From contig JAFGWL010000056.1 in assembly GCA_016937175.1 (NCBI GenBank), positions 186,001 through 250,000 on the forward strand: a stretch of DNA of 64,000 bases, in the 5' to 3' direction. Within the stretch, counting starts at the first letter, position 1, and each line of letters opens with the position of its first letter. Below are positions 1 through 64,000 of the stretch, piece by piece. The stretch comes from Candidatus Mcinerneyibacteriota bacterium. Lineage in GTDB: Bacteria > Macinerneyibacteriota > Macinerneyibacteria > Macinerneyibacteriales > DSCS01. The position numbers and the translations under genes were made by a program. A model generated the notes under the pieces. That model had not been told where the DNA came from. It ran no database searches and worked only from the letters and a program-made list of their open reading frames with translations.

Positions 1-740
1 CCTTGCCGGAAAAGCCCGCAGATCAGGGCCACACCTCCAGGGCCGCAGGCGGACTGATGCTCCAGGGCATATGGAATGATCTCCTTCCATTCTCCCTTGC
101 TCACCTTTTTAATGAACTCAGGGTCTTTTTGCCGGGTCACATATTCATATCCCGCAGCTCCTGTCCCCAGGGAAGAGTCTCCGTAACGGAACCCGTAGTG
201 AGTCAAATCGGTACTGGCCACAAAGATCACTTCCGGATGATCCTCTTTTAGTTTTTCAAGGATATTGACATAATCCGTAAGGCTTTTCTGGATCCCCGGA
301 GGAACTGAGACGGGAATGATCCGGCTCCGGGGATAGAGGTACTTTAAAAAAGGAAGCTGGACCTCGATGGAATGTTCCCCTTCATGGGCCCGGGCTGAAT
401 GGAGAAAGAGCGATTCATCGAAATAGTCTCTGATAAGCCCATGGGCAACGGGCATATCTCCCAAAGGAGTCTCCCAGGCACCTTCCGGAAAGACAGCAGG
501 ACGCTCCACTCCGTAGGTATGGACGGCCCCCAGGAGGAGGAAGACGGCATCGGGGCAGGCATTCAAAGCTGCCAAGGCTCTGAGAGCGATTCCTCCTGAG
601 AAGGCCCAGCCTGCATGGGGAACGATGCCCCCCCGGTATTCCCTCAGCCCTGTCTCTGACAGCTCGCATTTGATAAAAGCTTCGATCTCAGCGGCCCGGG
701 CAGGATAAAACTGTCCGGACACGACAGCATTTCGTCTCAT
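1..740 (-). CDS. amrB: AmmeMemoRadiSam system protein B (MEMO family), 3' end outside window
   Basis: Reading the minus strand from the ATG at 738-740 gives 246 codons with no stop before the window edge, so the C-terminus is missing. The family hallmarks are visible: PHAGW followed by SGG near residues 41-50 and STDLTHYG at 176-183, both part of the metal-site fold shared with class III extradiol dioxygenases. MEMO proteins of bacteria usually sit with a radical SAM enzyme and an AMMECR1 protein; their exact reaction is not settled. The SNF2 helicase stop lies 8 bases upstream, and AGGAGGCGG precedes the ATG, so the two genes are probably co-transcribed. Partners, if present, lie outside this window. 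Confidence 0.93.
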   Translation of the reverse strand, partial: MRRNAVVSGQFYPARAAEIEAFIKCELSETGLREYRGGIVPHAGWAFSGGIALRALAALNACPDAVFLLLGAVHTYGVERPAVFPEGAWETPLGDMPVAHGLIRDYFDESLFLHSARAHEGEHSIEVQLPFLKYLYPRSRIIPVSVPPGIQKSLTDYVNILEKLKEDHPEVIFVASTDLTHYGFRYGDSSLGTGAAGYEYVTRQKDPEFIKKVSKGEWKEIIPYALEHQSACGPGGVALICGLFRQ

Positions 741-748
741 TCCGCCTC

Positions 749-3553
749 CTATTCAAACAATATTTTAAGATCCTCCCACGACATCGTTTTCATGAAAGCG
801 GTATCGGTAAAGTCGAGAGAGTGGAACATCTCGCTCTTCTCTTCCTGCATTCTGATGATCTTTTCCTCGATAGTCCCTTCGGTGATCAGCTTATAGACAT
901 TGACAGTCCGGGTCTGCCCCATTCTGTAAGCCCGGTCCGTGGCCTGTCTTTCCACCATGGGATTCCACCAGGGATCAAAGTGGACCACGACATCCGCCCC
1001 TGTGATATTCAGGCCGGTGCCTCCGGCTTTGAGACTGACCAGGATGATGGGGGTTTCTCTGTTTTCATTGAAACGGTCGACGATCTCCACCCGGTTCGGG
1101 GTCTTTCCGTCGATATATTCAAAAGGGATCTTATCTTTTCTCAGCTCATCACGGATGATATGAAGCATTTTTACAAACTGGCTGAAGAGAAGGATCCGGT
1201 GTCCGCCGTCCATGGATTCTGCGAGGATCTCTCTGAGCAGATCCATTTTTGCTGAGATATCTTCATTCTCAGTGAGCTCAGGATAGATCATCCCCGGATG
1301 GTTACAGATCTGGCGCAGCCTGATCAGCGCGCTGAGGATATGCATACGGCTCTTGACAAATCCCTCTTTTTCCACAAGCCCGAAGATCTCGTTTCTGATC
1401 TCCCCGAGAAATCGCTGATAAAGGGCCTTCTGCCCGTCTGTGAGAGGGACGACAGAGACCTGTTCGATCTTGGGAGGAAGCTCTGTGAGGACCTCTTCTT
1501 TTGTCCTTCTGAGGATAAACGGCTTGATCTTCATATTCAGCTCGTTGAGGACTTCTTCATTCTTTTCTTTGACGATCTCTTTGTCGTAATAATCGACGAA
1601 ATGCCTTCTTGTCCCCAGGTATCCGGGCATGATAAAGTCAAAGATCGACCAGAGCTCGCGAATGGAATTCTCCATAGGGGTCCCTGTCAGTACCAGTTTA
1701 AACATGGCGTCGAGTTTTTTAACGCTCCTGGCTACTTTGGTCTGATAATTCTTGATATGCTGGGCTTCATCCAGGATGACATAGTGGTAGACCCGATCCT
1801 CGTAGAGGTCGATATCGTTGCGGAGGAGGGAGTAGGAGGTGATGAGCAAGTCCGCTTTCTCCGACCCGGCGATGATCTCTTCTCTCTGAGCCCGGTTACC
1901 CTCCACCACGGCACATTTCATATGCGGTGTGAATTTCTTCACTTCCTTGACCCAGTTATGCATCAGGGATTTGGGGCATACAACCATGGAGGGCAGCGCG
2001 CTGCTGACAGAAATCATCATGGCCAGAGCCTGGACTGTCTTTCCCAATCCCATGTCATCGGCCAGCACTCCGGAGAGTTTATAGCGGTGGAGAAAATGAA
2101 GCCAATAATAACCCTCTTTCTGATAAGGCCGGAGGATCTTATCCAAGCTTTCCGGGACAGGTATCTTTCTGATTCCTTTGACATCCATGAGCTCTTCATA
2201 GAGGGCCCGGAAACGCTCGTCACCCCGGATCTCGATGTCTTTATTCTTCTTGACGTAGTTGATCAGGTGAGGCAGGTAATAGATCTTATGCTGGAAGCTC
2301 TCTTTTTTATCCAGAGAGAGTGCAAAAGCCGCCTTAAAGTCCTCCATGAATTGACGGATCTCTTCCAGGTTCACAAGCTTCAGGATCCTTGTCTTATCCA
2401 ATTTGATAAAGGGGTCCCCTTTACGGATATGATCTCTCAGCATCTCAGGGTCAAGCGAATAATCCTCTTTCAGCCCGCACCCGAAATTCAGGGTAAATGA
2501 AGAGTCCTCTTCCAGAGATATTTCCAGAACCGGTTTGATGGTCACATTGAAAATGCGGATCTGCCGGAATTCCGGGGTCAGCCTCTTTGTCCAGTCAGAG
2601 GGGATCCTTTTAAATCCGTTGATGAGAAAGTCGATGATATCATCATTGTCCTTGAGGACGAAAAAGCCCTCTTCCCATTTGAAGTTATATTGAAAGAAAA
2701 AAAGAAAAAGACGGCGTTCCTTCTTGGGGTCTCTGCGGATAAAATTGATCTGGTCATCTACGGTCTTGACGATATAGGGGCCTTTTTTGACAATATCGCT
2801 GTAAGTAAAATCCATCTTCCCGTAATGATAGATGGGATCCACTTTGATGATCCCTTCGGAGTAGTCAAGCTTTAATTCTATATTGAGCTGGTTATGGTGG
2901 ATCTCCAGACGTCTTATTTCCCCGTCCCATTGAAAATCGAGGTATCTGTTCCAGTAATTGTGATAATTATCGATAAAATCAAAGAGCTCCTCCTCCCGGA
3001 ACTCCTTCCCCTTAGTCAGAATCCTGTCCCAGAGAGGCTGGGAATAGACCGGAAGAAGGCGGGCCAGCAGGGAACCGCTCAGATACCACTTCTCTCCCTC
3101 GAAGGAAAGGATGCGCGAACTGGCTTCAGGCCCTGGGTTGACCGATATGCTCTCCTGACTGCATCGGATGAGGACAGCCGGTTTTTCGAACTTTTCGCGG
3201 ACATCCAGCCGTACCCCTGAAGAGAGCAGATAAAGCTGCTCATACCCGATCAGAAGGCTCAGGAGATCTCTGGCATAGGGGCCATGAAGGACAAAAGCCT
3301 TGTTGACAAATTTCCCGAATTTCAGGAGATGCTCCAGAATCATCTCCTGATGCTCCGTCAAAGTCCCGAGGATGTCGAATATCTCCTCTTCCCGGAAAAA
3401 ATCCCGGGTTGCATTCTCGGGATGGCTGATAAACTCCATCATCTCGTTCTGCAGCCCTGGCCAGTCCGTCTCCCGGCCCGGTTTCAGCGTAATGAATATA
3501 TCGCTGATCGTATCTTCTATACCGATGTAAAAGGGCAGGGGCCTTTCAGTCAT
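749..3553 (-). CDS. SNF2-family DEAD/DEAH-box helicase
   Basis: A 934-residue Swi2/Snf2 ATPase. Motif I DDMGLGKT is near residue 499, motif II DEAQH near 596, motif III LTGTPMEN near 622, and motifs V/VI (GGTGLN, then DPWWNP and ATDRAYRMGQ) near 850-875. The N-terminal ~450 residues match the size of the region found in bacterial SNF2 proteins before the helicase core; I recognise no separate domain there. Such proteins translocate on double-stranded DNA and remodel bound protein, like RapA, but the cellular role of this subgroup is unknown. It follows the TPR gene by 60 bases and precedes amrB by 8, suggesting one operon. GGAG lies before the ATG. There is no restriction or defence gene nearby. 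Confidence 0.95.
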   Translation of the reverse strand: MTERPLPFYIGIEDTISDIFITLKPGRETDWPGLQNEMMEFISHPENATRDFFREEEIFDILGTLTEHQEMILEHLLKFGKFVNKAFVLHGPYARDLLSLLIGYEQLYLLSSGVRLDVREKFEKPAVLIRCSQESISVNPGPEASSRILSFEGEKWYLSGSLLARLLPVYSQPLWDRILTKGKEFREEELFDFIDNYHNYWNRYLDFQWDGEIRRLEIHHNQLNIELKLDYSEGIIKVDPIYHYGKMDFTYSDIVKKGPYIVKTVDDQINFIRRDPKKERRLFLFFFQYNFKWEEGFFVLKDNDDIIDFLINGFKRIPSDWTKRLTPEFRQIRIFNVTIKPVLEISLEEDSSFTLNFGCGLKEDYSLDPEMLRDHIRKGDPFIKLDKTRILKLVNLEEIRQFMEDFKAAFALSLDKKESFQHKIYYLPHLINYVKKNKDIEIRGDERFRALYEELMDVKGIRKIPVPESLDKILRPYQKEGYYWLHFLHRYKLSGVLADDMGLGKTVQALAMMISVSSALPSMVVCPKSLMHNWVKEVKKFTPHMKCAVVEGNRAQREEIIAGSEKADLLITSYSLLRNDIDLYEDRVYHYVILDEAQHIKNYQTKVARSVKKLDAMFKLVLTGTPMENSIRELWSIFDFIMPGYLGTRRHFVDYYDKEIVKEKNEEVLNELNMKIKPFILRRTKEEVLTELPPKIEQVSVVPLTDGQKALYQRFLGEIRNEIFGLVEKEGFVKSRMHILSALIRLRQICNHPGMIYPELTENEDISAKMDLLREILAESMDGGHRILLFSQFVKMLHIIRDELRKDKIPFEYIDGKTPNRVEIVDRFNENRETPIILVSLKAGGTGLNITGADVVVHFDPWWNPMVERQATDRAYRMGQTRTVNVYKLITEGTIEEKIIRMQEEKSEMFHSLDFTDTAFMKTMSWEDLKILFE

Positions 3554-3613
3554 ATCTCCATCTCTTCATCGTTTATCTTTTACTGTACCCCCATAAAATA
3601 AAACGGGCAAGCC

Positions 3614-6600
3614 TTAATGCTGTCGTATCTCCCTGATACGCGATGCGGCTGTCTTACTGTACACGGTCTCTTTTCCTGATATCTGAATAATATATTCGTA
3701 GATCTCCACGGCTTTATCCATCTCTCCCAGCGCTTCATAGGCAGTCCCGCCCTGGAAGAGCGCGGTGACCATCCACTGAAAATCTTCATCGGTATTGACA
3801 GGGAGGTATTTCACTTTCATAAACTCACGGATGGCATCCCGGTAGTGTCCCCGGGCATAATAACAGTCTCCGATATTGAACTGGATTTCCATCTTCAGAG
3901 AGTCCGGTGCCCGGTCAATAAAGGAAGTGAGACGGCCCAGGGCCTCGTCATACTTCCTCTCATCCATAAAAGTATAGACAATATTGAGAAGAGCTCCGTA
4001 GTAAAGGGGTGTTTCAGGGAAACGGTCCACGACCTGCTGAAACGCTTCACGGGCTTTACCGGTCTCCCCCTCTTCCTTAAAGAGGAGTCCCCGGTTATAG
4101 AGCGCATCGGGACTGGGTTTGAATTCGTAGGAGCGTTGGAAATAGTCCAGCGCCTTATCTTTATCGCCCAGAGCATAATGGGCCTGTCCCAGGGAAAGAT
4201 AGAGCTTTTCCTTTCCTTCGAAGGAGGGGTTAGCCTCAAGACGAAGGAAGATGTCCAGAGCCTTGTCCGTCTCGCCCTTTCCCAGGCGGATATTTCCGAG
4301 CATGAAGGCTGCCTGAAGGTTCCAGGGTGTCTCCAGGACTTCCTTCCCCCCGCCGGCCTGAATAAAATAATCTTCCGCCCGTCCGGCATCTTTTTTCCCC
4401 AGATAGGCCACTTCTCCCAAGACATAAGATATCTCTTCCTCAAACTCTCTGAGGGTTTTGCTGTTCTTTCGACGAAGAGCAAGTCCTTCGTCAAGGCGGT
4501 TCAGACGGGTAAGTGCAATGACACGCCGGCTGACGGAATAAGCATCCCCCTCCCGGAAAAACTCCAGGATATCCCTCCAGCGCTCCTGCTCAGCCAAAGC
4601 TTTATAGACCCGGCCCCGGACATCCCTTCCGCGGGCTTTTCCCAGAAGCCCCATGGCCTCTTCATCCATCCCCAGCTTCAGGCAGGCAAGTCCCTTGACC
4701 ACAGCAAGCCCACCCTCTTCCGCCGTGATGTTCAGGCAGGCTTTCCGGGCGGCTTCTTTCTGTCCGTCAAGGATCAGGGCATCCAGATAGAGTCCCATGA
4801 CCTCCGGGTCGTTATAATATTCGGGCAGACGGGTCAGGACATTATAGATATTGAAGATCACTTCTTCGTAATCGGCTTCGCCGAAGGCGATATCGGCCAG
4901 CAGAAGGCTGGCTTTGACCTTCATCTCAAAGGGCTTCGTAATGGACAAAAGAAGCTCCCTGGCTTCCCCGTTACGCCCTGTCCGGTGATAGATAGATGCC
5001 AGATAGTAGGACAGAGTCCCCCTCTTTTCCCCCTCTGTTTCAAGCAGTCCGGTAAAGAGGCGTTCGGCCTCTCCGTAATTGGAGTTGTAATAGGCAGTCA
5101 TGGCACGGGCATACTCTTCAGCAGGTGTTCCTGCCACACTTTCGGGAAGCGGGAGCTCTTTGAACGCCTCTTCCCTCTCTTCACTGATAAGAAAATCGAT
5201 ATAGCTCCGCACCGTATCCTGGCTCACAGACCCGGGAAAGTTCGAAAAGGCGTAAAGGAAATCATCCTCTTCCAGAGTCCCTTCCATGTCATAATAGACC
5301 AGGACATGGGAATAGACTTCTCCTGCAGCCGGATGGTCTTTGCGTGCGTTGAAGAACGATTCGATTTCGCTTTTCGGCCCCTTTTTCAGAAGCAGGGCAT
5401 AAGCTCCCGCCCGGAGGGCCTTCTCATCGTCCCGCCCGCCTTTTTGGTAATACTCATAGGCTTTGCTGAAATCTTTGACCGAGAAAAAGACATCGCCCCG
5501 CTGTCTGTAGAGCTCTTTTTCTCCCACGGGTTCTTTCAGCTGCTGCTCCAGGAGGCCGTCCAGCGCGGCAAGGCCCCGGGTTATATCGGTGATGATATAA
5601 CGGTTCAGATAATCGATCCTTTTGCGGGCCTTATCGGCCAGGGGGGAGAAGGGGAAACGCTCTCCGATATTTTTGTAAGCTGTCACGGCTCTGTCGTAGC
5701 GAGGGATCTTCTCATAACAGAGGCCTATCTCATAAAGGGCTTTATCCCCATATCCTTCAGTATTGAAGGCAATACGCTCAAAGGCGGCGATGGCCCGCTC
5801 ATAATCCTTCATCTCATAGGCATAGATCCGCCCGACACGATAGACCAGATAAGGGACCTGGGGATCCCGGGAGAAATATGTAATATAATCGAGAAGGGCA
5901 TTGACGGCCTGGGCATGGAAACCGCCATCTTCAAAAAATTCGGCTTTCTCCATAAGAGCTCTTTTGATTTCGGCTTCATCCTGCCTGTTTCTGTGGAATC
6001 CTGCCATTTGATCGAAGAGAGCTGCGATCTTTTCCGTGTCCCAGCCTCTTTTTTCTCTCTCGATATCCAGAGCGAGCCTGACGATGTCGGGATAAAGGGA
6101 GCTGTCAGGATAGGCCTTAAGAAAATAGTCGACCTCCTTTGCCGCCTCCTCCTTCTTGCCCAGCAGAAGAAGGGCTTCGGCTTTCCCTTTCAGGGCATCA
6201 TCAGCCATAGCGCTGTTGGGGTTCTTGTCAAGAAGAGACTGGAAAGCGGCTGCGGCTTCGGAAAAGGCCCTCTTTTCCATATATACCCGTCCCTTTCCGT
6301 AAAGAGCCCGGTAATAGTACTCGCTCTCCGGATAGCGTGACATGAGCCCCTGATACTCTCTGAGAGCCTTATCATAATCATACTGACCGAAGGCGATCTC
6401 CGCTCTGTACCAGGCCCATTTCCCCGGATCGAGGTCCTTCTCCTCTAATTTTTCCAAAAATGGACGGGCCTTTTCCATCTCTCCCCGTTCAAAATGGTAG
6501 TCCAGAAGAGAGATATAGGCCTTTTTCAGATTGTCTCCCCTCGGGTTGAGATTGATGATTTCCTTCATTGCCTTAAAATAGGCCTCATGTTCACCGGCTT

Positions 6601-7036
6601 GCCGGTAGAGAGATGCCGCCAGAAACAGGGTCTCGGTGTAGAGGGAGGTATCTTTATAAAAGCGCCTGATCTTTTCTGCCGTCTCAAGAGCCTGTTTTTT
6701 CATTCCGCTTTCATCCAGGGCCAAAGCGATGTAATAGAGGATATCGCCTAAAGCCGGGCTCTCCTCATAACGCTGAAGGAACCTGTTCCCTTCCGTGAGG
6801 ACCATATTCCACTTCTCCAGACGGGCATACGAGGCGATCAGCTTCCGGTAAGCGCCTTCGACCCGCCGGTCCTGGGGGTTCTCATTGATAAATGTCTTAT
6901 ACTCTTCCACGGCCAGGTCAAAAAAACCATCCTGAAAGAGTTTTTCGGCATAGTCGAATCCTCCGATGATCCCCGAGACAGAAACAGGGGAGAGGATCAA
7001 CACCACGATGACCGCGATTTTATGAAGAAACTTCAT
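3614..7036 (-). CDS. large exported tetratricopeptide-repeat protein
   Basis: An 1140-residue protein with an N-terminal signal peptide (MKFLHK start, hydrophobic core to about residue 22, then GFDYAEKLF) followed by TPR-type helical pairs along nearly the whole length. Repeats such as ALDYFQRSYEFKPSPDALYN and GKAREAFQQVVDRFPETPLY are textbook TPR units of the YbgF/BamD/tol-pal type. It is probably periplasmic or surface-attached and acts as a protein-binding scaffold; no enzymatic domain is seen. The start codon overlaps the end of the upstream polyferredoxin gene by 17 bases and has GAAAGGAG before it, so translation of the two is probably coupled. The partner is unknown. Confidence 0.9.
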   Translation of the reverse strand: MKFLHKIAVIVVLILSPVSVSGIIGGFDYAEKLFQDGFFDLAVEEYKTFINENPQDRRVEGAYRKLIASYARLEKWNMVLTEGNRFLQRYEESPALGDILYYIALALDESGMKKQALETAEKIRRFYKDTSLYTETLFLAASLYRQAGEHEAYFKAMKEIINLNPRGDNLKKAYISLLDYHFERGEMEKARPFLEKLEEKDLDPGKWAWYRAEIAFGQYDYDKALREYQGLMSRYPESEYYYRALYGKGRVYMEKRAFSEAAAAFQSLLDKNPNSAMADDALKGKAEALLLLGKKEEAAKEVDYFLKAYPDSSLYPDIVRLALDIEREKRGWDTEKIAALFDQMAGFHRNRQDEAEIKRALMEKAEFFEDGGFHAQAVNALLDYITYFSRDPQVPYLVYRVGRIYAYEMKDYERAIAAFERIAFNTEGYGDKALYEIGLCYEKIPRYDRAVTAYKNIGERFPFSPLADKARKRIDYLNRYIITDITRGLAALDGLLEQQLKEPVGEKELYRQRGDVFFSVKDFSKAYEYYQKGGRDDEKALRAGAYALLLKKGPKSEIESFFNARKDHPAAGEVYSHVLVYYDMEGTLEEDDFLYAFSNFPGSVSQDTVRSYIDFLISEEREEAFKELPLPESVAGTPAEEYARAMTAYYNSNYGEAERLFTGLLETEGEKRGTLSYYLASIYHRTGRNGEARELLLSITKPFEMKVKASLLLADIAFGEADYEEVIFNIYNVLTRLPEYYNDPEVMGLYLDALILDGQKEAARKACLNITAEEGGLAVVKGLACLKLGMDEEAMGLLGKARGRDVRGRVYKALAEQERWRDILEFFREGDAYSVSRRVIALTRLNRLDEGLALRRKNSKTLREFEEEISYVLGEVAYLGKKDAGRAEDYFIQAGGGKEVLETPWNLQAAFMLGNIRLGKGETDKALDIFLRLEANPSFEGKEKLYLSLGQAHYALGDKDKALDYFQRSYEFKPSPDALYNRGLLFKEEGETGKAREAFQQVVDRFPETPLYYGALLNIVYTFMDERKYDEALGRLTSFIDRAPDSLKMEIQFNIGDCYYARGHYRDAIREFMKVKYLPVNTDEDFQWMVTALFQGGTAYEALGEMDKAVEIYEYIIQISGKETVYSKTAASRIREIRQH

Positions 7037-7862
7037 TGAAAGCTCCTTTCTTCTTCAAAAGAGGGGTAAAAGAGATACATGAGACCGGGCACGCAGGGAG
7101 ACAGTCTCCGCAGCGGATACACTCCTCAGACCCGGGGTCTTCGCTGATATTGATATCCACAGGGCAGACGGAGCGGCAAGCTCCGCAAGAGACACAGCGG
7201 CCCATGTCCACATGGATGGTATAGAGGCTGATCCTATTGAAAAACCCCAGTATTGTCCCCAAAGGACAGGTCGTCCTGCAGAAAAAACGGGGGATGACTA
7301 CGGATAAACCGCTGTAGGCGATAAGGAGCCCCACTTTCCAGAAATAGAGGAGCCCAAGGGGGATATTCAATGACCAGACCAGTGTCAACCCGCCCTCCAG
7401 GGTCCCTGCAGGGCAGATATAGGTGCAAAAGGCCGGTTTCAGGAGAACAAGAGGCAGAATTACGATAAAGAGGCCCAGGATGATATAGCGGATCAGGATG
7501 AAAAAACGGGGCAGTCCCAGAGAGATGGAAGAGATCTTCTTCAACAGGTCCTGATAAAACCCGAAGGGACAGAGATGGCCGCAATACCACCGCCCTGCCA
7601 GAAGCCCGGCGCTTCCCAGAAGCCCCAAGACAAGAAGAGAGATGTGGCGGGCCTGGCTGTAGATCATATACTGCAGGCTGCCCAGGGGGCATGAAGTCAG
7701 TGCCCCCGGACAGGAGTAACAATTAAGGACCGGCAGACAGAGCCCCTTTGACTCACCCTGAAAGGGAGCAGCTTCGATAAATCCTTTAATATTGGAATTG
7801 ATACCTATGCTGAAGAGAAGCTGCCGCCAAAAACGTTTTTTGAAAAAAGAAAGCCATTTCAT
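7020..7862 (-). CDS. NapH/CcoG-like membrane polyferredoxin (4Fe-4S binding protein)
   Basis: A 280-residue membrane protein. N-terminal cysteines C42, C48, C51 and C58 (LNCYSCPGA context) are followed by several transmembrane segments, each carrying a CPxG-type motif (CPFGF, CPAGT, CPLGT), and two bacterial ferredoxin motifs at the C-terminus (C223/226/229/233 and C248/251/254/258, each ending CP). This is the architecture of the NapH/NosR/CcoG electron-transfer family, which passes electrons across or along the membrane. The gene starts one base after the stop of the CXXC mini-protein and overlaps the TPR gene, so the three form a tight unit. The electron donor and acceptor are not encoded here. 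Confidence 0.92.
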   Translation of the reverse strand: MKWLSFFKKRFWRQLLFSIGINSNIKGFIEAAPFQGESKGLCLPVLNCYSCPGALTSCPLGSLQYMIYSQARHISLLVLGLLGSAGLLAGRWYCGHLCPFGFYQDLLKKISSISLGLPRFFILIRYIILGLFIVILPLVLLKPAFCTYICPAGTLEGGLTLVWSLNIPLGLLYFWKVGLLIAYSGLSVVIPRFFCRTTCPLGTILGFFNRISLYTIHVDMGRCVSCGACRSVCPVDINISEDPGSEECIRCGDCLPACPVSCISFTPLLKKKGAFNEVSS

Positions 7863-7863
7863 A

Positions 7864-8010
7864 TTATCCGATCCCGATGCACCCGTAGCAGATGTAAATA
7901 CCGTTGTTTTTAATGAGTTCCCATTCCCCCGTCAGAAGGCCCGCCAGGATCAAAAGGAGAGCCAGAAAAAGCAGGAGGGCCGCTGTGCGGATCTTATTCT
8001 TCTTTGTCAA
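7864..8010 (-). CDS. CXXC-motif membrane mini-protein (CD1871A-like)
   Basis: A 48-codon reading frame, probably too short for automatic calls. It has a lysine-rich start (TKKNKIRT), one hydrophobic helix over residues 9-27, and a C-terminal ICYGCIGIG that carries the CXXC pair at 41 and 44. This form closely matches the short CXXC family named after Clostridioides CD1871A, whose members end in a similar ICxxCIGIG and sit beside 4Fe-4S proteins. The only start codon after the in-frame stop at 8023-8025 is TTG at 8010, preceded by GGGGGATTTATC. It overlaps the end of folP by 17 bases, and its stop is one base from the polyferredoxin ATG. Function unknown; a redox or assembly partner of the polyferredoxin is an inference. 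Confidence 0.82.
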   Translation of the reverse strand: MTKKNKIRTAALLLFLALLLILAGLLTGEWELIKNNGIYICYGCIGIG

Positions 8011-9190
8011 GATAAATCCCCCTTATCACACGGACAGCGTCCCGGGCAGCTGCCACGTCGTGGACCCGGAGGATGTCGGCTCCGTTGCCCAGGGCCACAG
8101 CGTGAGCGGCGACAGTTCCCCACAGACGCCCGGCCGGCGGGCGCCCTGTAAGGGTCCCGAGAAACGATTTTCTTGAAAGCCCCATGACAAGGGGATAGGG
8201 GAGGGATTTAAACTCTCTCAGCCGCCTGAGAAGAGCGGTATTGTCTTCGAGCCGCTTCCCGAACCCTATTCCCGGGTCGATGAGGAGAGAATCTGCCGCG
8301 ATCCCCGATTTCCGGGCTTCTTCCGTCCGGCCGGCAAGATATGCATAGACTTCACCCGTGACATCTTCGTAAAAGGGGTTTTCCTGCATGGTATCAGGTG
8401 TCCCCTTCATATGCATAAGGATAACAGCGGCTTTAAAAGAGGCTGCTGTGGGAGCCATCTCAGGGTCATGAGAAAGCGCCGAGACGTCATTGATGATATC
8501 CGCCCCGTTTTCCAGAGCCTTGCGGGCGACATAGCTCTTGCGTGTATCCACCGAGACAGGGATCTCCGGAGCTTTTTCCCGGATAAGGGCCAGGGGCCTT
8601 TCTATTCGCTCCCACTCTTCAGAAGGCGATACCTCCCGGCTTCCCGGCCGGGTGGATTCTCCCCCGATATCGATAAGGTCGGCCCCCTCTTCTATAAGCT
8701 GTCTGATCCGGTTCTTTAAGGTGGCTTCATCTGTATGATGCCCTCCATCATAAAACGAATCGGGGGTCACATTAAGGATTCCCATGACCAGAGGGGCTGA
8801 AAGGCCGATCTCTTTGCCCCGGGCCCGGAAAAAGGCAGGAGGTGTATCGGGATTCAGCAGCGCGCGCGCTATTTGTTTCAGGCCGAAGGGCTGCTGTTCC
8901 AGTTTCCGGCTAAGTTTTTCCAGGTTTCTCCGGGTCCCCATGAGAATGATATCGGTCTTTTCAGGCTTCCCGGAAATGGCCGAACGGGGCAGCACAGCAT
9001 CGGCCCCTACGCTTAGAGCATCCTGTTTTATGATATTGGCCGCTTCAATGCGACACCCTTCTATCTTGATCAGCCGGACCTCTCTCTTTCTCTCAAAGAT
9101 CTCCAGGGCATAAGGGTCCACCCCGATTCTCTTGAGTTCATTTAAAAAATCCCCCTCTGAAGGATAGAGGCACCTCATCCGAGTCTCCAT
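7994..9190 (-). CDS. folP: dihydropteroate synthase with N-terminal extension
   Basis: Condenses p-aminobenzoate with hydroxymethyl-dihydropterin diphosphate in folate synthesis. The TIM-barrel signatures are all present: MGILNVTPDSF at 136-146, GGESTRPGS at 176-184, VDTRKS at 214-219, NDVSA at 234-238, DPGIGFGK at 305-312, SRKSF near 339 and RVHD at 375-378. At 398 residues it is about 120 longer than the minimal enzyme; the extra N-terminal region (1-130) is a known variant in several anaerobe lineages and is of unknown function. A promoter lies in the end of the upstream GH13 gene. The 3' end overlaps the CXXC mini-protein. Confidence 0.95.
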   Translation of the reverse strand: METRMRCLYPSEGDFLNELKRIGVDPYALEIFERKREVRLIKIEGCRIEAANIIKQDALSVGADAVLPRSAISGKPEKTDIILMGTRRNLEKLSRKLEQQPFGLKQIARALLNPDTPPAFFRARGKEIGLSAPLVMGILNVTPDSFYDGGHHTDEATLKNRIRQLIEEGADLIDIGGESTRPGSREVSPSEEWERIERPLALIREKAPEIPVSVDTRKSYVARKALENGADIINDVSALSHDPEMAPTAASFKAAVILMHMKGTPDTMQENPFYEDVTGEVYAYLAGRTEEARKSGIAADSLLIDPGIGFGKRLEDNTALLRRLREFKSLPYPLVMGLSRKSFLGTLTGRPPAGRLWGTVAAHAVALGNGADILRVHDVAAARDAVRVIRGIYLDKEE

Positions 9191-9247
9191 ATCACTCCTG
9201 TCGTTAGCCGTATTGATTGTCCGGGATTACGGGAAAACAGCCCTTTC

Positions 9248-9276
9248 ATTCTAATTATCCCCCCTGCCGCTGTCAA
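9248..9276 (-). promoter_or_regulatory. promoter of folP inside the end of the GH13 gene
   Basis: TTGACA at 9271-9276, 17-base spacer, TAGAAT at 9248-9253 on the minus strand. The TAG stop codon of the sugar phosphorylase gene forms the first three bases of the -10 box. It implies a leader of about 50 bases before the folP ATG at 9190. Confidence 0.7.
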
Positions 9277-10990
9277 CGGAAATATCTCTCCGGGGCAGGC
9301 CGAAAACGCATATTTCAAAGGGTGAGAGGGTCACTCTCTTTCGGGACGGCCTTTTTTCCCCTTTGAAAAGGTCATAGGTGAAGGATTCCGGCATAAAGGG
9401 AGAGAGGTCGGCCTCCAGCCGCTTCTCTGTGACATTGATGACACAGAAGAGTTGTTCCTCCCCTTCCCCGCGTACGACAGTGAAGACCCTTTTCCCTGTA
9501 TCGGGATAGCGGGCCGGCTTGTCAGGAGCGAAGGCGGGCAACGCTCTTCTGAAGCGGAGAAGTCTTGTGTAACGGGCCCATATCTCTGACCTGTGCCCCT
9601 CCTGGCCGGCCATGACCCTTTCGGCTTCCCTTCGGGGGATCTTGTAACGGTTGATCGTCCGAGCTCTTCCGGTCGACTCCACCCCCTCTGCCCAGTTTCC
9701 GACACCGAAAAGACTGTTGATATAGACAGCGGGGATCCCGGGCAGAAAGAGCATGAGGGCCTGTGAGGCCAGGAAAGCCTCGGCACGCAGCTCTTCGCGC
9801 GCCAGGCCGGAAGCGATGGCGTCTATATAGGTGATATTCAGCTCATAGGGCTTTTTCCCCCGGCGAGGGTCATCGCGTGTGGAGACGATCCCCCCGGCTT
9901 TTTCGATCTTTCGGATAAGATATCCAAGCTCTTCATCGTCAATAAGTCCTTCCAGGGGACGGACACCGATCCCGTCGTGAGAAGCGGTAAAATTCAAAAA
10001 AGTGCAACGGGGTGAGAGCGCTTTCAGAGAAGAAGCCCAGAACCGGAGTTTTGAGACATCCCCGTTGAGGAATGTATAGAGGATCAGAGGAGGAAGAGGG
10101 AAATTATAGACCACATGAGCCTCATCCTCTCCGTTACCGAAGTAGGAGATATTTTCCTTATGGGGGACATTGGTCTCTGTCACAAGCAGCCTCTTCCCGG
10201 GAAAAAGGTCGCAAAAAAGCCTGAAGAGCTTCACAAGGCGGTGTGTCTCCTCCAGATGAAGGCAGGTCGTCCCTTTCTTTTTCCACAAAAACCCTACCGC
10301 GTCCAGGCGGAGGGCTGAGATCCCTTTTTTCAGATAAAAAGCTGTCACTTCCAGCATCTTTTTGAGGACTTCCGGATTAGCGTAGTTGAGGTCCACCTGG
10401 TCAGAGCTGAATGTGGTCCAGAGCCAGGCAGTGGAACCGTCCTTCTTCTGAAACGGGGTCAGGAGAGGAAGAGAGCGGGGACGGACGACCAGGGTGGTAT
10501 CTTCAGAAGGATCGGCTTCAATGAAAAAGTCCTTATAGGCAGGCTCACCGGCAAGGTACCCGAGGACCCATTCACTTCGGCTGGAGATATGATTTAAAAC
10601 AAGATCCGCCATGAGAAAAAAAGAGTCTTCTATCTTCTGTACACTTTTCCACCCCCCCAGGCCGGGACGGACTCTGGTATAATCGGTGACGGCAAACCCG
10701 TCATCCGAAGAGTAAGGGAAAAAGGGAAGGATATGGATCAGGGAAAAGAGAGGTGTGAAAGCAGCCTCGGCGATCTCAGCAAAGGCCTCCAGCGGTGGCC
10801 GGTTTCCATCCAGGATAGAATCGCCGTAGGTAATAAGCCATACATCCTTATGGCCGAAGAGCTGTCCGGGAAAATCTCTTTCCTCTTCTTCTGACAGGTG
10901 CTCCATGAGGTCGATGATACGGTCTATCTCCCGGGGTGGATAAAGGCCCTTCATCAACTCTTCAGCTTGGATCTTCCATTTGCTTCTCAT
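9251..10990 (-). CDS. GH13 subfamily 18 sugar phosphorylase (sucrose/glucosylglycerate phosphorylase-like)
   Basis: About 579 residues of the alpha-amylase superfamily. Family landmarks include HILPFFPYSSDDGF, ADLVLNHIS, LRLDAVGF (nucleophile Asp, residue 230 from the ATG used here), VTETNVPHKE (acid/base Glu 272) and TASHDGIG (Asp 339). PFFPYSSDDGF and ETNVPHKENISYFG are characteristic of GH13_18 phosphorylases, which split sucrose, sucrose 6-phosphate or glucosylglycerate with phosphate to give glucose 1-phosphate. I cannot tell which substrate is used. A GTG at 10999 extends the frame by three codons, but the ATG at 10990 is better placed relative to AGGG and the -10 box. No sugar transporter is adjacent. 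Confidence 0.9.
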   Translation of the reverse strand: MRSKWKIQAEELMKGLYPPREIDRIIDLMEHLSEEEERDFPGQLFGHKDVWLITYGDSILDGNRPPLEAFAEIAEAAFTPLFSLIHILPFFPYSSDDGFAVTDYTRVRPGLGGWKSVQKIEDSFFLMADLVLNHISSRSEWVLGYLAGEPAYKDFFIEADPSEDTTLVVRPRSLPLLTPFQKKDGSTAWLWTTFSSDQVDLNYANPEVLKKMLEVTAFYLKKGISALRLDAVGFLWKKKGTTCLHLEETHRLVKLFRLFCDLFPGKRLLVTETNVPHKENISYFGNGEDEAHVVYNFPLPPLILYTFLNGDVSKLRFWASSLKALSPRCTFLNFTASHDGIGVRPLEGLIDDEELGYLIRKIEKAGGIVSTRDDPRRGKKPYELNITYIDAIASGLAREELRAEAFLASQALMLFLPGIPAVYINSLFGVGNWAEGVESTGRARTINRYKIPRREAERVMAGQEGHRSEIWARYTRLLRFRRALPAFAPDKPARYPDTGKRVFTVVRGEGEEQLFCVINVTEKRLEADLSPFMPESFTYDLFKGEKRPSRKRVTLSPFEICVFGLPRRDISVDSGRGDN

Positions 10991-11008
10991 CTCTCTCACC
11001 CTACCTGA

Positions 11009-11037
11009 ATTTTATGCCAGTTGCAAGTTCCTTGCAT
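11009..11037 (-). promoter_or_regulatory. promoter of the GH13 phosphorylase
   Basis: TAAAAT at 11009-11014 with ATGCAA at 11032-11037 on the minus strand, 17-base spacer. The -35 is poor. It coincides base for base with the -35 of the divergent sfsA promoter and overlaps a palindrome. Confidence 0.45.
11022..11036. promoter_or_regulatory. palindromic operator candidate between sfsA and GH13 genes
   Basis: TGCAAG-TTC-CTTGCA is a perfect 6-3-6 inverted repeat. It overlaps the -35 elements of both divergent promoters, so one bound regulator could control sfsA and the sugar phosphorylase together. No regulator gene is adjacent. The operator role is an inference from symmetry and position. Confidence 0.5.
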
Positions 11038-11059
11038 TTTTTTACAGACCTTGTATGAT
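11032..11059 (+). promoter_or_regulatory. leaderless promoter of sfsA
   Basis: TTGCAT at 11032-11037, 16-base spacer, TATGAT at 11054-11059. The ATG follows six bases later at 11066, so transcription should begin at or next to the start codon. No ribosome binding site precedes the ATG. Confidence 0.65.
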
Positions 11060-11065
11060 ATTTTT

Positions 11066-11779
11066 ATGAAAAAAGAGGTTTCTTCTCCCGCCCTTCTGAC
11101 CCTCCCTTCTCTGAAGGAGGGGACTTTCCTCTCCCGGCCCAATCGTTTTACAGTCCGGGCCCTGATCGACGGAAATGAGGAGAATGCCCATCTTCATGAC
11201 CCCGGCCGACTCACTGAACTGCTCACAGAAGGAAACCGTCTTCTGCTCAGGGCCGCCCCGGGGGAGAAACGGAAGACGGCCTGGGATGTCATCGCCGCCT
11301 TTGCTTCCGGCCGCTGGGTCATCATCAACTCTTCACTTCACCGCCCCCTGGGTGAAAATTTTCTGAAGGGGCCCGACAGCCCTCTGGGGAAGATCCTTTC
11401 TCTCAAGCCTGAAGTCCGCATTTCAGCAGGACGCCTTGATTTTTGCGCCGAGACCCTTTCAGGCAGGGTGTGGATCGAGACAAAGGGCTGCACTCTCTTC
11501 GAAGGGCCGAGGGCCCTCTTCCCTGATGCCCCGACAAGCCGCGGAACCCGCCATCTGCGTGAACTCATTTCCCTGCGTCACCGGGGAGAGCGTGCAGCGC
11601 TCCTCATTTTTATCTTTTCCGTTTCCGTCACCCGGTTCTCTCCCCACCGGGAGCGGGACAAAGATTTTGCAGACACCTTCGACGAAGCTCTGGAACAAGG
11701 GGTCGAAGTCTACCCCCTCTCTTTTGATTTTGACGGAACTCAGCTCAGTTATCATGGTTTAATCCCTGTAGAGTCATAG
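11066..11779 (+). CDS. sfsA: sugar fermentation stimulation protein SfsA
   Basis: 237 residues, the usual length (about 235 in E. coli). The N-terminal pattern FLSRPNRFTVRA matches the family OB-fold start, and the nuclease-like core shows VWIETKGCTLF and FPDAPTSRGTRHL followed by FADTFDEAL, the Asp/Glu/Lys signature shared with PD-(D/E)XK folds. SfsA was named for affecting maltose genes in E. coli; a DNA-binding or nuclease activity is suspected, not proven. The frame can be extended to a TTG at 11021, but that lies in the promoter. The ATG at 11066 has no ribosome binding site and sits six bases after a -10 box. Its divergent neighbour is a sugar phosphorylase. Confidence 0.93.
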   Translation: MKKEVSSPALLTLPSLKEGTFLSRPNRFTVRALIDGNEENAHLHDPGRLTELLTEGNRLLLRAAPGEKRKTAWDVIAAFASGRWVIINSSLHRPLGENFLKGPDSPLGKILSLKPEVRISAGRLDFCAETLSGRVWIETKGCTLFEGPRALFPDAPTSRGTRHLRELISLRHRGERAALLIFIFSVSVTRFSPHRERDKDFADTFDEALEQGVEVYPLSFDFDGTQLSYHGLIPVES

Positions 11780-11798
11780 CAAAGCGAAAGGAGATCAT

Positions 11799-12767
11799 AT
11801 GCAATATAACCGCCTGGGAAAGACAGGGTTGAAAATCAGCGAAATATCCTTCGGATCGTGGATCACATTCGGAAAGCAGACAGATCTTGTGTCAGCCGGA
11901 AAGCTGATGAGGAGCGCTTATGACCGGGGGATCAACTTTTTCGATAATGCAGAAGCCTACGCCAGGGGGCTTTCCGAACTCATCATGGGTGAGATCCTCA
12001 GGAACTTCCGCCGCGAGGACCTGGTCATCTCCACAAAGATCTTCTGGGGCGGGGAAGGGCCCAATCAGACGGGGCTTTCACGGAAACATCTTCTGGAAGG
12101 GGCAAAAAACTCTCTGCGCAGGCTGCAGCTGGATTATGTGGATCTCCTCTTTTGCCACCGCCCCGATCCCGAGACACCTCTCGAAGAGACGATCCTGGCC
12201 ATGGACGCTCTTGTCCGCGGAGGAGAGGCCCTCTATTGGGGAACCTCCGAATGGAGCGCACAGGCCCTGGAAAAGACATTCCAGCTATGCCGGGAATTGA
12301 ACGCCATCCCGCCGTCCATGGAACAGCCCCAGTATAATATGCTTGTCCGGAACCGCTTTGAGGAAGAGTACAAGCCCCTTTTTGAACAATATCATCTGGG
12401 AACCACCACCTGGAGCCCTCTGGCTTCAGGGATCCTTACAGGAAAATACAACAACGGAATCCCAGAAGAGAGCCGCCTGGCTCAAAACCCTGCTCTCCGC
12501 CAAAACATGGAAGAGACGGGGCTTCTCTCTGATGAGACCCTCGAGAAAGTCCGGCTCCTGACAGAGATCGCTGCTGACCTGGGAGGAAGCATGGCTCAGC
12601 TGGCTATTGCCTGGATCCTGAAAAACCCCCATGTGAGCAGTGTCATCACCGGAGCTACATCAGAAGAGCAGCTGACAGAAAACCTCGGTGCCCTGGATAT
12701 CAAAGAAAAACTCGATGATTCTGTTCTGCAGGCCATCGAAGCCATTTTAACAAGGGAGGAAAAATGA
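11799..12767 (+). CDS. aldo/keto reductase (YghZ / Kv-beta-like)
   Basis: 322 residues, a full-length (beta/alpha)8 NADPH-dependent oxidoreductase. Catalytic tetrad residues are visible: Asp in FFDNAEAYARG, Tyr in the same motif, Lys in VISTKIFW, and His in LLFCHRPDPETP. NPHVSSVITGAT near 290-300 is the C-terminal cofactor-loop region. It belongs to the group including YghZ, which reduces methylglyoxal and similar aldehydes, and the Kv channel beta subunit. GAAAGGAGATC precedes the ATG. The stop overlaps the start of the parvulin lipoprotein gene by four bases (ATGA), so both are co-translated, without an obvious functional link. Substrate unknown. Confidence 0.93.
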   Translation: MQYNRLGKTGLKISEISFGSWITFGKQTDLVSAGKLMRSAYDRGINFFDNAEAYARGLSELIMGEILRNFRREDLVISTKIFWGGEGPNQTGLSRKHLLEGAKNSLRRLQLDYVDLLFCHRPDPETPLEETILAMDALVRGGEALYWGTSEWSAQALEKTFQLCRELNAIPPSMEQPQYNMLVRNRFEEEYKPLFEQYHLGTTTWSPLASGILTGKYNNGIPEESRLAQNPALRQNMEETGLLSDETLEKVRLLTEIAADLGGSMAQLAIAWILKNPHVSSVITGATSEEQLTENLGALDIKEKLDDSVLQAIEAILTREEK

Positions 12768-14116
12768 AACGACTCATTCCGTTCATCGCCTTATTATCCA
12801 TCATCCTGACGGTCTCCTGCGGGAAAAAGGAGCTGGCGTCGGTAGGCGAACGTGTCTTCACCGCCGCAGAACTGGAAAAAAAGGTCTCGAAAATCGACCC
12901 CGCTGCGCTTCAGCAGTACGGAGAAAAGCGTCTCAAGGAGACCCTGCTTAACCGCATGATCGAGACAGAGCTTCTCTTCAGGGACTTGAAAGAGAAAAAG
13001 TATGATGAAAAAGAGGACATAGCCCGTCGCTGGGAAGAGATCAGACCCGATGTGGAGTTGACCTATTTTGTCAACGAATATATCCGGCATGAAGCCGCTA
13101 TCCCGGAAAAAGAACTGAAAAAAGAGTACGAGAAACGGCTGGCCCAGTTTGAGACACCGGAAAAGATCAAGGCAAGCCATATTCTCATCCAGGTAGGTGA
13201 TAGACATACCGATGAAGAGGCCCTGGCCCTTATCACTGACGTCAAGAAGAAGATCGATGCCAAAGGATCCAATTTCGGAGACCTGGCCAGGGAGTATTCT
13301 GAAGGCCCCAGTGCCTCCAGAGATGGAGATCTGGGATGGTTCTCCCGCGGCCAGATGGTCAAACCCTTTGAAGAGGTTGCATTCAGCATGAAAAAAGGTG
13401 AGGTCTCCTCTGAGCCTGTGAAGACCCAGTTCGGCTATCATCTGATCAGGATCACCGATAAAGCCGAAGCCGGGCGTATCCCCTATAAAGAAGCTAAAAA
13501 CAGGTTGAAATACGACGTCTACAACGCTCTCCTCAAAAAGGAGTACGGAGTCGCGGTCTATCCCGAAAAAGCTTCGCCGTCCCCTTCAGACGATATCGTA
13601 GCGGAGATCCAGAAGACCTCCACCGTCTATACCAATAAAGCTTTTCTTGAGGACCTCTCCAAATGGATGAACGAAGAGACCATGGCTCAACTCTTTAAGA
13701 ATGCCGATGCTCTCTACGGGACTCTGAACGACCTGATCATCAGAAAGGCTTACCGGGGGATCATCGACTCGGAAAACCTGCGCAAATCCGAGGGGTATAC
13801 CTCTTTTATGGATGAGATGAAGAAGGAGTATCTGGTCCAGAATTATCTTGATGAAACCCTTTTCACCCAAATCAAAGTGACTGCGGAAGAGGTCAGAGAA
13901 GCTTATGAGAACAACCCGGCCCTCATGAAAAACCTGGCTGAACAATACGGGGAACGTTTTCTCTCCGACAAGTCCTTCCGCCGGTCAAAGGAGAAGGAGT
14001 TCTTTCCCTACCTAGAGCAACAGATCATCAACAATAAAAAGCAGCAACTGTATGACAATTACATCATAACCCTTAAAAGTAAATATCCGGTAGAGGTCTC
14101 TGCAGACTTTTCCTGA
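12764..14116 (+). CDS. parvulin-type peptidyl-prolyl isomerase lipoprotein (PrsA/SurA-like)
   Basis: 450 residues. The signal peptide ends in a lipobox with Cys 19 (ILTVSC), so it should be a membrane-anchored periplasmic lipoprotein. One PpiC/rotamase domain spans about 135-230: ASHILI, then EYSEGPSASRDGDLGWFSRGQMVKPFEEV and the closing TQFGYHLIRI-type strand. An N-terminal SurA-like helical region (residues 25-130) precedes it and a long helical C-terminal region (260-450) follows. It probably helps fold exported proteins. Its ATG overlaps the aldo/keto reductase stop by four bases. A strong hairpin follows. Confidence 0.92.
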   Translation: MKRLIPFIALLSIILTVSCGKKELASVGERVFTAAELEKKVSKIDPAALQQYGEKRLKETLLNRMIETELLFRDLKEKKYDEKEDIARRWEEIRPDVELTYFVNEYIRHEAAIPEKELKKEYEKRLAQFETPEKIKASHILIQVGDRHTDEEALALITDVKKKIDAKGSNFGDLAREYSEGPSASRDGDLGWFSRGQMVKPFEEVAFSMKKGEVSSEPVKTQFGYHLIRITDKAEAGRIPYKEAKNRLKYDVYNALLKKEYGVAVYPEKASPSPSDDIVAEIQKTSTVYTNKAFLEDLSKWMNEETMAQLFKNADALYGTLNDLIIRKAYRGIIDSENLRKSEGYTSFMDEMKKEYLVQNYLDETLFTQIKVTAEEVREAYENNPALMKNLAEQYGERFLSDKSFRRSKEKEFFPYLEQQIINNKKQQLYDNYIITLKSKYPVEVSADFS

Positions 14117-14128
14117 TCCTGTCTTTTC

Positions 14129-14150
14129 GCCGGAGGGTCATCCCTCCGGC
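14129..14150. terminator. convergent hairpin terminator
   Basis: GCCGGAGGG-TCAT-CCCTCCGGC is a perfect nine-pair stem, followed on the plus strand by GCTTCCCTTTTT. It separates the parvulin gene from znuB on the opposite strand, and the znuB stop codon sits in its loop. Confidence 0.75.
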
Positions 14151-14959
14151 GCTTCCCTTTTTCTTTTCATAAGAACCCGGACAGCCCGGGCCGCTCCATA
14201 CCCTGCAGCAGAGACGATGATGATCATCGCTCCTGAGGGCAGATTCAGCAGATAGGAGATGCCGAGCCCTGCACTGTTGAAGAGCACGGCAAACAGAGAC
14301 GCCAGGATCATCATGGAAGTCAAGTGCCGGCTGAAGAGGTTGGCTGCAGAAGCAGGCAGCGCCAGCAGGGCGATGACCAAAACAAGCCCCACGATCCGGG
14401 TCAGGAGGACGATGGTCACAGCGATCACTCCCAGAAAGAGAAGAGACATCAGGTTGACCGGCAGACCCCGCATGGCTGAATACTCTTCGTCAAATGAGAC
14501 ATAGAGGATATGCTTTTTAAACAAGACGACTCCGAGAATGAGGAAAAGGTCCAGGATGGCCAGGGCAAAGAGGTTTTTTGCGGTCACCAAAAGGATGTTC
14601 CCGAAAAGATAAGAGAGGAGGTCCACGGTATAGCCCGGCGTCAGAGAGATAAAGAGGACACCCAGGGCCATCCCCAGAGACCACAAGGCGGCGATGACAG
14701 TATCCTCTCTCTCCCCCAGCCTGTTTTTCCCCAGGACAAGGATCAGGACAAAAAGCAAAGCCGCTGCCAGCGCTCCCCACAGGGGTTCGAAGGAGAGGAA
14801 GACAGCCAGGCCGATCCCCCCCAGGACCGCATGAGCCAGCCCTCCGCTCATGACCGCCAAACGGCGGGTCACCACAAAGGTCCCGGCGATCCCGGCGGCT
14901 ATCCCCGACAGGAGAGCCGCCGTGAAGGTAAACAAATAGAGAGGAATCACGCTATCCAT
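14138..14959 (-). CDS. znuB: zinc/manganese ABC transporter permease (ZnuB-like)
   Basis: A 273-residue membrane protein of the ABC-3 family with eight or nine hydrophobic helices. It carries the conserved SGGLAHAVLGGIGLA segment near the N-terminus and the IVGLVLVIALLALPASAA helix, where the family EAA-like contact to the ATPase lies. It moves zinc (or manganese) across the inner membrane with ZnuC and ZnuA. The frame opens at a GTG (14980) that overlaps the znuC stop, but AGGAGGAGGT lies directly before the ATG at 14959, which I prefer. Last gene of the zur-znuA-znuC-znuB operon; its stop lies in a shared terminator. Confidence 0.92.
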   Translation of the reverse strand: MDSVIPLYLFTFTAALLSGIAAGIAGTFVVTRRLAVMSGGLAHAVLGGIGLAVFLSFEPLWGALAAALLFVLILVLGKNRLGEREDTVIAALWSLGMALGVLFISLTPGYTVDLLSYLFGNILLVTAKNLFALAILDLFLILGVVLFKKHILYVSFDEEYSAMRGLPVNLMSLLFLGVIAVTIVLLTRIVGLVLVIALLALPASAANLFSRHLTSMMILASLFAVLFNSAGLGISYLLNLPSGAMIIIVSAAGYGAARAVRVLMKRKREAPEG

Positions 14960-14967
14960 ACCTCCTC

Positions 14968-15705
14968 CTAAAGGCCGCACTGATGGCGGATCTCTGTTAC
15001 TTTATGCCCATAAGGTGCAATTCTTTCCCTTTCAAGGGCGATCTCTTCAGTAGCATGACAGGCAGACCTTCTGTTCAGACACATGACCTTATTGACATAG
15101 GAAGAGACAAAGGTGATATCATGGGTTACCAGAAGGATGGTCATGACACTGTTCAGTTCTTTGAAGAGTTCATAGATATCCTCTTCCACGGCAATGTCCA
15201 CGCTGGAAGTCGGCTCATCAAGGATCAAAAGTTCCGGAGAGGAGACCAGGGCCCGGGCCAGCAAAGTCCTCTGCTTCTGGCCGCCTGAAAGCTGCCCGAA
15301 ATGTCTCCCGGCCAGATCGGCGATCCCCAGCTGTTCCAATGAACGGAGCCCCTGTTCCACAGCATCCCTTTTCCAGGCAGGGCCGATCATGCTTTTATGG
15401 AAGAGCCCCTGCAGAACGACTTCCAGTACGGTGATGGGAAAAGAGGCATCCATGGTACTGAACTGAGGGACATATCCTATGCGCGAGCCGGCCTTGGCGG
15501 GAGGGCCTCCCAAAACAGTCAATGTCCCCATAGTAGGCTGAAGAAGTCCTGTGATCAACTTCACCAAAGTCGTCTTCCCCCCTCCGTTGGGACCCACGAT
15601 GGCGACAAAATCGCTTCTGTCTACAGATACAGAGATATCCTCCAGCACATAATCATCGTCATAGGCAAACCAGAGCCCGCGGCTCTCCAGTACTTTTTCC
15701 ATCAC
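14968..15705 (-). CDS. znuC: zinc ABC transporter ATP-binding protein (ZnuC-like)
   Basis: 245 residues with all ABC ATPase motifs: Walker A GPNGGGKT at 38-45, Q-loop near VPQFST at 79-84, signature LSGGQ at 139-143, Walker B LLILDEP at 159-165 and the switch histidine in LLVTHD. This is the energy-coupling subunit for the ZnuB permease. Its start overlaps the znuA stop by four bases (ATGA), with GGGGAG upstream. The order zur-znuA-znuC-znuB and the upstream palindrome support zinc; manganese or iron transport by this family cannot be excluded from sequence. Confidence 0.94.
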   Translation of the reverse strand: MMEKVLESRGLWFAYDDDYVLEDISVSVDRSDFVAIVGPNGGGKTTLVKLITGLLQPTMGTLTVLGGPPAKAGSRIGYVPQFSTMDASFPITVLEVVLQGLFHKSMIGPAWKRDAVEQGLRSLEQLGIADLAGRHFGQLSGGQKQRTLLARALVSSPELLILDEPTSSVDIAVEEDIYELFKELNSVMTILLVTHDITFVSSYVNKVMCLNRRSACHATEEIALERERIAPYGHKVTEIRHQCGL

Positions 15706-16595
15706 TCCCCTGCCTTTCCTGCCGCCGCCCGGGCCGCCTCTTTAAGAAGGGCCGGATAATCGCTACCCAGAGGATCCAGAGTGACCACTTCCCCGTTGAG
15801 TGCCTGAGCTATGCGCACAGCCGCATGACGGCTGAATTCCTTCTGAATCATGACTGTTTTGACCCCCCTCTCCTTCAAATAGTCCAGGATGGCCTGCAGT
15901 TCGCGGGGAGCCGGCTCTTTGCCCCGGACCTCTATGGGAATCTGTTCCAGGCCAAACTCTCTGCAGAAATACCCCCAGGAGGGATGAAAGACAGCAAAAG
16001 GGGCTTTTTCTCCCTGCCCCAGAATGTACCTGACCTCTTTCTGCAGCTGTGTCAGGTCCTCCAGAAGAAGGGCCAGCCTCTCTTTGTAACGGCTTTCTCC
16101 TTCAGGGTCGATATGGGCCAGGGCCACAGCCATATTTTCGGCCATCTGCTTCCCGAGCTCGGGACTCAGCCAGATATGGGGATCCAGGTGTCCATGGCCG
16201 TGGCTGTCCTCTTTCTCCGGGCTGCCGCCCATGAGAGTCCGGAAATCGTCAACGGGCTGTTTGGGAATCCCTGCAGAGACATCATAGACCTTCATCCGAG
16301 GCAGAAGTTCTTTGATCCGGGGCATCCAGGCTTCTTCAAACGGAACACCTATAGCAAAAAAAGCCTTCGCCCGGGAAAGTTTCTGCAGTTGGCGGGGCCG
16401 CGGCTCATAAGTCGCCGGGTTTTCTCCAGGACCCACCATGACCTCGACTTGAAACTCCTCTCCGGCCAGCTGTTCCATAAACCATACCTGGGGAGGAATG
16501 CTCACAAAAACAAGGGGTTTCTCGCCGGTACGGGACGAAAAAGACGAGCAGGACCCCAGTATCAAAAGCAGGCCTATATAAAGCAGGCGTTTCAT
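15702..16595 (-). CDS. znuA: zinc ABC transporter substrate-binding lipoprotein (ZnuA-like)
   Basis: 297 residues of the cluster A-I metal-binding family. A lipobox with Cys 16 (LILGSC) predicts a lipid-anchored periplasmic protein. A short histidine-rich loop EDSHGHGHLDPHIW (H132, 134, 136, 140) is typical of zinc rather than manganese binders. The usual first metal ligand, the His of the PHxYEP motif, is Ala here (ENPATYEP, residues 59-65), so the site may have three ligands or use the loop. VFHPSWGYF carries the next His. Its start overlaps the zur stop by four bases. Confidence 0.92.
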   Translation of the reverse strand: MKRLLYIGLLLILGSCSSFSSRTGEKPLVFVSIPPQVWFMEQLAGEEFQVEVMVGPGENPATYEPRPRQLQKLSRAKAFFAIGVPFEEAWMPRIKELLPRMKVYDVSAGIPKQPVDDFRTLMGGSPEKEDSHGHGHLDPHIWLSPELGKQMAENMAVALAHIDPEGESRYKERLALLLEDLTQLQKEVRYILGQGEKAPFAVFHPSWGYFCREFGLEQIPIEVRGKEPAPRELQAILDYLKERGVKTVMIQKEFSRHAAVRIAQALNGEVVTLDPLGSDYPALLKEAARAAAGKAGE

Positions 16596-16993
16596 CCTTG
16601 GCTCCTCTCTTTACGTTTGGCCAGGGCTCTGGCACAATCGGAACACAATCCGCTGAACAGAAGTTTATGCCCCAGAATCGTATAGGAAAACTCCTCTTTC
16701 AACTCCTTTTCAATGCTTTTTGAGGGGCAATGGGGGAACATCTTGATTTCATGACACTCCCGGCAGATAAGAAAATGGCCGTTCTCTTTCCCGCTGTAGT
16801 AGTACTTTTTCTCTCCGAAAAAGGAGACGCTGTTGATGCGCCCCTCCTGTTCGAGTCTTTTCAGAGCACGGTAGACTGTGGAAAGATCCGGCTTACCCGG
16901 AAGGAGGCTTGCCAGACCTGCAGCGTCAAAAAGCTTAAATTCTGCATCCATCATCTTTTCAATGGACTTCTCTGTAGTCAAAGCTTTCGTCAT
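16592..16993 (-). CDS. zur: Fur-family metal regulator, probably Zur
   Basis: 133 residues. The winged-helix recognition region is LSTVYRALKRLEQEGRI, and the dimerisation part has two CxxC pairs (CREC and CSDC) that bind structural zinc, plus GHFLICRECHEIKMF, the classic Fur-family metal segment. As first gene of a zinc ABC operon it most likely represses its own operon when zinc is plentiful. The frame could start at a TTG (17011), but that lies in the operator; the ATG at 16993 has AAAGGAG before it. The gene overlaps znuA by four bases. Confidence 0.92.
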   Translation of the reverse strand: MTKALTTEKSIEKMMDAEFKLFDAAGLASLLPGKPDLSTVYRALKRLEQEGRINSVSFFGEKKYYYSGKENGHFLICRECHEIKMFPHCPSKSIEKELKEEFSYTILGHKLLFSGLCSDCARALAKRKERSQG

Positions 16994-17006
16994 AGCAACT
17001 CCTTTG

Positions 17007-17021
17007 CGCAAATGATTTGCA
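17007..17021. promoter_or_regulatory. Zur/Fur-type operator of the zur-znu operon
   Basis: GCAAAT-C-ATTTGC (17008-17020, minus strand) is a perfect 6-1-6 palindrome in the 7-1-7 layout used by Fur-family proteins. It lies just downstream of the zur -10 box and covers the expected transcription start, an ideal place for repression. Confidence 0.72.
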
Positions 17022-17024
17022 TTG

Positions 17025-17052
17025 ATTATAAACTCTTTCTCCCCCCTGTCAA
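17025..17052 (-). promoter_or_regulatory. promoter of the zur-znuACB operon
   Basis: TTGACA at 17047-17052, 16-base spacer and TATAAT at 17025-17030 on the minus strand: both boxes are exact consensus. It is immediately followed by the Zur-type palindrome. Confidence 0.85.
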
Positions 17053-17064
17053 GAGAAGGTTTTC

Positions 17065-17093
17065 TTGAATCTTCGCACTCGCTGTGATAGAAT
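17065..17093 (+). promoter_or_regulatory. leaderless promoter of the nitrilase-led operon
   Basis: TTGAAT at 17065-17070, 17-base spacer, TAGAAT at 17088-17093. The nitrilase ATG is at 17100, six bases after the -10 box, so the mRNA probably starts on the start codon. No ribosome binding site is present. Confidence 0.68.
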
Positions 17094-17099
17094 AGCCTT

Positions 17100-17867
17100 A
17101 TGATTACTGCATTTTATCAATTTCATCCCCTTTTCGGGGAGCGGGATAAAAACCTCCAGATGATCCGGGCAGGGACAAAAAAGAGGGAGTTCGACCTGCT
17201 TGTCCTTCCGGAACTCTGCACCACGGGATATGCCCTGGCCCCTGAGGAACGTGACCTCCTGAGTGAACCGATCCCGGACGGCCCTACGACCTCATTTTTC
17301 CTCCGTTACTCGCGGGAAAAGAAGATTACCATCGTCTGGGGAATGGCCGAGCGCGATGGAGATCGCTTCTTTAACAGCGCCGTCCTGGTCCATAACGGCT
17401 TCTTTTTGGGAAAATACAGAAAAATCCATCTTTTTCTTGATGAAAAAGACCTCTTTTCTCCCGGCGACCTTCCTCTGACCGTCTGGGATGTCGACGGCAT
17501 ACGGATCGGAGTCATGATCTGTTTCGACTGGGCCTTCCCTGAAGCAGCCCGGACTCTGGCGTTCAGGGGCGCTCAAGTAATCGCCCATCCTGCCAATCTT
17601 GTCCTGCCCCTGTGTCAGAAAGCCATGCCTGTCCGGGCTCTGGAAAACCGCATCTTTACCGTGACCGCAAACAGAACGGGGAAAGAGCACGGACTCCGAT
17701 TTACCGGAAAAAGCCTGATCTGCGGCCCCGACGGGAAGATCCTCTCCCGGGCCCGCAAGAGCAACTCTTTCGGTTCTGCAGAAATCGACCCTGCCCAAGC
17801 CTCGGATAAGAAAGTGACTCCTCGAAACTCTGTCTTCGAAGACCGCAGGCCGTCATTTTACCTTTGA
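17100..17867 (+). CDS. carbon-nitrogen hydrolase (nitrilase superfamily)
   Basis: 255 residues, the single-domain size. The catalytic triad is clear: Glu 39 in LPELCTTGY, Lys 108 in GKYRKIHLF and Cys 141 in GVMICFDWAFPEAAR. The family includes omega-amidases and N-carbamoyl hydrolases that cleave amide bonds in small molecules; the substrate cannot be named from sequence. It leads a tightly packed plus-strand run to about 24.0 kb. The ATG sits directly after a -10 box with no ribosome binding site. Its stop overlaps the 5' leader of the GAF/HD-GYP gene. Confidence 0.93.
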   Translation: MITAFYQFHPLFGERDKNLQMIRAGTKKREFDLLVLPELCTTGYALAPEERDLLSEPIPDGPTTSFFLRYSREKKITIVWGMAERDGDRFFNSAVLVHNGFFLGKYRKIHLFLDEKDLFSPGDLPLTVWDVDGIRIGVMICFDWAFPEAARTLAFRGAQVIAHPANLVLPLCQKAMPVRALENRIFTVTANRTGKEHGLRFTGKSLICGPDGKILSRARKSNSFGSAEIDPAQASDKKVTPRNSVFEDRRPSFYL

Positions 17868-17878
17868 AAGGAGCCTGT

Positions 17879-19465
17879 ATGGAAAACAGGAGCATTTATG
17901 ACCAACGTCTGACAGAAATGCTTGATAAAGTCGCTGATGAGATCAAAAACTACTCTATCAGCTTCATCAGCCATATCAAGAAACTCGCTGAGATCGGGAT
18001 CTCCCTCACTTCAGAGAAGAATATCACCAAGATCCTTGAAATGATCGTAGAAGAGGCCAAAAACTTTACCAATGCTGATGCCGGGACGCTCTACTCGGTG
18101 AGTGGAGACCGCCTGATCTTCGAGATCCTCTACAACGATACTCTGGGTATTAAACAGGGCGGAACAACGGGAACTCCCATCAAACTTCCCCCTGTCCCCA
18201 TCCACGAACAGAATGTCTCAGGCTATGTGGCCAAAAAAGGAGAGATCATCAATATTCCTGATGTCTATAAAGACAACTCCTTTGATTTTACTGGCCCCAA
18301 AAAATATGATGCCCAGACCGGCTACCGCTCCCGTTCTTTTCTGGTAGTCCCCCTCCGGGACCATGAGAATACCATCATCGGGGTCCTTCAGCTCATCAAC
18401 GCCAAAAACAAAGATACCGGCGAAGTCATCCCCTTTGCCCCTGAATATGAGGATATCATCTATTCCCTTGCCTCTCAGGCTGCCGTGGCCATCACCAATG
18501 CCCAGCTGATCAAGGACATAGAGCAGATGCTCAACTCCTTTGTCAAAGTCATGGCCACAGCCATTGATGAACGGACTCCCTACAACAGGGACCATACCGC
18601 CCGTGTGGCCTGTTATACGGTAGCCCTGGCCAGCCGCATCAATGAGATCAGCGAGGGTAAGTACAAAGACCTCTATTTCACCGAAGAGAAACTGGCCGAG
18701 TTGAATATGGCCGCCTGGCTTCATGATGTAGGAAAAGTGACCACCCCGGATATTGTGATGGATAAATCGACCAAGCTGGAATGCAAGATGGACCGTCTGG
18801 AACTGATCCTTCAGCGCATAGAACTTTTGCGAAAAGACTGCAGCCTCCAGGAGCTTTCCGGGACACTGGACGAGAAAAAAGCCAAAGAGATGCTGGAGCG
18901 CCTTTCCCGTTATGAAGATTTTCTCATCAAAGCCAATCAGCCGGCAGAATCCCTGAATAAATCCGATCTTGCCCTGCTTGACGAGATCCGCGCCTTTCGT
19001 TTTAAGGACCACATGGGAATCCCCCGGCAGGTGATCACAGAAGAGGAGTATACCAATCTCTCTATTCCGCGGGGGACTCTCAACCCCGAGGAAAGGGCCA
19101 TTATGGAAAACCATGTCCTGGTCACCGAAAAGCTTCTGACCAACATGCCCTTTATCAAAAAATATAAAAATGTTCCCGAGATCGCTTCCTCCCATCATGA
19201 AAAGATCGACGGCAGCGGCTACCCCCATCATCTGAAAGGCGAAGAGATCCCCATCGGCGGAAAGATCATGGCCATTGCTGACTTTTTCGATGCCCTGACC
19301 GCAAGTGACCGCCCCTATAAAAAGGCCATGACTCCCGACCAGGCCTTTGAGATCCTGGAAAAAAGCGCTGAGCGGGGAGAAGTGGATAAAGAACTTTTAC
19401 AGATCTTCCGTGACAGCAAGATCTATGCAACGGATACACACAAGAAAGGAGTCTTTGAGACATGA
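17879..19465 (+). CDS. GAF and HD-GYP domain protein (putative cyclic-di-GMP phosphodiesterase)
   Basis: 528 residues. A GAF sensor domain spans roughly 45-215 (AKNFTNADAGTLY to SQAAVAITNAQL). An HD-GYP domain follows, with HDVGK at about 282-286 and HHEKIDGSGYP near 437-447. An insert of about 100 residues lies between the two halves. HD-GYP enzymes hydrolyse cyclic-di-GMP with two or three metal ions, so this is probably a cytosolic signal-controlled phosphodiesterase. No partner diguanylate cyclase is seen in the window. The frame could open at a TTG (17864), but AAAGGAG lies before the ATG at 17879. It overlaps the protease gene by four bases. Confidence 0.92.
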   Translation: MENRSIYDQRLTEMLDKVADEIKNYSISFISHIKKLAEIGISLTSEKNITKILEMIVEEAKNFTNADAGTLYSVSGDRLIFEILYNDTLGIKQGGTTGTPIKLPPVPIHEQNVSGYVAKKGEIINIPDVYKDNSFDFTGPKKYDAQTGYRSRSFLVVPLRDHENTIIGVLQLINAKNKDTGEVIPFAPEYEDIIYSLASQAAVAITNAQLIKDIEQMLNSFVKVMATAIDERTPYNRDHTARVACYTVALASRINEISEGKYKDLYFTEEKLAELNMAAWLHDVGKVTTPDIVMDKSTKLECKMDRLELILQRIELLRKDCSLQELSGTLDEKKAKEMLERLSRYEDFLIKANQPAESLNKSDLALLDEIRAFRFKDHMGIPRQVITEEEYTNLSIPRGTLNPEERAIMENHVLVTEKLLTNMPFIKKYKNVPEIASSHHEKIDGSGYPHHLKGEEIPIGGKIMAIADFFDALTASDRPYKKAMTPDQAFEILEKSAERGEVDKELLQIFRDSKIYATDTHKKGVFET

Positions 19466-20106
19466 TCAACGACATCGCCATCATCCCCCTGCAGATACTG
19501 GCCCTTCTCTATGCCATTGTCATCCACGAGTGGGCCCACGGGTTTGCCGCTTATAAGATGGGAGACAATACAGCCTACTATATGGGCCGGCTCACGCTGA
19601 ACCCCATACGGCATATGGATCTCTTCGGCACGGTCCTTCTGCCCCTTCTTCTCATCGTCACCCGCTCTCCTATCCTGTTCGGCTGGGCCAAGCCTGTTCC
19701 CGTCAATCCCAATAATTTCAGGGACTTCAAAAAGGGTGAAGTAGTGGTCTCTCTTGCGGGGGTCACAGCCAACATCCTTTCTGCGCTGCTCTTCACAGCC
19801 CTGGTCTTTATTCTCCGTCCCTATTCGCGGACCCCTTTTGTCCAGCCGATGATCTTCTTTTTCATCATCGCATCGGTGATCAATGTCATCCTTTTCGCCT
19901 TCAACCTTATCCCGATTCCGCCGCTGGACGGCTCTCATATCCTCATGCTTCTTTTACCTCCCAAGCAGGCTATGGTCTTCAACCGGATCGCACCCTACGG
20001 TTTTGTCATCATCCTGGGACTTCTTCTTGTGGGCGTTATCGACGTCTACCTGCGCCTTGTCCTGAACCTTTACTTCACCCTGACAGGCCTGCCCCTGATC
20101 TTTTGA
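19462..20106 (+). CDS. site-2 protease family membrane metalloprotease (M50)
   Basis: 214 residues, the short single-domain form of peptidase M50 (YwhC-like). The zinc motif HEWAH is at 22-26 in the first membrane helix and the third ligand lies in PPLDGSH near residue 154. LFGWAKPVPVNPNNF is typical of this subgroup. Such proteases cut substrates within the membrane, often anti-sigma factors; the target is unknown. There is no PDZ domain. The ATG overlaps the preceding stop (ATGA). Confidence 0.92.
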   Translation: MINDIAIIPLQILALLYAIVIHEWAHGFAAYKMGDNTAYYMGRLTLNPIRHMDLFGTVLLPLLLIVTRSPILFGWAKPVPVNPNNFRDFKKGEVVVSLAGVTANILSALLFTALVFILRPYSRTPFVQPMIFFFIIASVINVILFAFNLIPIPPLDGSHILMLLLPPKQAMVFNRIAPYGFVIILGLLLVGVIDVYLRLVLNLYFTLTGLPLIF

Positions 20107-20111
20107 TCCCT

Positions 20112-20909
20112 ATGGTAAATCTGGAAAACATGACGCCGTTTACCGAGATTCCTCAGGGAGAGCTCTCCGGCCCCTTTCACCGGGATCCCGGAGGAGGGTT
20201 GTTTCTTCTCATAGAGATACCTCCAGAAGGGGTCCGAAGCCTTATTGACGGGCTTCTTTCCCTGGGAGGGACGAAGAGCAGCCCTGATACCGTCCGGCTT
20301 ATCATCACCGTCCATCAGAAAGAGGCCCCTCTCCTCCTTACGGAACAGTTCCTCAGCCTTTCCCGTACAAAAGAGAAATATGCCGAATTCTTTTCAGGGG
20401 AAAGACAATCCATGGCCTTTTTCTATTCGTCAGAAGGCAAACGCTTCTTTATCCTGGCCAGGCAAGTCCGACTTGACGAAAGCCTTAAAGAAGAGCTTCT
20501 GGCCATGAGAGACCCCTCTTATCCTGCCGTTCACCGGATCCCCCTCTCCCAGGCGGATCTCACACCCTTCCTCAAACCTTTCTATTTTTTCTATCGGTTT
20601 GAAGAAAATGCTCTCACAGACCCGTCTCTTTTGAGAAGATTGGATGACGGCGCCCTCTTGTCGGGCCCTTTCACCCTCTGGACAGGACGGGATCACGAAG
20701 GTTCTTTTCTCCTTTCAGACACTCCGCTAAGATCCCTTGCGCCTGAAAAGGAAAACTGTCACCCACTGGAGGAAGCAGCCCTGCCCTATGCTTTTTCAAC
20801 GACAGCGGGGATCATATTCAGGATCATTATCGACAAGGAGGGACTGAAAGAATTGAAAGCAAAAGGAGACTGCAAAAAGTATGAAGAAAGATATCCTTTC
20901 TGGAATTAG
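20112..20909 (+). CDS. protein of unknown function
   Basis: 265 residues with no motif I recognise. It is acidic to neutral, rich in Phe, Leu and Pro, with no signal peptide or membrane helix, so probably cytosolic. The ATG at 20112 is preferred to a TTG at 20103 that overlaps the protease stop; neither has a clear ribosome binding site, so translation may depend on the upstream gene. Its 3' end overlaps the lytic transglycosylase start by 29 bases. Codon use and base composition match the neighbours. The reading frame is long and uninterrupted, so the gene looks real. Confidence 0.72.
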   Translation: MVNLENMTPFTEIPQGELSGPFHRDPGGGLFLLIEIPPEGVRSLIDGLLSLGGTKSSPDTVRLIITVHQKEAPLLLTEQFLSLSRTKEKYAEFFSGERQSMAFFYSSEGKRFFILARQVRLDESLKEELLAMRDPSYPAVHRIPLSQADLTPFLKPFYFFYRFEENALTDPSLLRRLDDGALLSGPFTLWTGRDHEGSFLLSDTPLRSLAPEKENCHPLEEAALPYAFSTTAGIIFRIIIDKEGLKELKAKGDCKKYEERYPFWN

Positions 20910-22791
20910 CATTTCCCTCCTCCTTTTCTTCCTCTTCTATATCCCCGGCTGCTCCCTGATCAGGCGGCCCTCTCCTCCCCGCCCCTATTACACACTGGCC
21001 CTTGAAAAACTCGCTGAAAAAGAACCCTCTGCAGCCGCCAGGCTCCTCTTATCCGTAAGCCCCGATGAGGAAATCTACCCGGCTGCTCTCATCCGGGGGC
21101 TGGAAGCCGCCCGAGGGAAAGACGATGACCTCTATGCCCGGTTCCTTTCCCGCCTGGCAGGGATCCTGCCCCGTTACCCCTTCCTGGATGACTACTACTA
21201 TTTTGCCCTCATGCGTCAGCAGGCTGACCGGGGGGATTACAGCTATCTTCTGACCTATAGGGATTATTTTGACCTTGTCGAAGAAGAGGACCTCTATAAG
21301 GAGCTCCTGTTTTTCCATGTGAAAGCCCTCATGAAAGCCGGAATGGAAGAAGAGGCTCTAAGAGAAGCGATTTCCCTCTATCCGAGACGCCTTCCGGGGA
21401 AAGAACGGGAAATCCTGGAGGAGCTGATCATCTCTCTTCTTCAAAAGGATTCCCTCTCTCTTCAGGGCCCCGAATGGAGCCTCTTGTCCCGCCTTCCCTT
21501 ACGTACTTCACGGGTAAGACAAATTCTGTCCCGTCACTATGAAGACACTCGTTTCTGGTGGGAGACGGCCTCGCGCTTCCTCTCCCTGCGTGAACTGACC
21601 GCCATAGGCGGTGAAAAAAACGGCTATATCCTGGCGCGCCGTCTCAACGGATCCCCTTCCAATGACCGCGTGCGGAACCTTATCGCCGGCTATCTGGATG
21701 ACCCTGCCCTGAAATACCCCTCTCCCCTGGCTGCTCTCTTTCTTTCTCTTTTCCCCGATGACCTCAGGAGCTTCTCTTTTTTCCCTCTGCTGGATGATGA
21801 AGCTTCCGAAAAAGCAGCCGGGCGGTTGTTCAAAGCCCTTCTGGAAGAACGCCGTTACGATACTCTGAAGAAATGGCTCTCGGCGTGGAACCGGGAAGAA
21901 GAAACCTTCAGCAACGAAACCCGGTCCCGTTTCCTCTTCTGGGAGACTCTCTTAAATATACAAGAGAGGGGGCTGACGCCGGAAGATGAGGATAGGCTTG
22001 CCGAATGCAGCCGCCTGGCACCTCTGTCCTATTACCATATCCGGGCTGCCCGCCTCCTGGGCCTTTCTCCCCTGGACCCCCGCCTCTTCTCGCCCTCACA
22101 GACACGAAACCGGCCGGACCCGAAAATGGACTCTCTCCTCACGGCCCTGGATGCCTATGACGACACCGAGGGGATCCGGCTGATCCAACTTTCCATCGAT
22201 AACGACCATTTCTTCGACAATCTTCCTTTGTTTATGGATCTCTATGCCCAAGAGCATGAATATGACTGGATGATCCTGAGCGCCCGCTACCTCTGGAAGG
22301 CTGAAGGCCCCTCAGAAAGGCTGCTCCCCTATCTCTATCCCCGCGGTTTCGAAGAAGAGATCCGTTCCCACAGCGCCATGTCTGCAGAAAAAACCCCCCT
22401 GGTCTTTGCTGTCATCCATCAGGAAAGCCGTTTTTCTCCTTCAGCGGTCTCACGGGCAGGAGCCCGCGGACTCATGCAGCTGATGCCTGCCACTTTCCAA
22501 GGCCTGGTACAGGCCGCCGGGGAAGCAGACAAGGAACAGGACCCGTTTGACATCCATACCAATATCAAAGCCGGCACCCTCTATCTGAGGAGGCTTCTGG
22601 GCCGGTTCACAGAAAGAGAATATGCCCTGGCTGCTTATAATGCCGGTCCTCACCGGCTTCAACTCTGGAGAGAGGAGTTCGGTTCACGCCCTCCTGAAGA
22701 GTTCGTCGAACTCATCCCCTTCACCGAGACAAGAAATTATATCTACAGGGTCATCGCCCTGGAAGAGATCTACCGGGCCCTTGGCCCGTGA
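20881..22791 (+). CDS. lytic murein transglycosylase lipoprotein (SLT family)
   Basis: 636 residues. A lipobox with Cys 24 (FYIPGC) anchors it to a membrane. A long helical region (30-490) resembles the superhelical U-domain of soluble lytic transglycosylase 70, and the C-terminus holds the SLT domain: HQESRFSPSAVSRAGARGLM with catalytic Glu 515, GLMQLMPAT, and ALAAYNAGP near 583-590. It cleaves peptidoglycan between MurNAc and GlcNAc, forming anhydro-MurNAc. The start lies within the preceding gene's end; AAAAGGAG lies at a suitable distance. Confidence 0.93.
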   Translation: MKKDILSGISISLLLFFLFYIPGCSLIRRPSPPRPYYTLALEKLAEKEPSAAARLLLSVSPDEEIYPAALIRGLEAARGKDDDLYARFLSRLAGILPRYPFLDDYYYFALMRQQADRGDYSYLLTYRDYFDLVEEEDLYKELLFFHVKALMKAGMEEEALREAISLYPRRLPGKEREILEELIISLLQKDSLSLQGPEWSLLSRLPLRTSRVRQILSRHYEDTRFWWETASRFLSLRELTAIGGEKNGYILARRLNGSPSNDRVRNLIAGYLDDPALKYPSPLAALFLSLFPDDLRSFSFFPLLDDEASEKAAGRLFKALLEERRYDTLKKWLSAWNREEETFSNETRSRFLFWETLLNIQERGLTPEDEDRLAECSRLAPLSYYHIRAARLLGLSPLDPRLFSPSQTRNRPDPKMDSLLTALDAYDDTEGIRLIQLSIDNDHFFDNLPLFMDLYAQEHEYDWMILSARYLWKAEGPSERLLPYLYPRGFEEEIRSHSAMSAEKTPLVFAVIHQESRFSPSAVSRAGARGLMQLMPATFQGLVQAAGEADKEQDPFDIHTNIKAGTLYLRRLLGRFTEREYALAAYNAGPHRLQLWREEFGSRPPEEFVELIPFTETRNYIYRVIALEEIYRALGP

Positions 22792-23984
22792 AAGGAGAAG
22801 TCCTGAAATACGATTTTGATAAAATCGTGGACAGACTGGGGACAGACAGTGTCAAATGGGACGGGACAGAGGGCCTCTTCCAGAAGAAAGGGCTGCTCCC
22901 TCTCTGGGTGGCTGATATGGACTTTCCTTCTCCCCCTGAAGTCACCCGGGCCCTCGTAAAAAGGGCCCGCCATCCGGCCTACGGCTATACACTCACAAGC
23001 AGCCGGTATTATGCTGCTGTCCGTCATTGGCTTTTCAGGCGGTTCCGGTGGGAAGTAGCAGAAGAAGATATTCTGACGACCCCCGGGATAGTCACAGCCT
23101 TAGCCCTTTGTGTAGAGGCCTTTACAGCCATCGGAGACGAAGTCATCATCCAGCCCCCGGTCTATCCCCCCTTTTTCTCAGTGGTCAATCAAGCCCGCCG
23201 GCGCCTTCTCTTAAACCCTCTCTGTGAAGCAGAGGGAACATATCGCATGGATCTGGATGATTTAAAGAAGAAGATCTCTCCCAAGACAAAACTCCTGCTC
23301 CTCTGCAGTCCCCACAATCCCGTGGGGCGGGTCTGGTCAAGGCAGGAACTGGAAGATCTGGGAGAAATCTGCGAAAAACACGGGATCATCGTGGTCTCCG
23401 ATGAGATCCATGCCGACCTCGTCTTTTCGGGGCATACTCATATTCCTACTGCCCGAAGCCATCCCGGACTCGCCGGACGGACTGTTACCTGCACCTCCCC
23501 GAGCAAGACCTTCAATATCCCGGGCCTCTACGGCTCCAACATCATCATCTCTGATGCAGCGCTTAAAAAAGCCTACCAGGCTGTTTTGGAACGCTTCCAC
23601 CTCTCCTCCCTTAACATCTTTGCCCTGGAAGCGGCCGTTGCAGCCTACTCCTTCGGAGAGCCCTGGCTTGAAAGCCTGCTGGAATACCTTTATAAGAATC
23701 TTCATTATCTGAAAAAGCGTCTTGACAAGATCCCGGGCATCGAATTTTCAGTTCTCCCTCAGGGAACTACCCTCGCCTGGGTAAGTTTCAAGCCCTGGAT
23801 GGAAAAAGGGCTGGATGTTAAAGAGATCGTCACAGGACGGGCCGGAATCGCACTGAATGACGGAATCGACTTCGGGGAACCCGGAAACGGATATATGCGG
23901 CTGAACTTCGCCTGTCCCAGGCCGCTGCTCAGGCATGCCCTGGACCGCCTGGAAAAGGCGGCCCGCTTCGTTTGGCCCGAATAG
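22788..23984 (+). CDS. patB: PLP-dependent C-S lyase / aminotransferase (MalY-PatB family)
   Basis: 398 residues of fold-type I. LPLWVADMDF, the PPVYPPFF loop, LLCSPHNPVGRVW, VVSDEIHADLVF and TSPSKTFNIPG with the PLP lysine (about 240) are diagnostic for the MalY/PatB cystathionine beta-lyase group, which releases homocysteine, pyruvate and ammonia from cystathionine and also acts on other cysteine conjugates. The usual start is the GTG at 22788, which overlaps the transglycosylase stop. However, AAAGGAG lies inside the frame just after it, six bases before a CTG at 22803, so a CTG start is possible. Last gene of the plus-strand run. Confidence 0.93.
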   Translation: MKGEVLKYDFDKIVDRLGTDSVKWDGTEGLFQKKGLLPLWVADMDFPSPPEVTRALVKRARHPAYGYTLTSSRYYAAVRHWLFRRFRWEVAEEDILTTPGIVTALALCVEAFTAIGDEVIIQPPVYPPFFSVVNQARRRLLLNPLCEAEGTYRMDLDDLKKKISPKTKLLLLCSPHNPVGRVWSRQELEDLGEICEKHGIIVVSDEIHADLVFSGHTHIPTARSHPGLAGRTVTCTSPSKTFNIPGLYGSNIIISDAALKKAYQAVLERFHLSSLNIFALEAAVAAYSFGEPWLESLLEYLYKNLHYLKKRLDKIPGIEFSVLPQGTTLAWVSFKPWMEKGLDVKEIVTGRAGIALNDGIDFGEPGNGYMRLNFACPRPLLRHALDRLEKAARFVWPE

Positions 23985-23986
23985 GC

Positions 23987-24334
23987 TTACTCTTTTTTCT
24001 TCCCGCCGTCTATGATCTTCTGGGCCTCTTCGGCCTTCTTGACGATCCACCGTCCGATATTGAGAGCCGCCCGGGGTGTCAAAGCAACCTTGGCTACCAC
24101 TTCGCGGATCACATCGGAGCCTTCTTCAAAATCGAGAGGCCTTTCATTTCCGAAGAGATGGTGTTCGATATGTTCGATCTCCAGAGACGTCGGCATGGAT
24201 TTCCTGTCAAAATAGAGGTTCAGCGTCAGCAGGCCATCGGGAGAGATCCCCCCGAAGATCCCGTTGACCACCGGAGTGAACTCAAATTCCTCCAGATTTC
24301 TGTAAGAGATCTTCAGCTTTTTTCCCTCTTCCAT
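23987..24334 (-). CDS. small conserved protein, DUF3467-like
   Basis: 115 residues, charged, with no signal peptide or membrane helix. The pattern FTPVVNGIFGGISPDG, a beta-rich middle, then VALTPRAALNIGRWIVKKAEE recalls DUF3467 proteins, in which a short beta region is followed by a TP..A..L helix; I am only moderately sure of this match. AAAGGAGG precedes the ATG. It converges with patB and diverges from the DUF47-Pit pair, and an inverted repeat lies upstream. Confidence 0.75.
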   Translation of the reverse strand: MEEGKKLKISYRNLEEFEFTPVVNGIFGGISPDGLLTLNLYFDRKSMPTSLEIEHIEHHLFGNERPLDFEEGSDVIREVVAKVALTPRAALNIGRWIVKKAEEAQKIIDGGKKKE

Positions 24335-24357
24335 GATTCCTCCTTTGGTAAGTGAAG

Positions 24358-24390
24358 ATTTCCCGCCTGCGTACTTCCTCTGCGGGAAAT
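24358..24390. repeat. inverted repeat between the DUF3467-like and DUF47 genes
   Basis: ATTTCCCGC and GCGGGAAAT form a perfect nine-base inverted repeat with a 15-base gap. It lies just upstream of the DUF47-Pit promoter and in the leader of the opposite gene. It could be an operator or an RNA hairpin in the minus-strand leader; there is no U-tract, so a terminator is unlikely. Confidence 0.5.
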
Positions 24391-24395
24391 CCGTG

Positions 24396-24423
24396 TTGAC
24401 ATCAACTCAATTTACCATAAAAT
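24396..24423 (+). promoter_or_regulatory. promoter of the DUF47-Pit operon
   Basis: TTGACA at 24396-24401, 16-base spacer, TAAAAT at 24418-24423. The -35 lies in the imperfect palindrome GTTGACATCAAC. Confidence 0.78.
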
Positions 24424-24446
24424 CTATGTATCGTGAAGGAGGAGTC

Positions 24447-25121
24447 ATGAAAAGTGCTTTTTTTATCCGTATGTTCCCTAAAGAGACCCCGATCCAACTG
24501 CTTATCGAACACGCGGCTGTCCTGGAAGAGATCAGCCGGCTCATCAAACCCCTCATGGAAGCCTACTTTAACAATGAAGATATTCATGAGAGGATGAAGT
24601 TCATCTCCAAGCGTGAGAGTGACGCCGACGAGATCAAGTTCCAGATCAGAAGGATGCTCTCCCAGAGTGTCCGGACCCCCTTTGCCGTCAAGGACATCCT
24701 GGACTACCTTCATCTTCAGGATTCTCTCATCGACCGCTTTGAGGATGTGGCAAAAAAGCTCTCCCTGAACAAAGTGGAAGGGCTGGATGACTATATCAAG
24801 GATAAAGTCATGGAACTCGTGGATCAGGTGATCCAGTCCATCGATTATCTGGAAGATATGATCCGGGAAGTACGGAAAGTCATAAGCTACTCTTTTGCTT
24901 CTAAACTTCTAAAAAAGGAAGCCAATAACTATGTCAAGATCGAAGATATTGAAAACAGGGTCGACGACCTTTCCATCGAGATCGGAAAGTGGATCTATTC
25001 AAAAAAGAAGGAGATCAACCCTTTAGACCTTGTATTTTTCCGGGAGACGGTCCTCATCCTGGTCCATATCACCGACAGAGCGGAAAACACCGCAGAGCTT
25101 TTAAAAGCTTTCTTGAAGTAA
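24447..25121 (+). CDS. DUF47 family PhoU-like protein
   Basis: 224 residues, all helical, of the DUF47/TIGR00153 family related to PhoU. Landmarks are RESDADEIKFQIRRML, DILDYLHLQDSLIDRFEDVAKKL and the closing RAENTAELLKAFL, with Asp/Glu clusters typical of the metal-binding helices. Proteins of this kind sit next to Pit phosphate transporters and are thought to regulate or assist them. Here the pit gene starts 10 bases downstream. The frame could extend to 24333, but AAGGAGGA lies directly before the ATG at 24447, which also follows the promoter. Confidence 0.92.
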   Translation: MKSAFFIRMFPKETPIQLLIEHAAVLEEISRLIKPLMEAYFNNEDIHERMKFISKRESDADEIKFQIRRMLSQSVRTPFAVKDILDYLHLQDSLIDRFEDVAKKLSLNKVEGLDDYIKDKVMELVDQVIQSIDYLEDMIREVRKVISYSFASKLLKKEANNYVKIEDIENRVDDLSIEIGKWIYSKKKEINPLDLVFFRETVLILVHITDRAENTAELLKAFLK

Positions 25122-25131
25122 AGGAGATGAT

Positions 25132-26337
25132 ATGACGATTCTCATCATCGCAGCGGTCATCGGGTTTGTCATGTCCATGGCCATCGGAGCCAATGACGTC
25201 GCGAACTCCATGGCCACCGCTGTAGGCGCTAAAGCCATCACCATCAAACAGGCGGTGATCATAGCCGCCCTGCTGGAATTCACAGGAGCCTTCTTTTTCG
25301 GGAAGATGGTCACAGAGACCATCCGCAAAGGGATCGTAGATCCCTCTCTGATCAAAGAACCCAAGATCATGATCGCCGGAGCCTTCGCTGCCCTGGTCGC
25401 AGCCGCTATCTGGGTCTTTGTCTCCACCTTCTTCGCCCTTCCCATATCCACGACCCATTCCATTGTAGGGGGAATGGCCGGTTTTGGAATCGTGGCCGTG
25501 GGATGGCATGCCATCAATTGGGGAAAGATGCTTTTTATCGTCTCCAGCTGGTTTCTCTCCCCTCTTCTCGGAGGGATCCTGGCCTATCTTGTCTTCCGGT
25601 TTATCTCCTGGGCCATCCTTCACCGGGAGTTTCCCCTGAATGCCGCGAAAAAAGTCGGCCCCTTCCTCATCGGGATCACCGTCTTTATTGTCATGCTGAT
25701 GTTTTTCTCCAAGGCCCTTCATATGGATATCAACAGCAAACCCCTTCTCTGGTCCTCCCTTTTCGGCCTTGCCGCAACCGCTGTCAGCTTTTTTGTCCTG
25801 AAACGTGTAAAACCCAGAAACGATGAGTACCAAGCTGTCGAAGGGATCTTCCGCAGGATGCAGGTAGTGACCTCCTGCTATGTCTCTCTCTCCCATGGAG
25901 CTAACGATGTGGCCAACGCTATCGGGCCCCTGGCAGCCATCTATGCCGTGGTGACCACCGGGGTCGTAGGAGCCCAGGCAGGGATCCCCAAATATCTCCT
26001 CGGGCTGGGCGGACTGGGAATCGCCCTTGGTGTCGCTGTCCTGGGATATCGGGTCATGCAGACGGTGGGAGATAATATCACAGAACTCAATAATACCCGG
26101 GGATTCTCCATTGATTTTTCTACAGCTACCACCGTTTTCCTGGCCTCTGTCTTCGGGCTCCCGGTCTCTTCAAGCCACACCGTTGTAGGCTCCATCGTGG
26201 GGGTAGGCATGGCCCGGGGGCTGGAAGCAATCAACCTGGATATTATCAAAAAGATCGCTCTCTCCTGGCTCCTGACAGTACCTCTGGCAGCAGGGACGGC
26301 AGCGCTTCTGTTCAAACTCTTTATCGGGTGGTTTTAG
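25132..26337 (+). CDS. pit: inorganic phosphate transporter, PiT family
   Basis: 401 residues with about ten membrane helices. The duplicated PiT signature is present: GANDVANSMATAVG near the start and GANDVANAIGPLAAI near residue 255. The matching GAKAITIKQA and LPVSSSHTVVGSIVG segments are also present. PiT proteins move metal-phosphate with protons or sodium. It forms an operon with the DUF47 gene, and GGAGATGAT precedes the ATG. The stop is three bases from the trmB GTG, so trmB may be co-transcribed. Confidence 0.94.
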   Translation: MTILIIAAVIGFVMSMAIGANDVANSMATAVGAKAITIKQAVIIAALLEFTGAFFFGKMVTETIRKGIVDPSLIKEPKIMIAGAFAALVAAAIWVFVSTFFALPISTTHSIVGGMAGFGIVAVGWHAINWGKMLFIVSSWFLSPLLGGILAYLVFRFISWAILHREFPLNAAKKVGPFLIGITVFIVMLMFFSKALHMDINSKPLLWSSLFGLAATAVSFFVLKRVKPRNDEYQAVEGIFRRMQVVTSCYVSLSHGANDVANAIGPLAAIYAVVTTGVVGAQAGIPKYLLGLGGLGIALGVAVLGYRVMQTVGDNITELNNTRGFSIDFSTATTVFLASVFGLPVSSSHTVVGSIVGVGMARGLEAINLDIIKKIALSWLLTVPLAAGTAALLFKLFIGWF

Positions 26338-26340
26338 ATT

Positions 26341-27000
26341 GTGAGAAGCCGTCTGCGGACCATCAAACTCCCCCCTGAACTGTGGGGCCGGTATGTCCTG
26401 CCCTTGGGAGAAGAGAAGATGTCTGATGAGCTGAGCTCCTATATCGGGGAAAAAGGCCTTGTCATCGAATGCTGCTGCGGCAAAGGGGAATTCCTGGTTG
26501 AAGAGGCCCTTAAATATCCCGACAAGCATTTTCTCGGAATCGATTATGCCTATCCTGTGGTCCAGAGAGCGGTAAAAAGGGCTCACCAACATGGGCTGGA
26601 TAATATCCGCTTTCTTCATGCGACCATGGAGAAGGCTTTCTCCCTTATCCCGCGCACCGGACAGCTTGAACGCATCTATATCAATTTTTCCGATCCCTGG
26701 CCCAAAAAACGGCATTGGAAAAGACGAGTTGTTCAACAGGAGACTCTGCGCCTTATCCACAATGTCATGGAGGAAGAGACTGTTCTCTACATCGTTACGG
26801 ATCATCCCGGTTACAAGGAGTGGATCAGGGACCAGCTCGATCAGGCCTCCTCCCTTCTCAGACCCGTGGAAGAGGAGTGGGCTGTCGAAAACCTGGATGA
26901 GTTTCATGAATCGGATTATATGATGAAAGGATTGGCGAGGGGGTATACCATCACCTTTTTTCTTGCCCGCCGGGCAGATACTCCCCGCCGCAATAATTGA
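26341..27000 (+). CDS. trmB: tRNA (guanine-N7)-methyltransferase
   Basis: 219 residues. It methylates G46 of tRNA with S-adenosylmethionine. The signature FSDPWPKKRHWKRR is diagnostic, FLGIDYAYPVVQRAVKRA forms the second SAM-contact region, and the glycine motif is CGKGEF. The segment before it reads ECCCGKGEF where most homologues have EIGxGxG, giving three cysteines in a row. The start is a GTG immediately after the pit stop, with only a weak ribosome binding site, suggesting coupled translation. Confidence 0.93.
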   Translation: MRSRLRTIKLPPELWGRYVLPLGEEKMSDELSSYIGEKGLVIECCCGKGEFLVEEALKYPDKHFLGIDYAYPVVQRAVKRAHQHGLDNIRFLHATMEKAFSLIPRTGQLERIYINFSDPWPKKRHWKRRVVQQETLRLIHNVMEEETVLYIVTDHPGYKEWIRDQLDQASSLLRPVEEEWAVENLDEFHESDYMMKGLARGYTITFFLARRADTPRRNN

Positions 27001-27011
27001 AGGAGGTCTTT

Positions 27012-27323
27012 ATGGAATTCAAAGATGTCACTGTCATCGCAAAAGCCAATATCTACGACCACGGAAAAGTCACCAGCCGGACCCTTCTCTTCCCCGACGG
27101 GACGAAGAAGACTCTGGGCATCATGATGCCTGGCCGCTACCATTTTAACACCTCTTCATCGGAGCTCATGGAGATCCTGGGCGGCACAGCCCGTGTTCTT
27201 GTCAAAGGAGAGAAAGACTGGACATCGGTCAGTGAGGGAAAATCCTTCTCCGTACCCGCAGATTCCCACTTCGATATCGAAGTCGTTGAACTTCTGGATT
27301 ACTGCTGTTCCTATAACGTCTGA
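27012..27323 (+). CDS. ppnP: pyrimidine/purine nucleoside phosphorylase (DUF1255)
   Basis: 103 residues of the small cupin family PpnP (YaiE). VTVIAKANIYDHGKVTSRTL, TLGIMMPGRYHF, EILGGTARV and FSVPADSHFDIEV are the conserved strands, ending in DYCCSY. E. coli PpnP phosphorolyses several nucleosides to a free base and ribose 1-phosphate. AAGGAGG precedes the ATG; an overlapping TTG start at 26997 is less likely. A strong hairpin follows the stop. Confidence 0.94.
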   Translation: MEFKDVTVIAKANIYDHGKVTSRTLLFPDGTKKTLGIMMPGRYHFNTSSSELMEILGGTARVLVKGEKDWTSVSEGKSFSVPADSHFDIEVVELLDYCCSYNV

Positions 27324-27333
27324 GAGTGTAAGA

Positions 27334-27356
27334 GAGCGGGGCCTTCAGCCCCGCTC
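27334..27356. terminator. convergent hairpin terminator
   Basis: GAGCGGGGC-CTTCA-GCCCCGCTC is a perfect nine-pair stem between the ppnP stop and the stop of the opposite barrel gene. No long U-tract follows, so it may act in both directions or mainly protect the mRNA ends. Confidence 0.7.
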
Positions 27357-27359
27357 AGA

Positions 27360-28061
27360 TCATTGAGGCCTGAATCTCACAAGGGCGGAAAAGCGTACAT
27401 ACTGATCGTCGTAGACTTTTGTCCCATCCTCATATCCCAGGGTGGAATCGTAATAACCGCTTAACTCCAGGATGAAGGTATCGCTCAGTTCCCAGCCGAT
27501 CCCTCCTCCAAACTCCCAGTAATCCTGATGGATCAGGTCATTCTCCTTGTCTGAAGCACGGATATACTCCCCCGAAGCTATGAGATAAGAGGTATAGCTC
27601 ACAGGAAGCTTTGCCTTTATCCCTACGGGGAAAAGATTTGTCCCGGTCGAAGCAGCAAAACCTGCATTGAAAGAAAAAAGGGCCTGGTCATAGTCAAGAG
27701 TCCCCAGCAGGTCGAGACGATAGTAGTCCGCTTTGTTCTCACAGAAATAGTAGCCGCCCTGAAGAGCCAGAAGGGTCTGATAAAGGAGGACTTTCCCACC
27801 CATATGCCACTCATCCATCTTCCACCCCTGATCGGCAAACTCGTAAGCATCGACCCCTATCCGGGCCTGAAAAAACGAGGACGGGGCATAGTAAAGAGAG
27901 GCTCCGACCATATTCATATCGGAATCCTCATTCATGATGATCCCGATGGAAGCTTCCGCTCCCGTAAAAATTGAAGTATCTCTCACTGAGAAATCAAATC
28001 CCCGGACAGAAGCGACAAACGCAACCACAATTAGAAGGGTCATCCCGATCTTTTTCTTCAT
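27360..28061 (-). CDS. putative outer-membrane beta-barrel protein
   Basis: 233 residues with a cleavable signal peptide (MKKKIGM start, cleavage probably after ASVRG, residue 21). The rest is alternating, aromatic-rich beta strands such as GASLYYAPSSFFQARIGVDA and FILELSGYYDS, with Tyr/Gly turns, ending in ALVRFRPQ. This is how small eight- to twelve-strand barrels look; the last residue is not aromatic, so the BAM signal is weak. No family is recognised. The ATG at 28061 (AAAGGAG upstream) is chosen over an upstream frame start at 28121, which lies in the promoter. Confidence 0.75.
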   Translation of the reverse strand: MKKKIGMTLLIVVAFVASVRGFDFSVRDTSIFTGAEASIGIIMNEDSDMNMVGASLYYAPSSFFQARIGVDAYEFADQGWKMDEWHMGGKVLLYQTLLALQGGYYFCENKADYYRLDLLGTLDYDQALFSFNAGFAASTGTNLFPVGIKAKLPVSYTSYLIASGEYIRASDKENDLIHQDYWEFGGGIGWELSDTFILELSGYYDSTLGYEDGTKVYDDQYVRFSALVRFRPQ

Positions 28062-28092
28062 AGAACTCAACTCCTTTATTTTCTGATAATCA

Positions 28093-28121
28093 ATTTTAAT
28101 GGAATCAAAGGTGTTTGACAA
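28093..28121 (-). promoter_or_regulatory. promoter of the barrel protein gene
   Basis: TTGTCA (28116-28121), 17-base spacer, TAAAAT (28093-28098) on the minus strand, about 30 bases before the ATG. Confidence 0.68.
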
Positions 28122-28147
28122 TAAAAAAGCAAAACCAGCCGTCGTTA

Positions 28148-28175
28148 TTGCAAAGGGGAGGAGAAGCCCTATAAT
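28148..28175 (+). promoter_or_regulatory. promoter of the first nitroreductase gene
   Basis: TTGCAA at 28148-28153, 16-base spacer, exact TATAAT at 28170-28175, followed by GGGAAGG before the ATG at 28199. Confidence 0.7.
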
Positions 28176-28198
28176 AGGGAAAAAGGGAAGGATAACAT

Positions 28199-28984
28199 AT
28201 GCGAAACGAAACAGTCAATCTTATGCTCAACCGAAAATCCATTCGCTCCTTTACAGAGCGCCAGCCGTCAGAAGTGGAGGTCGAAGTCCTCCTGGAAGCC
28301 GCCCGGCAGGCTCCCTTCGCTTATCAGGCCTATTCCATCCTCCTCCGGCGGGATAGATCGAAAAACCCCTTCCATGCTCCTCTCACCTTTATTTTTTGCG
28401 CCGATCTCTATAAGATCGAACGCATGATGGAAATAAGGGGTTGGAAAAGATCCATGAATGATATTTTTACCCTTCTCCTTGCTTTCCAGGATGCCGCTTA
28501 TGCAGCCCAGAATATGGTCATCGCTGCAGAAAGCCTCAAAATGGGAAGCTGCTATATCGGGGGCGCGCCGTTGGCAGCTCCGTCTCTGCGAAAAGAGTTC
28601 GATCTTCCGCCGCTGGTCTTTCCCCTGGTGGGACTTGCTGTAGGTTACCCCGGCGAAAACCCTCCGGTGCGTCCACGCTTCCCCCGCTCTTTTACCGTGA
28701 TCGAAGGGAAATATCCACGCTGGAGTGAAGAAGAGGTCTCTGCTGCCATGGAGGTCATGGATCAGGGATATCTTGACCAGGACTACTACCGTCAGGCGGG
28801 TTTTATGATCCCTTTAAAAGAGGGGATGGAAGAAAAGTATTCCTTTGACAACTATTCCTGGACGGAACATATCTCCCGTAAACTGGGGTTGTGGGAATCG
28901 TCTCCCGAGCGGATTGAAAAGCTCTTCAGGGAAAACGGCTTTTTGGGCGATGAGAAGGATCAGAAGACAGAGAGCCCGCTGTAG
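28199..28984 (+). CDS. nitroreductase family protein (NfsA/FRP-like)
   Basis: 261 residues. The FMN-binding start NRKSIRSFTERQPS and the middle AQNMVIAAESLKMGSCYIGG followed by LVGLAVGYP mark the NfsA-type group. The extended C-terminus (DQDYYRQAGF to SRKLGLW) is typical of oxygen-insensitive NAD(P)H-flavin reductases, which reduce nitroaromatics, quinones or flavins; the physiological substrate is unknown. The 3' end overlaps the convergent glutaminase gene by 25 bases. Confidence 0.9.
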   Translation: MRNETVNLMLNRKSIRSFTERQPSEVEVEVLLEAARQAPFAYQAYSILLRRDRSKNPFHAPLTFIFCADLYKIERMMEIRGWKRSMNDIFTLLLAFQDAAYAAQNMVIAAESLKMGSCYIGGAPLAAPSLRKEFDLPPLVFPLVGLAVGYPGENPPVRPRFPRSFTVIEGKYPRWSEEEVSAAMEVMDQGYLDQDYYRQAGFMIPLKEGMEEKYSFDNYSWTEHISRKLGLWESSPERIEKLFRENGFLGDEKDQKTESPL

Positions 28985-29874
28985 GTCGTGAAAAGGTCCA
29001 GGGCTTCTATTCCCCGGAGAGAATTGCCGCAGGCATTCAGCTCCGGGCCCCAGAGAGCCAGGGAAAAATGTCCCGGAAGGATGGAGACGATCCCCCCTCC
29101 GACTCCGCTTTTTGAAGGCAGCCCCACACGGTATGCGAATTCTCCTGATTCATTGTAGAGTCCGGAGGTCATCATGAGCGAATTGAGCCGCTTGGTCAGA
29201 GAGGAGGTCAGGACTTGTTCCCCCGTCACGGGATGACGCCCTCCGTCAGCGAGAAAAAGGAATGCCCGGGCCAGGCTGATACAATCCATTGTTATGGCAC
29301 AATGGCTGAAGTAGAGTTTCAGCACATCGTCAACTCCATGGCGGATATTTCCAAAACTCTTCATAAAATGAGCCAGAGCGGCGTTTCGGTCTCCCTTCTC
29401 CTCCTCAGACAACGCGACCTCTTCGTCAGAAATGATGGAGTCGGAGCCGGCCAGCTCTCTGATAAAGCCGAGGATCTCCTCTAAAGGCCGGGGTAAATGG
29501 TCAAGGAGGATATCCGTGATCACCAGCGCCCCTCCGTTGATAAAGGGATTCCTGGGAACCCCCTGTTCGACTTCCAGCTGGGCAAGAGAGTTGAAAGGAT
29601 GTCCCGAAGGCTCCTTCCCCACACGTTTCCAGACTTGATCCCCTTCCTGCTTGAGAGCCAGAGCCAGGGTAAAGACTTTCGAAATACTCTGAATGGAAAA
29701 GGGCTTATCCACATCACCCGTGGTATAAAGACTGCCGTCCACTGTGGCCAGGGCTATCCCGAACCGCCCGGGATCCACCCTCCCCAGGGCGGGAATATAA
29801 TCAGCTACCTTTCCCTTCCCCCGGAAAGCCTCTGTCTCATGACAGACCCGCTCCAACAGACCCTGATAATCCAT
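28960..29874 (-). CDS. glsA: glutaminase
   Basis: 304 residues, normal for the serine-dependent beta-lactamase-like glutaminases. The catalytic SISK motif (Ser 63, Lys 66) lies in FSIQSISKVFTLAL, Asn 113 in FINGGALVITD, and the tyrosine in SGLYNESGEFAYRVGLPSKSGVGGG is near 236. It hydrolyses glutamine to glutamate and ammonia in the cytosol. It follows the acetyltransferase gene closely (six bases) on the minus strand and converges with the nitroreductase. Confidence 0.95.
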   Translation of the reverse strand: MDYQGLLERVCHETEAFRGKGKVADYIPALGRVDPGRFGIALATVDGSLYTTGDVDKPFSIQSISKVFTLALALKQEGDQVWKRVGKEPSGHPFNSLAQLEVEQGVPRNPFINGGALVITDILLDHLPRPLEEILGFIRELAGSDSIISDEEVALSEEEKGDRNAALAHFMKSFGNIRHGVDDVLKLYFSHCAITMDCISLARAFLFLADGGRHPVTGEQVLTSSLTKRLNSLMMTSGLYNESGEFAYRVGLPSKSGVGGGIVSILPGHFSLALWGPELNACGNSLRGIEALDLFTTYSGLSVF

Positions 29875-29880
29875 TCACAC

Positions 29881-30693
29881 CTACCCGCTGTATCCTGTGC
29901 CCCTGTTAAAGATCATCTCGCTCTTCCGCTCTCCGGCCAGGGCTCCTGCTTTCATCAGAGGGCTTCTGAGCACTTCCTTGAACCCCCGTCTTTCAGCATA
30001 GGCCAAGGCTTTCTCATTCTCCTCGGGGATAATGGCAAAGGCCTCTTTCTGGGCCCACATGGCTTCTAAAAGGAGTTCTCCCGCTTCAGCGTGGAGGGCT
30101 CCTATAGCCCCCGTCCCCAGGGCGGGAAGATAATATCCGGTGGCTCTTCCTTTCCTGTCATGGGTGATGCAGGCCCCCTCCATATACCGGGAAAGAAACT
30201 GTTGGCGCGTTTCTCCGGTGATGTAAGCATCCATCTCTCTGATATGATCATGATCCTCGGGGCCGGCCTTCTTTACCTCCGGCGGGATCTTAAAGTCCCC
30301 TTTGTCGGCGGATAAAAAAATATAATAACCGTTTACCCGAAAACCAAGGCGCTCATAGACCGGCTGTCCCATGGGAGTTGCAAAGAGACAAAACTGCTGA
30401 CATCCCTGTCCGGCCAGAATGTCCATGCATTTCTTTGTCAGAGCTGTCCCGATACCCCGGTTACGAGAACTTTCCAGGACAGCTATATTTCCGAGCCAAC
30501 CGCTTTCCCCGAAACAGAATGTGTTGGCATACCCCACAGGCTTCCCGTCAGATAGGGCGATAACAGCTTTGAAATAGCCGCTTTTGAAATGGAGGCTGAA
30601 AAGACTCTCCAGAGAGACCTGCCAGTTTTCCGGAAGAATCGGCTGGACATCTTTAATGCGGGGCTCCTGCAACACATCCAGTAAATAATTCAT
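29881..30693 (-). CDS. GNAT family N-acetyltransferase, two-domain
   Basis: 270 residues. The N-terminal GNAT domain shows the acetyl-CoA loop SRNRGIGTALTKKCMDIL (near 74-91) and GQPVYERLGFRVNGYY. A second, more degenerate GNAT-like half (about 140-270) contains GRATGYYLPALGTGAIGAL and EKALAYAERRGFKEV. Tandem GNAT proteins of this kind acetylate small amines; the substrate is unknown. GAGGAGGG lies before the ATG. It is probably in an operon with glsA. Confidence 0.88.
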   Translation of the reverse strand: MNYLLDVLQEPRIKDVQPILPENWQVSLESLFSLHFKSGYFKAVIALSDGKPVGYANTFCFGESGWLGNIAVLESSRNRGIGTALTKKCMDILAGQGCQQFCLFATPMGQPVYERLGFRVNGYYIFLSADKGDFKIPPEVKKAGPEDHDHIREMDAYITGETRQQFLSRYMEGACITHDRKGRATGYYLPALGTGAIGALHAEAGELLLEAMWAQKEAFAIIPEENEKALAYAERRGFKEVLRSPLMKAGALAGERKSEMIFNRGTGYSG

Positions 30694-30705
30694 TTTCCCT
30701 CCTCC

Positions 30706-31080
30706 TCACGGCCGAAAAGCAAAATAGACAGCCAGAATCAGGCACAGAAAGGCCAAGGCATGATTCATCCTAAGCCCTCCCGTCTTGAAAAGAAAAGAGG
30801 CGATGACCATGAATACGGTCAGAGAGACAGCCTCCTGAAGCACCTTCAACTGAACCAGGCTAAAGGGCCCTCCGTTTTCAGAAAAACCGATCCTGTTAGC
30901 CGGAACTTGAAAAGAGTATTCGAACAGAGCGACACTCCAGCTCAGGACGATGACCGCCGTCAAACTGAGCTCAGAAAAGAAACGGATGCTTTTCAGCCTT
31001 AAATGACCATACCACGCCAATGTCATAAAGACATTGGAGACTGTGAGAAGAAGAAGGGTTGTAAGTGCTTTCTGTACCAT
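30706..31080 (-). CDS. DMT-family small membrane protein (DUF486)
   Basis: 124 residues with four hydrophobic helices. TLLLLTVSNVFMTLAWYGHL and the QLKVLQEAVSLTVFMVIASF segment are hallmarks of DUF486, small drug/metabolite-transporter-like proteins with no known substrate. The ATG at 31080 aligns with the usual family start and is preferred to a TTG at 31113, which lies in the promoter. The acetyltransferase gene starts 12 bases downstream. Confidence 0.88.
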   Translation of the reverse strand: MVQKALTTLLLLTVSNVFMTLAWYGHLRLKSIRFFSELSLTAVIVLSWSVALFEYSFQVPANRIGFSENGGPFSLVQLKVLQEAVSLTVFMVIASFLFKTGGLRMNHALAFLCLILAVYFAFRP

Positions 31081-31092
31081 ATTATCTGCCAG

Positions 31093-31120
31093 AGCATAGC
31101 CTAAAGGAATCAAAAAGCAA
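31093..31120 (-). promoter_or_regulatory. promoter of the DUF486-GNAT-glsA operon
   Basis: TTGCTT (31115-31120), 16-base spacer, TATGCT (31093-31098) on the minus strand. Confidence 0.5.
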
Positions 31121-31133
31121 GAAAATTTGTCAT

Positions 31134-32495
31134 TTATATCAAAGGGAAAGAGCGGTACCGCTGCAGGGTTTCCAGCCTCTCTTTTCTGTGATCTACCAGA
31201 GGAGGAGGGTATCCCTTTTTGTCAGAGAGAGGGTCATGAAGGAACCCGGCGGAGACACCGTTCAATTCGGGGATCCATTTCCTGATATAATCGCCCCGGG
31301 GGTCGAATCTTTTTTGCTGGAGCCAGGGGTTCATGATCCTGAAGTAAGGGGCCGCGTCACACCCGGTAGAGGCCGCCCATTGCCAATTCCCGTTATTGAC
31401 GCAGGGGTCGTAATCTGTCAGCTGTGCGGCAAAAGCGAGTTCCCCTTCTTTCCAATGAATATGAAGGTCTTTAATAAGAAACGAAGCAGCAACCATACGG
31501 ACACGGTTATGCATATGACCTGTCTCATCGAGTTCGCGCATTCCGGCATCCACAAGGGGAAAGCCCGTCTCGCCGCGGCGCCACTTTTCAAAATTCTCTC
31601 CCGGCTCCTCCCAGGGGATATCTTCGTATCGCTTCTGAAAACTACCCTGAAAGACATGGGGAAAATGAAAAGCAATATGGGTAAAGAAATCGCGCCACAG
31701 GAGTTCAGATAAAAACGTCTCTGCCTCCCCGAACTCTTTCAGAGCCCTGTGCCACACCTCACGCACCGACAACGTCCCGAACTTAAGGTGAGGGGAGAGA
31801 CGGGATGTGGCGTCCTGAGCTGGAAAATCCCGTGAGGTCTTATAATCATCCCGGTTCAGAAAGGCTTTGAATCTCTCCAGTCCCCTCCGACGGCCCCCTT
31901 CTTTAAGGGAGCTTCCTCCCAGTTCGCGCAGATGGGGCAGCGAAAGGTTTTCGGGAAAAGAGCGGGTTGAAAATGTCCCGCGGGTAAGTTTTTCCGGAGA
32001 AGGGATGTCCATCTGAAAAGCCCTCTTTTTAAAAGGTGTAAAGACCCGGTAGGGCTCCCCGGAATGGGTCAGGAGTCCCTCCGGCGGGAAAAGGAGGCTC
32101 TGATGGATCAAATGGATCTCCGCCTGATGCTTCCGGCAGACTTCTGTCAGATTCTTTTCCCTTTCCCGTGCGAAGGGAGTATAGTCTTTCTGGCAGAAGA
32201 GGGCTTTGACCCCGTACTCCCTCAGAAGTCGGGAAAGGGTCTCTTCAGAACGCCCCCGGATGATGTTAAGGACCCCTCCTTTACCGGTGATGGCACGGGA
32301 GAGGTCTTCCAGCGATTCCAGCATGAATGAGAAGGCCCGGTTGCTGAAATATCTGTTCTCTTCCCCCTGGCGGGGATCCAGGATAAAAAGGGGAATGACT
32401 TCGCGGCACAAGCTCAACGCTTCATTCAAGGCCGGATTGTCTTCCACCCTCAGATCACGGGTAAAGAGGTATATTCCTTTTGATATCTTTTCCAT
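31134..32495 (-). CDS. phr: deoxyribodipyrimidine photolyase / cryptochrome family
   Basis: 453 residues. The N-terminal Rossmann-like domain begins LFTRDLRVEDNPAL, and the FAD domain carries LLWRDFFTHIAFHFP, TGFPLVDAGMRELDETGHMHNRVRM and the signature WQWAASTGCDAAPYFRIMNPW near 370-390. It uses blue light to reverse cyclobutane pyrimidine dimers (class I photolyase), and the tryptophan-rich core supports repair rather than signalling. The ATG has no ribosome binding site and lies six bases after TATGCT, so the mRNA may be leaderless. Confidence 0.93.
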   Translation of the reverse strand: MEKISKGIYLFTRDLRVEDNPALNEALSLCREVIPLFILDPRQGEENRYFSNRAFSFMLESLEDLSRAITGKGGVLNIIRGRSEETLSRLLREYGVKALFCQKDYTPFAREREKNLTEVCRKHQAEIHLIHQSLLFPPEGLLTHSGEPYRVFTPFKKRAFQMDIPSPEKLTRGTFSTRSFPENLSLPHLRELGGSSLKEGGRRRGLERFKAFLNRDDYKTSRDFPAQDATSRLSPHLKFGTLSVREVWHRALKEFGEAETFLSELLWRDFFTHIAFHFPHVFQGSFQKRYEDIPWEEPGENFEKWRRGETGFPLVDAGMRELDETGHMHNRVRMVAASFLIKDLHIHWKEGELAFAAQLTDYDPCVNNGNWQWAASTGCDAAPYFRIMNPWLQQKRFDPRGDYIRKWIPELNGVSAGFLHDPLSDKKGYPPPLVDHRKERLETLQRYRSFPLI

Positions 32496-32501
32496 GGGAT
32501 A

Positions 32502-32507
32502 AGCATA
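32502..32507 (-). promoter_or_regulatory. possible -10 box of a leaderless photolyase transcript
   Basis: TATGCT on the minus strand ends exactly six bases before the photolyase ATG (32495). The -35 region (TTTCCC at 17 bases) is poor, so this call rests on spacing and the lack of a ribosome binding site. Confidence 0.4.
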
Positions 32508-32593
32508 ACCTATTTTTGACTGAGGGGAAAGGTTGTAAACAATTCAGCTTTATGGTGTGTCTCATAAAAAAGAACTTTTTGAAAGGAGTCGAT

Positions 32594-33586
32594 ATGTCCC
32601 GATTATTCTCTTTTCTGGCTCTCCTGGGCCTCATGGTTTCACCGGCATCCGCCTCTCAGTCCATCGACGCCCCTCTTCCTTCTCCGGAAAAGGCCCGTCT
32701 TCTTCTTCCGGGTATTCTGAGCACCGGGTTGTTCGAACGCGACTTTACCCTCTCCCCTGAAGGAGACGAGATCTATTTTACTGTGATGGGACGTTCTTTT
32801 TCCGTTATCCTGGTCACAAACAAGGTAAAAGGAAAATGGAGCACCCCCCGGCCGGCCTCCTTTTCGGGCAAAAAAGAGTTTTTTGATGCCGAACCATGTC
32901 TCTCTCCGGGCGGAAAGAAGATCTACTTTCTCTCCACTCGCCCTTTGCCGGGAGACCCTCCTCATCCCGGATGGGGTTACGAGAATATCTGGATGGCCCA
33001 TCGGACATCGGAAGGATGGAGTGACCCTGTCCCCCTGGGCCCGTCTGTGAATGACGGACGCAATGTCTTCTACCCGACGTTCACCGGCGAAGGCACCCTT
33101 TATTATACGGCATCTCCCCGCGGCGGAGAAAGAAAATCGGATCTTTTCAGGGCTTTCCCCGAAAAAGATGGATTCTCCGCAGGAGAGAAGCTCCCTGAGC
33201 CTCTGAATACATTTCCCCTTCAATTCAACAGTGCTGTCGATCCTCAAGGAGAATATCTTCTTTTTCTGGCTGCCGGAAGTGAAGCGAATCAAAATGCTTC
33301 GGATATCTGGGTCTCTTTCCTTTCGGAGGATGACCGGTGGAGCAAGCCTCTTAACCTTGGGAGCGCTGTCAATTTCCCCGGCGGCAACGCTCAGTCGGTC
33401 TCCATCACCCCGGACGGCCGTTTTATCGTCTTTGCCATGACCTACGTAAATCCGGATCTTCTTCCGCCGGAGATCACTTATGAGTCTTTGCAAAAATCCA
33501 TGACTTCCCCACAGAACGGCCTCTCGGATCTCTACTGGATCGATGCCGGCCTTCTGAAAGGATTGAAAGCAAAAGCAGAGTGGTGA
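32594..33586 (+). CDS. exported TolB-like beta-propeller (PD40) protein
   Basis: 330 residues. The signal peptide MSRLFSFLALLGLMVSPASA is followed by a series of WD40-like PD40 repeats: FTLSPEGDEIYFTV, PCLSPGGKKIYFLSTRP, PTFTGEGTLYYTASPRGG and SVSITPDGRFIVFAMTY. Such propellers occur in TolB and in OmpA-linked proteins, and bind other envelope proteins or sugars. No other domain is attached. GAAAGGAG lies before the ATG at 32594; a longer frame from 32480 has no support. It is divergent from phr. Confidence 0.88.
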   Translation: MSRLFSFLALLGLMVSPASASQSIDAPLPSPEKARLLLPGILSTGLFERDFTLSPEGDEIYFTVMGRSFSVILVTNKVKGKWSTPRPASFSGKKEFFDAEPCLSPGGKKIYFLSTRPLPGDPPHPGWGYENIWMAHRTSEGWSDPVPLGPSVNDGRNVFYPTFTGEGTLYYTASPRGGERKSDLFRAFPEKDGFSAGEKLPEPLNTFPLQFNSAVDPQGEYLLFLAAGSEANQNASDIWVSFLSEDDRWSKPLNLGSAVNFPGGNAQSVSITPDGRFIVFAMTYVNPDLLPPEITYESLQKSMTSPQNGLSDLYWIDAGLLKGLKAKAEW

Positions 33587-33594
33587 TAAGGGCC

Positions 33595-34035
33595 TTAACG
33601 GGAGATTTTTTTTATCTCTTCCTCAAGATACCCTGTAACAAACTCGATGACCAGGGGGCAGACCTCGTCAAAGAGGCCTGCTCTCCGGGCTTTCAGATAT
33701 TCATCCGGATCACTCATGTCGATCCCCAGCAAGTCGCGGCAGCGCAGAGCCCCGAACCGGTTTCTGACCGCCTCCCCCAGAGACCTGACCCTTCCGTAGC
33801 ACTTCTCCTTGTCCGACCCGAAAAGAACCCCCAGGATCATGACTCCTCCTGTAAAGGCTCCGCAGGCCTCCTGCAAGCGTCCCATGCCTCCCCCGAAACC
33901 GGCCCCCAGGGGAGCCAGATTTTGCGGATTAAACCCCAGCTCTTCTGCCCACGGCAGAATAACAGACTGACAGCAGTTAAACGGGCCACTGAATCTCTCC
34001 AGGGCTTCTTTTACTTTTCCGCTCCTTTTTTCCAT
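33595..34035 (-). CDS. C_GCAxxG_C_C family redox protein
   Basis: 146 residues. Conserved cysteines fit the family name: FNCCQSV near 20, EACGAFTGGVMILG in the middle, KCY, RCRDL and VCPLVIEFV at the end. The family (also DUF2284-neighbour redox proteins) is common in anaerobes and thought to bind a metal or cluster; the role is unknown. AAAGGAGAAGA precedes the ATG. The first 59 bases overlap the end of the CPBP protease gene in another frame. Confidence 0.9.
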   Translation of the reverse strand: MEKRSGKVKEALERFSGPFNCCQSVILPWAEELGFNPQNLAPLGAGFGGGMGRLQEACGAFTGGVMILGVLFGSDKEKCYGRVRSLGEAVRNRFGALRCRDLLGIDMSDPDEYLKARRAGLFDEVCPLVIEFVTGYLEEEIKKISR

Positions 34036-34831
34036 TCTTCTCCTTTATGGTATCTATGACGATGACAATTGTGACCACAACTGCTTCGATAACGGTCCTC
34101 CAGATCTTGGCTTCTTCAGGGATCACGAGAAGTTCTCCCCAGGTGTTGGCTGACCAATGGATCAATACGGCACCCAAAACAGAGCGCCGGTACCGGTCAT
34201 AGAACCGGATCATAAGGATGGCATGAGGGAAAAATGCAACCACATATGTCAGAAGATTGGCATATCCTGCAGCAGCTGCTCTCTGCTGATAGCTCCCCTC
34301 CATGAAAAAGAGGGGGAGATGCCAGAGAGCCCAAAACAAAGCGCTGATCACTGACATCTGCCAAAAGGAGACTTTCTCCCGAACCAGATCCGGGACATAT
34401 CCCCGCCAGGCAGGTTCTTCAGTCAGGGGGCCGAATAAAAGCATAAAGAGGAGAAAAGGGAGAAGCGAAACAGGGTTTTGTGCGAATAAGGAGATCTGTG
34501 TCAAATGGTTCGAGAACTCACCCCCCGTGTACAGCAAGAGAGCAACCAGGTTGGATAACGGGAAGAGGAGGACGATGATAAGGTATCCTGAAACAGAAAT
34601 ACTTTTAAAATCGACACATCGTATTAAAAAGCGTTTTCTTTCCCTGTTCCCATCCAGGGAGATCAAGACTGTCAAAAGGGGCATCGCCCCGCCCAGGGCC
34701 AGAAAGAGTTTTCCCGTGATCGGTCTTGTTCCCGTCAAAACAGGGAGGATCCACCATACCCATGTAAGGAGGAATGACTTGAGATAGAAGCTGAGGGCCT
34801 TCTTCCAGACTTGCATTTCTACGGTCCTCAT
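33977..34831 (-). CDS. CPBP family intramembrane glutamic protease
   Basis: 284 residues with about eight hydrophobic helices. The Rce1/Abi motifs are present: EEPAWRG (Glu 138/139, Arg 142), FWALWHLPLF (His 171) and IHWSANTWGE (His 225). These proteases process prenylated or peptide substrates and in bacteria are linked with bacteriocin immunity or membrane signalling. The ATG follows the second nitroreductase stop by one base. An internal ATG at 34816 is a possible alternative. Confidence 0.9.
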   Translation of the reverse strand: MRTVEMQVWKKALSFYLKSFLLTWVWWILPVLTGTRPITGKLFLALGGAMPLLTVLISLDGNRERKRFLIRCVDFKSISVSGYLIIVLLFPLSNLVALLLYTGGEFSNHLTQISLFAQNPVSLLPFLLFMLLFGPLTEEPAWRGYVPDLVREKVSFWQMSVISALFWALWHLPLFFMEGSYQQRAAAAGYANLLTYVVAFFPHAILMIRFYDRYRRSVLGAVLIHWSANTWGELLVIPEEAKIWRTVIEAVVVTIVIVIDTIKEKNGKKERKSKRSPGEIQWPV

Positions 34832-34832
34832 C

Positions 34833-35354
34833 CTACCATTTTTCCCAGTGAAGGCGGCTTTCCTCCCACTTGTCTTTCGGAAGGATTTTCTCAGCAGGGT
34901 ATCCCAGCGGGATCACATTAAGGGGAATGATCCTCTCGGGGAGAGAAAGGAGGGGACGGATCTTTCCGATACGTTCCTGGTCAGGATAGAGCCCTGTCCA
35001 AACAGCGCCCAGTCCCAGAGCTTCTGCTGCCAAAAGAATATTCTCCGTGGCGGCTGAACAGTCCTGAACCCAGAACTTCCGGGCGATCCCACTATCATCT
35101 CTTTCGGGATCTCCGCAGACGATGATGGCTGCCGCCGCCTCTCTCAGCATGGAAGCATTGGGGAGCCGTTCAGCCAATGAATCCAGGAGCCCGGCATCCG
35201 TCACAGCGATAAACTCCCAGGGACAGATGTTCACTGCAGACGGAGCGCTCATCCCAGCCTGGATAAGGAGTTTCAGTTTATCTTTTCCGACCTCCTTCCC
35301 ATTCTGATAATGGCGTATGCTTTTCCGGTTGAAGATAAGGTTCAGATCATCCAC
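34833..35354 (-). CDS. nitroreductase family protein
   Basis: 173 residues of the short FMN nitroreductase type. NRKSIRHY binds FMN phosphate; APSAVNICPWEFIAV and AAEALGLGAVWTGLYP are family marks. It probably reduces a flavin-accessible nitro, quinone or enone compound. A frame extends to an ATG at 35378 inside the exchanger gene, but AAAGGAGG then CTTG precedes GTG at 35354, making GTG the best start. The gene overlaps nothing once this start is used: the exchanger stop is at 35366. Confidence 0.9.
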   Translation of the reverse strand: MDDLNLIFNRKSIRHYQNGKEVGKDKLKLLIQAGMSAPSAVNICPWEFIAVTDAGLLDSLAERLPNASMLREAAAAIIVCGDPERDDSGIARKFWVQDCSAATENILLAAEALGLGAVWTGLYPDQERIGKIRPLLSLPERIIPLNVIPLGYPAEKILPKDKWEESRLHWEKW

Positions 35355-35365
35355 CAAGCCTCCTT

Positions 35366-36313
35366 TCAATGGGGCCATAAGAAGATCATATAGACGATAT
35401 AGAGAGCAAGTAGAATCCCCCCCTCCGGACGGCTGAGCCTGAATCCACTTTTGAAAAACGGGAGAGCCATACAGGATGTCATGACAAAAGCTCCCATATC
35501 AGTCCATGTGATCCCGTTTGCCGCCAGGGGGCGGACTGCACCCGCACCTCCCAGGACAGCTAGGATATTAAAGATATTCGACCCGATAATATTTCCCACA
35601 GAAATATCGGGCTCTTTTTTCAAAGCAGCCACGACAGATGTCGCAAGCTCTGGAAGGCTGGTCCCGGCCGCCACGATGGTCAGTCCGATGACAGCTTCAC
35701 TCACACCAAAGTGCCTGGCCAGAGAGACACTTCCCAGGACAAGGAAATGAGCTCCCCCCACGAGCAGGCCCAACCCGCCTCCGATAAAAAGGATACAGAG
35801 CAGAGGAGTGCCGGTTTTCGGGCTGAGATAGTCTTTAAACTCATCATTGAGAGGCTTTTCCTTTTTCTCCAAAGCAGGACGGATAGTCCACCCCGTATAG
35901 ACGAGGAAGAAAAACAGAAAAGCCAGACTTTCTACCCTCGAAAGGACTCCATCTCTGAAAAAGAGGATCACTAGAAATGAAGCCAGGATCATAACCGGGA
36001 CATCACGCCTGACAAGGCCCGACTGGACGCGCAGAGGATGTATCAGTGAAGCCAACCCCAGGATGACACAGAGATTGAAGATATTCGAACCCAGGACATT
36101 TCCCAGAGAGAGTGCGCTGTTACCGGAAAAAGAGGCCTTCAGGCTCACGATCATTTCCGGCATGCTTGTTCCGAAAGCGACGACAGTCAAGCCCACGATG
36201 AGGGGCGCGACCTTCATACTCAGTGCCAGTCGGGAACTCCCTTTGACGAGTAGATCGGCACCGAAATAGAGAAGGACAGTTGAAGCGAGGATGAGACCGA
36301 CAGAAGAATACAT
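35366..36313 (-). CDS. calcium/sodium antiporter (YrbG type)
   Basis: 315 residues with ten or eleven hydrophobic helices and the two inverted alpha-repeats of the CaCA superfamily: VAFGTSMPEM at 46-54 and VAAGTSLPELATSVVA near 212-226, each followed by GNxxGSNIFN. It exchanges sodium or protons for calcium at the inner membrane. AGGAGGTTAATTAAG lies before the ATG. It leads the minus operon exchanger-nitroreductase-CPBP-C_GCAxxG. Confidence 0.94.
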   Translation of the reverse strand: MYSSVGLILASTVLLYFGADLLVKGSSRLALSMKVAPLIVGLTVVAFGTSMPEMIVSLKASFSGNSALSLGNVLGSNIFNLCVILGLASLIHPLRVQSGLVRRDVPVMILASFLVILFFRDGVLSRVESLAFLFFFLVYTGWTIRPALEKKEKPLNDEFKDYLSPKTGTPLLCILFIGGGLGLLVGGAHFLVLGSVSLARHFGVSEAVIGLTIVAAGTSLPELATSVVAALKKEPDISVGNIIGSNIFNILAVLGGAGAVRPLAANGITWTDMGAFVMTSCMALPFFKSGFRLSRPEGGILLALYIVYMIFLWPH

Positions 36314-36341
36314 CTTAATTAACCTCCTGACCCTTAATCTT

Positions 36342-36369
36342 AAGATAAGTCATTCCGGGCCGGTGTCAA
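36342..36369 (-). promoter_or_regulatory. promoter of the exchanger-led operon
   Basis: Exact TTGACA (36364-36369), 16-base spacer, TATCTT (36342-36347) on the minus strand. The opposite stretch to 36468 (the leader of the plus-strand lipoprotein) holds only a 7-base inverted repeat CTCTGTC/GACAGAG at 36405-36438 and no clear promoter. Confidence 0.72.
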
Positions 36370-36468
36370 GATTTCTCTTGTCTGCTTGTCGCTTCAGATG
36401 AGCGCTCTGTCAGAATACCCTTGCCCCGTCCGACAGAGAGAGATACCCTGAGACAGAAAGGAGGAGAC

Positions 36469-37494
36469 ATGCGGACTTCACAGTTTCTTATCCTCGGCCT
36501 CTTCCTCATCTCGGGATGCCGCCCGGTTGAGGAAGCTCTTCAAAATGACTTTACCACCATCTCCCTCCGCCTTCTCTTTTCAGGGACATGGAGGACCCCG
36601 GCCCGTCTTCTTCACCTGGCTTCCCTGAACGGGAAGGTTTATGGACTGGATAAGACCGACGGGAGGCTCTTCGTTACCTATATTAACGGGAAAAAAATCC
36701 AGACCGAAACACTCTCCACTCTTCCGGTGGGATGCGAACCCGGGGAGATCTTCAACCCCGCAGCCTTTATCCCTCTCTCCTCCCGCTCTTTTCTTATCGC
36801 TGACCGTTACCGGAACCGTCTCCACCTGATTTCTGAAAAGGGCAAAAACCGGGAGACTCTTTTCCTGTCTTCCAGGGGGATTTATCCGTCGGGAAACCGT
36901 ATCATGGCCCGGAAGGATGAACACCGGGGAGCTCTCCTCTTTATCGATTCTTCAAGCAGGGGGGAGATCCTTCTCATCAGGACGCAGCCTTTCGGGGTGG
37001 AGTCTTTCACGGGAGAAAAACAATCTCTTCGTTCTTCTTGCAAGAAAAAACCTTCGTTCTCCCTTTTTTCAGGAGATCTGATCTATACGACACAGGGATT
37101 CTTCAGGCTGACATATTCTCCCTCTCTCTATCGAGTCGGGAGTTCGGGAGTCTTCTATCACAATGAACCCTTTACTGCCCTCAGGGACGTCGGTTACTCT
37201 TTTTCTTTAAACCCTAAAGGCCGTTTTTCAGGCACTTCTTTCCTTAAGGCGTTTCTTTGCAGGGTTGAAATGGTGGCGCTCCGTGATGAAGTTCTTCTTC
37301 TCTTCTATGATGATCATCGGCAGCGAATCCTGGCCCTCTCCCCTGATACCCGCGTTAAAGCGGTTATCCCCTGGCCGAAAGAGATTCCCTGGAAAAAACC
37401 GCACCTGATCCCGGCCGGGGAGAGGCAGTTTCTTCTTTACGGTGATGATAAACGCTTTTTTCTTTTTGAGACAGAGACGGCCCTTTTCCGGTGA
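36469..37494 (+). CDS. lipoprotein, probable beta-propeller fold
   Basis: 341 residues with a lipobox at Cys 17 (LFLISGC). The body has repeated beta-rich segments (LLHLASLNGKVYGLDKTDG, SSRSFLIADRYRNRLHLISEK) with a six-bladed-propeller feel, but no named family is certain. It is a membrane-anchored exterior or periplasmic protein of unknown role. The frame opens upstream, but AAAGGAGGAG precedes the ATG at 36469. A perfect hairpin overlaps the stop codon. Confidence 0.75.
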   Translation: MRTSQFLILGLFLISGCRPVEEALQNDFTTISLRLLFSGTWRTPARLLHLASLNGKVYGLDKTDGRLFVTYINGKKIQTETLSTLPVGCEPGEIFNPAAFIPLSSRSFLIADRYRNRLHLISEKGKNRETLFLSSRGIYPSGNRIMARKDEHRGALLFIDSSSRGEILLIRTQPFGVESFTGEKQSLRSSCKKKPSFSLFSGDLIYTTQGFFRLTYSPSLYRVGSSGVFYHNEPFTALRDVGYSFSLNPKGRFSGTSFLKAFLCRVEMVALRDEVLLLFYDDHRQRILALSPDTRVKAVIPWPKEIPWKKPHLIPAGERQFLLYGDDKRFFLFETETALFR

Positions 37495-37502
37495 AAAGGG
37501 CC
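37479..37502. terminator. convergent hairpin overlapping a stop codon
   Basis: GGCCCTTTTC-CGGT-GAAAAGGGCC is a perfect ten-pair stem. It covers the last codons and the TGA of the plus-strand lipoprotein, only seven bases from the stop of the opposite gene. It probably ends both transcripts. Confidence 0.65.
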
Positions 37503-37508
37503 GCATTT

Positions 37509-38240
37509 CTACTTTTTGATAAATCGGGGCTCTTTTTGAAATGAGATGATACGGGCCTTCCAGAGAAGGTAAAGAAGAAGAGTCATGACTCCTGCCAGGA
37601 GAACAGCAAGCAGGATCCAAACTCCCCTTTGCACTTTTGTATAAGTCAATTCAAGCGTGTTTTCCGAGAAGGGATCCAATTTCCATGTGTAGAGCCCCTC
37701 CTCTTCATCCACTTGCGAAGCATTGTGAGAAAGGACCTTGAAGGGAAGCCGGATGGTATAAGTATAATCCATATTTTTTGTAAAATTTTCAGGAAGAAAA
37801 CCTTCGGCCTGATCATTGGTCACCAATTCATCCCCGACAGAGGAGAAATCTGTCTTTATCGAAAGGGCGATTGTGGACTTGAAGAGACCTTTTTCCGTCA
37901 CTACGTCGAGAGAGGCTCCCAGCCGCCCTTTATTCTTTTCCAGTGAGGATCTCAATGATTCCAGTGATGAATATTCCTGACGGGCTGTAAAACCCTGAAC
38001 CCCCTCTTTTTCATAATCTGTCACCTTGAATCCTTCTTCTGCAAGCTTCTTTTTTATCGTCCCGAAAGGATCTTCTTCATTGCTTCGGGCTGCTTCATAG
38101 ACGACCTGCATCAGGCCGAAAGAATACTCATACGAGACCTTTCCGTTCCGTTCCAGTGTCAGCACGGAATGGGACTCTGAACAGGCGGACAGGATCAGAA
38201 GAATAAGAAACAGAAGAGTTGAAAGGGCGCCTCTCTTCAT
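37509..38240 (-). CDS. lipoprotein with C-terminal membrane helix
   Basis: 243 residues. A lipobox at Cys 20 (ILLILSAC) is followed by a mixed alpha/beta region and a single hydrophobic helix near 203-225 (GVWILLAVLLAGVMTLLLYLL) with a basic tail. The arrangement, and phrases such as ESHSVLTLERNGKVSYEYSF, recall LppM/DUF3153 proteins, but I am not certain. The ATG at 38240 has AAGGAGG before it and is preferred to 38270. It is divergent from the membrane/winged-helix pair. Confidence 0.72.
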   Translation of the reverse strand: MKRGALSTLLFLILLILSACSESHSVLTLERNGKVSYEYSFGLMQVVYEAARSNEEDPFGTIKKKLAEEGFKVTDYEKEGVQGFTARQEYSSLESLRSSLEKNKGRLGASLDVVTEKGLFKSTIALSIKTDFSSVGDELVTNDQAEGFLPENFTKNMDYTYTIRLPFKVLSHNASQVDEEEGLYTWKLDPFSENTLELTYTKVQRGVWILLAVLLAGVMTLLLYLLWKARIISFQKEPRFIKK

Positions 38241-38271
38241 CTTCACAACCTCCTTGATTTCGTTGTCCATA

Positions 38272-38299
38272 AGGATAGCTTTTCTACGCCGTTTTTCAA
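38272..38299 (-). promoter_or_regulatory. promoter of the LppM-like lipoprotein
   Basis: TTGAAA (38294-38299), 16-base spacer, TATCCT (38272-38277) on the minus strand. Confidence 0.5.
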
Positions 38300-38332
38300 G
38301 TTATTTATTTGGAAAATATTTTTACAAACACC

Positions 38333-38360
38333 TTGACAAAAAAAAAGAAGATGGTATATT
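38333..38360 (+). promoter_or_regulatory. promoter of the membrane protein/winged-helix pair
   Basis: Exact TTGACA at 38333-38338, 16-base A-rich spacer, TATATT at 38355-38360. Confidence 0.8.
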
Positions 38361-38362
38361 TA

Positions 38363-38388
38363 CTTTGTAACACAAAGTTATTTGTAAC
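38363..38388. promoter_or_regulatory. operator candidate of the winged-helix regulator
   Basis: CTTTGT-AAC-ACAAAG (38363-38377) is a perfect 6-3-6 palindrome placed on the expected transcription start, and TTTGTAAC occurs again at 38381-38388, 17 bases after its first copy at 38364. This spacing is what two bound dimers would need. Autoregulation by the adjacent regulator is an inference. Confidence 0.6.
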
Positions 38389-38402
38389 CAAAGGAGGTTT
38401 GT

Positions 38403-39002
38403 ATGAATTCGCACAAGGCCTATGAAGATGTCCAGCTGATCAAAGAGATGTTGTCTAAAACAAAGAAAAATGTCATGGGGAGTGGAAAATATTTTGCTCT
38501 GTGGGGGTATATTATACTTGTCGCGGCATTAAGCTCCGATTACATCGCCAGTTCCCTGGGAAAACCCTGGGTTTTTAGTGTGATATGGCTCGGAGCTATG
38601 GGGATCGGATCACTCATTACATTCATTTTTATATCAACCGATAAAAAAAGAACTCGCGTTAAGACTTTCTTTGATCGTGTGGGGGGATACATGGGAGGAG
38701 GGTTCGGAATTGCTTTTCTGCTATCCGGAATTATCTATCCTGCTCTCGGTGTCTATCCTTATTCCACTATCCCTATCGTCACAGGGATGATAGCCGGCAC
38801 ATTTCTTTTTATTACAGCCTGTCTCTACCAATGGAAATTTCTTTTCGGGGCAGCTTTTATCTGGTGGGCTTCTACGATAGCAGCATCTCTTCTTCCGTAT
38901 AACCAAAGGGGTTGGGCCATCGTCTTCGCTTTAATCTTCGGCTACATCGTCCCCGGGCATATGCTTCATTACAAAGAGAGGAAAGGCCAAAGGGATGAAT
39001 AA
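38403..39002 (+). CDS. small multi-pass membrane protein paired with a regulator
   Basis: 199 residues with about six hydrophobic helices after a charged 30-residue N-terminus; the ends are polar (HYKERKGQRDE). I recognise no transporter motif. Pairs of a short membrane protein with a winged-helix DNA-binding protein of this type are common in many bacteria, and their role is not established. AAAGGAGG lies before the ATG. The stop overlaps the regulator start by eight bases. AT-rich upstream DNA holds a strong promoter and palindrome. Confidence 0.85.
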   Translation: MNSHKAYEDVQLIKEMLSKTKKNVMGSGKYFALWGYIILVAALSSDYIASSLGKPWVFSVIWLGAMGIGSLITFIFISTDKKRTRVKTFFDRVGGYMGGGFGIAFLLSGIIYPALGVYPYSTIPIVTGMIAGTFLFITACLYQWKFLFGAAFIWWASTIAASLLPYNQRGWAIVFALIFGYIVPGHMLHYKERKGQRDE

Positions 39003-39300
39003 AGAGTCGGTCCAACTTGATCCCCTGATCCACGCCCCGGTAAGGCTGGCTATCCTCTCTTTGCTGATGACAGTGGAAGAGGCCGACTTCACTTACCTGA
39101 AAGAGCATACGGGAACGACAGAAGGCAACCTGAGTACACACCTGACCCGGCTGGAAGAGGGCGGCCTCATTTCCGTCACAAAGACTTTTCATAAAAAGAG
39201 GCCGAAAACGATATGCGCCATCAGTCCCGAAGGGAGAAAACGTTTTCATCATTATCTCTCCTGTCTGGAAGCGATCCTCACGCCGGAAAAAACAGAGTGA
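38995..39300 (+). CDS. winged-helix transcriptional regulator (HTH_34/ArsR-like)
   Basis: 101 residues. The pattern IHAPVRLAILSLLMTVEEADFTYLKEHTG, then EGNLSTHLTRLEEGGLISVTKTF and ICAISPEGRKRF, is the winged-helix domain of the small HTH_34/DUF-type regulators related to MarR/ArsR. No metal cysteines are seen. It overlaps the membrane protein gene by eight bases, and the operon promoter carries a palindrome at its start site, so self-repression is likely. What relieves it is unknown. Confidence 0.9.
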   Translation: MNKESVQLDPLIHAPVRLAILSLLMTVEEADFTYLKEHTGTTEGNLSTHLTRLEEGGLISVTKTFHKKRPKTICAISPEGRKRFHHYLSCLEAILTPEKTE

Positions 39301-39301
39301 C

Positions 39302-39325
39302 GAAGCCGGCTTCAGAGCCGGCTTC
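39302..39325. terminator. convergent hairpin terminator
   Basis: GAAGCCGGC-TTCAGA-GCCGGCTTC is a perfect nine-pair stem directly after the regulator stop and before the opposite propeller gene stop; it is followed on the plus strand by TCTCACTT. Confidence 0.7.
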
Positions 39326-39331
39326 TCTCAC

Positions 39332-40387
39332 TTATTGAAATGCGCATACGACTATTTCAGAAAGGTTGCGGCTCTCCTCTTCCAGTTGAGACTCCTGATA
39401 GATCAGGGTATCGTCGGAAGCACAATATAATAAAACAGGGCTGGTCACTCCGGGACGGAAACGGTGCCGGGCTGTAGCCACGAGTTCTCCCCGGCTGTTA
39501 TAGCTGAGAAGAACAGCCTTATCCCTGGCTTCAGCAGAGCCGATGAGGATCCAGTAAGCATTCTGACGGGTGAAAAATGCCACTGTCCCACGGGGAGAAA
39601 AGCGGAGCGAAAGCTCATTCTCTTCGTCTCCCTGACGGCTTTCGCCCTCGAACCACTTTCCCTTGAACTCGGGGTAATCCACCTCCCGCTCAACAAGGAG
39701 CTCCTCCTTCTCCCATCGGGTAAAGAGCAGCCTTTTCCCCAGAAATCCGAAAAGCAGGACCCCGTCTTGAGAGACAAGGGGAATAAAGATGGAACGGGCC
39801 GCATAATCCATGAGTTCCTGTTTGTTCATCGATGAAAAATCAGGATTCCCAGCCGGAACAAAATGGCCCAGGAGCTTCCCCTTTTTATCGTAAACATGAA
39901 GAAAAGCGGGGCCTTCAATGATGCTGCAGTAAATATATCCGTCATTGCCCAAAGCACCTGCGATGATGCTGCCCTCCCCCAGGGTGAATTCATCCATAAA
40001 CCGGATCTTTCCTTCGGGAGAGACTTCAAATGTCATGATCTTGTTGACTCCACGGTCTCCCAGATAGACTCTGTTCTCCTCACAACCGATATAGAAAATA
40101 TCTCCGGGCCCGAATTCTCCGGGGCCTTTTCCTTTCCTGTCATACCGGTCTCTGATAAGTCCCTCGCCGGTGAAGGTCACAAGTGCATAGCGGTGGTTCC
40201 GGGAATCCAGCGCCACATAAAAGCTTCCGATCTTATCGATACTCTCTATTTCCATATCATGAGATAAGGAGATTCGATTGACTTCTTTGATACTAATTGA
40301 CGGTAATGATTCGATATCTGTCACAGAAGATCCCCGGCAAGCGCTGAATATCACAAGAACTATTCCCAGGTAGAGATAAAATTTCAT
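39332..40387 (-). CDS. six-bladed beta-propeller lipoprotein
   Basis: 351 residues with a lipobox at Cys 17 (VIFSAC). Repeats such as SFYVALDSRNHRYALVTF, GCEENRVYLGDRGVNKIMTF and GYIYCSIIEGPAFLHVYDKKGKLLGHF are typical of 6-bladed propeller proteins (DUF5128-like) with an RYDRKGKGPGEF motif. It probably binds another molecule in the envelope; no enzyme motif. The ATG has GGGAGGAC before it. It lies 68 bases after the histidine kinase gene and might be co-transcribed. Confidence 0.82.
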   Translation of the reverse strand: MKFYLYLGIVLVIFSACRGSSVTDIESLPSISIKEVNRISLSHDMEIESIDKIGSFYVALDSRNHRYALVTFTGEGLIRDRYDRKGKGPGEFGPGDIFYIGCEENRVYLGDRGVNKIMTFEVSPEGKIRFMDEFTLGEGSIIAGALGNDGYIYCSIIEGPAFLHVYDKKGKLLGHFVPAGNPDFSSMNKQELMDYAARSIFIPLVSQDGVLLFGFLGKRLLFTRWEKEELLVEREVDYPEFKGKWFEGESRQGDEENELSLRFSPRGTVAFFTRQNAYWILIGSAEARDKAVLLSYNSRGELVATARHRFRPGVTSPVLLYCASDDTLIYQESQLEEESRNLSEIVVCAFQ

Positions 40388-40455
40388 ATGTCCTCCCTTT
40401 TTCCATGGGACAAAAAAATAACTGGGGATGTTTCAGTGATTAATGCGAACGGGAT

Positions 40456-43400
40456 TCAGGAATCAAGAGCCTCTTTGAGGGCCCGTCCCAGCTCCTGCCT
40501 TCGGTAGGGTTTCTGGATAAACCCCCTGGCTCCTTTTTCCATGAGCTCGTGAAATCCCCGGTCATGGCTAAACCCTGATGAAAAGACGACTTTGATATGA
40601 GGGTCCAGTTTCAGAAGTTCCTCAAAGACTTCACGGCCGTTCATTTTTGGCATCACCATATCCAGAAGGATCACATCGATCTCTTCACGTTTCTCACGGT
40701 AAGCCTGAAGCCCTTCATCCCCGTCTGAAGCCTCAAAGACACGGTATCCCAGGCCGGACAGGACCTCTGAAGCGATCGCCCGTACCACATGGTCATCTTC
40801 GATGATGAGGACAGTCTTGTCTTGAACAGTGAGATCCCCATGTTCGCGAGAGGATTTTCTGATCGGCGTACTTTCTGCCGGCAGATAAATCCTGAATAAA
40901 CTTCCAGCGCCGGGGGTGCTTTCGCACATCACCATGCCGTTGTGATCTTTGACAGACCCGTAGACGGCAGCCAGCCCCAATCCTGTCCCCTTCCCCACAC
41001 CCTTCGTCGTAAAGAAGGGTTCAAAGATATGCTCCTGGATCTCCGGGGCCATTCCCTCTCCGTTGTCCCTGACTTCCACACAGACAAAGGGCCCGGGTTT
41101 GAGGTCAAAGGAACTCTCACGGCAAAAAGATTCATCCAGATAACAATCCTTTGTCGTGAATGAGACGATCCCCCCTTCCGGCAGGGCATCCCGTGCATTG
41201 ATTCCGAGGTTTAAAAATGCGTTCTGAAGCTGGGCAGGATCTCCGATCACTGTGGAAAGGTTCGCTTTGAAATCCATTTTAATCTCAATGCGCCTGTCCA
41301 GGCTTCGCTCCAGGATCTGGATCGCGTCTTTAAGGATCAGGTGAATATTCACAGGAGTCGATTCGACCTTCCCTTTTCGTGAAAAATCAAGAAGTTTTTG
41401 TGTCAGGGCTGAGGCTCGACGGGCTGTATCGACGATCATATTGAGATTTCTTTTGAGATCCCGGTCCTTTCCCACTTTCATAACCAGAAGATCGGCCGAT
41501 CCCATGATACCGGCCAACATATTGTTGAAATCGTGGGCGATCCCGCCGGCCAGCAGGCCTATGGAATCAAGCTTCTGAGACTGACGGAGCTGCTGTTCCA
41601 ATACATATTGCTCTGTCATGTCGCGGAAGACGACGACTGTCCCGGTGACCACCCCTTTTTCGTCCCGGATGGGAGCGATACTGAGGGAGACCCTTCTTTC
41701 CTTCCCGTCAGGAGTCCTCAGAAGAGAGGCGGAGGGCAGCCTTATTTTCTGCCTGCGGTCAGCCTCATCCGGAGCCAAAAGTGAGCCGTCTAACTCCTCA
41801 TTCATAAATCGCAACACTGCCCGGGCCGGCTTCCCTCTCGCTTCATCCGCGGAAAGGCCCAGAATCTTCTCCCCCACAGGGTTCATCTCCTGGATATTGC
41901 CCTGTGTGTCCAGGGCTATGACCGCATCCCCGATGGAGTTGAGGATAGTCCTGAGATCGGCTTCTCTCCGGCGTAAGGCTTCCTCGGTGGCCTTACGTCG
42001 TGTGATATCCCGTGCAATGGAGAGAATGGCCTGCTCCCCCCGAAAGTTGATAAGCCGGGCGTTGACCTCTGTGGGGACCGGCCGCCCCTCTTTAGTGATA
42101 TGCTCGGTCTCAAAGATCAGATGCCCTTCCTTTATCAGGTCCTCGATCCGTTCAGAGACTCGTTCCGCATAGGCGGGCGCGTCAAACTGGGCGGGGCCCA
42201 TAGCAAGCATCTCTTCACGGCTGTAGCCCATGCGCTCACAGAAGGCGTCGTTGACCTGCAGTGTCTTTCCGGCGGGAGTATGAATCAGCATGCCATCGGC
42301 AGCTGAATGGAAAAAGAGACGGAATTGCTCTTCACTCTCCCGGAGCGTCTCTTCCATCTTTTGCTTTTCGGTGATGTCCGTTCCCGAACTGAGAATCCCT
42401 TTCTTCTCTCCTTTCTCATCATACAAGGGCGCATTCCGCCAGGCTATATAACGTAGTTTCCCCGTCCCTGTGAGAATAAAGTTTTCATGATACCGTACAT
42501 CTTTGTTCTTATCAGCCATTAAATCATGGAAAAGGGACCTGGTCTCTCCCTTGTAGGCCCCAGGAACAAACTCATCTATCCACACTTTACCCAGGATCTC
42601 CTCTTCGCTTCTCTCAAGGACCCGGCATCCCTTGGGGTTGACCATGACGACCCGGCCCTCCCGGTCCAGGGCCAGCATCATCACATCGGCCACATCGAGA
42701 TAGGCCTGTGCCTTATCCCTCTCCTCATTTATCTTCTCTTCGGCCAGTTTGAAATCGGTCACATCGATGACAGAGATCAACCCCGCCTTTTTCCCTTTAT
42801 AGACACAGGTCGTCCCGGCCAGGCGGACCCATCGCTCGGTCCCGTCTTTTCGGATGATCTTGAATTCATACCCTGTAGGCGCATCCTCCCCCTGCTGACG
42901 TTTCCGTCCCCGTCCCTGGACCAATTCCTTAAAATCGGGGTGGACTATACTCCAGAAATTCATCCGTTGTAGTTCGTCCCTTGAATAACCGGTGATCTTT
43001 TCCGAGACCGGATTCACATAGACCCATTTATCTTCCTGGTAGAGCATCACGGCTACCGGTGTGGAGACAGCCAGAGTCCTGAAGAGCTCCTCGCTCTCTT
43101 CAAGGGCTTCCCGTACGGCATACTCTTCTGTCACATCCCGAAACACCAACACCACGCCGATGACTTCGCCTTTCTGGTCCTTGACCGGCGCGGCACTGTC
43201 AGCGATCTGGTAGCGGGAGCCGTCTTTGGCGATGAGAATCGTGTGATTCGCCAGCCCCACGATTATCCCGTTTCTCAGAACATCCTCGACCGGATTATTT
43301 GCTCTTTCCCCTGTCCGTGCGTTGATGATCTGGAAGACTTCTTCAAGGGGTTTCCCAGCAGCCTCATCAGCTGCCCAGCCGGTGAGCTTTTCAGCTACCC

Positions 43401-44712
43401 GGTTCATCTCGATGACCCGCCCCTCGATATCGGTTCCGATCACAGCATCACCGATGGACTGCAGGATGGCCAGGCGCGTCTTTTCAGATTTGTATTGTCT
43501 GTTTTCTTCCCGAAGCCGGATAAACCGTAAAAAAAGAAGAAGAAGGCCCGTTACAAGAAGGCCGCTTGCAAAAACAAGCCAAGGTATATACAGAGGGCTT
43601 TCTTTAAAAAACATCCGGTCAGCAGCCAGACGGACATTCCATTCGTTTTCACCCGCCCTGATGGAATCTTCCCTGACAAAGGGCTCCCTAGCCTTTGCCG
43701 GACAGCGGGAAAAGACTGTTTTGGAACCGGTGAGCCCGTAAGGGTCACGGACTTCGATTCCTATATAAAACTGTTCCTTTGGGCTTATAATCTCCGTAAT
43801 CACCTGATCCATAAGGATGACTCCCTCAAGAAAGCCCTGAAGCTCTTTTGTATTTACCGCCTTATAGACAGGGAGAATAAAAGAGACAACGGCGTGTTCT
43901 TTCAGCTCTCCGGGGTGGAACGTGGAATCCACCAGCGTTATGCTGCCCCGGGCCAGGGCCCGCTCATAGACCATCCTTCGATATGGGAACTCCTCGGTTT
44001 TCAGTCCAGTAACCCCTTCGTGTCCTTGTTTGGGTTCAATAAAGAAAACCGGGTAATAGACCGACTCCTTTTGAATAACCTTGGCCGGGGTCAAGTCTTT
44101 TTCTTTCAAAACAAAGTCAAACCCCTCCTGCAGGGCTTTTTGTCTCAGAGAAGGAAGCTCTTGTCCTCGCACCGCTGCGATCCAGACGATCGAATGAATG
44201 TCCGGGTTCTTACTCAGAAGATGGGAGGAAAAGTTTGTAAACTCCCGATAAGAGATTTGTTCACTGTTTTCAAAAAAATTCTTCACCCCGGCCAGGCCGT
44301 TCCACAACTCGCTGACCTTGGCCTGAAGGGAGACTTCGAGGAGGTCGGCTCTCCTGTCAAAGATTTTTTTCAACCCTTTCAACTCACTCTGATAGGTCAT
44401 CCAGAAGAGGACGATAAAAAAGACATAGCCGGTGAGGGCGATACTGATAAGATGGTTTCTGCCGTCGGAGCCCTGGAGTCCTGCTTCTTCCTCTGTGCGT
44501 CTTCTCCCCTTAATCCACTTGATCAGGATAAAAGTATTTGCAGAAATGATAATTAAGATAAAAAGAATGAAGATGAGATCAGCTCTCCACAAACAGGTCA
44601 GAGGCCCCAAGCCATTCAGCCGTAAAACGATGTACAGAGTGCTGAGCAGCGTAAGAGCCAGGCTCAGCCCTAATACAGGGTGCTGACTTTTTCCACGCAA
44701 ATGGTTGGACAA
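40456..44712 (-). CDS. hybrid sensor histidine kinase with CHASE and multiple PAS domains
   Basis: 1418 residues. Membrane helices near 15-105 precede a CHASE sensor domain (about 115-330: [35 protein letters not shown]), then another helix near 375-400. Five PAS domains follow to about 1040 (repeated [17 protein letters not shown] and FRDVTEEY types). The kinase core has [14 protein letters not shown] near 1057, [14 protein letters not shown] near 1170, DNGEGM and GKGTGLGLA near 1215-1260. A receiver domain ends the protein ([11 protein letters not shown] with Asp near 1349, FIQKPYRR). It senses an exterior ligand, but no output partner is adjacent. The start is TTG, with GAGGTGAC upstream. 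Confidence 0.93.
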
Positions 44713-44745
44713 CCGTCACCTCACTTTCATACAGTGAATCATTGT

Positions 44746-44775
44746 ATTATACCAGTTCCCTTGCAGTTTTGTCAA
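44746..44775 (-). promoter_or_regulatory. promoter of the hybrid histidine kinase
   Basis: Exact TTGACA (44770-44775) and exact TATAAT (44746-44751) on the minus strand, 18-base spacer. Confidence 0.72.
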
Positions 44776-44809
44776 ATTATCTTCTCTCAGGCCGGTAGGG
44801 GCCCCTCTC

Positions 44810-45406
44810 TCAAAGTTTTCGGTTCCAATGGGTGTCTTCCACGTACCCCCAGGAATAGAGAAGTTTATTTTTCTCCAGGATCACAAGCTCCAGGAAATCG
44901 GGGTGGATCCTTTTGGGCTGACGGATGACCTTCAGAGAGATCAGGCGCCCGTCCACGAACCCTTCAAACTCGGCGATTGCCTCATCATTTCTTTTTTGTA
45001 TTCCCGTCAGACGGGCCCCGTCCTGACGGATTTCTACTACGGAATCGAGAAAGGTCCAGGTTCCCGTGAGGTCAAATGAGGTCTCTCCCTCTCCCTTTCT
45101 CACCCTTATCCAGTCTTCAATACTGTTTTCTATGATCCAGTCGGGATTTTCCAACGAGCCCGATGTGGTCAAGCTGAGGGAATATTGAAAGGAAAGAGAT
45201 GCTCCGTCAATCCGGATCACACCTTTCCGGGTCTCTTTCTCCCCCCTGAAATAGCTCTCTTTGACAAAGGTATATTCTCCGTCTTTCGATGTGACCTGCA
45301 CGATCCCCTTGCTCTGTTTGATGACCCAGAGGCCGGACAGGTCCGCTGCAGAAGAGATCCCCCACAGAACACCGGAAAAAACCAAAAGTGCGACGATTCT
45401 TTTCAT
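44810..45406 (-). CDS. exported protein of unknown function
   Basis: 198 residues with a signal peptide (MKRIVALLVFSGVLWGISSA, cleavage near 20-21). The mature part is beta-rich and repeats a lipocalin-like pattern twice: DLSGLWVIKQSKGIVQVTSKD and DLTGTWTFLDSVVEIRQDG. This suggests a duplicated small barrel, similar to some lipocalin-like or DUF2147-type folds, though I cannot name the family. AGAAGGAGGG precedes the ATG. It is probably periplasmic. Confidence 0.75.
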   Translation of the reverse strand: MKRIVALLVFSGVLWGISSAADLSGLWVIKQSKGIVQVTSKDGEYTFVKESYFRGEKETRKGVIRIDGASLSFQYSLSLTTSGSLENPDWIIENSIEDWIRVRKGEGETSFDLTGTWTFLDSVVEIRQDGARLTGIQKRNDEAIAEFEGFVDGRLISLKVIRQPKRIHPDFLELVILEKNKLLYSWGYVEDTHWNRKL

Positions 45407-45427
45407 ACACCCTCCTTCTTAATCTAT

Positions 45428-45456
45428 ATTATAGAAGTGGTTGAAGCTTTTCTCAA
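45428..45456 (-). promoter_or_regulatory. promoter of the exported barrel-like protein
   Basis: TTGAGA (45451-45456), 17-base spacer, exact TATAAT (45428-45433) on the minus strand. Confidence 0.65.
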
Positions 45457-45479
45457 GGAGAAGCCCTGCTCCCTTTCTC

Positions 45480-45507
45480 TTGACAAGAGCCGGGAAGAGA
45501 GTATTCT
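45480..45507 (+). promoter_or_regulatory. promoter of the 189-residue membrane protein
   Basis: Exact TTGACA at 45480-45485, 16-base spacer, TATTCT at 45502-45507. The ATG follows 24 bases later, with AAAAAAGGG at an untypically long distance. Confidence 0.6.
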
Positions 45508-45531
45508 TTCTGAAAAAAGGGTCAGATCTTT

Positions 45532-46101
45532 ATGTTTTCTTCATTCCATGAGCTTAAAAAAATGTACCGCTATGATGCCAGGCGAAAGACTTTTCATATT
45601 GATATCCGCCTCGACTACTACCGGGACCTCTACAATGAATGGGACTATTCCCCTCTTCACAGGAGGGATATGGACATGGACCTCCTGGAATATATCGAAG
45701 AGTGTTCCGGGGAGATCCCGCTCAAATACCGGATCCAGATAAATTTCTATCTGCCCAAAAAAGTAAAAAACACAGAGATCGAAGAAAAAAACATCACAGG
45801 GATGAAGAATTTTTTTTCCTATACTCTCAATAAGCAGCTGCGGGAGCGCCGTAGGATGTTTCACAGTTCTCTGGTCTACGGACTTACGGGTTCGGCTCTC
45901 CTCATCGGAGCTTTTCTCCTTCAGTCATTTTTAAAAAATGATTCGGCTGCTGTTCTGATCTCAGAAGGCCTGTTTATCGGAGGATGGGTCCTCTTCTGGG
46001 AGCTCTTTTCTTTTGTCTTTTTCAAGATACAGCATGTCAACCGGGAGATACGTAACGACAGGCGGGTCCTGGAAGCCCGAATCGTCTACCACTATATCTG
46101 A
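45532..46101 (+). CDS. membrane protein of unknown function
   Basis: 189 residues. A charged N-terminal cytosolic region (1-115, HIDIRLDYYRDLYNEWDYSP, KKVKNTEIEEKN) is followed by two hydrophobic helices near 120-140 and 146-165, then a basic tail (VNREIRNDRRVLEARIVYHY). I do not recognise the family. The gene has its own promoter and converges with the mscS gene, overlapping its end by 10 bases. Confidence 0.75.
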   Translation: MFSSFHELKKMYRYDARRKTFHIDIRLDYYRDLYNEWDYSPLHRRDMDMDLLEYIEECSGEIPLKYRIQINFYLPKKVKNTEIEEKNITGMKNFFSYTLNKQLRERRRMFHSSLVYGLTGSALLIGAFLLQSFLKNDSAAVLISEGLFIGGWVLFWELFSFVFFKIQHVNREIRNDRRVLEARIVYHYI

Positions 46102-47033
46102 TCCTCACTTTTTTCCCCGGAAAATCTTTGTATCTTCTTCCCTTCCCCGGGTTCGTTATAAAAGCGCGTGGTGGGATAGGCAAAATCGATATCCTTATGC
46201 CGGCTGAATTCTCTGAGTACATCTTCCCAGATGGCTTCCGTACTTCCCCGCCTTTTTCTCGGCTCACACATGTAACGCATGGTCAGAAGAACTCCGCTCT
46301 CCCTGACCGAAGTATAGACGATGGGAGTCAACTGAGAGTAAAAGATCATAAACTTCTTACTGGCTTCCCGAAGACTCTTTTCTGCAGCCGGAGTCAGCTG
46401 TTCAGCATGTCGGTCTACGATCTTCTGAAGGAGTCTCTTCGCTTTTTGCCAGTCGCTCTCGAAAGTCACCAGGACCTGGATCTCATTCCAGATATAGCGG
46501 AACCCTTTAGTATAATTTGCTAATGTATCGGTGAAGATCTTACTGTTGTTGATATCGATGATCCGGCCGGTGCTTTGATCGGCATCCACCCAGTTCCCGA
46601 TCTCTATGAGGGTAAATTGAAAGACACGGATATCGATGACATCCCCTGCATATTCCCCGATCTGGATCCGGTCTCCCATGGAGAAAGGACGGCGGGATAT
46701 GATGAAAAGCCATCCTGCTATATTGGTCAAAGGGTCTTTCAGCGCAATGGCTAATCCGGCAGAAAGCAGGCCCAGGTAGGTGGCCAGGGTCTGAATGCCT
46801 TTAAGCCAGATACTGCCCATGATGAGAAGAGCCAGGACACCCGTGATATAGGTCAGGCTCTTGCGCCAGGTATAACGGGCCTTGATATCCGTAGTCAGGC
46901 GGTTGACAATGTGAAGGGTTATCAGGCGGATCAGCCAGAAAATCACCCCCACCAGAAAAGTGGAAAGGATCTTAGCCTGGAGATCCGGGCTGATGCCGAT
47001 CCATTCCTGAATAAAACCGTAAATGGGGCCCAT
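46092..47033 (-). CDS. mechanosensitive ion channel, MscS family
   Basis: 313 residues. Three or four membrane helices at the N-terminus end in the pore helix LGLLSAGLAIALKDPLTNIAGW (about 90-112), followed by the beta domain FSMGDRIQIGEYAGDVIDI and an alpha/beta C-terminus. These are the marks of small-conductance channels that open on osmotic downshift. Loop residues after TM3 (IIDINNSKIFT) are typical. GAAGGAGTG precedes the ATG. Confidence 0.93.
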   Translation of the reverse strand: MGPIYGFIQEWIGISPDLQAKILSTFLVGVIFWLIRLITLHIVNRLTTDIKARYTWRKSLTYITGVLALLIMGSIWLKGIQTLATYLGLLSAGLAIALKDPLTNIAGWLFIISRRPFSMGDRIQIGEYAGDVIDIRVFQFTLIEIGNWVDADQSTGRIIDINNSKIFTDTLANYTKGFRYIWNEIQVLVTFESDWQKAKRLLQKIVDRHAEQLTPAAEKSLREASKKFMIFYSQLTPIVYTSVRESGVLLTMRYMCEPRKRRGSTEAIWEDVLREFSRHKDIDFAYPTTRFYNEPGEGKKIQRFSGEKSEDQI

Positions 47034-47056
47034 ACTTCACTCCTTCGACTCTTCTG

Positions 47057-47085
47057 ATTTTATAGGATTTCTTCCCTTGAGTCAA
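47057..47085 (-). promoter_or_regulatory. promoter of the mscS-type gene
   Basis: TTGACT (47080-47085), 17-base spacer, TAAAAT (47057-47062) on the minus strand. Confidence 0.6.
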
Positions 47086-47125
47086 AGAATCTTTCAAGCC
47101 TTATGTTTAATGAGCCTTCTGAAAC

Positions 47126-48007
47126 TCAGGAATCGCAGGACCGGCACTCTTCATCAGCCAGTTCGAATTCCAATGTAGGATGTGTGATCCCCTCCTCTTC
47201 GAGGACCTTTCGGACATCCTCTTTGACTCCCTGAGTCTCTTTGATGGATATATTCTTTTCCAAAACCAGATGACAGGAAAAGATATGGTGCAGCCCGTCC
47301 ACAGACCAGAGATGTATGTCGTGGGCTTCTTTCACGCTCCTCAGGGATTCGATCCTCCCTTTGATCAGGGCGATATCGCTTCCTCTGGGCGTATACTGAA
47401 GGAAGATCTGAACGGCTTCTTTGATATTGGGGATGATCTTCGCGATAATAAAGAGAGACAGCCCTACCGAAAGGATAGGGTCAAGGATGGGAAGGTAAAC
47501 CACTTTCATGACCAGGCTGACGATGAGGACAGCTACCCATCCGATGGCATCTTCCAGAAGATGAAACATCACCACTTTTTCATTGATCTTGGTCCCGCCT
47601 TTCAGGCGAAGGACAGCTAACCCGTTCACCGCCACCCCGACGAGGGCCATGAGGATCATCCCCTCCACCCGGACATCCTCCGGATGGAAAAGGCGGGGGA
47701 TCGCTTCACTCAAAATGAAGACCGAGCCTGTGAGAAGAATAGCGGCGCTGATAACCGCTCCGAGAAGAGAAAAACGTTTGTAGCCATAAGTGAGACGCTC
47801 TGTCCTCGGTTTATGCGACAAGCGTTCCAGATACCAGGAGAGGCCGAGGGTAACAGAATCCCCAAGATCATGGACAGCATCCGAAAGAATCGCCATACTG
47901 TTTGTCAACAAGCCCCCGACGATCTCAATAAATGTAAAAGCAAGGTTCAGAAAAAAAGCCACGGCGATGTTCTTGTGGCTTTCATGATGATGGTGGTGAT
48001 GAGCCAT
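47126..48007 (-). CDS. cation diffusion facilitator (CzcD/ZitB-like)
   Basis: 293 residues with six membrane helices. The N-terminus has six histidines in a row (MAHHHHHHESH). The metal-site helices show LLTNSMAILSDAVHDLGDS and ALVGVAVNGLAVL; the C-terminal cytosolic domain has EAHDIHLWSVDGLHHIFSCHLV. These proteins export zinc, cobalt or cadmium in exchange for protons; zinc is likeliest given the histidines and the nearby Znu operon. CAAAGGAGAG precedes the ATG. It has its own promoter after crcB. Confidence 0.94.
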   Translation of the reverse strand: MAHHHHHHESHKNIAVAFFLNLAFTFIEIVGGLLTNSMAILSDAVHDLGDSVTLGLSWYLERLSHKPRTERLTYGYKRFSLLGAVISAAILLTGSVFILSEAIPRLFHPEDVRVEGMILMALVGVAVNGLAVLRLKGGTKINEKVVMFHLLEDAIGWVAVLIVSLVMKVVYLPILDPILSVGLSLFIIAKIIPNIKEAVQIFLQYTPRGSDIALIKGRIESLRSVKEAHDIHLWSVDGLHHIFSCHLVLEKNISIKETQGVKEDVRKVLEEEGITHPTLEFELADEECRSCDS

Positions 48008-48031
48008 GATCTCTCCTTTGTCTGCGCTCTT

Positions 48032-48059
48032 ATTATAGGGGACAAGAGGAAAAATTCAA
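48032..48059 (-). promoter_or_regulatory. promoter of the CDF exporter gene
   Basis: TTGAAT (48054-48059), 16-base spacer, exact TATAAT (48032-48037) on the minus strand. Confidence 0.68.
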
Positions 48060-48067
48060 TCCGGTTT

Positions 48068-48466
48068 TTAAAAGCGTACAGGCGCTAGCCAGGCCGCTGT
48101 CCCCTTTCCCGAAAGATATCCCAGGAAGATAAAGAGAAGAGCGGAAGCATGATGGGCTGCAATATAGGCCAGGGCAAATCCTGCCCGTCCTGATGAGAAA
48201 AACGAAAAGAGTTCTTTCGTATAAAGGGAAAAGGTCGTGAAAGAGCCCAAAAATCCTGTTACAAGAAGAAGATTTAGAGTGGTAAAGCCTCCATACAACC
48301 TGGCGACTCCTTCTATGACGCCCAAAATAAAACACCCCAGGGTATTGATAAGGATAGTGGAAAGGGGAAACTTCAGATCGGTAAGGAGATTAAAAAGCAG
48401 TGCTGTTCCGTAGCGGGCGGCAGCTCCCATGGCTCCGCCAAGAGAAATAAAAAGAAAAGACTTCAC
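48068..48466 (-). CDS. crcB: fluoride ion channel/exporter CrcB (Fluc)
   Basis: 132 residues with four hydrophobic helices, the normal size. GGAMGAAARYG at 11-21, STILINTLGCFILG near 40-53 with the conserved Asn, and VTGFLGSFTTFSLYTKE near 75-91 with the sodium-site glycine/threonine and phenylalanines are diagnostic. It expels fluoride from the cytosol. A fluoride riboswitch lies directly upstream, which confirms the role. The start is GTG with GCGGAGG at a good distance. Confidence 0.96.
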   Translation of the reverse strand: MKSFLFISLGGAMGAAARYGTALLFNLLTDLKFPLSTILINTLGCFILGVIEGVARLYGGFTTLNLLLVTGFLGSFTTFSLYTKELFSFFSSGRAGFALAYIAAHHASALLFIFLGYLSGKGTAAWLAPVRF

Positions 48467-48484
48467 AAAGGCCTCCGCTTGATG

Positions 48485-48540
48485 TCTCAGGAGTCATCAG
48501 CTTCAAAAAGCGGTTTCCAGGTGAACTCCATCACCTTATG
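48485..48540 (-). ncRNA. fluoride riboswitch (crcB motif) in the crcB leader
   Basis: The minus strand reads AGGUGAUGGAGUUCACCU then GGAAACCGCUUUUUGAAGC then UGAUGACUCCUGAG. This fits the crcB aptamer: P1 AGGUG/CACCU (48536-48532 with 48523-48519), P3 GCUU/AAGC (48511-48508 with 48503-48500), and a pseudoknot GGAGU (48529-48525) with ACUCC (48494-48490). The conserved GAUG and UGAUG segments are present. It lies 19 bases before the crcB start. With no terminator between, control is probably at translation: freed CUCC could mask the GGAGG ribosome binding site. Confidence 0.9.
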
Positions 48541-48623
48541 TCACAGGAAGAAAAAGGGTGGAACAGTATCCCCGGTGACAAACTTAAATAAAGAAACGAT
48601 CTATTTTGTGCTATGCAGCAAAA

Positions 48624-48809
48624 TCAGATTTTTTTAACGTTAACAGCGCAGGGGCCTTTTCTGCCTTCCCCTACTTCAAACTCAACGGTGTCGCCTTCAT
48701 CAATGAAGCCGCTGACATCGTTTTTATGGACGAACAGGTCGTTTCCGTCCTCTTTCTGAATGAACCCAAAGCCTTTAGTCGCGTTGAACCATTTAACAGT
48801 ACCTTTCAT
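48624..48809 (-). CDS. cold-shock domain protein
   Basis: 61 residues, one cold-shock domain. RNP1 KGFGFIQ and RNP2-like LFVHKND frame the nucleic-acid surface: [16 protein letters not shown] starts the protein. It binds single-stranded RNA or DNA as a chaperone. The ATG at 48809 is the family start; a ten-codon upstream extension is unlikely. A leader of about 65 bases precedes it, as in cold-induced csp genes, but induction cannot be judged. Confidence 0.95.
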
Positions 48810-48879
48810 GTAGTAACCTTTCACAACCGCGATCCTCACAGATCCGGTCTTTTTAATGAGAACACCGTTCCACTCGCTA

Positions 48880-48907
48880 ACAATACACTCTTTTTTTGGT
48901 TTGTCAA
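48880..48907 (-). promoter_or_regulatory. promoter of the cold-shock gene
   Basis: Exact TTGACA (48902-48907), 16-base A-rich spacer, TATTGT (48880-48885) on the minus strand, directly after the FAD dehydrogenase stop. Confidence 0.72.
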
Positions 48908-48909
48908 CA

Positions 48910-50307
48910 TTATTTATCGATCTTTTCTCTCCGGGCGATTGCCCTGGCGATCATGATCCCATTGACACTGGCATGCATCAGTCCGCGGGTCAGGCCGGCA
49001 CCGTCTCCCCCCGCGTAAAGTCTGGCGATATTTGTCTCAAAGTCTTGGGTCACATCGACTTTGTTGCTGTAGAACTTCACTTCCACACCATACATGAGCG
49101 TCTCATCACTGGCCAGTCCCGGGATCAATTTGTCAAGAGCCAGGATAGTCTCTTTGATGTTCAGCATGGTCCGGTAGGGGATGGCATGGCCCAGGTCTCC
49201 CGGTTCGGCATCCTGCATAGTAGGGGTGATATTCCCCCGTTTAAGCCTCTCACGGGTCGTCCGCCTCCCGCGGATAAAGTCCCCGAACCTCTGGACCAGG
49301 ATCTTCCCGTCAGCCAGCATATTCCCTAACGCAGCTACTTTTTTCCCGTATTCGATGGGCTCATGGAAGGGGTAATCAAACTGGTTGCTCACCAGAAGGG
49401 CAAAATTGGTGTTTTTAGATTTTGTATTCTTATAGGAGTGCCCGTTTACCGTAGCCAATCCGTTTTCATAATGCTCTACAGCCACAAATCCCGAAGGGTT
49501 CTGACAAAAAGTCCGTACCTTGTCATCATAGGTATCAGTATAATAGACGAGCTTCCCCTCATAGAGAAATTCATTGATTTTTGCCATGATCTCATCCTTC
49601 ACTTCGATGCGGACACCTACATCCACAGGGTTGACAGCTGTCCTGATCCCCTGTTTCCGGCAAAGACCCTGGAACCACTCGGACCCCTCGCGCCCTACAG
49701 TGATGATGACATTATCTGCAGGGATCTTCTCCGTCTCATGAATAATGACACCCCCGACCCTTCCTTTGTCCACGAAAATATCATCCACTTTGGTCTCAAA
49801 GAGCAGAGAGACCCCTTTCTCTTCAAGATATTGCTGGATCCGCGAATAGACTTCATAAGCCTGTTCTGTCCCCAGATGTTTCAAAGGATAGTCGATAAGC
49901 CGCAAGTTGGCCTGGATCGCTTTCAGTTTCAAATCACTGATCATTTCCATATTCTCTGTCCCATAGGTCTTGGAATCCGCTCCGAAAGTTTCGTAATAGC
50001 GGCTGTAGGTATAATCGATAAGCTCCTGGAGATGCTTTTCTTCCACATACTGGTCCAGGCCTCCGACATAGGGACTTAAAGAAAGTTTTCCGTCAGAAAA
50101 GGCTCCTGCGCCACTGAAGCCCGTTGTGATATTGCACGGCTCGCAATGGACACATTCTCCCGTGGTTCTTTTGGGGCAGACCCGCTTTGTTATGGACCTT
50201 CCCTTTTCGAAAATGGTGATCTCAGAATCCGGCATCTTATCCAGAAGTTCCAGCGCTGTGAATATTCCCGCCGGGCCGGCTCCTACAATAACGATCTTTT
50301 TTTTCAC
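48910..50307 (-). CDS. FAD-dependent dehydrogenase (COG2509-like)
   Basis: 465 residues. The N-terminal FAD-binding motif [14 protein letters not shown] (9-22) begins a Rossmann fold. [25 protein letters not shown] carries four cysteines, three in a CxxCxxC arrangement, possibly for an iron-sulfur cluster. The end [28 protein letters not shown] is typical of this uncharacterised dehydrogenase family. The substrate is unknown. The start is GTG with AAGGTGAGAAT upstream, and the 100-residue protein lies 20 bases upstream. Confidence 0.88.
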
Positions 50308-50327
50308 ATTCTCACCTTGGCGGATAG

Positions 50328-50630
50328 TCAGGGGAGGATTTCAATTTTTGCTATATATTCTGCTTTAAGGATCTTTTCCCGTCCTTTCGGGTCCTTGAGA
50401 AGGATCCAGCTGCCCTCCACCTGTTCCACGGTCCCGATCTCCGGTGACAGCGCGGAATCGATGCAGCGGGCCTTGATCTTTTTTCCTAAAAGGTTCTGAA
50501 TCATTTTCATGTCCATAGACACCCCTTTCACTATAGCATGCCGGAGAACTGCCAGAAGACGTCTCCGCCTGTTGTTCTGGGCTGTGATGATCAATACGAT
50601 GAAGATGGCTGCAAAAGCGCCGGGATTCAT
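50328..50630 (-). CDS. small protein with N-terminal hydrophobic helix
   Basis: 100 residues: a short hydrophobic helix (PGAFAAIFIVLIITAQ), a basic stretch (NNRRRRLLAVLRHA), then a compact beta region MIQNLLGKKIKARCIDSALSPEIGTVEQVEGSWILLKDPKG, which resembles an SH3-like or KOW-like barrel as in some DUF6897 or Yxx proteins. I do not know the function. The ATG has AAAGGGGCG before it. A second in-frame ATG at about 50516 would give the barrel alone. It probably shares an operon with the FAD dehydrogenase. Confidence 0.75.
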   Translation of the reverse strand: MNPGAFAAIFIVLIITAQNNRRRRLLAVLRHAIVKGVSMDMKMIQNLLGKKIKARCIDSALSPEIGTVEQVEGSWILLKDPKGREKILKAEYIAKIEILP

Positions 50631-50655
50631 GTTCGCCCCTTTCGCTCAATACCCT

Positions 50656-50683
50656 ATTCTACCCTGTTTTCATCTCCGTGCAA
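50656..50683 (-). promoter_or_regulatory. promoter of the small protein-FAD dehydrogenase operon
   Basis: TTGCAC (50678-50683), 16-base spacer, TAGAAT (50656-50661) on the minus strand. Confidence 0.6.
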
Positions 50684-50693
50684 GAGGGCTTTC

Positions 50694-51983
50694 TCAATGC
50701 TTTTCCAGAGAAAATTTAAGCAGCCCGTCCCACGAACCCGCTTCTTCACTCTCTGCTCCGTACAAAGTAAGTTCCTCAACACGGGGCAACCGGAGGCCCA
50801 GAGAAAAGATGCCGTTCCCTTCCGGGGCCAGCGGGATCATCTCTTCATGAGCCAGGAAAGCAGCCTTGGCGTAACCGGGAAGAAGAAACCGGAAAGTCAC
50901 ATACTCCCCCTGCTTTAACGGTCCGGGCCGGGGGAGAAGGAGCCGCCCTTGATGTTCATTAAAATCCCGATAAGCTACCGGGAAGGTATACGATACCCCT
51001 TCTGCTACGCGGAGGGAGATCTCACCGGCCAGCTCCATCCTGGCCTCTCCGGGGTCTCCGGCAAAGAGGAGAAGGTCAAAAACCCCTGACTCGGGAAAGA
51101 GGAGGGTGAGAGAAAGCTTTTCCTCTTCTTCGTCCACCCAGGCCAGCTCTCCTGGAAAGAACTCCCTCCCTTTATGGATCCGGGCCGTGAGACGGACCTT
51201 TTTCTTAGGTATAAAATCGAGGATGAAGGGATTGGATACACCTGTTCCTTCTCTCATTTCCTCAAGGGATGACCTGTCGAAATAATCAAAATAGGGGCCT
51301 GTCAATAAGGGGCGTCTGAAAAATTCATCCCTTGTCACTCTTTTCTCCAGCAGCTGCCAGACAGGGTCTTCGGGAAGGTGGGTGGAGATCATCTCGTGTG
51401 CCGGGATGAAGAGATAGGCTGTCGAATAGCGGGGCTTATAACCTTCTCCTGAAAGAAAGCCCGCATCCCAGGTAGTATCGACAAGATACCATTCATTTCT
51501 GATCTTCACGGCATTCCAGGCATGGCTCAGCGTCTCTCTCTTCTCTTTACGGAGAGGCAGACGGACTTCTCCGCGTATGATAACACATTCCGCTCCCGAA
51601 GCTGTCACCAGAGCTTGGAAAAGACGGGCATAACCTTCACAGACAGCTCTTTTCTTTCTTAAGACAGAGGCTGTATCCTGAGGAGGGATCCGTCCCGAAA
51701 AGAGAGCCTCTGTATCGTAAGTGATGTGTAAAGAGACCCAGTCGTGGAGCATTTTGATACGGAGAAACTCTTCCTCTTGTCCCTCCAGAAACCGAAAGAC
51801 CCATTCTCCAAGGGCATTGCGCCCTCCTTCTTCCTTTGAGACAGCGGGCGGGGCTTCATATGAGCCGACTCCGGGATACGGCTCATCCTTAAAGGATGGG
51901 ACGATCTCTCTTCCGCAAATGGGAGAGATCAGCAATAACAGCAGGATCAAAGCAAGTTCAGATTCCCGCAGCCCTCTCTTCAC
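50694..51983 (-). CDS. exported transglutaminase-like protein
   Basis: About 429 residues. A GTG at 51983 gives a signal peptide (KRGLRESELALILLLLLISP, Cys near 23) and has AGGAG before it; the ATG at 51998 gives a less typical start. The transglutaminase core has Cys 115 in RAVCEGYARLF, His 154 in LSHAWNAVKI and Asp in YLVDTTWDAG near 169. This resembles kyphoscoliosis/CYK3-type domains, which act as proteases or binding modules. The beta-rich C-terminal half (230-429) is unrecognised. It is cotranscribed with the lipoprotein three bases upstream. Confidence 0.88.
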   Translation of the reverse strand: MKRGLRESELALILLLLLISPICGREIVPSFKDEPYPGVGSYEAPPAVSKEEGGRNALGEWVFRFLEGQEEEFLRIKMLHDWVSLHITYDTEALFSGRIPPQDTASVLRKKRAVCEGYARLFQALVTASGAECVIIRGEVRLPLRKEKRETLSHAWNAVKIRNEWYLVDTTWDAGFLSGEGYKPRYSTAYLFIPAHEMISTHLPEDPVWQLLEKRVTRDEFFRRPLLTGPYFDYFDRSSLEEMREGTGVSNPFILDFIPKKKVRLTARIHKGREFFPGELAWVDEEEEKLSLTLLFPESGVFDLLLFAGDPGEARMELAGEISLRVAEGVSYTFPVAYRDFNEHQGRLLLPRPGPLKQGEYVTFRFLLPGYAKAAFLAHEEMIPLAPEGNGIFSLGLRLPRVEELTLYGAESEEAGSWDGLLKFSLEKH

Positions 51984-52001
51984 CGTTTCTCCTGACATTA
52001 C

Positions 52002-52778
52002 CTATTCTGTCTCGGCAGGGTAAAGGGTGACACTCAGGTCTCCCGCAATAAGTGAGACAGCGTAATAGGGCAGAACGGCGAGGTCTTTCCAATCATCCCA
52101 GGAGAGAGGGACATTTCCAAAAAGGCCCGGCGAATTCAGCATAAAATCTGAGACACTGGAATAGGATGCGGGATATTGTGAAGAGACATGAAGGCGGATA
52201 TCCTGTCCGCTGAAGAGATAGTACATCTTGGCATATCGGAAAAAGGGATCTGTGTTGTTTTCAAAGATCGAGAGGATATACATCCCGTCCCCATTGAGCG
52301 CTGCTGCGAACTCAATCCTGACCTGGGGCATATTCGTCGTAGTGAGTCTCCCCTGGTAAGATTGGGGATTATACTCTATACGGGACTGGTATTCTCCCGG
52401 GGCCCCCGTGTTCGTATACCACTCTGCCAGATAATAATCGGTCATCGGGGCAATGATCCCGATGATATGGTCCTCTCCGTCATAGAACTCGAATTCCCAT
52501 TGCTGCTCTTCATCATTCCAGGTCTTTTCCTGGCAGATCAGAAGAAAGCGGCTGATCTCTGATAAAGCCGTCTCAAAGACAGGCTCAAGCCATTGAGCGG
52601 CGAAACCCGGGTCAAAATCGCCGGCTTCTATATAAAGAGCCTGGGAAAGGGATATCATGTTATTATAGAGCCCCTCGGGGGGATTGAACGTGGGGCCTGT
52701 AAAACTTACTTCATCGTCTTTGCCGCATCCGGATAGAAGGACGGAAGCCAGCAAAGCAAAAAAGAACACTCTTCTCAT
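52002..52778 (-). CDS. lipoprotein of unknown function
   Basis: 258 residues with a lipobox at Cys 18 (SVLLSGC), followed by GKDDEVSFTG, so it is a periplasmic or outer-membrane lipoprotein. The body is a mixture of helices and strands with no motif I recognise, though long aromatic strands (FYDGEDHIIGIIAPMTDYYL) suggest a beta sandwich. AAGGAGG precedes the ATG. The transglutaminase gene starts 3 to 18 bases after its stop, so the two are likely partners. Confidence 0.78.
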   Translation of the reverse strand: MRRVFFFALLASVLLSGCGKDDEVSFTGPTFNPPEGLYNNMISLSQALYIEAGDFDPGFAAQWLEPVFETALSEISRFLLICQEKTWNDEEQQWEFEFYDGEDHIIGIIAPMTDYYLAEWYTNTGAPGEYQSRIEYNPQSYQGRLTTTNMPQVRIEFAAALNGDGMYILSIFENNTDPFFRYAKMYYLFSGQDIRLHVSSQYPASYSSVSDFMLNSPGLFGNVPLSWDDWKDLAVLPYYAVSLIAGDLSVTLYPAETE

Positions 52779-52801
52779 GAAAGACCTCCTTGGTAATCCT
52801 T

Positions 52802-52830
52802 ATGCTACCACGGCTCTTCGGAAATAACAA
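52802..52830 (-). promoter_or_regulatory. promoter of the lipoprotein-transglutaminase operon
   Basis: TTGTTA (52825-52830), 17-base spacer, TAGCAT (52802-52807) on the minus strand. Confidence 0.5.
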
Positions 52831-52839
52831 GTCTGACAT

Positions 52840-54009
52840 TCACTCTTCCGGGAAGAGAAGGCCCTTGACCTCCAACCTGACTCTTTCCAGAGCCCGAGAG
52901 CATTCTTCCGCATCCCGGGTCGCCCTGGTCTGGAAAAGATCGTAAAAGAGAGGCATAAGAACCGACTCTTCCAAAAACCCCAGCGCCACTGCCGTTTCTG
53001 CCGCATAGAGGAGGTCTTTAAAGGCTTTCTCCCCATCAGGGTCCAGAGGCTTCGACAAGAGTGTCAGGACAGCCTGATGCCCCTCCTCCTTCAAACGGGA
53101 CTCTTCCTGTTCAAGGAACGATTCGATCTCTTCCCAGATGCTTTGAGGAAGCTCTTGCGACGAGGCGCGTATGTTTTCACGAAGATGGTCTCTCCGGGAA
53201 GGCCCGGTCAGCGCACATATGACTCCGGGGCGTCTGAGGACCCAGGCGATGGCAGTCTGGATTGGTGTCATTTCGTGATCTCCGGCTATCTCCTTAAGAT
53301 AATCTGCAATACGAAGGGCAGATGAGAGCCTTTCTCTTTGAAACAAAGGGTCGATGGCCCTGATGTCCCCTTTGTCAAAACAGGACTCTTCCCCTCGTTT
53401 CCGGGCCAGAACCCCCCGTCCTGTAACACTGAAGGCTACGATCCCGGTCTTATATTGCCTGCAGAGAGGGAAGAGCTCCCGCTCGCCTTGCCTGGCGACT
53501 ACACTGTATTCTCCCATAACAGAAAAGAGCTTCCCTGATTCCATATATCTCTTTACCCGATGAGGAGGGAGATGCCCCACTCCATAGTGCCGGATCTTTC
53601 CTTCACGGACAAGCTTCTCCAGAGCAGTTACTGTCTCTTCTACAGGCGTCTCCGGATCGTCAAAATGAATATTGTAAAGATCGATATAATCTGTTTTCAG
53701 CCGTTTCAGGCTGGCCTCACATGCCCGGTAAAGGGACTCGGTCCTCAGATCCGCTTTTCCGGAAGCATCGGGGCTCACTTTTGTTGAGAGGAAAAGAGAA
53801 GTCCTCCTTTTGCCCAGGACCTCTCCGAGGATCTCTTCAGCTGACCCATACCCCTGGGCCGTATCAAAATAGGTCACCCCGTTTTCTATAGCGTAATCCA
53901 GTGTCTTTTTGTATTCCTGGATATCAACTGTCCCGTAGGCCCCTGAAAGGCCGTAACATCCCATTCCGATCTCGGAAAAACGTTCACCCTGATGTTCGCG
54001 GTATTTCAT
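52840..54009 (-). CDS. aldo/keto reductase with C-terminal extension
   Basis: About 389 residues. The TIM-barrel part (1-300) has FDTAQGYGSAEEI with the Asp and Tyr, LSTKVSPD with Lys and YNIHFDDPETPVEE with His. The last ~90 residues (EEIESFLEQEESRLKEEG to KGLLFPEE) form an extra helical region that I do not recognise; standard enzymes end near 320. AAGGAGGCAGAG lies before the ATG at 54009, preferred to a frame start at 54048. Substrate unknown. Confidence 0.9.
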   Translation of the reverse strand: MKYREHQGERFSEIGMGCYGLSGAYGTVDIQEYKKTLDYAIENGVTYFDTAQGYGSAEEILGEVLGKRRTSLFLSTKVSPDASGKADLRTESLYRACEASLKRLKTDYIDLYNIHFDDPETPVEETVTALEKLVREGKIRHYGVGHLPPHRVKRYMESGKLFSVMGEYSVVARQGERELFPLCRQYKTGIVAFSVTGRGVLARKRGEESCFDKGDIRAIDPLFQRERLSSALRIADYLKEIAGDHEMTPIQTAIAWVLRRPGVICALTGPSRRDHLRENIRASSQELPQSIWEEIESFLEQEESRLKEEGHQAVLTLLSKPLDPDGEKAFKDLLYAAETAVALGFLEESVLMPLFYDLFQTRATRDAEECSRALERVRLEVKGLLFPEE

Positions 54010-54078
54010 CTCTGCCTCCTTTTGAAAAATTTCTTCAAAATGAGACACAAGACTCTTAAGAATGTTTCGTCTGTCTGA

Positions 54079-54957
54079 TCAGTAGATCCTCTCCCGCAGG
54101 ACTCCGCCCGGGGTGAAGGAGACGATCACAGGGGGGACTTGCAGGAGTTCATTCTCATAGAGGGTAAAGACTTCCTCGCTTTCTTCGGTCACCGCCGCTG
54201 CAGCCCTGTCCAGAAGAGCGTAGTCTGAGTCACTCATTTCACTTTCCGACTGGGCAGCCAGCCCCCAGCCGTCCCAGGGAAGGAGTTCTACTTTGTTCAA
54301 AGCAGCCAGGTCCCTCAAGAGGTTTCCCCGGACAAACCAGAGGCCCCGCATATCAAAGATCCCGAACTTTTCAGGATCCTCACGTCCTTCCCGGCACAGC
54401 TGCCAAGCTTCAGCAGCATTCAGAAATCGTCCCGGGGGCATATCCAGGGTATCAAACCCGATTCCCAGCTTCTCTCGCATAAGGTCATCGATCTGGGGAT
54501 CAGCCAGGATCCACCGTCCGTTCTCTTCATCCCAATACTCCACTACCCAATGGTCCTCAAAACGGCCGGGATTGAAATAGGTCCCGAAACCGCAGCGGGC
54601 TACGGCAGGAATTCCCTTATACCGTAGAAGTGAGACCAGAAAGACACTGAAATCGCGGCAGTTACCATAGAATCTCTTATCGTAAGGGCGTTTTTCAGAA
54701 AGAGGACGGCTGTCCATAGCCATGACCGTCTTCAAGATCTTCCCGACAAACCGGGATTGCACATGCTCTTTCTGCTCTTCTGTTACAGTAATCCCGTATC
54801 GGCTTGCCCAGTGGATATGGATAAATAGTTTCTGGATCAGCGACACCATTCCGGGAACATCATCCGGGGCTGCTTTGAAAAGTTCCCCTAGAGTACCGGG
54901 GGACGTGATAATACCCTGTTTTGCGTAAAACTTGATGATATCCCGCATGCTTTTCAT
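54079..54957 (-). CDS. transglutaminase-like cysteine protein
   Basis: 292 residues without a signal peptide, so probably cytosolic. The transglutaminase triad is visible: Cys 100 in FYGNCRDFSVFLVSLL, His 136 in FEDHWVVEYWD and Asp 153 in WILADPQID. Such domains can be proteases or amidases. A helical region precedes it and a longer C-terminal region follows. AAGGAGGC lies before the ATG, and a GNAT gene ends three bases upstream, so the two are cotranscribed. Confidence 0.88.
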   Translation of the reverse strand: MKSMRDIIKFYAKQGIITSPGTLGELFKAAPDDVPGMVSLIQKLFIHIHWASRYGITVTEEQKEHVQSRFVGKILKTVMAMDSRPLSEKRPYDKRFYGNCRDFSVFLVSLLRYKGIPAVARCGFGTYFNPGRFEDHWVVEYWDEENGRWILADPQIDDLMREKLGIGFDTLDMPPGRFLNAAEAWQLCREGREDPEKFGIFDMRGLWFVRGNLLRDLAALNKVELLPWDGWGLAAQSESEMSDSDYALLDRAAAAVTEESEEVFTLYENELLQVPPVIVSFTPGGVLRERIY

Positions 54958-54960
54958 AAA

Positions 54961-55476
54961 TCAGCCTCCTTCATTGCCGGGCCCTTTCCCATAATAGAGA
55001 GTGTGGCCGAACATTTCTACCCTGTCTGGACAGGTTTCTCCATACCGCCGGCGTCTGATTTCAATAAGGTTGAGTACATCATAACCGGTTGATTTCAGAA
55101 AAGAGAGCATGACTCTGTTATCAGGGTGAACCCAGAAAAAGAGAGTCTCCTGTCCCCGGGATTCAGCCAGGGCTTCTCCGATAGTGACAAACTGTCGGGC
55201 GATCCCCTTTCTTCGACAGGCCGGATCCACGAAGAGTTGTTCCATCCAGACGGTCCTCTCCTCGTCTTTAAAGACACAATATCCATTCAGTGTCTCTTCT
55301 TCAGCCACATAGATGATAAAACGCTCTTGGGATAAGTCCTCCGTCAGCTCTCTTCGGGCCTCCTCAGGAGTGTAGGAGCCAGGACGCCCTCTCATCCGGG
55401 CTATCTCTGAGCGGAACTTACGGATAAGCTCCGTAAGAGCCTTTTCATCTCCAGGCTTAGCCAGGCGATAGATCAT
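54961..55476 (-). CDS. GNAT family N-acetyltransferase
   Basis: 171 residues. The acetyl-CoA pyrophosphate loop is ACRRKGIARQFVTIGEALA near 100-118, and MEQLFVDPACR precedes it. Single-domain GNAT; substrate unknown. AGGGAGGCACG precedes the ATG. It is transcribed ahead of the cytosolic transglutaminase-like gene. Confidence 0.9.
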   Translation of the reverse strand: MIYRLAKPGDEKALTELIRKFRSEIARMRGRPGSYTPEEARRELTEDLSQERFIIYVAEEETLNGYCVFKDEERTVWMEQLFVDPACRRKGIARQFVTIGEALAESRGQETLFFWVHPDNRVMLSFLKSTGYDVLNLIEIRRRRYGETCPDRVEMFGHTLYYGKGPGNEGG

Positions 55477-55529
55477 CGTGCCTCCCTGTCAGTATCTTTC
55501 CCTCTTCAATTAAAAAAGATATGGTACGC

Positions 55530-56144
55530 TCACTCTCTTTCGACTTTCCTGATGATCTTGACCAGAATTAGGATCAGCGATCCGGCGACAAGTCCGTAAT
55601 CAAGGGAGACCCCCAGCCTGATAGCGCCGAAAAGTCCGTAGAAAAGGCCGAAAAATCCCAGCACAAGCGACCAGGCTTTCGACTTCAGGGCATTAAAGAG
55701 CAGTGTAAAACCGATGACAATGGCGAGAGTAGGGCAGGGGACGATCCCAGTGGGCGCTCCGTAAAGGTAGGGGACAAGAGATTCGACAGGCAGAAAATGG
55801 GGATAGAACCAGCCCAGGGCGATCATAATAGCTCCGGACAAAGCAAAAATATTCCACCCGGTGGTGACCTTCTCCTCAGGCATACGGGCGCTGAGAGTCA
55901 CAAGAACCAGAAAGAGCGCAGCAAACAGGAGTCCGTTGAATATATTCGCTGTGATAAGAGCCAGGACCGAGACCGACAGGATGGGAAGCGTCAACACCAC
56001 TCCGGCCTGCCGGCGGGTAGGCCTCCATCCGGCCACCAAAGCTATGATCCCGATCAAAAAAAGAATGTGCCAGATCACAGCCAATGGGAAAAACTGTCTG
56101 CTGAGGATCTTCAATCCCAAGAGAATACGCATGACATCAGGCAT
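55530..56144 (-). CDS. DUF6064-like multi-pass membrane protein
   Basis: 204 residues with six or seven hydrophobic helices. The segment YLYGAPTGIVPCPTLAIVIGF is reminiscent of the DUF6064 family of predicted membrane proteins, whose function is unknown. No transport motif is seen. GAGGAGGGTGT precedes the ATG, and a promoter with exact consensus boxes drives it. It is divergent from a ferritin-like gene. Confidence 0.8.
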   Translation of the reverse strand: MPDVMRILLGLKILSRQFFPLAVIWHILFLIGIIALVAGWRPTRRQAGVVLTLPILSVSVLALITANIFNGLLFAALFLVLVTLSARMPEEKVTTGWNIFALSGAIMIALGWFYPHFLPVESLVPYLYGAPTGIVPCPTLAIVIGFTLLFNALKSKAWSLVLGFFGLFYGLFGAIRLGVSLDYGLVAGSLILILVKIIRKVERE

Positions 56145-56173
56145 AACACCCTCCTCTGTTTTTATAATTATAT

Positions 56174-56201
56174 ATTATAAGGCTCTGCCCTTTTTTGTCA
56201 A
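56174..56201 (-). promoter_or_regulatory. consensus promoter of the DUF6064-like gene
   Basis: Exact TTGACA (56196-56201), 16-base spacer, exact TATAAT (56174-56179) on the minus strand. Confidence 0.8.
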
Positions 56202-56227
56202 TTATTCTTGTCCCTCCACTCATAGAT

Positions 56228-56256
56228 TTGACATCAGCCCTCTTTTTCTCTATACT
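56228..56256 (+). promoter_or_regulatory. promoter of the ferritin-like gene
   Basis: Exact TTGACA at 56228-56233, 17-base spacer, TATACT at 56251-56256; AAGGAGGTG then precedes the ATG. Confidence 0.8.
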
Positions 56257-56290
56257 CAAATGTGATCACCCATTTTTATAAGGAGGTGTT

Positions 56291-56803
56291 ATGGGTAAAC
56301 GAGGAATAGAGATTTTGGATATTGATGTGAAGGCCTTGATCAAAATGCTGAACGAAGCCCTTTCGGAAGAGTGGTTGGCTTATTACCAGTACTGGGTGGG
56401 CTCCCGTGTCATCGAGGGGCCCATGCGGACAGAGGTCGAACCTGAACTCCAGGTCCACGCCGACGAGGAGCTGAACCATGCTGTCATGGTGGCTGACCGC
56501 ATCATCCAGCTGGGAGGGACCCCGGTCCTCTCTCCGACCCAGTGGATGAAGCTCGCAAGGTGTGAATATGAAAGCCCGGAAGACCCTTATGTGGAAGTGA
56601 TCCTGCAGCAGAATCTCAACGGAGAACGATGTGCCATACAGAGGTATAAGGAGATCTGCGATTTCACCCTGGGAAAAGACCCCACCACCTACCAGATGGC
56701 ACTGACCATCCTCCAGGACGAACTGGAGCATGAGCAGGATATCGAAGACTGGATCAACGATATCGAACTACTTAAAGAGAATATCAAAAAAATGAGGATG
56801 TAA
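56291..56803 (+). CDS. ferritin-like protein (bacterioferritin/Dps-like group)
   Basis: 170 residues forming a four-helix bundle. Iron ligands are visible as SEEWLAYYQYWVG (Glu near 26-27), DEELNHAVMVADR (Glu 59/60, His 63), a Glu in NGERCAIQRYKEI, and DELEHEQDIEDW. The spacing suits a dinuclear iron centre of the ferritin/DpsL kind, used for iron storage or peroxide detoxification in the cytosol. It has its own strong promoter and terminator, so it is a single-gene unit. Confidence 0.9.
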   Translation: MGKRGIEILDIDVKALIKMLNEALSEEWLAYYQYWVGSRVIEGPMRTEVEPELQVHADEELNHAVMVADRIIQLGGTPVLSPTQWMKLARCEYESPEDPYVEVILQQNLNGERCAIQRYKEICDFTLGKDPTTYQMALTILQDELEHEQDIEDWINDIELLKENIKKMRM

Positions 56804-56806
56804 CCT

Positions 56807-56845
56807 GAGAGGGAGCGGGGTCCTTTCCGCTCCCCTCAATTTTTC
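56807..56845 (+). terminator. intrinsic terminator of the ferritin-like gene
   Basis: GGGAGCGG-(GGTCCTTT)-CCGCTCCC with flanking pairs (GAGA/CTC), followed by AATTTTTCTT: an eight-pair GC stem and U-tract. Confidence 0.8.
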
Positions 56846-56851
56846 TTATAC

Positions 56852-58363
56852 TCAGCGAAGACCCCGTTTGATTGATCCCAGAAGGCCACGGGCGATTTCT
56901 CTTCCTATAGTTCCCGTTACCGTACTGATAAAGGATTTCGTGATGCGTTCTGTGGAAAAGGGGCTGTTCTTTTTAGCCTTAGCCCTGGCCTTCTCTTCAG
57001 CCAGGCGCTGCTTTTCCATGGCTTTCGCCTCTTTTTCACGTAATTTCTTTATAGCCTCTTTTTCTTCCAGAGCAGCCTTTTCCTCATATTTTTTCTGAAT
57101 GATCTCGTGGGCTGATTCCGGATCAAGAGTCTGGGTATATTTATAAAACATAGGTGAGTTTTTGATGAGTGCGTCTCTTTTTTCTGTTGTGATGGTCCCG
57201 AATGCGCTTTTGGGAGGAGCGATCAGAGCCCGTTCGACCACAGAGGGCTTCCCCTCTTTATCCAGAAACGAGACCAGAGCTTCCCCTGTCTTCAATTCCG
57301 TGATCACGTCCTTGACATCAAAGTCCGGATTCTGCCTGAACGTATCCGCCGCCCCGTTGACAGCTTTCTGCTCTTTGGGCGTGAAGGCTCTCAAGGCATG
57401 CTGGACCCTGTTCCCCAACTGAGCGGAAACGCTGTCAGGGATATCCACCGGGTTCTGTGTCACAAAAAAGACACCGACTCCCTTGGACCGGATCAGGCGG
57501 ACCACAAGCTCGATCTTTTCCAGAAGGGCCTTGGGTGTATCATTGAAGAGGAGGTGCGCCTCATCAAAGAAGAAGACCAGTTTCGGCTTCTCCAGGTCTC
57601 CGACTTCAGGGAGCTCTTCGAAAAGCTCCGATAAAAGCCAAAGAAGGAAAGTCGAATAGATCCGGGGAGAATTAAAAAGGTCTTCTGCTGCCAGAATATT
57701 GATGATCCCCTTCCCGTTGATATCCTGCCCCAAAAGGTCTGCGATCTCCAGGGAAGGCTCGCCGAAAAAGAGATCTCCTCCGGCTGATTCCAACTGAAGA
57801 AGCGCCCGCTGGATCGCCCCGATAGAAGCTGATGTGATATTCCCGTATTTCAGAGTATACTCCCCGGCATGATCCCCCACATAATGAAGCATGGACCTGA
57901 GATCCTTCAGATCAAGCAAGAGCCATCCGTTTTCATCGGCAATGCGAAAAGCGATCTCCAGGACTCCCGCCTGAACGTCGTTGAGATCCATGAGCCGGCT
58001 CAGAAGAATAGGCCCCATTTCTGATATATCTGTACGCACCGGATGGCCCAGACGTCCGAAGACATCCCAGAGACGGACGGGAAAGGTTTTAAAGGCAAAC
58101 TTCTCCAGCCCTATATAATCGATCCGCTCCTGAAGTTTAGGGTTCATGGCCCCCGCTTCAGCCAGGCTTGCCAGGTCTCCTTTGACATCCGCCAAAAAAA
58201 CGGGGACTCCGATCTCGCTGAAGTGTTCCGCCATGATTTTCAAAGTTACAGTCTTGCCGGTTCCCGTAGCCCCTGCGATCAACCCGTGCCGATTGCTCAT
58301 ACGGGCCAAAAGCTCCACATGGCTTTTCCCCTTTCCTATGATAAAACGATGCTCTTCTGCCAT
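56852..58363 (-). CDS. HerA-like ATPase (DUF853/YjgR family)
   Basis: 503 residues. Walker A GATGTGKT at 31-38, Walker [12 protein letters not shown] near 263-273 and [13 protein letters not shown] near 300 are the HerA/FtsK-type ATPase motifs. [15 protein letters not shown] is specific to the DUF853 group. The C-terminal 90 residues are a charged coiled coil ([18 protein letters not shown]) ending in [20 protein letters not shown]. Its role is unknown; related ATPases act in DNA or protein remodelling. AAGGAGGGCC precedes the ATG. Confidence 0.92.
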
Positions 58364-58387
58364 AAGGCCCTCCTTACTGATATCTCT

Positions 58388-58416
58388 ATCCTATTTCTAA
58401 AGCATATCTCCTGCAA
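58388..58416 (-). promoter_or_regulatory. promoter of the HerA-like gene
   Basis: TTGCAG (58411-58416), 17-base spacer, TAGGAT (58388-58393) on the minus strand. Confidence 0.45.
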
Positions 58417-58444
58417 TCCCATTATCACACTCTGAGAGAAGGCC

Positions 58445-58939
58445 TCAGGGAAGCGTCCCGGGCCATTGGATGACCTTGGCCAGCATCAGACAAGGGTTCT
58501 CCTTCCCCCAGAGTTCAGGGAACTCTTCTAAAGGCAGAAATCCCATGGAGGAATAGAAACGGCGGGTCCGTGTGTAATGGAGATCAGGATGAGCGCTGCT
58601 CAGAGTCTTCACGGTCAAAAAGACAAAATTTCTCTCTTTCAGGACCTCTTCGCATTTTTCGATGAGCATTTTACCATACCCCCGTCTTTGACAGCGTTTG
58701 AGAATCCCCATGACAAATACCTCAGCCGAATACCGGTTATGTTCGTGGAGGGAGACAAAACCCACATACTCCTCACCTTCCCGCACAGCAGCCATATACT
58801 TCTCCCGTGAATCCCTGATATACCGCTCAAGAGCTTCGGGGATCCCGAACCATTCGGGCAGGTCTGAGAGGATCCTGCTGCAGATCTCTTCTTTAGTCTC
58901 AGGCAGCAGCACTTCTGCTATTCTGATTTGGCGGTTCAT
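58445..58939 (-). CDS. GNAT family N-acetyltransferase
   Basis: 164 residues. The acetyl-CoA loop QRRGYGKMLIEKCEEVL is near 86-102 and the C-terminal YTRTRRFYSSMGFLPLEEFPELWGKENPCLM is the usual GNAT ending of the amino-acid-acetyl type. Substrate unknown. The ATG overlaps the VOC gene stop by four bases, so both are cotranslated. Confidence 0.92.
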   Translation of the reverse strand: MNRQIRIAEVLLPETKEEICSRILSDLPEWFGIPEALERYIRDSREKYMAAVREGEEYVGFVSLHEHNRYSAEVFVMGILKRCQRRGYGKMLIEKCEEVLKERNFVFLTVKTLSSAHPDLHYTRTRRFYSSMGFLPLEEFPELWGKENPCLMLAKVIQWPGTLP

Positions 58940-59346
58940 CCCTCGCCTCCCTGGTTCTCTTCACGCTGAGCCAGGGCCAGGACATGGCCGTCCAGATCCA
59001 TAACATAGGCTGCTCTGTCTCCCCAGTCTCTCTCTTTCAACGGCGAGAGAAGGCGCCCCCCAACCGACAAGGCCCGCTTCAAAACCGCCCCGGGATCCTC
59101 CAAAAGAAGATAGACCTCACACCGGGGGATCCCGGCACCCCGTGACGGATTGCAGACCTCTTCCCCCAGCAGAGTTTTGATGCTTTTTTCCGGCATCAGC
59201 CCCAGGCGAGCCCCGGGAGCCAGTTCAAACTGGGTCATCCCGGGTACATGGAACAGAGGAGGGCGGCCCAGGATCATTTCGTAAAATAAGCGACTCTTTT
59301 CCTGGTCAGCACAATAAAGAATGAACTCACATCCCTTATAACGCAT
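58936..59346 (-). CDS. VOC (glyoxalase/bleomycin resistance) superfamily protein
   Basis: 136 residues with paired beta-alpha-beta-beta-beta units. CEFILYCADQEKSRLFYEMILG starts the protein, FELAPGARLGLMPEKSI follows and DRAAYVMDLDGHVLALAQ ends it, the classic VOC closing with a metal-type Asp/His. Such proteins bind or change small compounds; substrate unknown. AAAGGAG precedes the ATG. Confidence 0.9.
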   Translation of the reverse strand: MRYKGCEFILYCADQEKSRLFYEMILGRPPLFHVPGMTQFELAPGARLGLMPEKSIKTLLGEEVCNPSRGAGIPRCEVYLLLEDPGAVLKRALSVGGRLLSPLKERDWGDRAAYVMDLDGHVLALAQREENQGGEG

Positions 59347-59366
59347 GTTGACTCCTTTACTCTATA

Positions 59367-60290
59367 TCATATCATATCGGAGAGACTCTCTGCTGTAAAG
59401 CTCTCTTGCAGGAAAGGTCGGTCGTTAAACCGGGCATAACAATAGATACATCCATAGCGGCATGTCCCGTATGCCCCGACGTCACGGCTTTCGATACAGC
59501 GGCACGAACACCTCTGGGAGGGGTCCTTCTTCGCTTTTTCCAAAAAAGACGTAAGATCCCCATCTCCGGGATAAAGGCTGCGAAGCAAAACGCCGTCGAT
59601 GCAAGAAGCCGGAGCGATCCCCCATTCTCCCCAGTCTCCTTCTGCACACGTCGTGATAGTAAATTCGGGGTTGATGTCTTGCCAGCGGTGCTGCGCCCTG
59701 CTCAAAAATTTTATGAAAAATAGTTCCTCATCTTCTGAAGGCACCCTGAGAGAAAAAGAACTCTTCTGAAGGCGAAAACGGACGCTTCGATAGGGGGAGA
59801 TATCAAGAAAACTCACTATCAGGCGATCAGTATAGGGAACCAGCCGGTCACCTATTGTAAGAAGACGGGCTGCCAGCCCCTCTGCAGAAAGTGCCGCCGA
59901 AAGGATGAGTGGATCAAAGCGCCAGAGGACTCTCTTCTTTCCCAGAAGCAAGGAGAGCTTTTTAAACAACTCTATCCTTGCTTCCAGAGGAGGCAGGCCG
60001 GGTTCCCATCCCTCTTGTTCATAATCGTTGAGGGTAAACTGGAGGTAAAAACCCAAGCCCATCTCTTCCAGAAGAGGAACTGCAGAGAGAAGCGGAGCAG
60101 GATTTTTACTCCAGAAGACCACTGCCCTGACCCGTTCGTAAGAGATATGTTGCCTCCGTTTGTTATAGGGGTTCACACGGATAGAATAGCCCTGATGCAG
60201 ACGATGCAGAAACCAGGGCATATAGAAGGCCGGGATATCTGTAACACGGCTGGCTGACAGGATGATGGGAGAGACAGGCCGAAGCGTCAA
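59367..60290 (-). CDS. DUF1848 family protein
   Basis: About 307 residues. ILSASRVTDIPAFYMPWF, VNPYNKRRQHISYERVRAVVFWSKNP and the C-terminal cysteine run (CSCRCIESRDVGAYGTCRYGCIYCYA) are hallmarks of DUF1848, probably binding an iron-sulfur cluster of the radical-SAM-like type (CxxGCxYCYA). Function unknown. The frame extends to 60362, but GAGGGGG before the TTG at 60290 suggests that start; a GTG at 60308 is another. It overlaps nothing then; the flavoprotein stop is at 60310. Confidence 0.82.
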   Translation of the reverse strand: MTLRPVSPIILSASRVTDIPAFYMPWFLHRLHQGYSIRVNPYNKRRQHISYERVRAVVFWSKNPAPLLSAVPLLEEMGLGFYLQFTLNDYEQEGWEPGLPPLEARIELFKKLSLLLGKKRVLWRFDPLILSAALSAEGLAARLLTIGDRLVPYTDRLIVSFLDISPYRSVRFRLQKSSFSLRVPSEDEELFFIKFLSRAQHRWQDINPEFTITTCAEGDWGEWGIAPASCIDGVLLRSLYPGDGDLTSFLEKAKKDPSQRCSCRCIESRDVGAYGTCRYGCIYCYARFNDRPFLQESFTAESLSDMI

Positions 60291-60309
60291 AACTGCCCCC
60301 TCTTCCACC

Positions 60310-60876
60310 CTACAGGGTAAGGGAGAGAGAACGGCCCATTTCACGGACTTTCTGCAGAACATCGGGGTTATCCCGGAGCTCCCGTTCTCCCGTACTCACA
60401 CCGAACGAAAAACTGAACTCCATCTTCAGGAACCGGGCCATGGAAAGAACCGATCCGCGGGCGATGAGATATCCGGAATCGGCCTCTGTTCCGCCGAAAG
60501 TCGCTAAAAATCCCAGTCCTTTCCCTCTGAAGCTGCTGAAGTCCATGGCATAGAACCGGTCGATACAGGCTTTAAGCTGGGCAGTCATATGCCACCAGTA
60601 GACGGGAGAGGCCAGGATGATAAAAGAAGCTTCCCGGATAAGGGGGTAGAGCTGATCCATGTCATCACGGATGATGCAACAGCCTTCTTTCCCCTTACAG
60701 GCCGAACACCCCCGGCACGGGGCAATATTCATCTCGGCAGTGTTGAAACATTCTGTCTTGAATTGAGGAAAAACCTCAGCCACCCCTTTCAGAAAGGTAT
60801 CAAGCAAAAGAGCTGTGTTCCCTGTCAGACGCGGACTTCCCTGAAGAGCCAGAACAGCCGTATCGGCCCTGTTCAT
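60310..60876 (-). CDS. flavodoxin-fold NAD(P)H-dependent oxidoreductase
   Basis: 188 residues. LALQGSPRLTGNTALLLDTFLKG binds FMN phosphate, and CRGCSACKGKEGCCIIRDDM (residues 54-73) carries five cysteines, as in iron-sulfur flavoproteins. ASPVYWWHMTAQLKACIDRFY is the FMN-ring loop. It is an FMN reductase-like electron carrier, probably serving the neighbouring proteins. Its ATG overlaps the VIT1-fusion stop by four bases. Confidence 0.92.
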   Translation of the reverse strand: MNRADTAVLALQGSPRLTGNTALLLDTFLKGVAEVFPQFKTECFNTAEMNIAPCRGCSACKGKEGCCIIRDDMDQLYPLIREASFIILASPVYWWHMTAQLKACIDRFYAMDFSSFRGKGLGFLATFGGTEADSGYLIARGSVLSMARFLKMEFSFSFGVSTGERELRDNPDVLQKVREMGRSLSLTL

Positions 60877-61739
60877 ATTTCCAGCCCCAAAAAGGTCCGC
60901 ACAGCCCAGCCGATCCCGAAGGAGAGGAGCGCGACTCCCAGGCTGATGAGAGCCATTTCCAGAAAACGTCGCCTGAAAGGAAGGTCTTTTGCCACAGAAA
61001 TATAGAAGTTAAAAGCCAGAATGATCAGAATGGCTGCAGCCAGCATAAGGACCAGATTGACAAAGGGGTTGACAAAAAGAAAGAAGGGAAGCGTGAGAAG
61101 GATAACCGTTCCCACATAGGCCAGGCCGGTATAGAGGCTTGAGGTAAAAGCCCGGGCGTGGTTTCCCTCCTGCCGCTGGGAAAGGAACTCACTGGCGGCC
61201 ATGGAAAAAGAAGCGGCGATCCCTGTGATGAGCCCCAGAAGTGCAATGGTGCGGCTGTTTTGGACGGCGAAGGTAAAACCCGCCAGAGCTCCGCTGAGCT
61301 CCACCAAAGCATCATTCAAGCCCAGGACCACAGAGCCCATATAATTAAGTTTTTCCTCATTGAGCATGTCCAGAAGCTGTTTTTCATGGACATCCTCTTC
61401 CCGCCCCATGCGGGCAGCTTCCGGCATAATCTTTTCGATATCGTCATAAAGTGCAGCTGCTTCCACCTCCCCTTTTTCCATAAGCTTCAGGGTGAAGGTA
61501 AGGCCTGCTGTCCTTGCCAGGATATAATACCAGGCAATACGGAGAGCCGAAGGGGCAACTTCGCGCTGTGTGTAACGTTTCAACACCTCATAATGGTTCT
61601 TTTCCGTATCTGATATTTCCTTAAGGATTGCCTTATTGGAAGGATCCTTCTCCTTCGCCGCCAGGGCTTTATAGATATAGTAGCCTTCTATCTCATCCTT
61701 CTGGATACTGATCAGTTTTCTGATGACATTCTTCTCCAC
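60873..61739 (-). CDS. rubrerythrin-like domain fused to VIT1/CCC1 iron transporter
   Basis: About 288 residues. The N-terminal domain (1-115) has ferritin-like signatures (SIQKDEIEGYYIYKALA, ISDTEKNHYEVLKRY, EDVHEKQLLDML) that bind iron. The C-terminal half has five hydrophobic helices with VVLGLNDALVELSGALAGF and FSMAASEFLSQRQEGNH, the VIT1/CCC1 motif. It probably moves iron or manganese into the periplasm or out of the cytosol. The GTG at 61739 has AAAGGAGAGGCT upstream; the frame start at 61802 is less likely. Confidence 0.9.
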   Translation of the reverse strand: MEKNVIRKLISIQKDEIEGYYIYKALAAKEKDPSNKAILKEISDTEKNHYEVLKRYTQREVAPSALRIAWYYILARTAGLTFTLKLMEKGEVEAAALYDDIEKIMPEAARMGREEDVHEKQLLDMLNEEKLNYMGSVVLGLNDALVELSGALAGFTFAVQNSRTIALLGLITGIAASFSMAASEFLSQRQEGNHARAFTSSLYTGLAYVGTVILLTLPFFLFVNPFVNLVLMLAAAILIILAFNFYISVAKDLPFRRRFLEMALISLGVALLSFGIGWAVRTFLGLEI

Positions 61740-61817
61740 AGCCTCTCCTTTTTTTTCAAACGAGTATGCCACAACAAGTACAAAAACCCAGCGAAGATTC
61801 AATTTCCCTGCTGGGAG

Positions 61818-62693
61818 TCAAGTCCTCCCCGTAGCCGGAAAGCTGAATTTCTCCGGAAGAAGCCCCGGGGGAGCATCCACAAAAAAGTGGTCGTCCTCTT
61901 CATCTGCAGTATGCCACACACCTCCCTGAATCCCTGCTGTCTCAGGAGTAAAGTGGAAAAGGGCTTCGCCGGCTCCGGAGAAAGGGAGTATCTCAAAATA
62001 GTCTGTCCAACTGATCTTACGGGGATAAATGGCATCATACAGATGGAGCGCCTGCCCCTCCTGCCGGACGATAAGGATCCCATTCTCCTCTTCATCAAAG
62101 AGAAGGGAATCCCTGAAAAGGTAGAGGGCGTGGAAAAGGGTGATGGACTCTCCCGTCACCAGGCTGAACAGATCTGAAACAGGGATGCGGGTCGAGAGAC
62201 AGCTCTCCAGGATCCGGCGGTCTTCCGTTTTCTCGAGGTTAAGTAACCTGAATTTCCCCGCTCTATCCCCGGATAGTGAGAGAGGGCAGGAAAAAAGGAA
62301 CCGGGGTCTTTCATAGAATCCGTACCGGGGGTAAAAGTCCGTGACACTGTCGTTAGCAAAAAGAAAACGAAAGGAAGCTTGTCCCTCATAGGCTTTTGTG
62401 ATACGCATCATCAGTTCCCGGGCCAATCCCTTTCCTCTGTAATCGGGATGGGTCATCACCGTTCCCAGCTGAAAGGCCTCCCTCTCCCGGCCCCGGATCA
62501 TAAAACGCATCTTCGTCACAGAGACATTGGAGACAGCTTTGTTTCCTTCAAAGAGTGTGTGGCAGACAAAGGAATCGTCCCACCACCCGCTTTCGTAAAA
62601 GGGTTCGAAATCAAGGCCGAAGACAAGTCGGGAGAGAGCATTGAAGGCCCTCCGCTTAGAATCGTCCCGATGATATGCAGCTTCGTATTTCAC
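61818..62693 (-). CDS. Eis-like GNAT acetyltransferase
   Basis: 291 residues. The GNAT domain holds FQLGTVMTHPDYRGKGLARELMMRITKAYE (about 72-101), and ANDSVTDFYPRYGFYERPRF follows. The C-terminal part (140-291) resembles the sterol-carrier-like half of Eis proteins, which acetylate amines at several positions. The start is a GTG with AAAGGATTAATG upstream at a long distance, so the exact start is uncertain. Confidence 0.85.
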   Translation of the reverse strand: MKYEAAYHRDDSKRRAFNALSRLVFGLDFEPFYESGWWDDSFVCHTLFEGNKAVSNVSVTKMRFMIRGREREAFQLGTVMTHPDYRGKGLARELMMRITKAYEGQASFRFLFANDSVTDFYPRYGFYERPRFLFSCPLSLSGDRAGKFRLLNLEKTEDRRILESCLSTRIPVSDLFSLVTGESITLFHALYLFRDSLLFDEEENGILIVRQEGQALHLYDAIYPRKISWTDYFEILPFSGAGEALFHFTPETAGIQGGVWHTADEEDDHFFVDAPPGLLPEKFSFPATGRT

Positions 62694-62712
62694 AAAAACA
62701 TTAATCCTTTCT

Positions 62713-62738
62713 TAAAAAAAGGGCCTCCTGAGAGGCCC
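62713..62738 (-). terminator. intrinsic terminator of the 204-residue lipoprotein gene
   Basis: On the minus strand GGGCCTC-TCAG-GAGGCCC is followed by TTTTTTTAAG. It is a seven-pair GC stem and clear U-tract, and lies just before the Eis-like gene, so that gene needs its own promoter. Confidence 0.85.
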
Positions 62739-62767
62739 GTAAATCTCTCTTGTGTATAAAAATTCCC

Positions 62768-63382
62768 CTATTCCACTGCAGAAGGAGGCACTTCGTCCTC
62801 GTGTAGTTTCTTAGGCGGCAGATCCGTTGACTTTACCGTGGGATACTGCTTCAGATAGAGAGATTCGCTCTCATAATTATAGGGGTGCTCTGCCCAGCTT
62901 CGCCCTTCCGTGAAAACTCCCTGACTGGGATGCAAATTGATATTCTTGATCTCCTCTTTAAAATCACCCATATACCAATGCATTTCATAAATATTCTCCA
63001 CCGCCATCTTCCGGAAAAAGACTTTCAACAGTCCGTGTTTATTCCACTGTTCGATGGCTGATTCAAGTATATACCCGTTAAAGGTATTATCCTGGTTTTG
63101 ATCCCGCATAACGGCAAAGACATAAATCCTTGGGTATTCGTTCTTTCCTCTTAAACCTGAGAGGATATTCACCCACCGGATATTTTCACTCATAACCCAC
63201 ACCCCTTCGATGGGATCCAGGGCCTCAAAATTATTCTTGAAGTAATCCATCATCTCGTCTTTTGTCATCGCTGTTGCGGGCCAGGTCTCCCTGACCTGTG
63301 TGAGATACTGGCTTGTGGTAGCACAACCTAAGATAGTCCCCGTTAAAACAAGGAAAAAAAGAATACGCATCCCTTTTCTCAT
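62768..63382 (-). CDS. lipoprotein of unknown function
   Basis: 204 residues with a lipobox at Cys 20 (GTILGC), then ATTSQYL. The body has no motif I recognise; it includes IEGVWVMSENIRWVNIL and NGYILESAIEQWNKHGLLKVFFR, which suggest an alpha/beta fold. It is probably a periplasmic or outer-membrane lipoprotein. AAAGGAGCC precedes the ATG; MRILFF from residue 5 is an alternative start. It has an exact consensus promoter and its own terminator. Confidence 0.82.
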   Translation of the reverse strand: MRKGMRILFFLVLTGTILGCATTSQYLTQVRETWPATAMTKDEMMDYFKNNFEALDPIEGVWVMSENIRWVNILSGLRGKNEYPRIYVFAVMRDQNQDNTFNGYILESAIEQWNKHGLLKVFFRKMAVENIYEMHWYMGDFKEEIKNINLHPSQGVFTEGRSWAEHPYNYESESLYLKQYPTVKSTDLPPKKLHEDEVPPSAVE

Positions 63383-63411
63383 ATAGGCTCCTTTCCTCTG
63401 CCTGATTTTTA

Positions 63412-63439
63412 ATTATAGTCTTTTTTTTTGTATTGTCAA
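63412..63439 (-). promoter_or_regulatory. consensus promoter of the 204-residue lipoprotein
   Basis: Exact TTGACA (63434-63439), 16-base A-rich spacer, exact TATAAT (63412-63417) on the minus strand. Confidence 0.82.
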
Positions 63440-63450
63440 AGTCTCCCTAT

Positions 63451-63484
63451 AAAAAGAAAGCCCGGAAGAACCGTCCGGGCTTTC
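63451..63484 (-). terminator. intrinsic terminator of the PEGA lipoprotein gene
   Basis: On the minus strand GAAAGCCCGGA-(CGGTTCT)-TCCGGGCTTTC is followed by TTTTT. The 11-pair stem starts about 22 bases after the stop codon. Confidence 0.88.
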
Positions 63485-63505
63485 TGAATTGAGCAAAAGA
63501 ATGAC

Positions 63506-63979
63506 CTACTGAAGGATCGTCGGTGTCAACTGGCCGATCTTCTCCCACTCAGGATCAGGATTCAGGGTCACAGCCACATAGAGCGTGTTTTCTTTATAGA
63601 GATGAGCCAACTGGGCTTCGCTCAGTTCTGCCTTCACCTGCTCGGGAGTCAGGTTAAAGAGCCCCCCTGTGGCCAGGTCGATAATCAGGCCGGGGATCCC
63701 TCCAAAAAGGATGTTCCCGAAGAGCCATCCGGAAACACGCTGTTCGATCATCATCTCAAAGGGCTCATATCCCTCGAGAAGGATCTCCACTTTGTGCTCA
63801 CTTTTTCTTGACAACTCTTTAGCGACAGGCGTTAAACCGACATTCACCCCATCGATCTTCACTGTCGCTCCCTCCGGAGTGGAAAAAAAGTTGATGTTTT
63901 GCCGGCTGCCGTGCATGATCGTCGCACACCCGGTGAGGGCCAATACGGCAATTGTCAGGACCACAATCCATTTTCTCAT
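63506..63979 (-). CDS. PEGA domain lipoprotein
   Basis: 157 residues with a lipobox at Cys 18 (LALTGC). INFFSTPEGATVKIDGVNVGLTPV (about 28-51) is a PEGA domain, a small beta fold found in surface and envelope proteins of many bacteria. A hydrophobic stretch FGNILFGGIPGLIIDLATGG (near 88-107) may be a membrane-associated helix, and the end is alpha-helical. GGAGGTAACAG precedes the ATG. The gene lies at the window edge; a hairpin terminator follows. Confidence 0.9.
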   Translation of the reverse strand: MRKWIVVLTIAVLALTGCATIMHGSRQNINFFSTPEGATVKIDGVNVGLTPVAKELSRKSEHKVEILLEGYEPFEMMIEQRVSGWLFGNILFGGIPGLIIDLATGGLFNLTPEQVKAELSEAQLAHLYKENTLYVAVTLNPDPEWEKIGQLTPTILQ

Positions 63980-64000
63980 GCTGTTACCTCCTGTTCTTTT

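Follow-up and report, generated by a model that had tools for sequence, protein, structure and literature searches.

A possible thiol relay formed by a membrane polyferredoxin, a CXXC mini-protein with selenocysteine forms and an exported thioredoxin

Between folP and a gene for a membrane polyferredoxin, the stretch of DNA analysed here (the window, 64,000 nucleotides from a Candidatus Mcinerneyibacteriota genome) contains an open reading frame of 48 codons that begins with TTG. Is this frame a gene, and what might so small a protein do beside a polyferredoxin? An earlier note made from the sequence alone had described a product with one hydrophobic helix and the C-terminus ICYGCIGIG, a stop codon one base from the polyferredoxin ATG, and a 17-base overlap with folP. 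Reading and translating the window confirmed the frame, the single hydrophobic stretch, the C-terminus and the overlap, and the only base between the stop and the ATG (7862) is 7863 (Table 1). Within an open frame of 52 codons, TTG is the sole start, rare codons aside, and the Shine-Dalgarno-like AAGGGGGA lies about 6 bases upstream of it. The KKNK preceding the helix suggests that the N-terminus is inside.

A frame with a TTG start and only 48 codons that overlaps or touches the neighbouring genes could be a chance, non-functional one, or could encode a leader peptide whose sole role is to couple translation of folP and the polyferredoxin. The same-genus genome G001 retains the frame at 65% identity with gene order unchanged, and the frame is thus more than chance; it likewise lies between folP and the polyferredoxin in both G001 and G002, a genome of the same order. 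Base differences between the window and G001 number 13, 11 and 31 at the three codon positions (i.e., 31 of 55 are at third positions), and dN is 0.28 with dS saturated. Such bias toward third positions speaks against a chance or leader frame, as do the invariant second cysteine of the CXXC, the existence of selenocysteine forms, and mini-protein homologues with the same C-terminus found across many phyla in varied gene contexts. Conservation has led us to discard the chance or leader reading as vanishingly improbable, and the frame, as judged by these sequence comparisons, is a real gene.

Table 1. Coordinates of the mini-protein gene, the polyferredoxin gene and their neighbours in the window.
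Feature	Position	Strand	Description	Basis
CXXC membrane mini-protein gene	7864..8010	minus	48 aa, TTG start, MTKKNKIRTAALLLFLALLLILAGLLTGEWELIKNNGIYICYGCIGIG	Homologues in same genus, same order and other phyla; purifying selection; NF040920 profile match
Mini-protein hydrophobic helix	7933..7986	minus	About residues 9-26	Read from sequence
Mini-protein CXXC codons	7879..7890	minus	C41-C44	128-locus motif comparison
Shine-Dalgarno-like sequence of mini-protein gene	8017..8024	minus	AAGGGGGA	Position counted by hand
NapH-like membrane polyferredoxin	7020..7862	minus	280 aa	Profile matches; AlphaFold2 model, mean pLDDT 92
Polyferredoxin CxxCP...CP motif	7689..7721	minus	C48/C51/C58, predicted outer face	100% conserved in 97 sequences; side inferred
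Polyferredoxin CX3CP motif 1	7569..7583	minus	C94/C98, predicted cytoplasmic face	97-sequence alignment
Polyferredoxin CX3CP motif 2	7413..7427	minus	C146/C150, predicted outer face	97-sequence alignment
Polyferredoxin CX3CP motif 3	7266..7280	minus	C195/C199, predicted cytoplasmic face	97-sequence alignment
Polyferredoxin C-terminal 2x[4Fe-4S] ferredoxin domain	7089..7196	minus	C223-C258	Domain match, fold match, alignment
folP, dihydropteroate synthase	7994..9190	minus	Upstream neighbour outside the unit	Profile match; synteny only within order
TPR protein	3614..7036	minus	1140 aa, downstream neighbour outside the unit	Profile match; synteny

The likeness to the CD1871A family proposed earlier was borne out by an HMM search. 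The window protein matches the NCBIfam model NF040920 (CD1871A_fam) with E=5.3e-6 and 26.2 bits against a curated cut-off of 32 bits, the homologue in G002 reaches 30.7 bits, and 18 of 20 mini-protein homologues match the model. The kinship is therefore real and the window copy divergent; because its score is under the cut-off, we treat it as a homologue and not as a named CD1871A member. Across 128 loci conforming to the motif, the first CXXC position is Cys in 123 and UGA in 5, the second is Cys in all 128 with Gly at +2 afterwards, and the chain ends one residue past G[ILV] in 123. The mini-protein has no match in PHROGs and only sub-threshold, unrelated matches in Pfam, and CD1871A is not named in the open-access literature searched. 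One candidate homologue (L006 in G058, E=0.004) was dropped as a soluble-looking chance match.

The association with the polyferredoxin was measured from the partner's side. A polyferredoxin alignment in which the mini-protein was not used was scanned over 84,980 species genomes, and the best 80 of 576 confirmed relatives were taken; the resulting rate is valid for that subfamily only. The mini-protein gene touches the polyferredoxin gene in 79 of these best 80 loci (76 directly 5' and 3 directly 3'), the one without it being L055. The hosts are Clostridia, Aminicenantes and other Acidobacteriota, WOR-3/Stahlbacteria, Sphaerochaetaceae, Selenomonadales and one actinomycete. Starting from the mini-protein, the polyferredoxin is adjacent in all genomes but a few, and each of the seven genomes tested with an unlinked mini-protein gene has a polyferredoxin of the same subfamily elsewhere (E<=2e-83). 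Furthermore, in RefSeq Peptoclostridium acidaminophilum a CD1871A-family gene overlaps the gene of a 4Fe-4S binding protein, and a TlpA disulfide reductase gene is near that pair, past one opposite-strand gene. Conserved pairing with a 4Fe-4S protein had been predicted by the earlier note, which named a lack of homologues beside such proteins as the case against it; the survey found them there. The mini-protein and the polyferredoxin, judged by gene neighbourhood, are a conserved unit across many bacterial phyla.

The gene for the TPR protein overlaps the polyferredoxin gene by 17 bases. The order folP, mini-protein, polyferredoxin, TPR protein is seen only in two genera of the same order, and the suggestion that the TPR protein is a third component was rejected since this synteny is conserved only within the order. 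Elsewhere in the window (14138-16595), three adjacent minus-strand genes resemble a metal (zinc/manganese) ABC uptake system.

The polyferredoxin matches PF12801 (Fer4_5) with 59 bits against a cut-off of 22 and carries CX3CP motifs and a C-terminal 2x[4Fe-4S] domain. Its score against NapH (TIGR02163/NF007013) is 54.1 bits, below the 213-bit cut-off, and a Pfam search found no FMN-binding domain in it. In the alignment of 97 sequences the motif cysteines are 97-100% conserved; no variation occurs at C48, C51, C58, C94, C98, C150, C195 or C199, and almost none at C146. The nine membrane cysteines are divided between the two sides of the predicted helices. A topology predicted from three hydrophobic helices and the distribution of charges suggests that C48/C51/C58/C146/C150 face outward and that C94/C98/C195/C199 and the ferredoxin domain face inward. 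The CX3CP motifs may be cluster ligands or disulphide pairs, a choice that is undecided even for NapH and NosR (PMC5928378). An AlphaFold2 model from the 97-sequence alignment reached pLDDT 92 (65 for an earlier, shallow model); a fold search with it matched only the ferredoxin domain (about 208-273), and no solved structure like the membrane part was returned. The same polyferredoxin is encoded in two unannotated faecal "Bacteriophage sp." records (MT836098.1 and MT836032.1), which are probably bacterial DNA or mobile-element cargo.

The five conserved cysteines on the predicted outer face could share a cluster with the two of the mini-protein. Together with the close pairing of the genes, this is what would be expected if the mini-protein were a structural subunit whose CXXC ligates an outer-face iron-sulphur or other metal centre of the polyferredoxin, the thioredoxins near these loci serving maturation. 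We regard such a role as unlikely in view of the gene arrangements and codon exchanges described below.

A TlpA profile was built from WCxxC-containing neighbours at 14 loci and then tested on other loci, where it matched 61 of 182 neighbours that lie on the same strand no more than 400 bp away, vs 6 of 1165 other genes (p=2e-50). Pfam gives the neighbouring thioredoxins AhpC-TSA/Redoxin/thioredoxin domains, and those near clostridial units read FC/YC/GCxPC. When the seed loci are included, an exported TlpA-type thioredoxin is adjacent or fused in 56 of 79 public units; no thioredoxin is adjacent at about 29% of public loci or in the window. In the window genome, a TlpA-type lipoprotein (lipobox LFAGC, WATWCAPC) is encoded on another contig and is conserved in G001 and G002. 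Natural polyferredoxin-TM-TlpA fusions occur at L050, L086, L087, L091 and L100, and in four genomes (G222, G351, G131 and G268) the mini-protein gene overlaps an exported thioredoxin gene while the polyferredoxin is elsewhere; both arrangements count against a structural subunit of the polyferredoxin. At L050, L086, L087 and L100 the mini-protein domain forms the C-terminus of a membrane protein of ~250 residues with multiple helices, encoded directly before the fusion. At L160 and L161 (G131 and G268), the mini-protein gene is flanked by genes for a thioredoxin-like lipoprotein and a peroxiredoxin-like protein, and these neighbours suggest peroxide defence as one use of the mini-protein. Judged by neighbourhoods and fusions, an exported TlpA-like thioredoxin is a recurrent third part of the unit and the only recurrent partner seen. 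The reading in the earlier note is supported in part: the conserved pair holds, the TPR protein as a third part does not, and the note did not mention the natural fusions, the selenocysteine forms or the negative association with CcdA/DsbD.

In ten genomes from five families (G106, G136, G311, G373, G726 and G780-G784), the first Cys of the CXXC is replaced by an aligned in-frame UGA, always TGA. It was found first in five genomes, and five further members of family f136, when examined, all had UGA. About 12 bases after the UGA is a SECIS-like hairpin of six pairs with a GGU loop, whose 3' arm overlaps the mini-protein stop codon and non-coding sequence beyond. The hairpin is present in 5 of 5 UGA forms vs 4 of 104 Cys forms (p=1e-6), and three of its pairs show compensatory changes; in G311 it fits a different register. 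SelB is above the cut-off in all five Sec-form genomes tested, and in G106 a tRNA-Sec gene lies ~10 bases upstream of the UGA mini-protein gene (L167:7472-7720, G106:C102). By UGA codon, SECIS element and Sec machinery, the relatives in the ten genomes qualify as predicted selenoprotein forms, which are a new finding here; the family is absent from the table of 119 bacterial selenoprotein families in a 2026 review (PMC13188914). The window copy has TGC at position 41 and is thus a Cys form, and no SelB over the cut-off was found in its genome.

Several related arrangements were seen. selC and the selenoprotein gene of G106 are arranged as if one unit. On the minus strand at L188 (G071:C10), a Cys-form gene with a TGC codon is followed by a perfect SECIS-like hairpin with a GGGT loop; this may be a recent Sec-to-Cys reversal, the hairpin being a possible fossil. 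Several TlpA-like genes of Sec-using genomes with a single in-frame TGA each (G311:C176, G311:C145 and G136:C42) are possible selenoprotein thioredoxins.

Replacement of the first cysteine of a CXXC by selenocysteine usually marks a catalytic thiol pair. Because Sec and Cys exchange at this position, we read the CXXC of the mini-protein as redox-active, and repeated exchange of this kind, typical of catalytic redox pairs, argues against a purely structural ligand; selenocysteine is also able to bind metals.

If the unit reduces exported thioredoxins, its distribution can be compared with that of DsbD/CcdA. No PF02683 protein was found in the window genome (98.7% complete), and neither the mini-protein nor the polyferredoxin matches this family. 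Among 386 diverse genomes, DsbD/CcdA is absent from 21 of 36 with the mini-protein vs 40 of 350 without it (p=5e-10). At the level of families, a count that controls shared ancestry only roughly, most members are without it in 12 of the 23 families that have the mini-protein (p=7e-6). Weak mini-protein matches led us to omit G057, G179 and G385 from the DsbD/CcdA count. A DsbD/CcdA protein is also present in 15 of the 36 mini-bearing genomes, and therefore the unit is no strict replacement.

The pairing of the genes, the thioredoxin neighbours and fusions, the Sec/Cys exchange, the absence of DsbD/CcdA and the membrane cysteines together incline us, with somewhat better than even confidence, toward a relay, fed by ferredoxin and comparable to DsbD/CcdA, in which the polyferredoxin, the CXXC mini-protein and an exported thioredoxin pass thiol-reducing power across the membrane. 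The mini-protein would span the membrane once, carry a dithiol (Cys-Cys, or in some relatives Sec-Cys) and work with the adjacent polyferredoxin. Low-potential electrons, probably from cytoplasmic ferredoxin, would enter the C-terminal 2x[4Fe-4S] domain of the polyferredoxin, traverse the membrane via the invariant cysteines of that protein and pass to the CXXC or UXXC pair on the outward side of the mini-protein. The mini-protein, once reduced, would in turn reduce an exported TlpA-like thioredoxin. The job of DsbD/CcdA would thus be done by unrelated parts. In this scheme we infer the direction of electron flow, the donor, the cluster content, direct contact and the topology.

NapH-like proteins have been described as carrying electrons across the membrane for flavinylated systems, as DsbD does for thioredoxins, with quinol proposed as the donor for the former and with many extracytosolic acceptors served (PMC8238504). 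By analogy, quinol could be the donor to the present unit instead. A membrane quinol source, or an acceptor other than thioredoxin, as in the flavinylated systems, with thioredoxin acting in assembly of an exported redox enzyme, would fit the loci at which no thioredoxin is adjacent, the window among them, and the Sec locus L182, which adjoins a multi-CxxCH protein. Such a system is quite improbable here: thioredoxin is the sole partner that recurs, the polyferredoxin is without an FMN-binding domain, and many of the hosts are Clostridia, which are mostly without quinones.

Our confidence is evenly divided on the broader proposal that the thiol relay is a third, undescribed class of transmembrane thiol reduction that has no relation to DsbD/CcdA. 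A polyferredoxin would drive a CXXC mini-protein of 45-55 residues, this would reduce exported thioredoxins, and in several lineages the mini-protein would constitute a new family of selenoproteins. In the open-access papers searched we found no NapH-like route to thiols, and nothing on a polyferredoxin with TlpA, CcdA or selenoproteins that would cover the pair. If true, the proposal would explain how exported thioredoxins are kept reduced in many anaerobes without CcdA/DsbD, give a function to a tiny, named but unstudied family often missed by gene finders, and add a selenoprotein family that the 119 of the 2026 review (PMC13188914) do not include. The unit is small (two or three genes) and testable in culturable Clostridia.

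Four known systems invite comparison. With the CD1871A family, the window protein shares its length, a single hydrophobic segment, the C-terminal CXXCIG[ILV]G and an adjoining 4Fe-4S binding protein; it differs in scoring 26.2 bits, below the 32-bit cut-off, and the family is without a described function. Polyferredoxins of the NapH/NosR/PceC types likewise have membrane CX3CP motifs and two C-terminal [4Fe-4S] motifs, whereas the window protein scores 54 bits vs the NapH cut-off of 213, lacks an FMN domain, has an extra invariant CxxCP...CP before the first clear TM, and is partnered by a CXXC mini-protein. Known UxxC selenoprotein families resemble the mini-protein relatives in having a UxxC redox motif and a SECIS hairpin that closely follows the UGA; the table of known families (PMC13188914) does not list the mini-protein family, and the window's own copy is a Cys form. 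DsbD/CcdA (PF02683) shares the proposed job, supplying exported thioredoxin-like proteins with reducing power from the other side of the membrane, and has TlpA partners, yet it has no homology with the mini-protein or the polyferredoxin, and the proposed unit would use iron-sulphur clusters where DsbD/CcdA uses cytoplasmic thioredoxin via a helical bundle.
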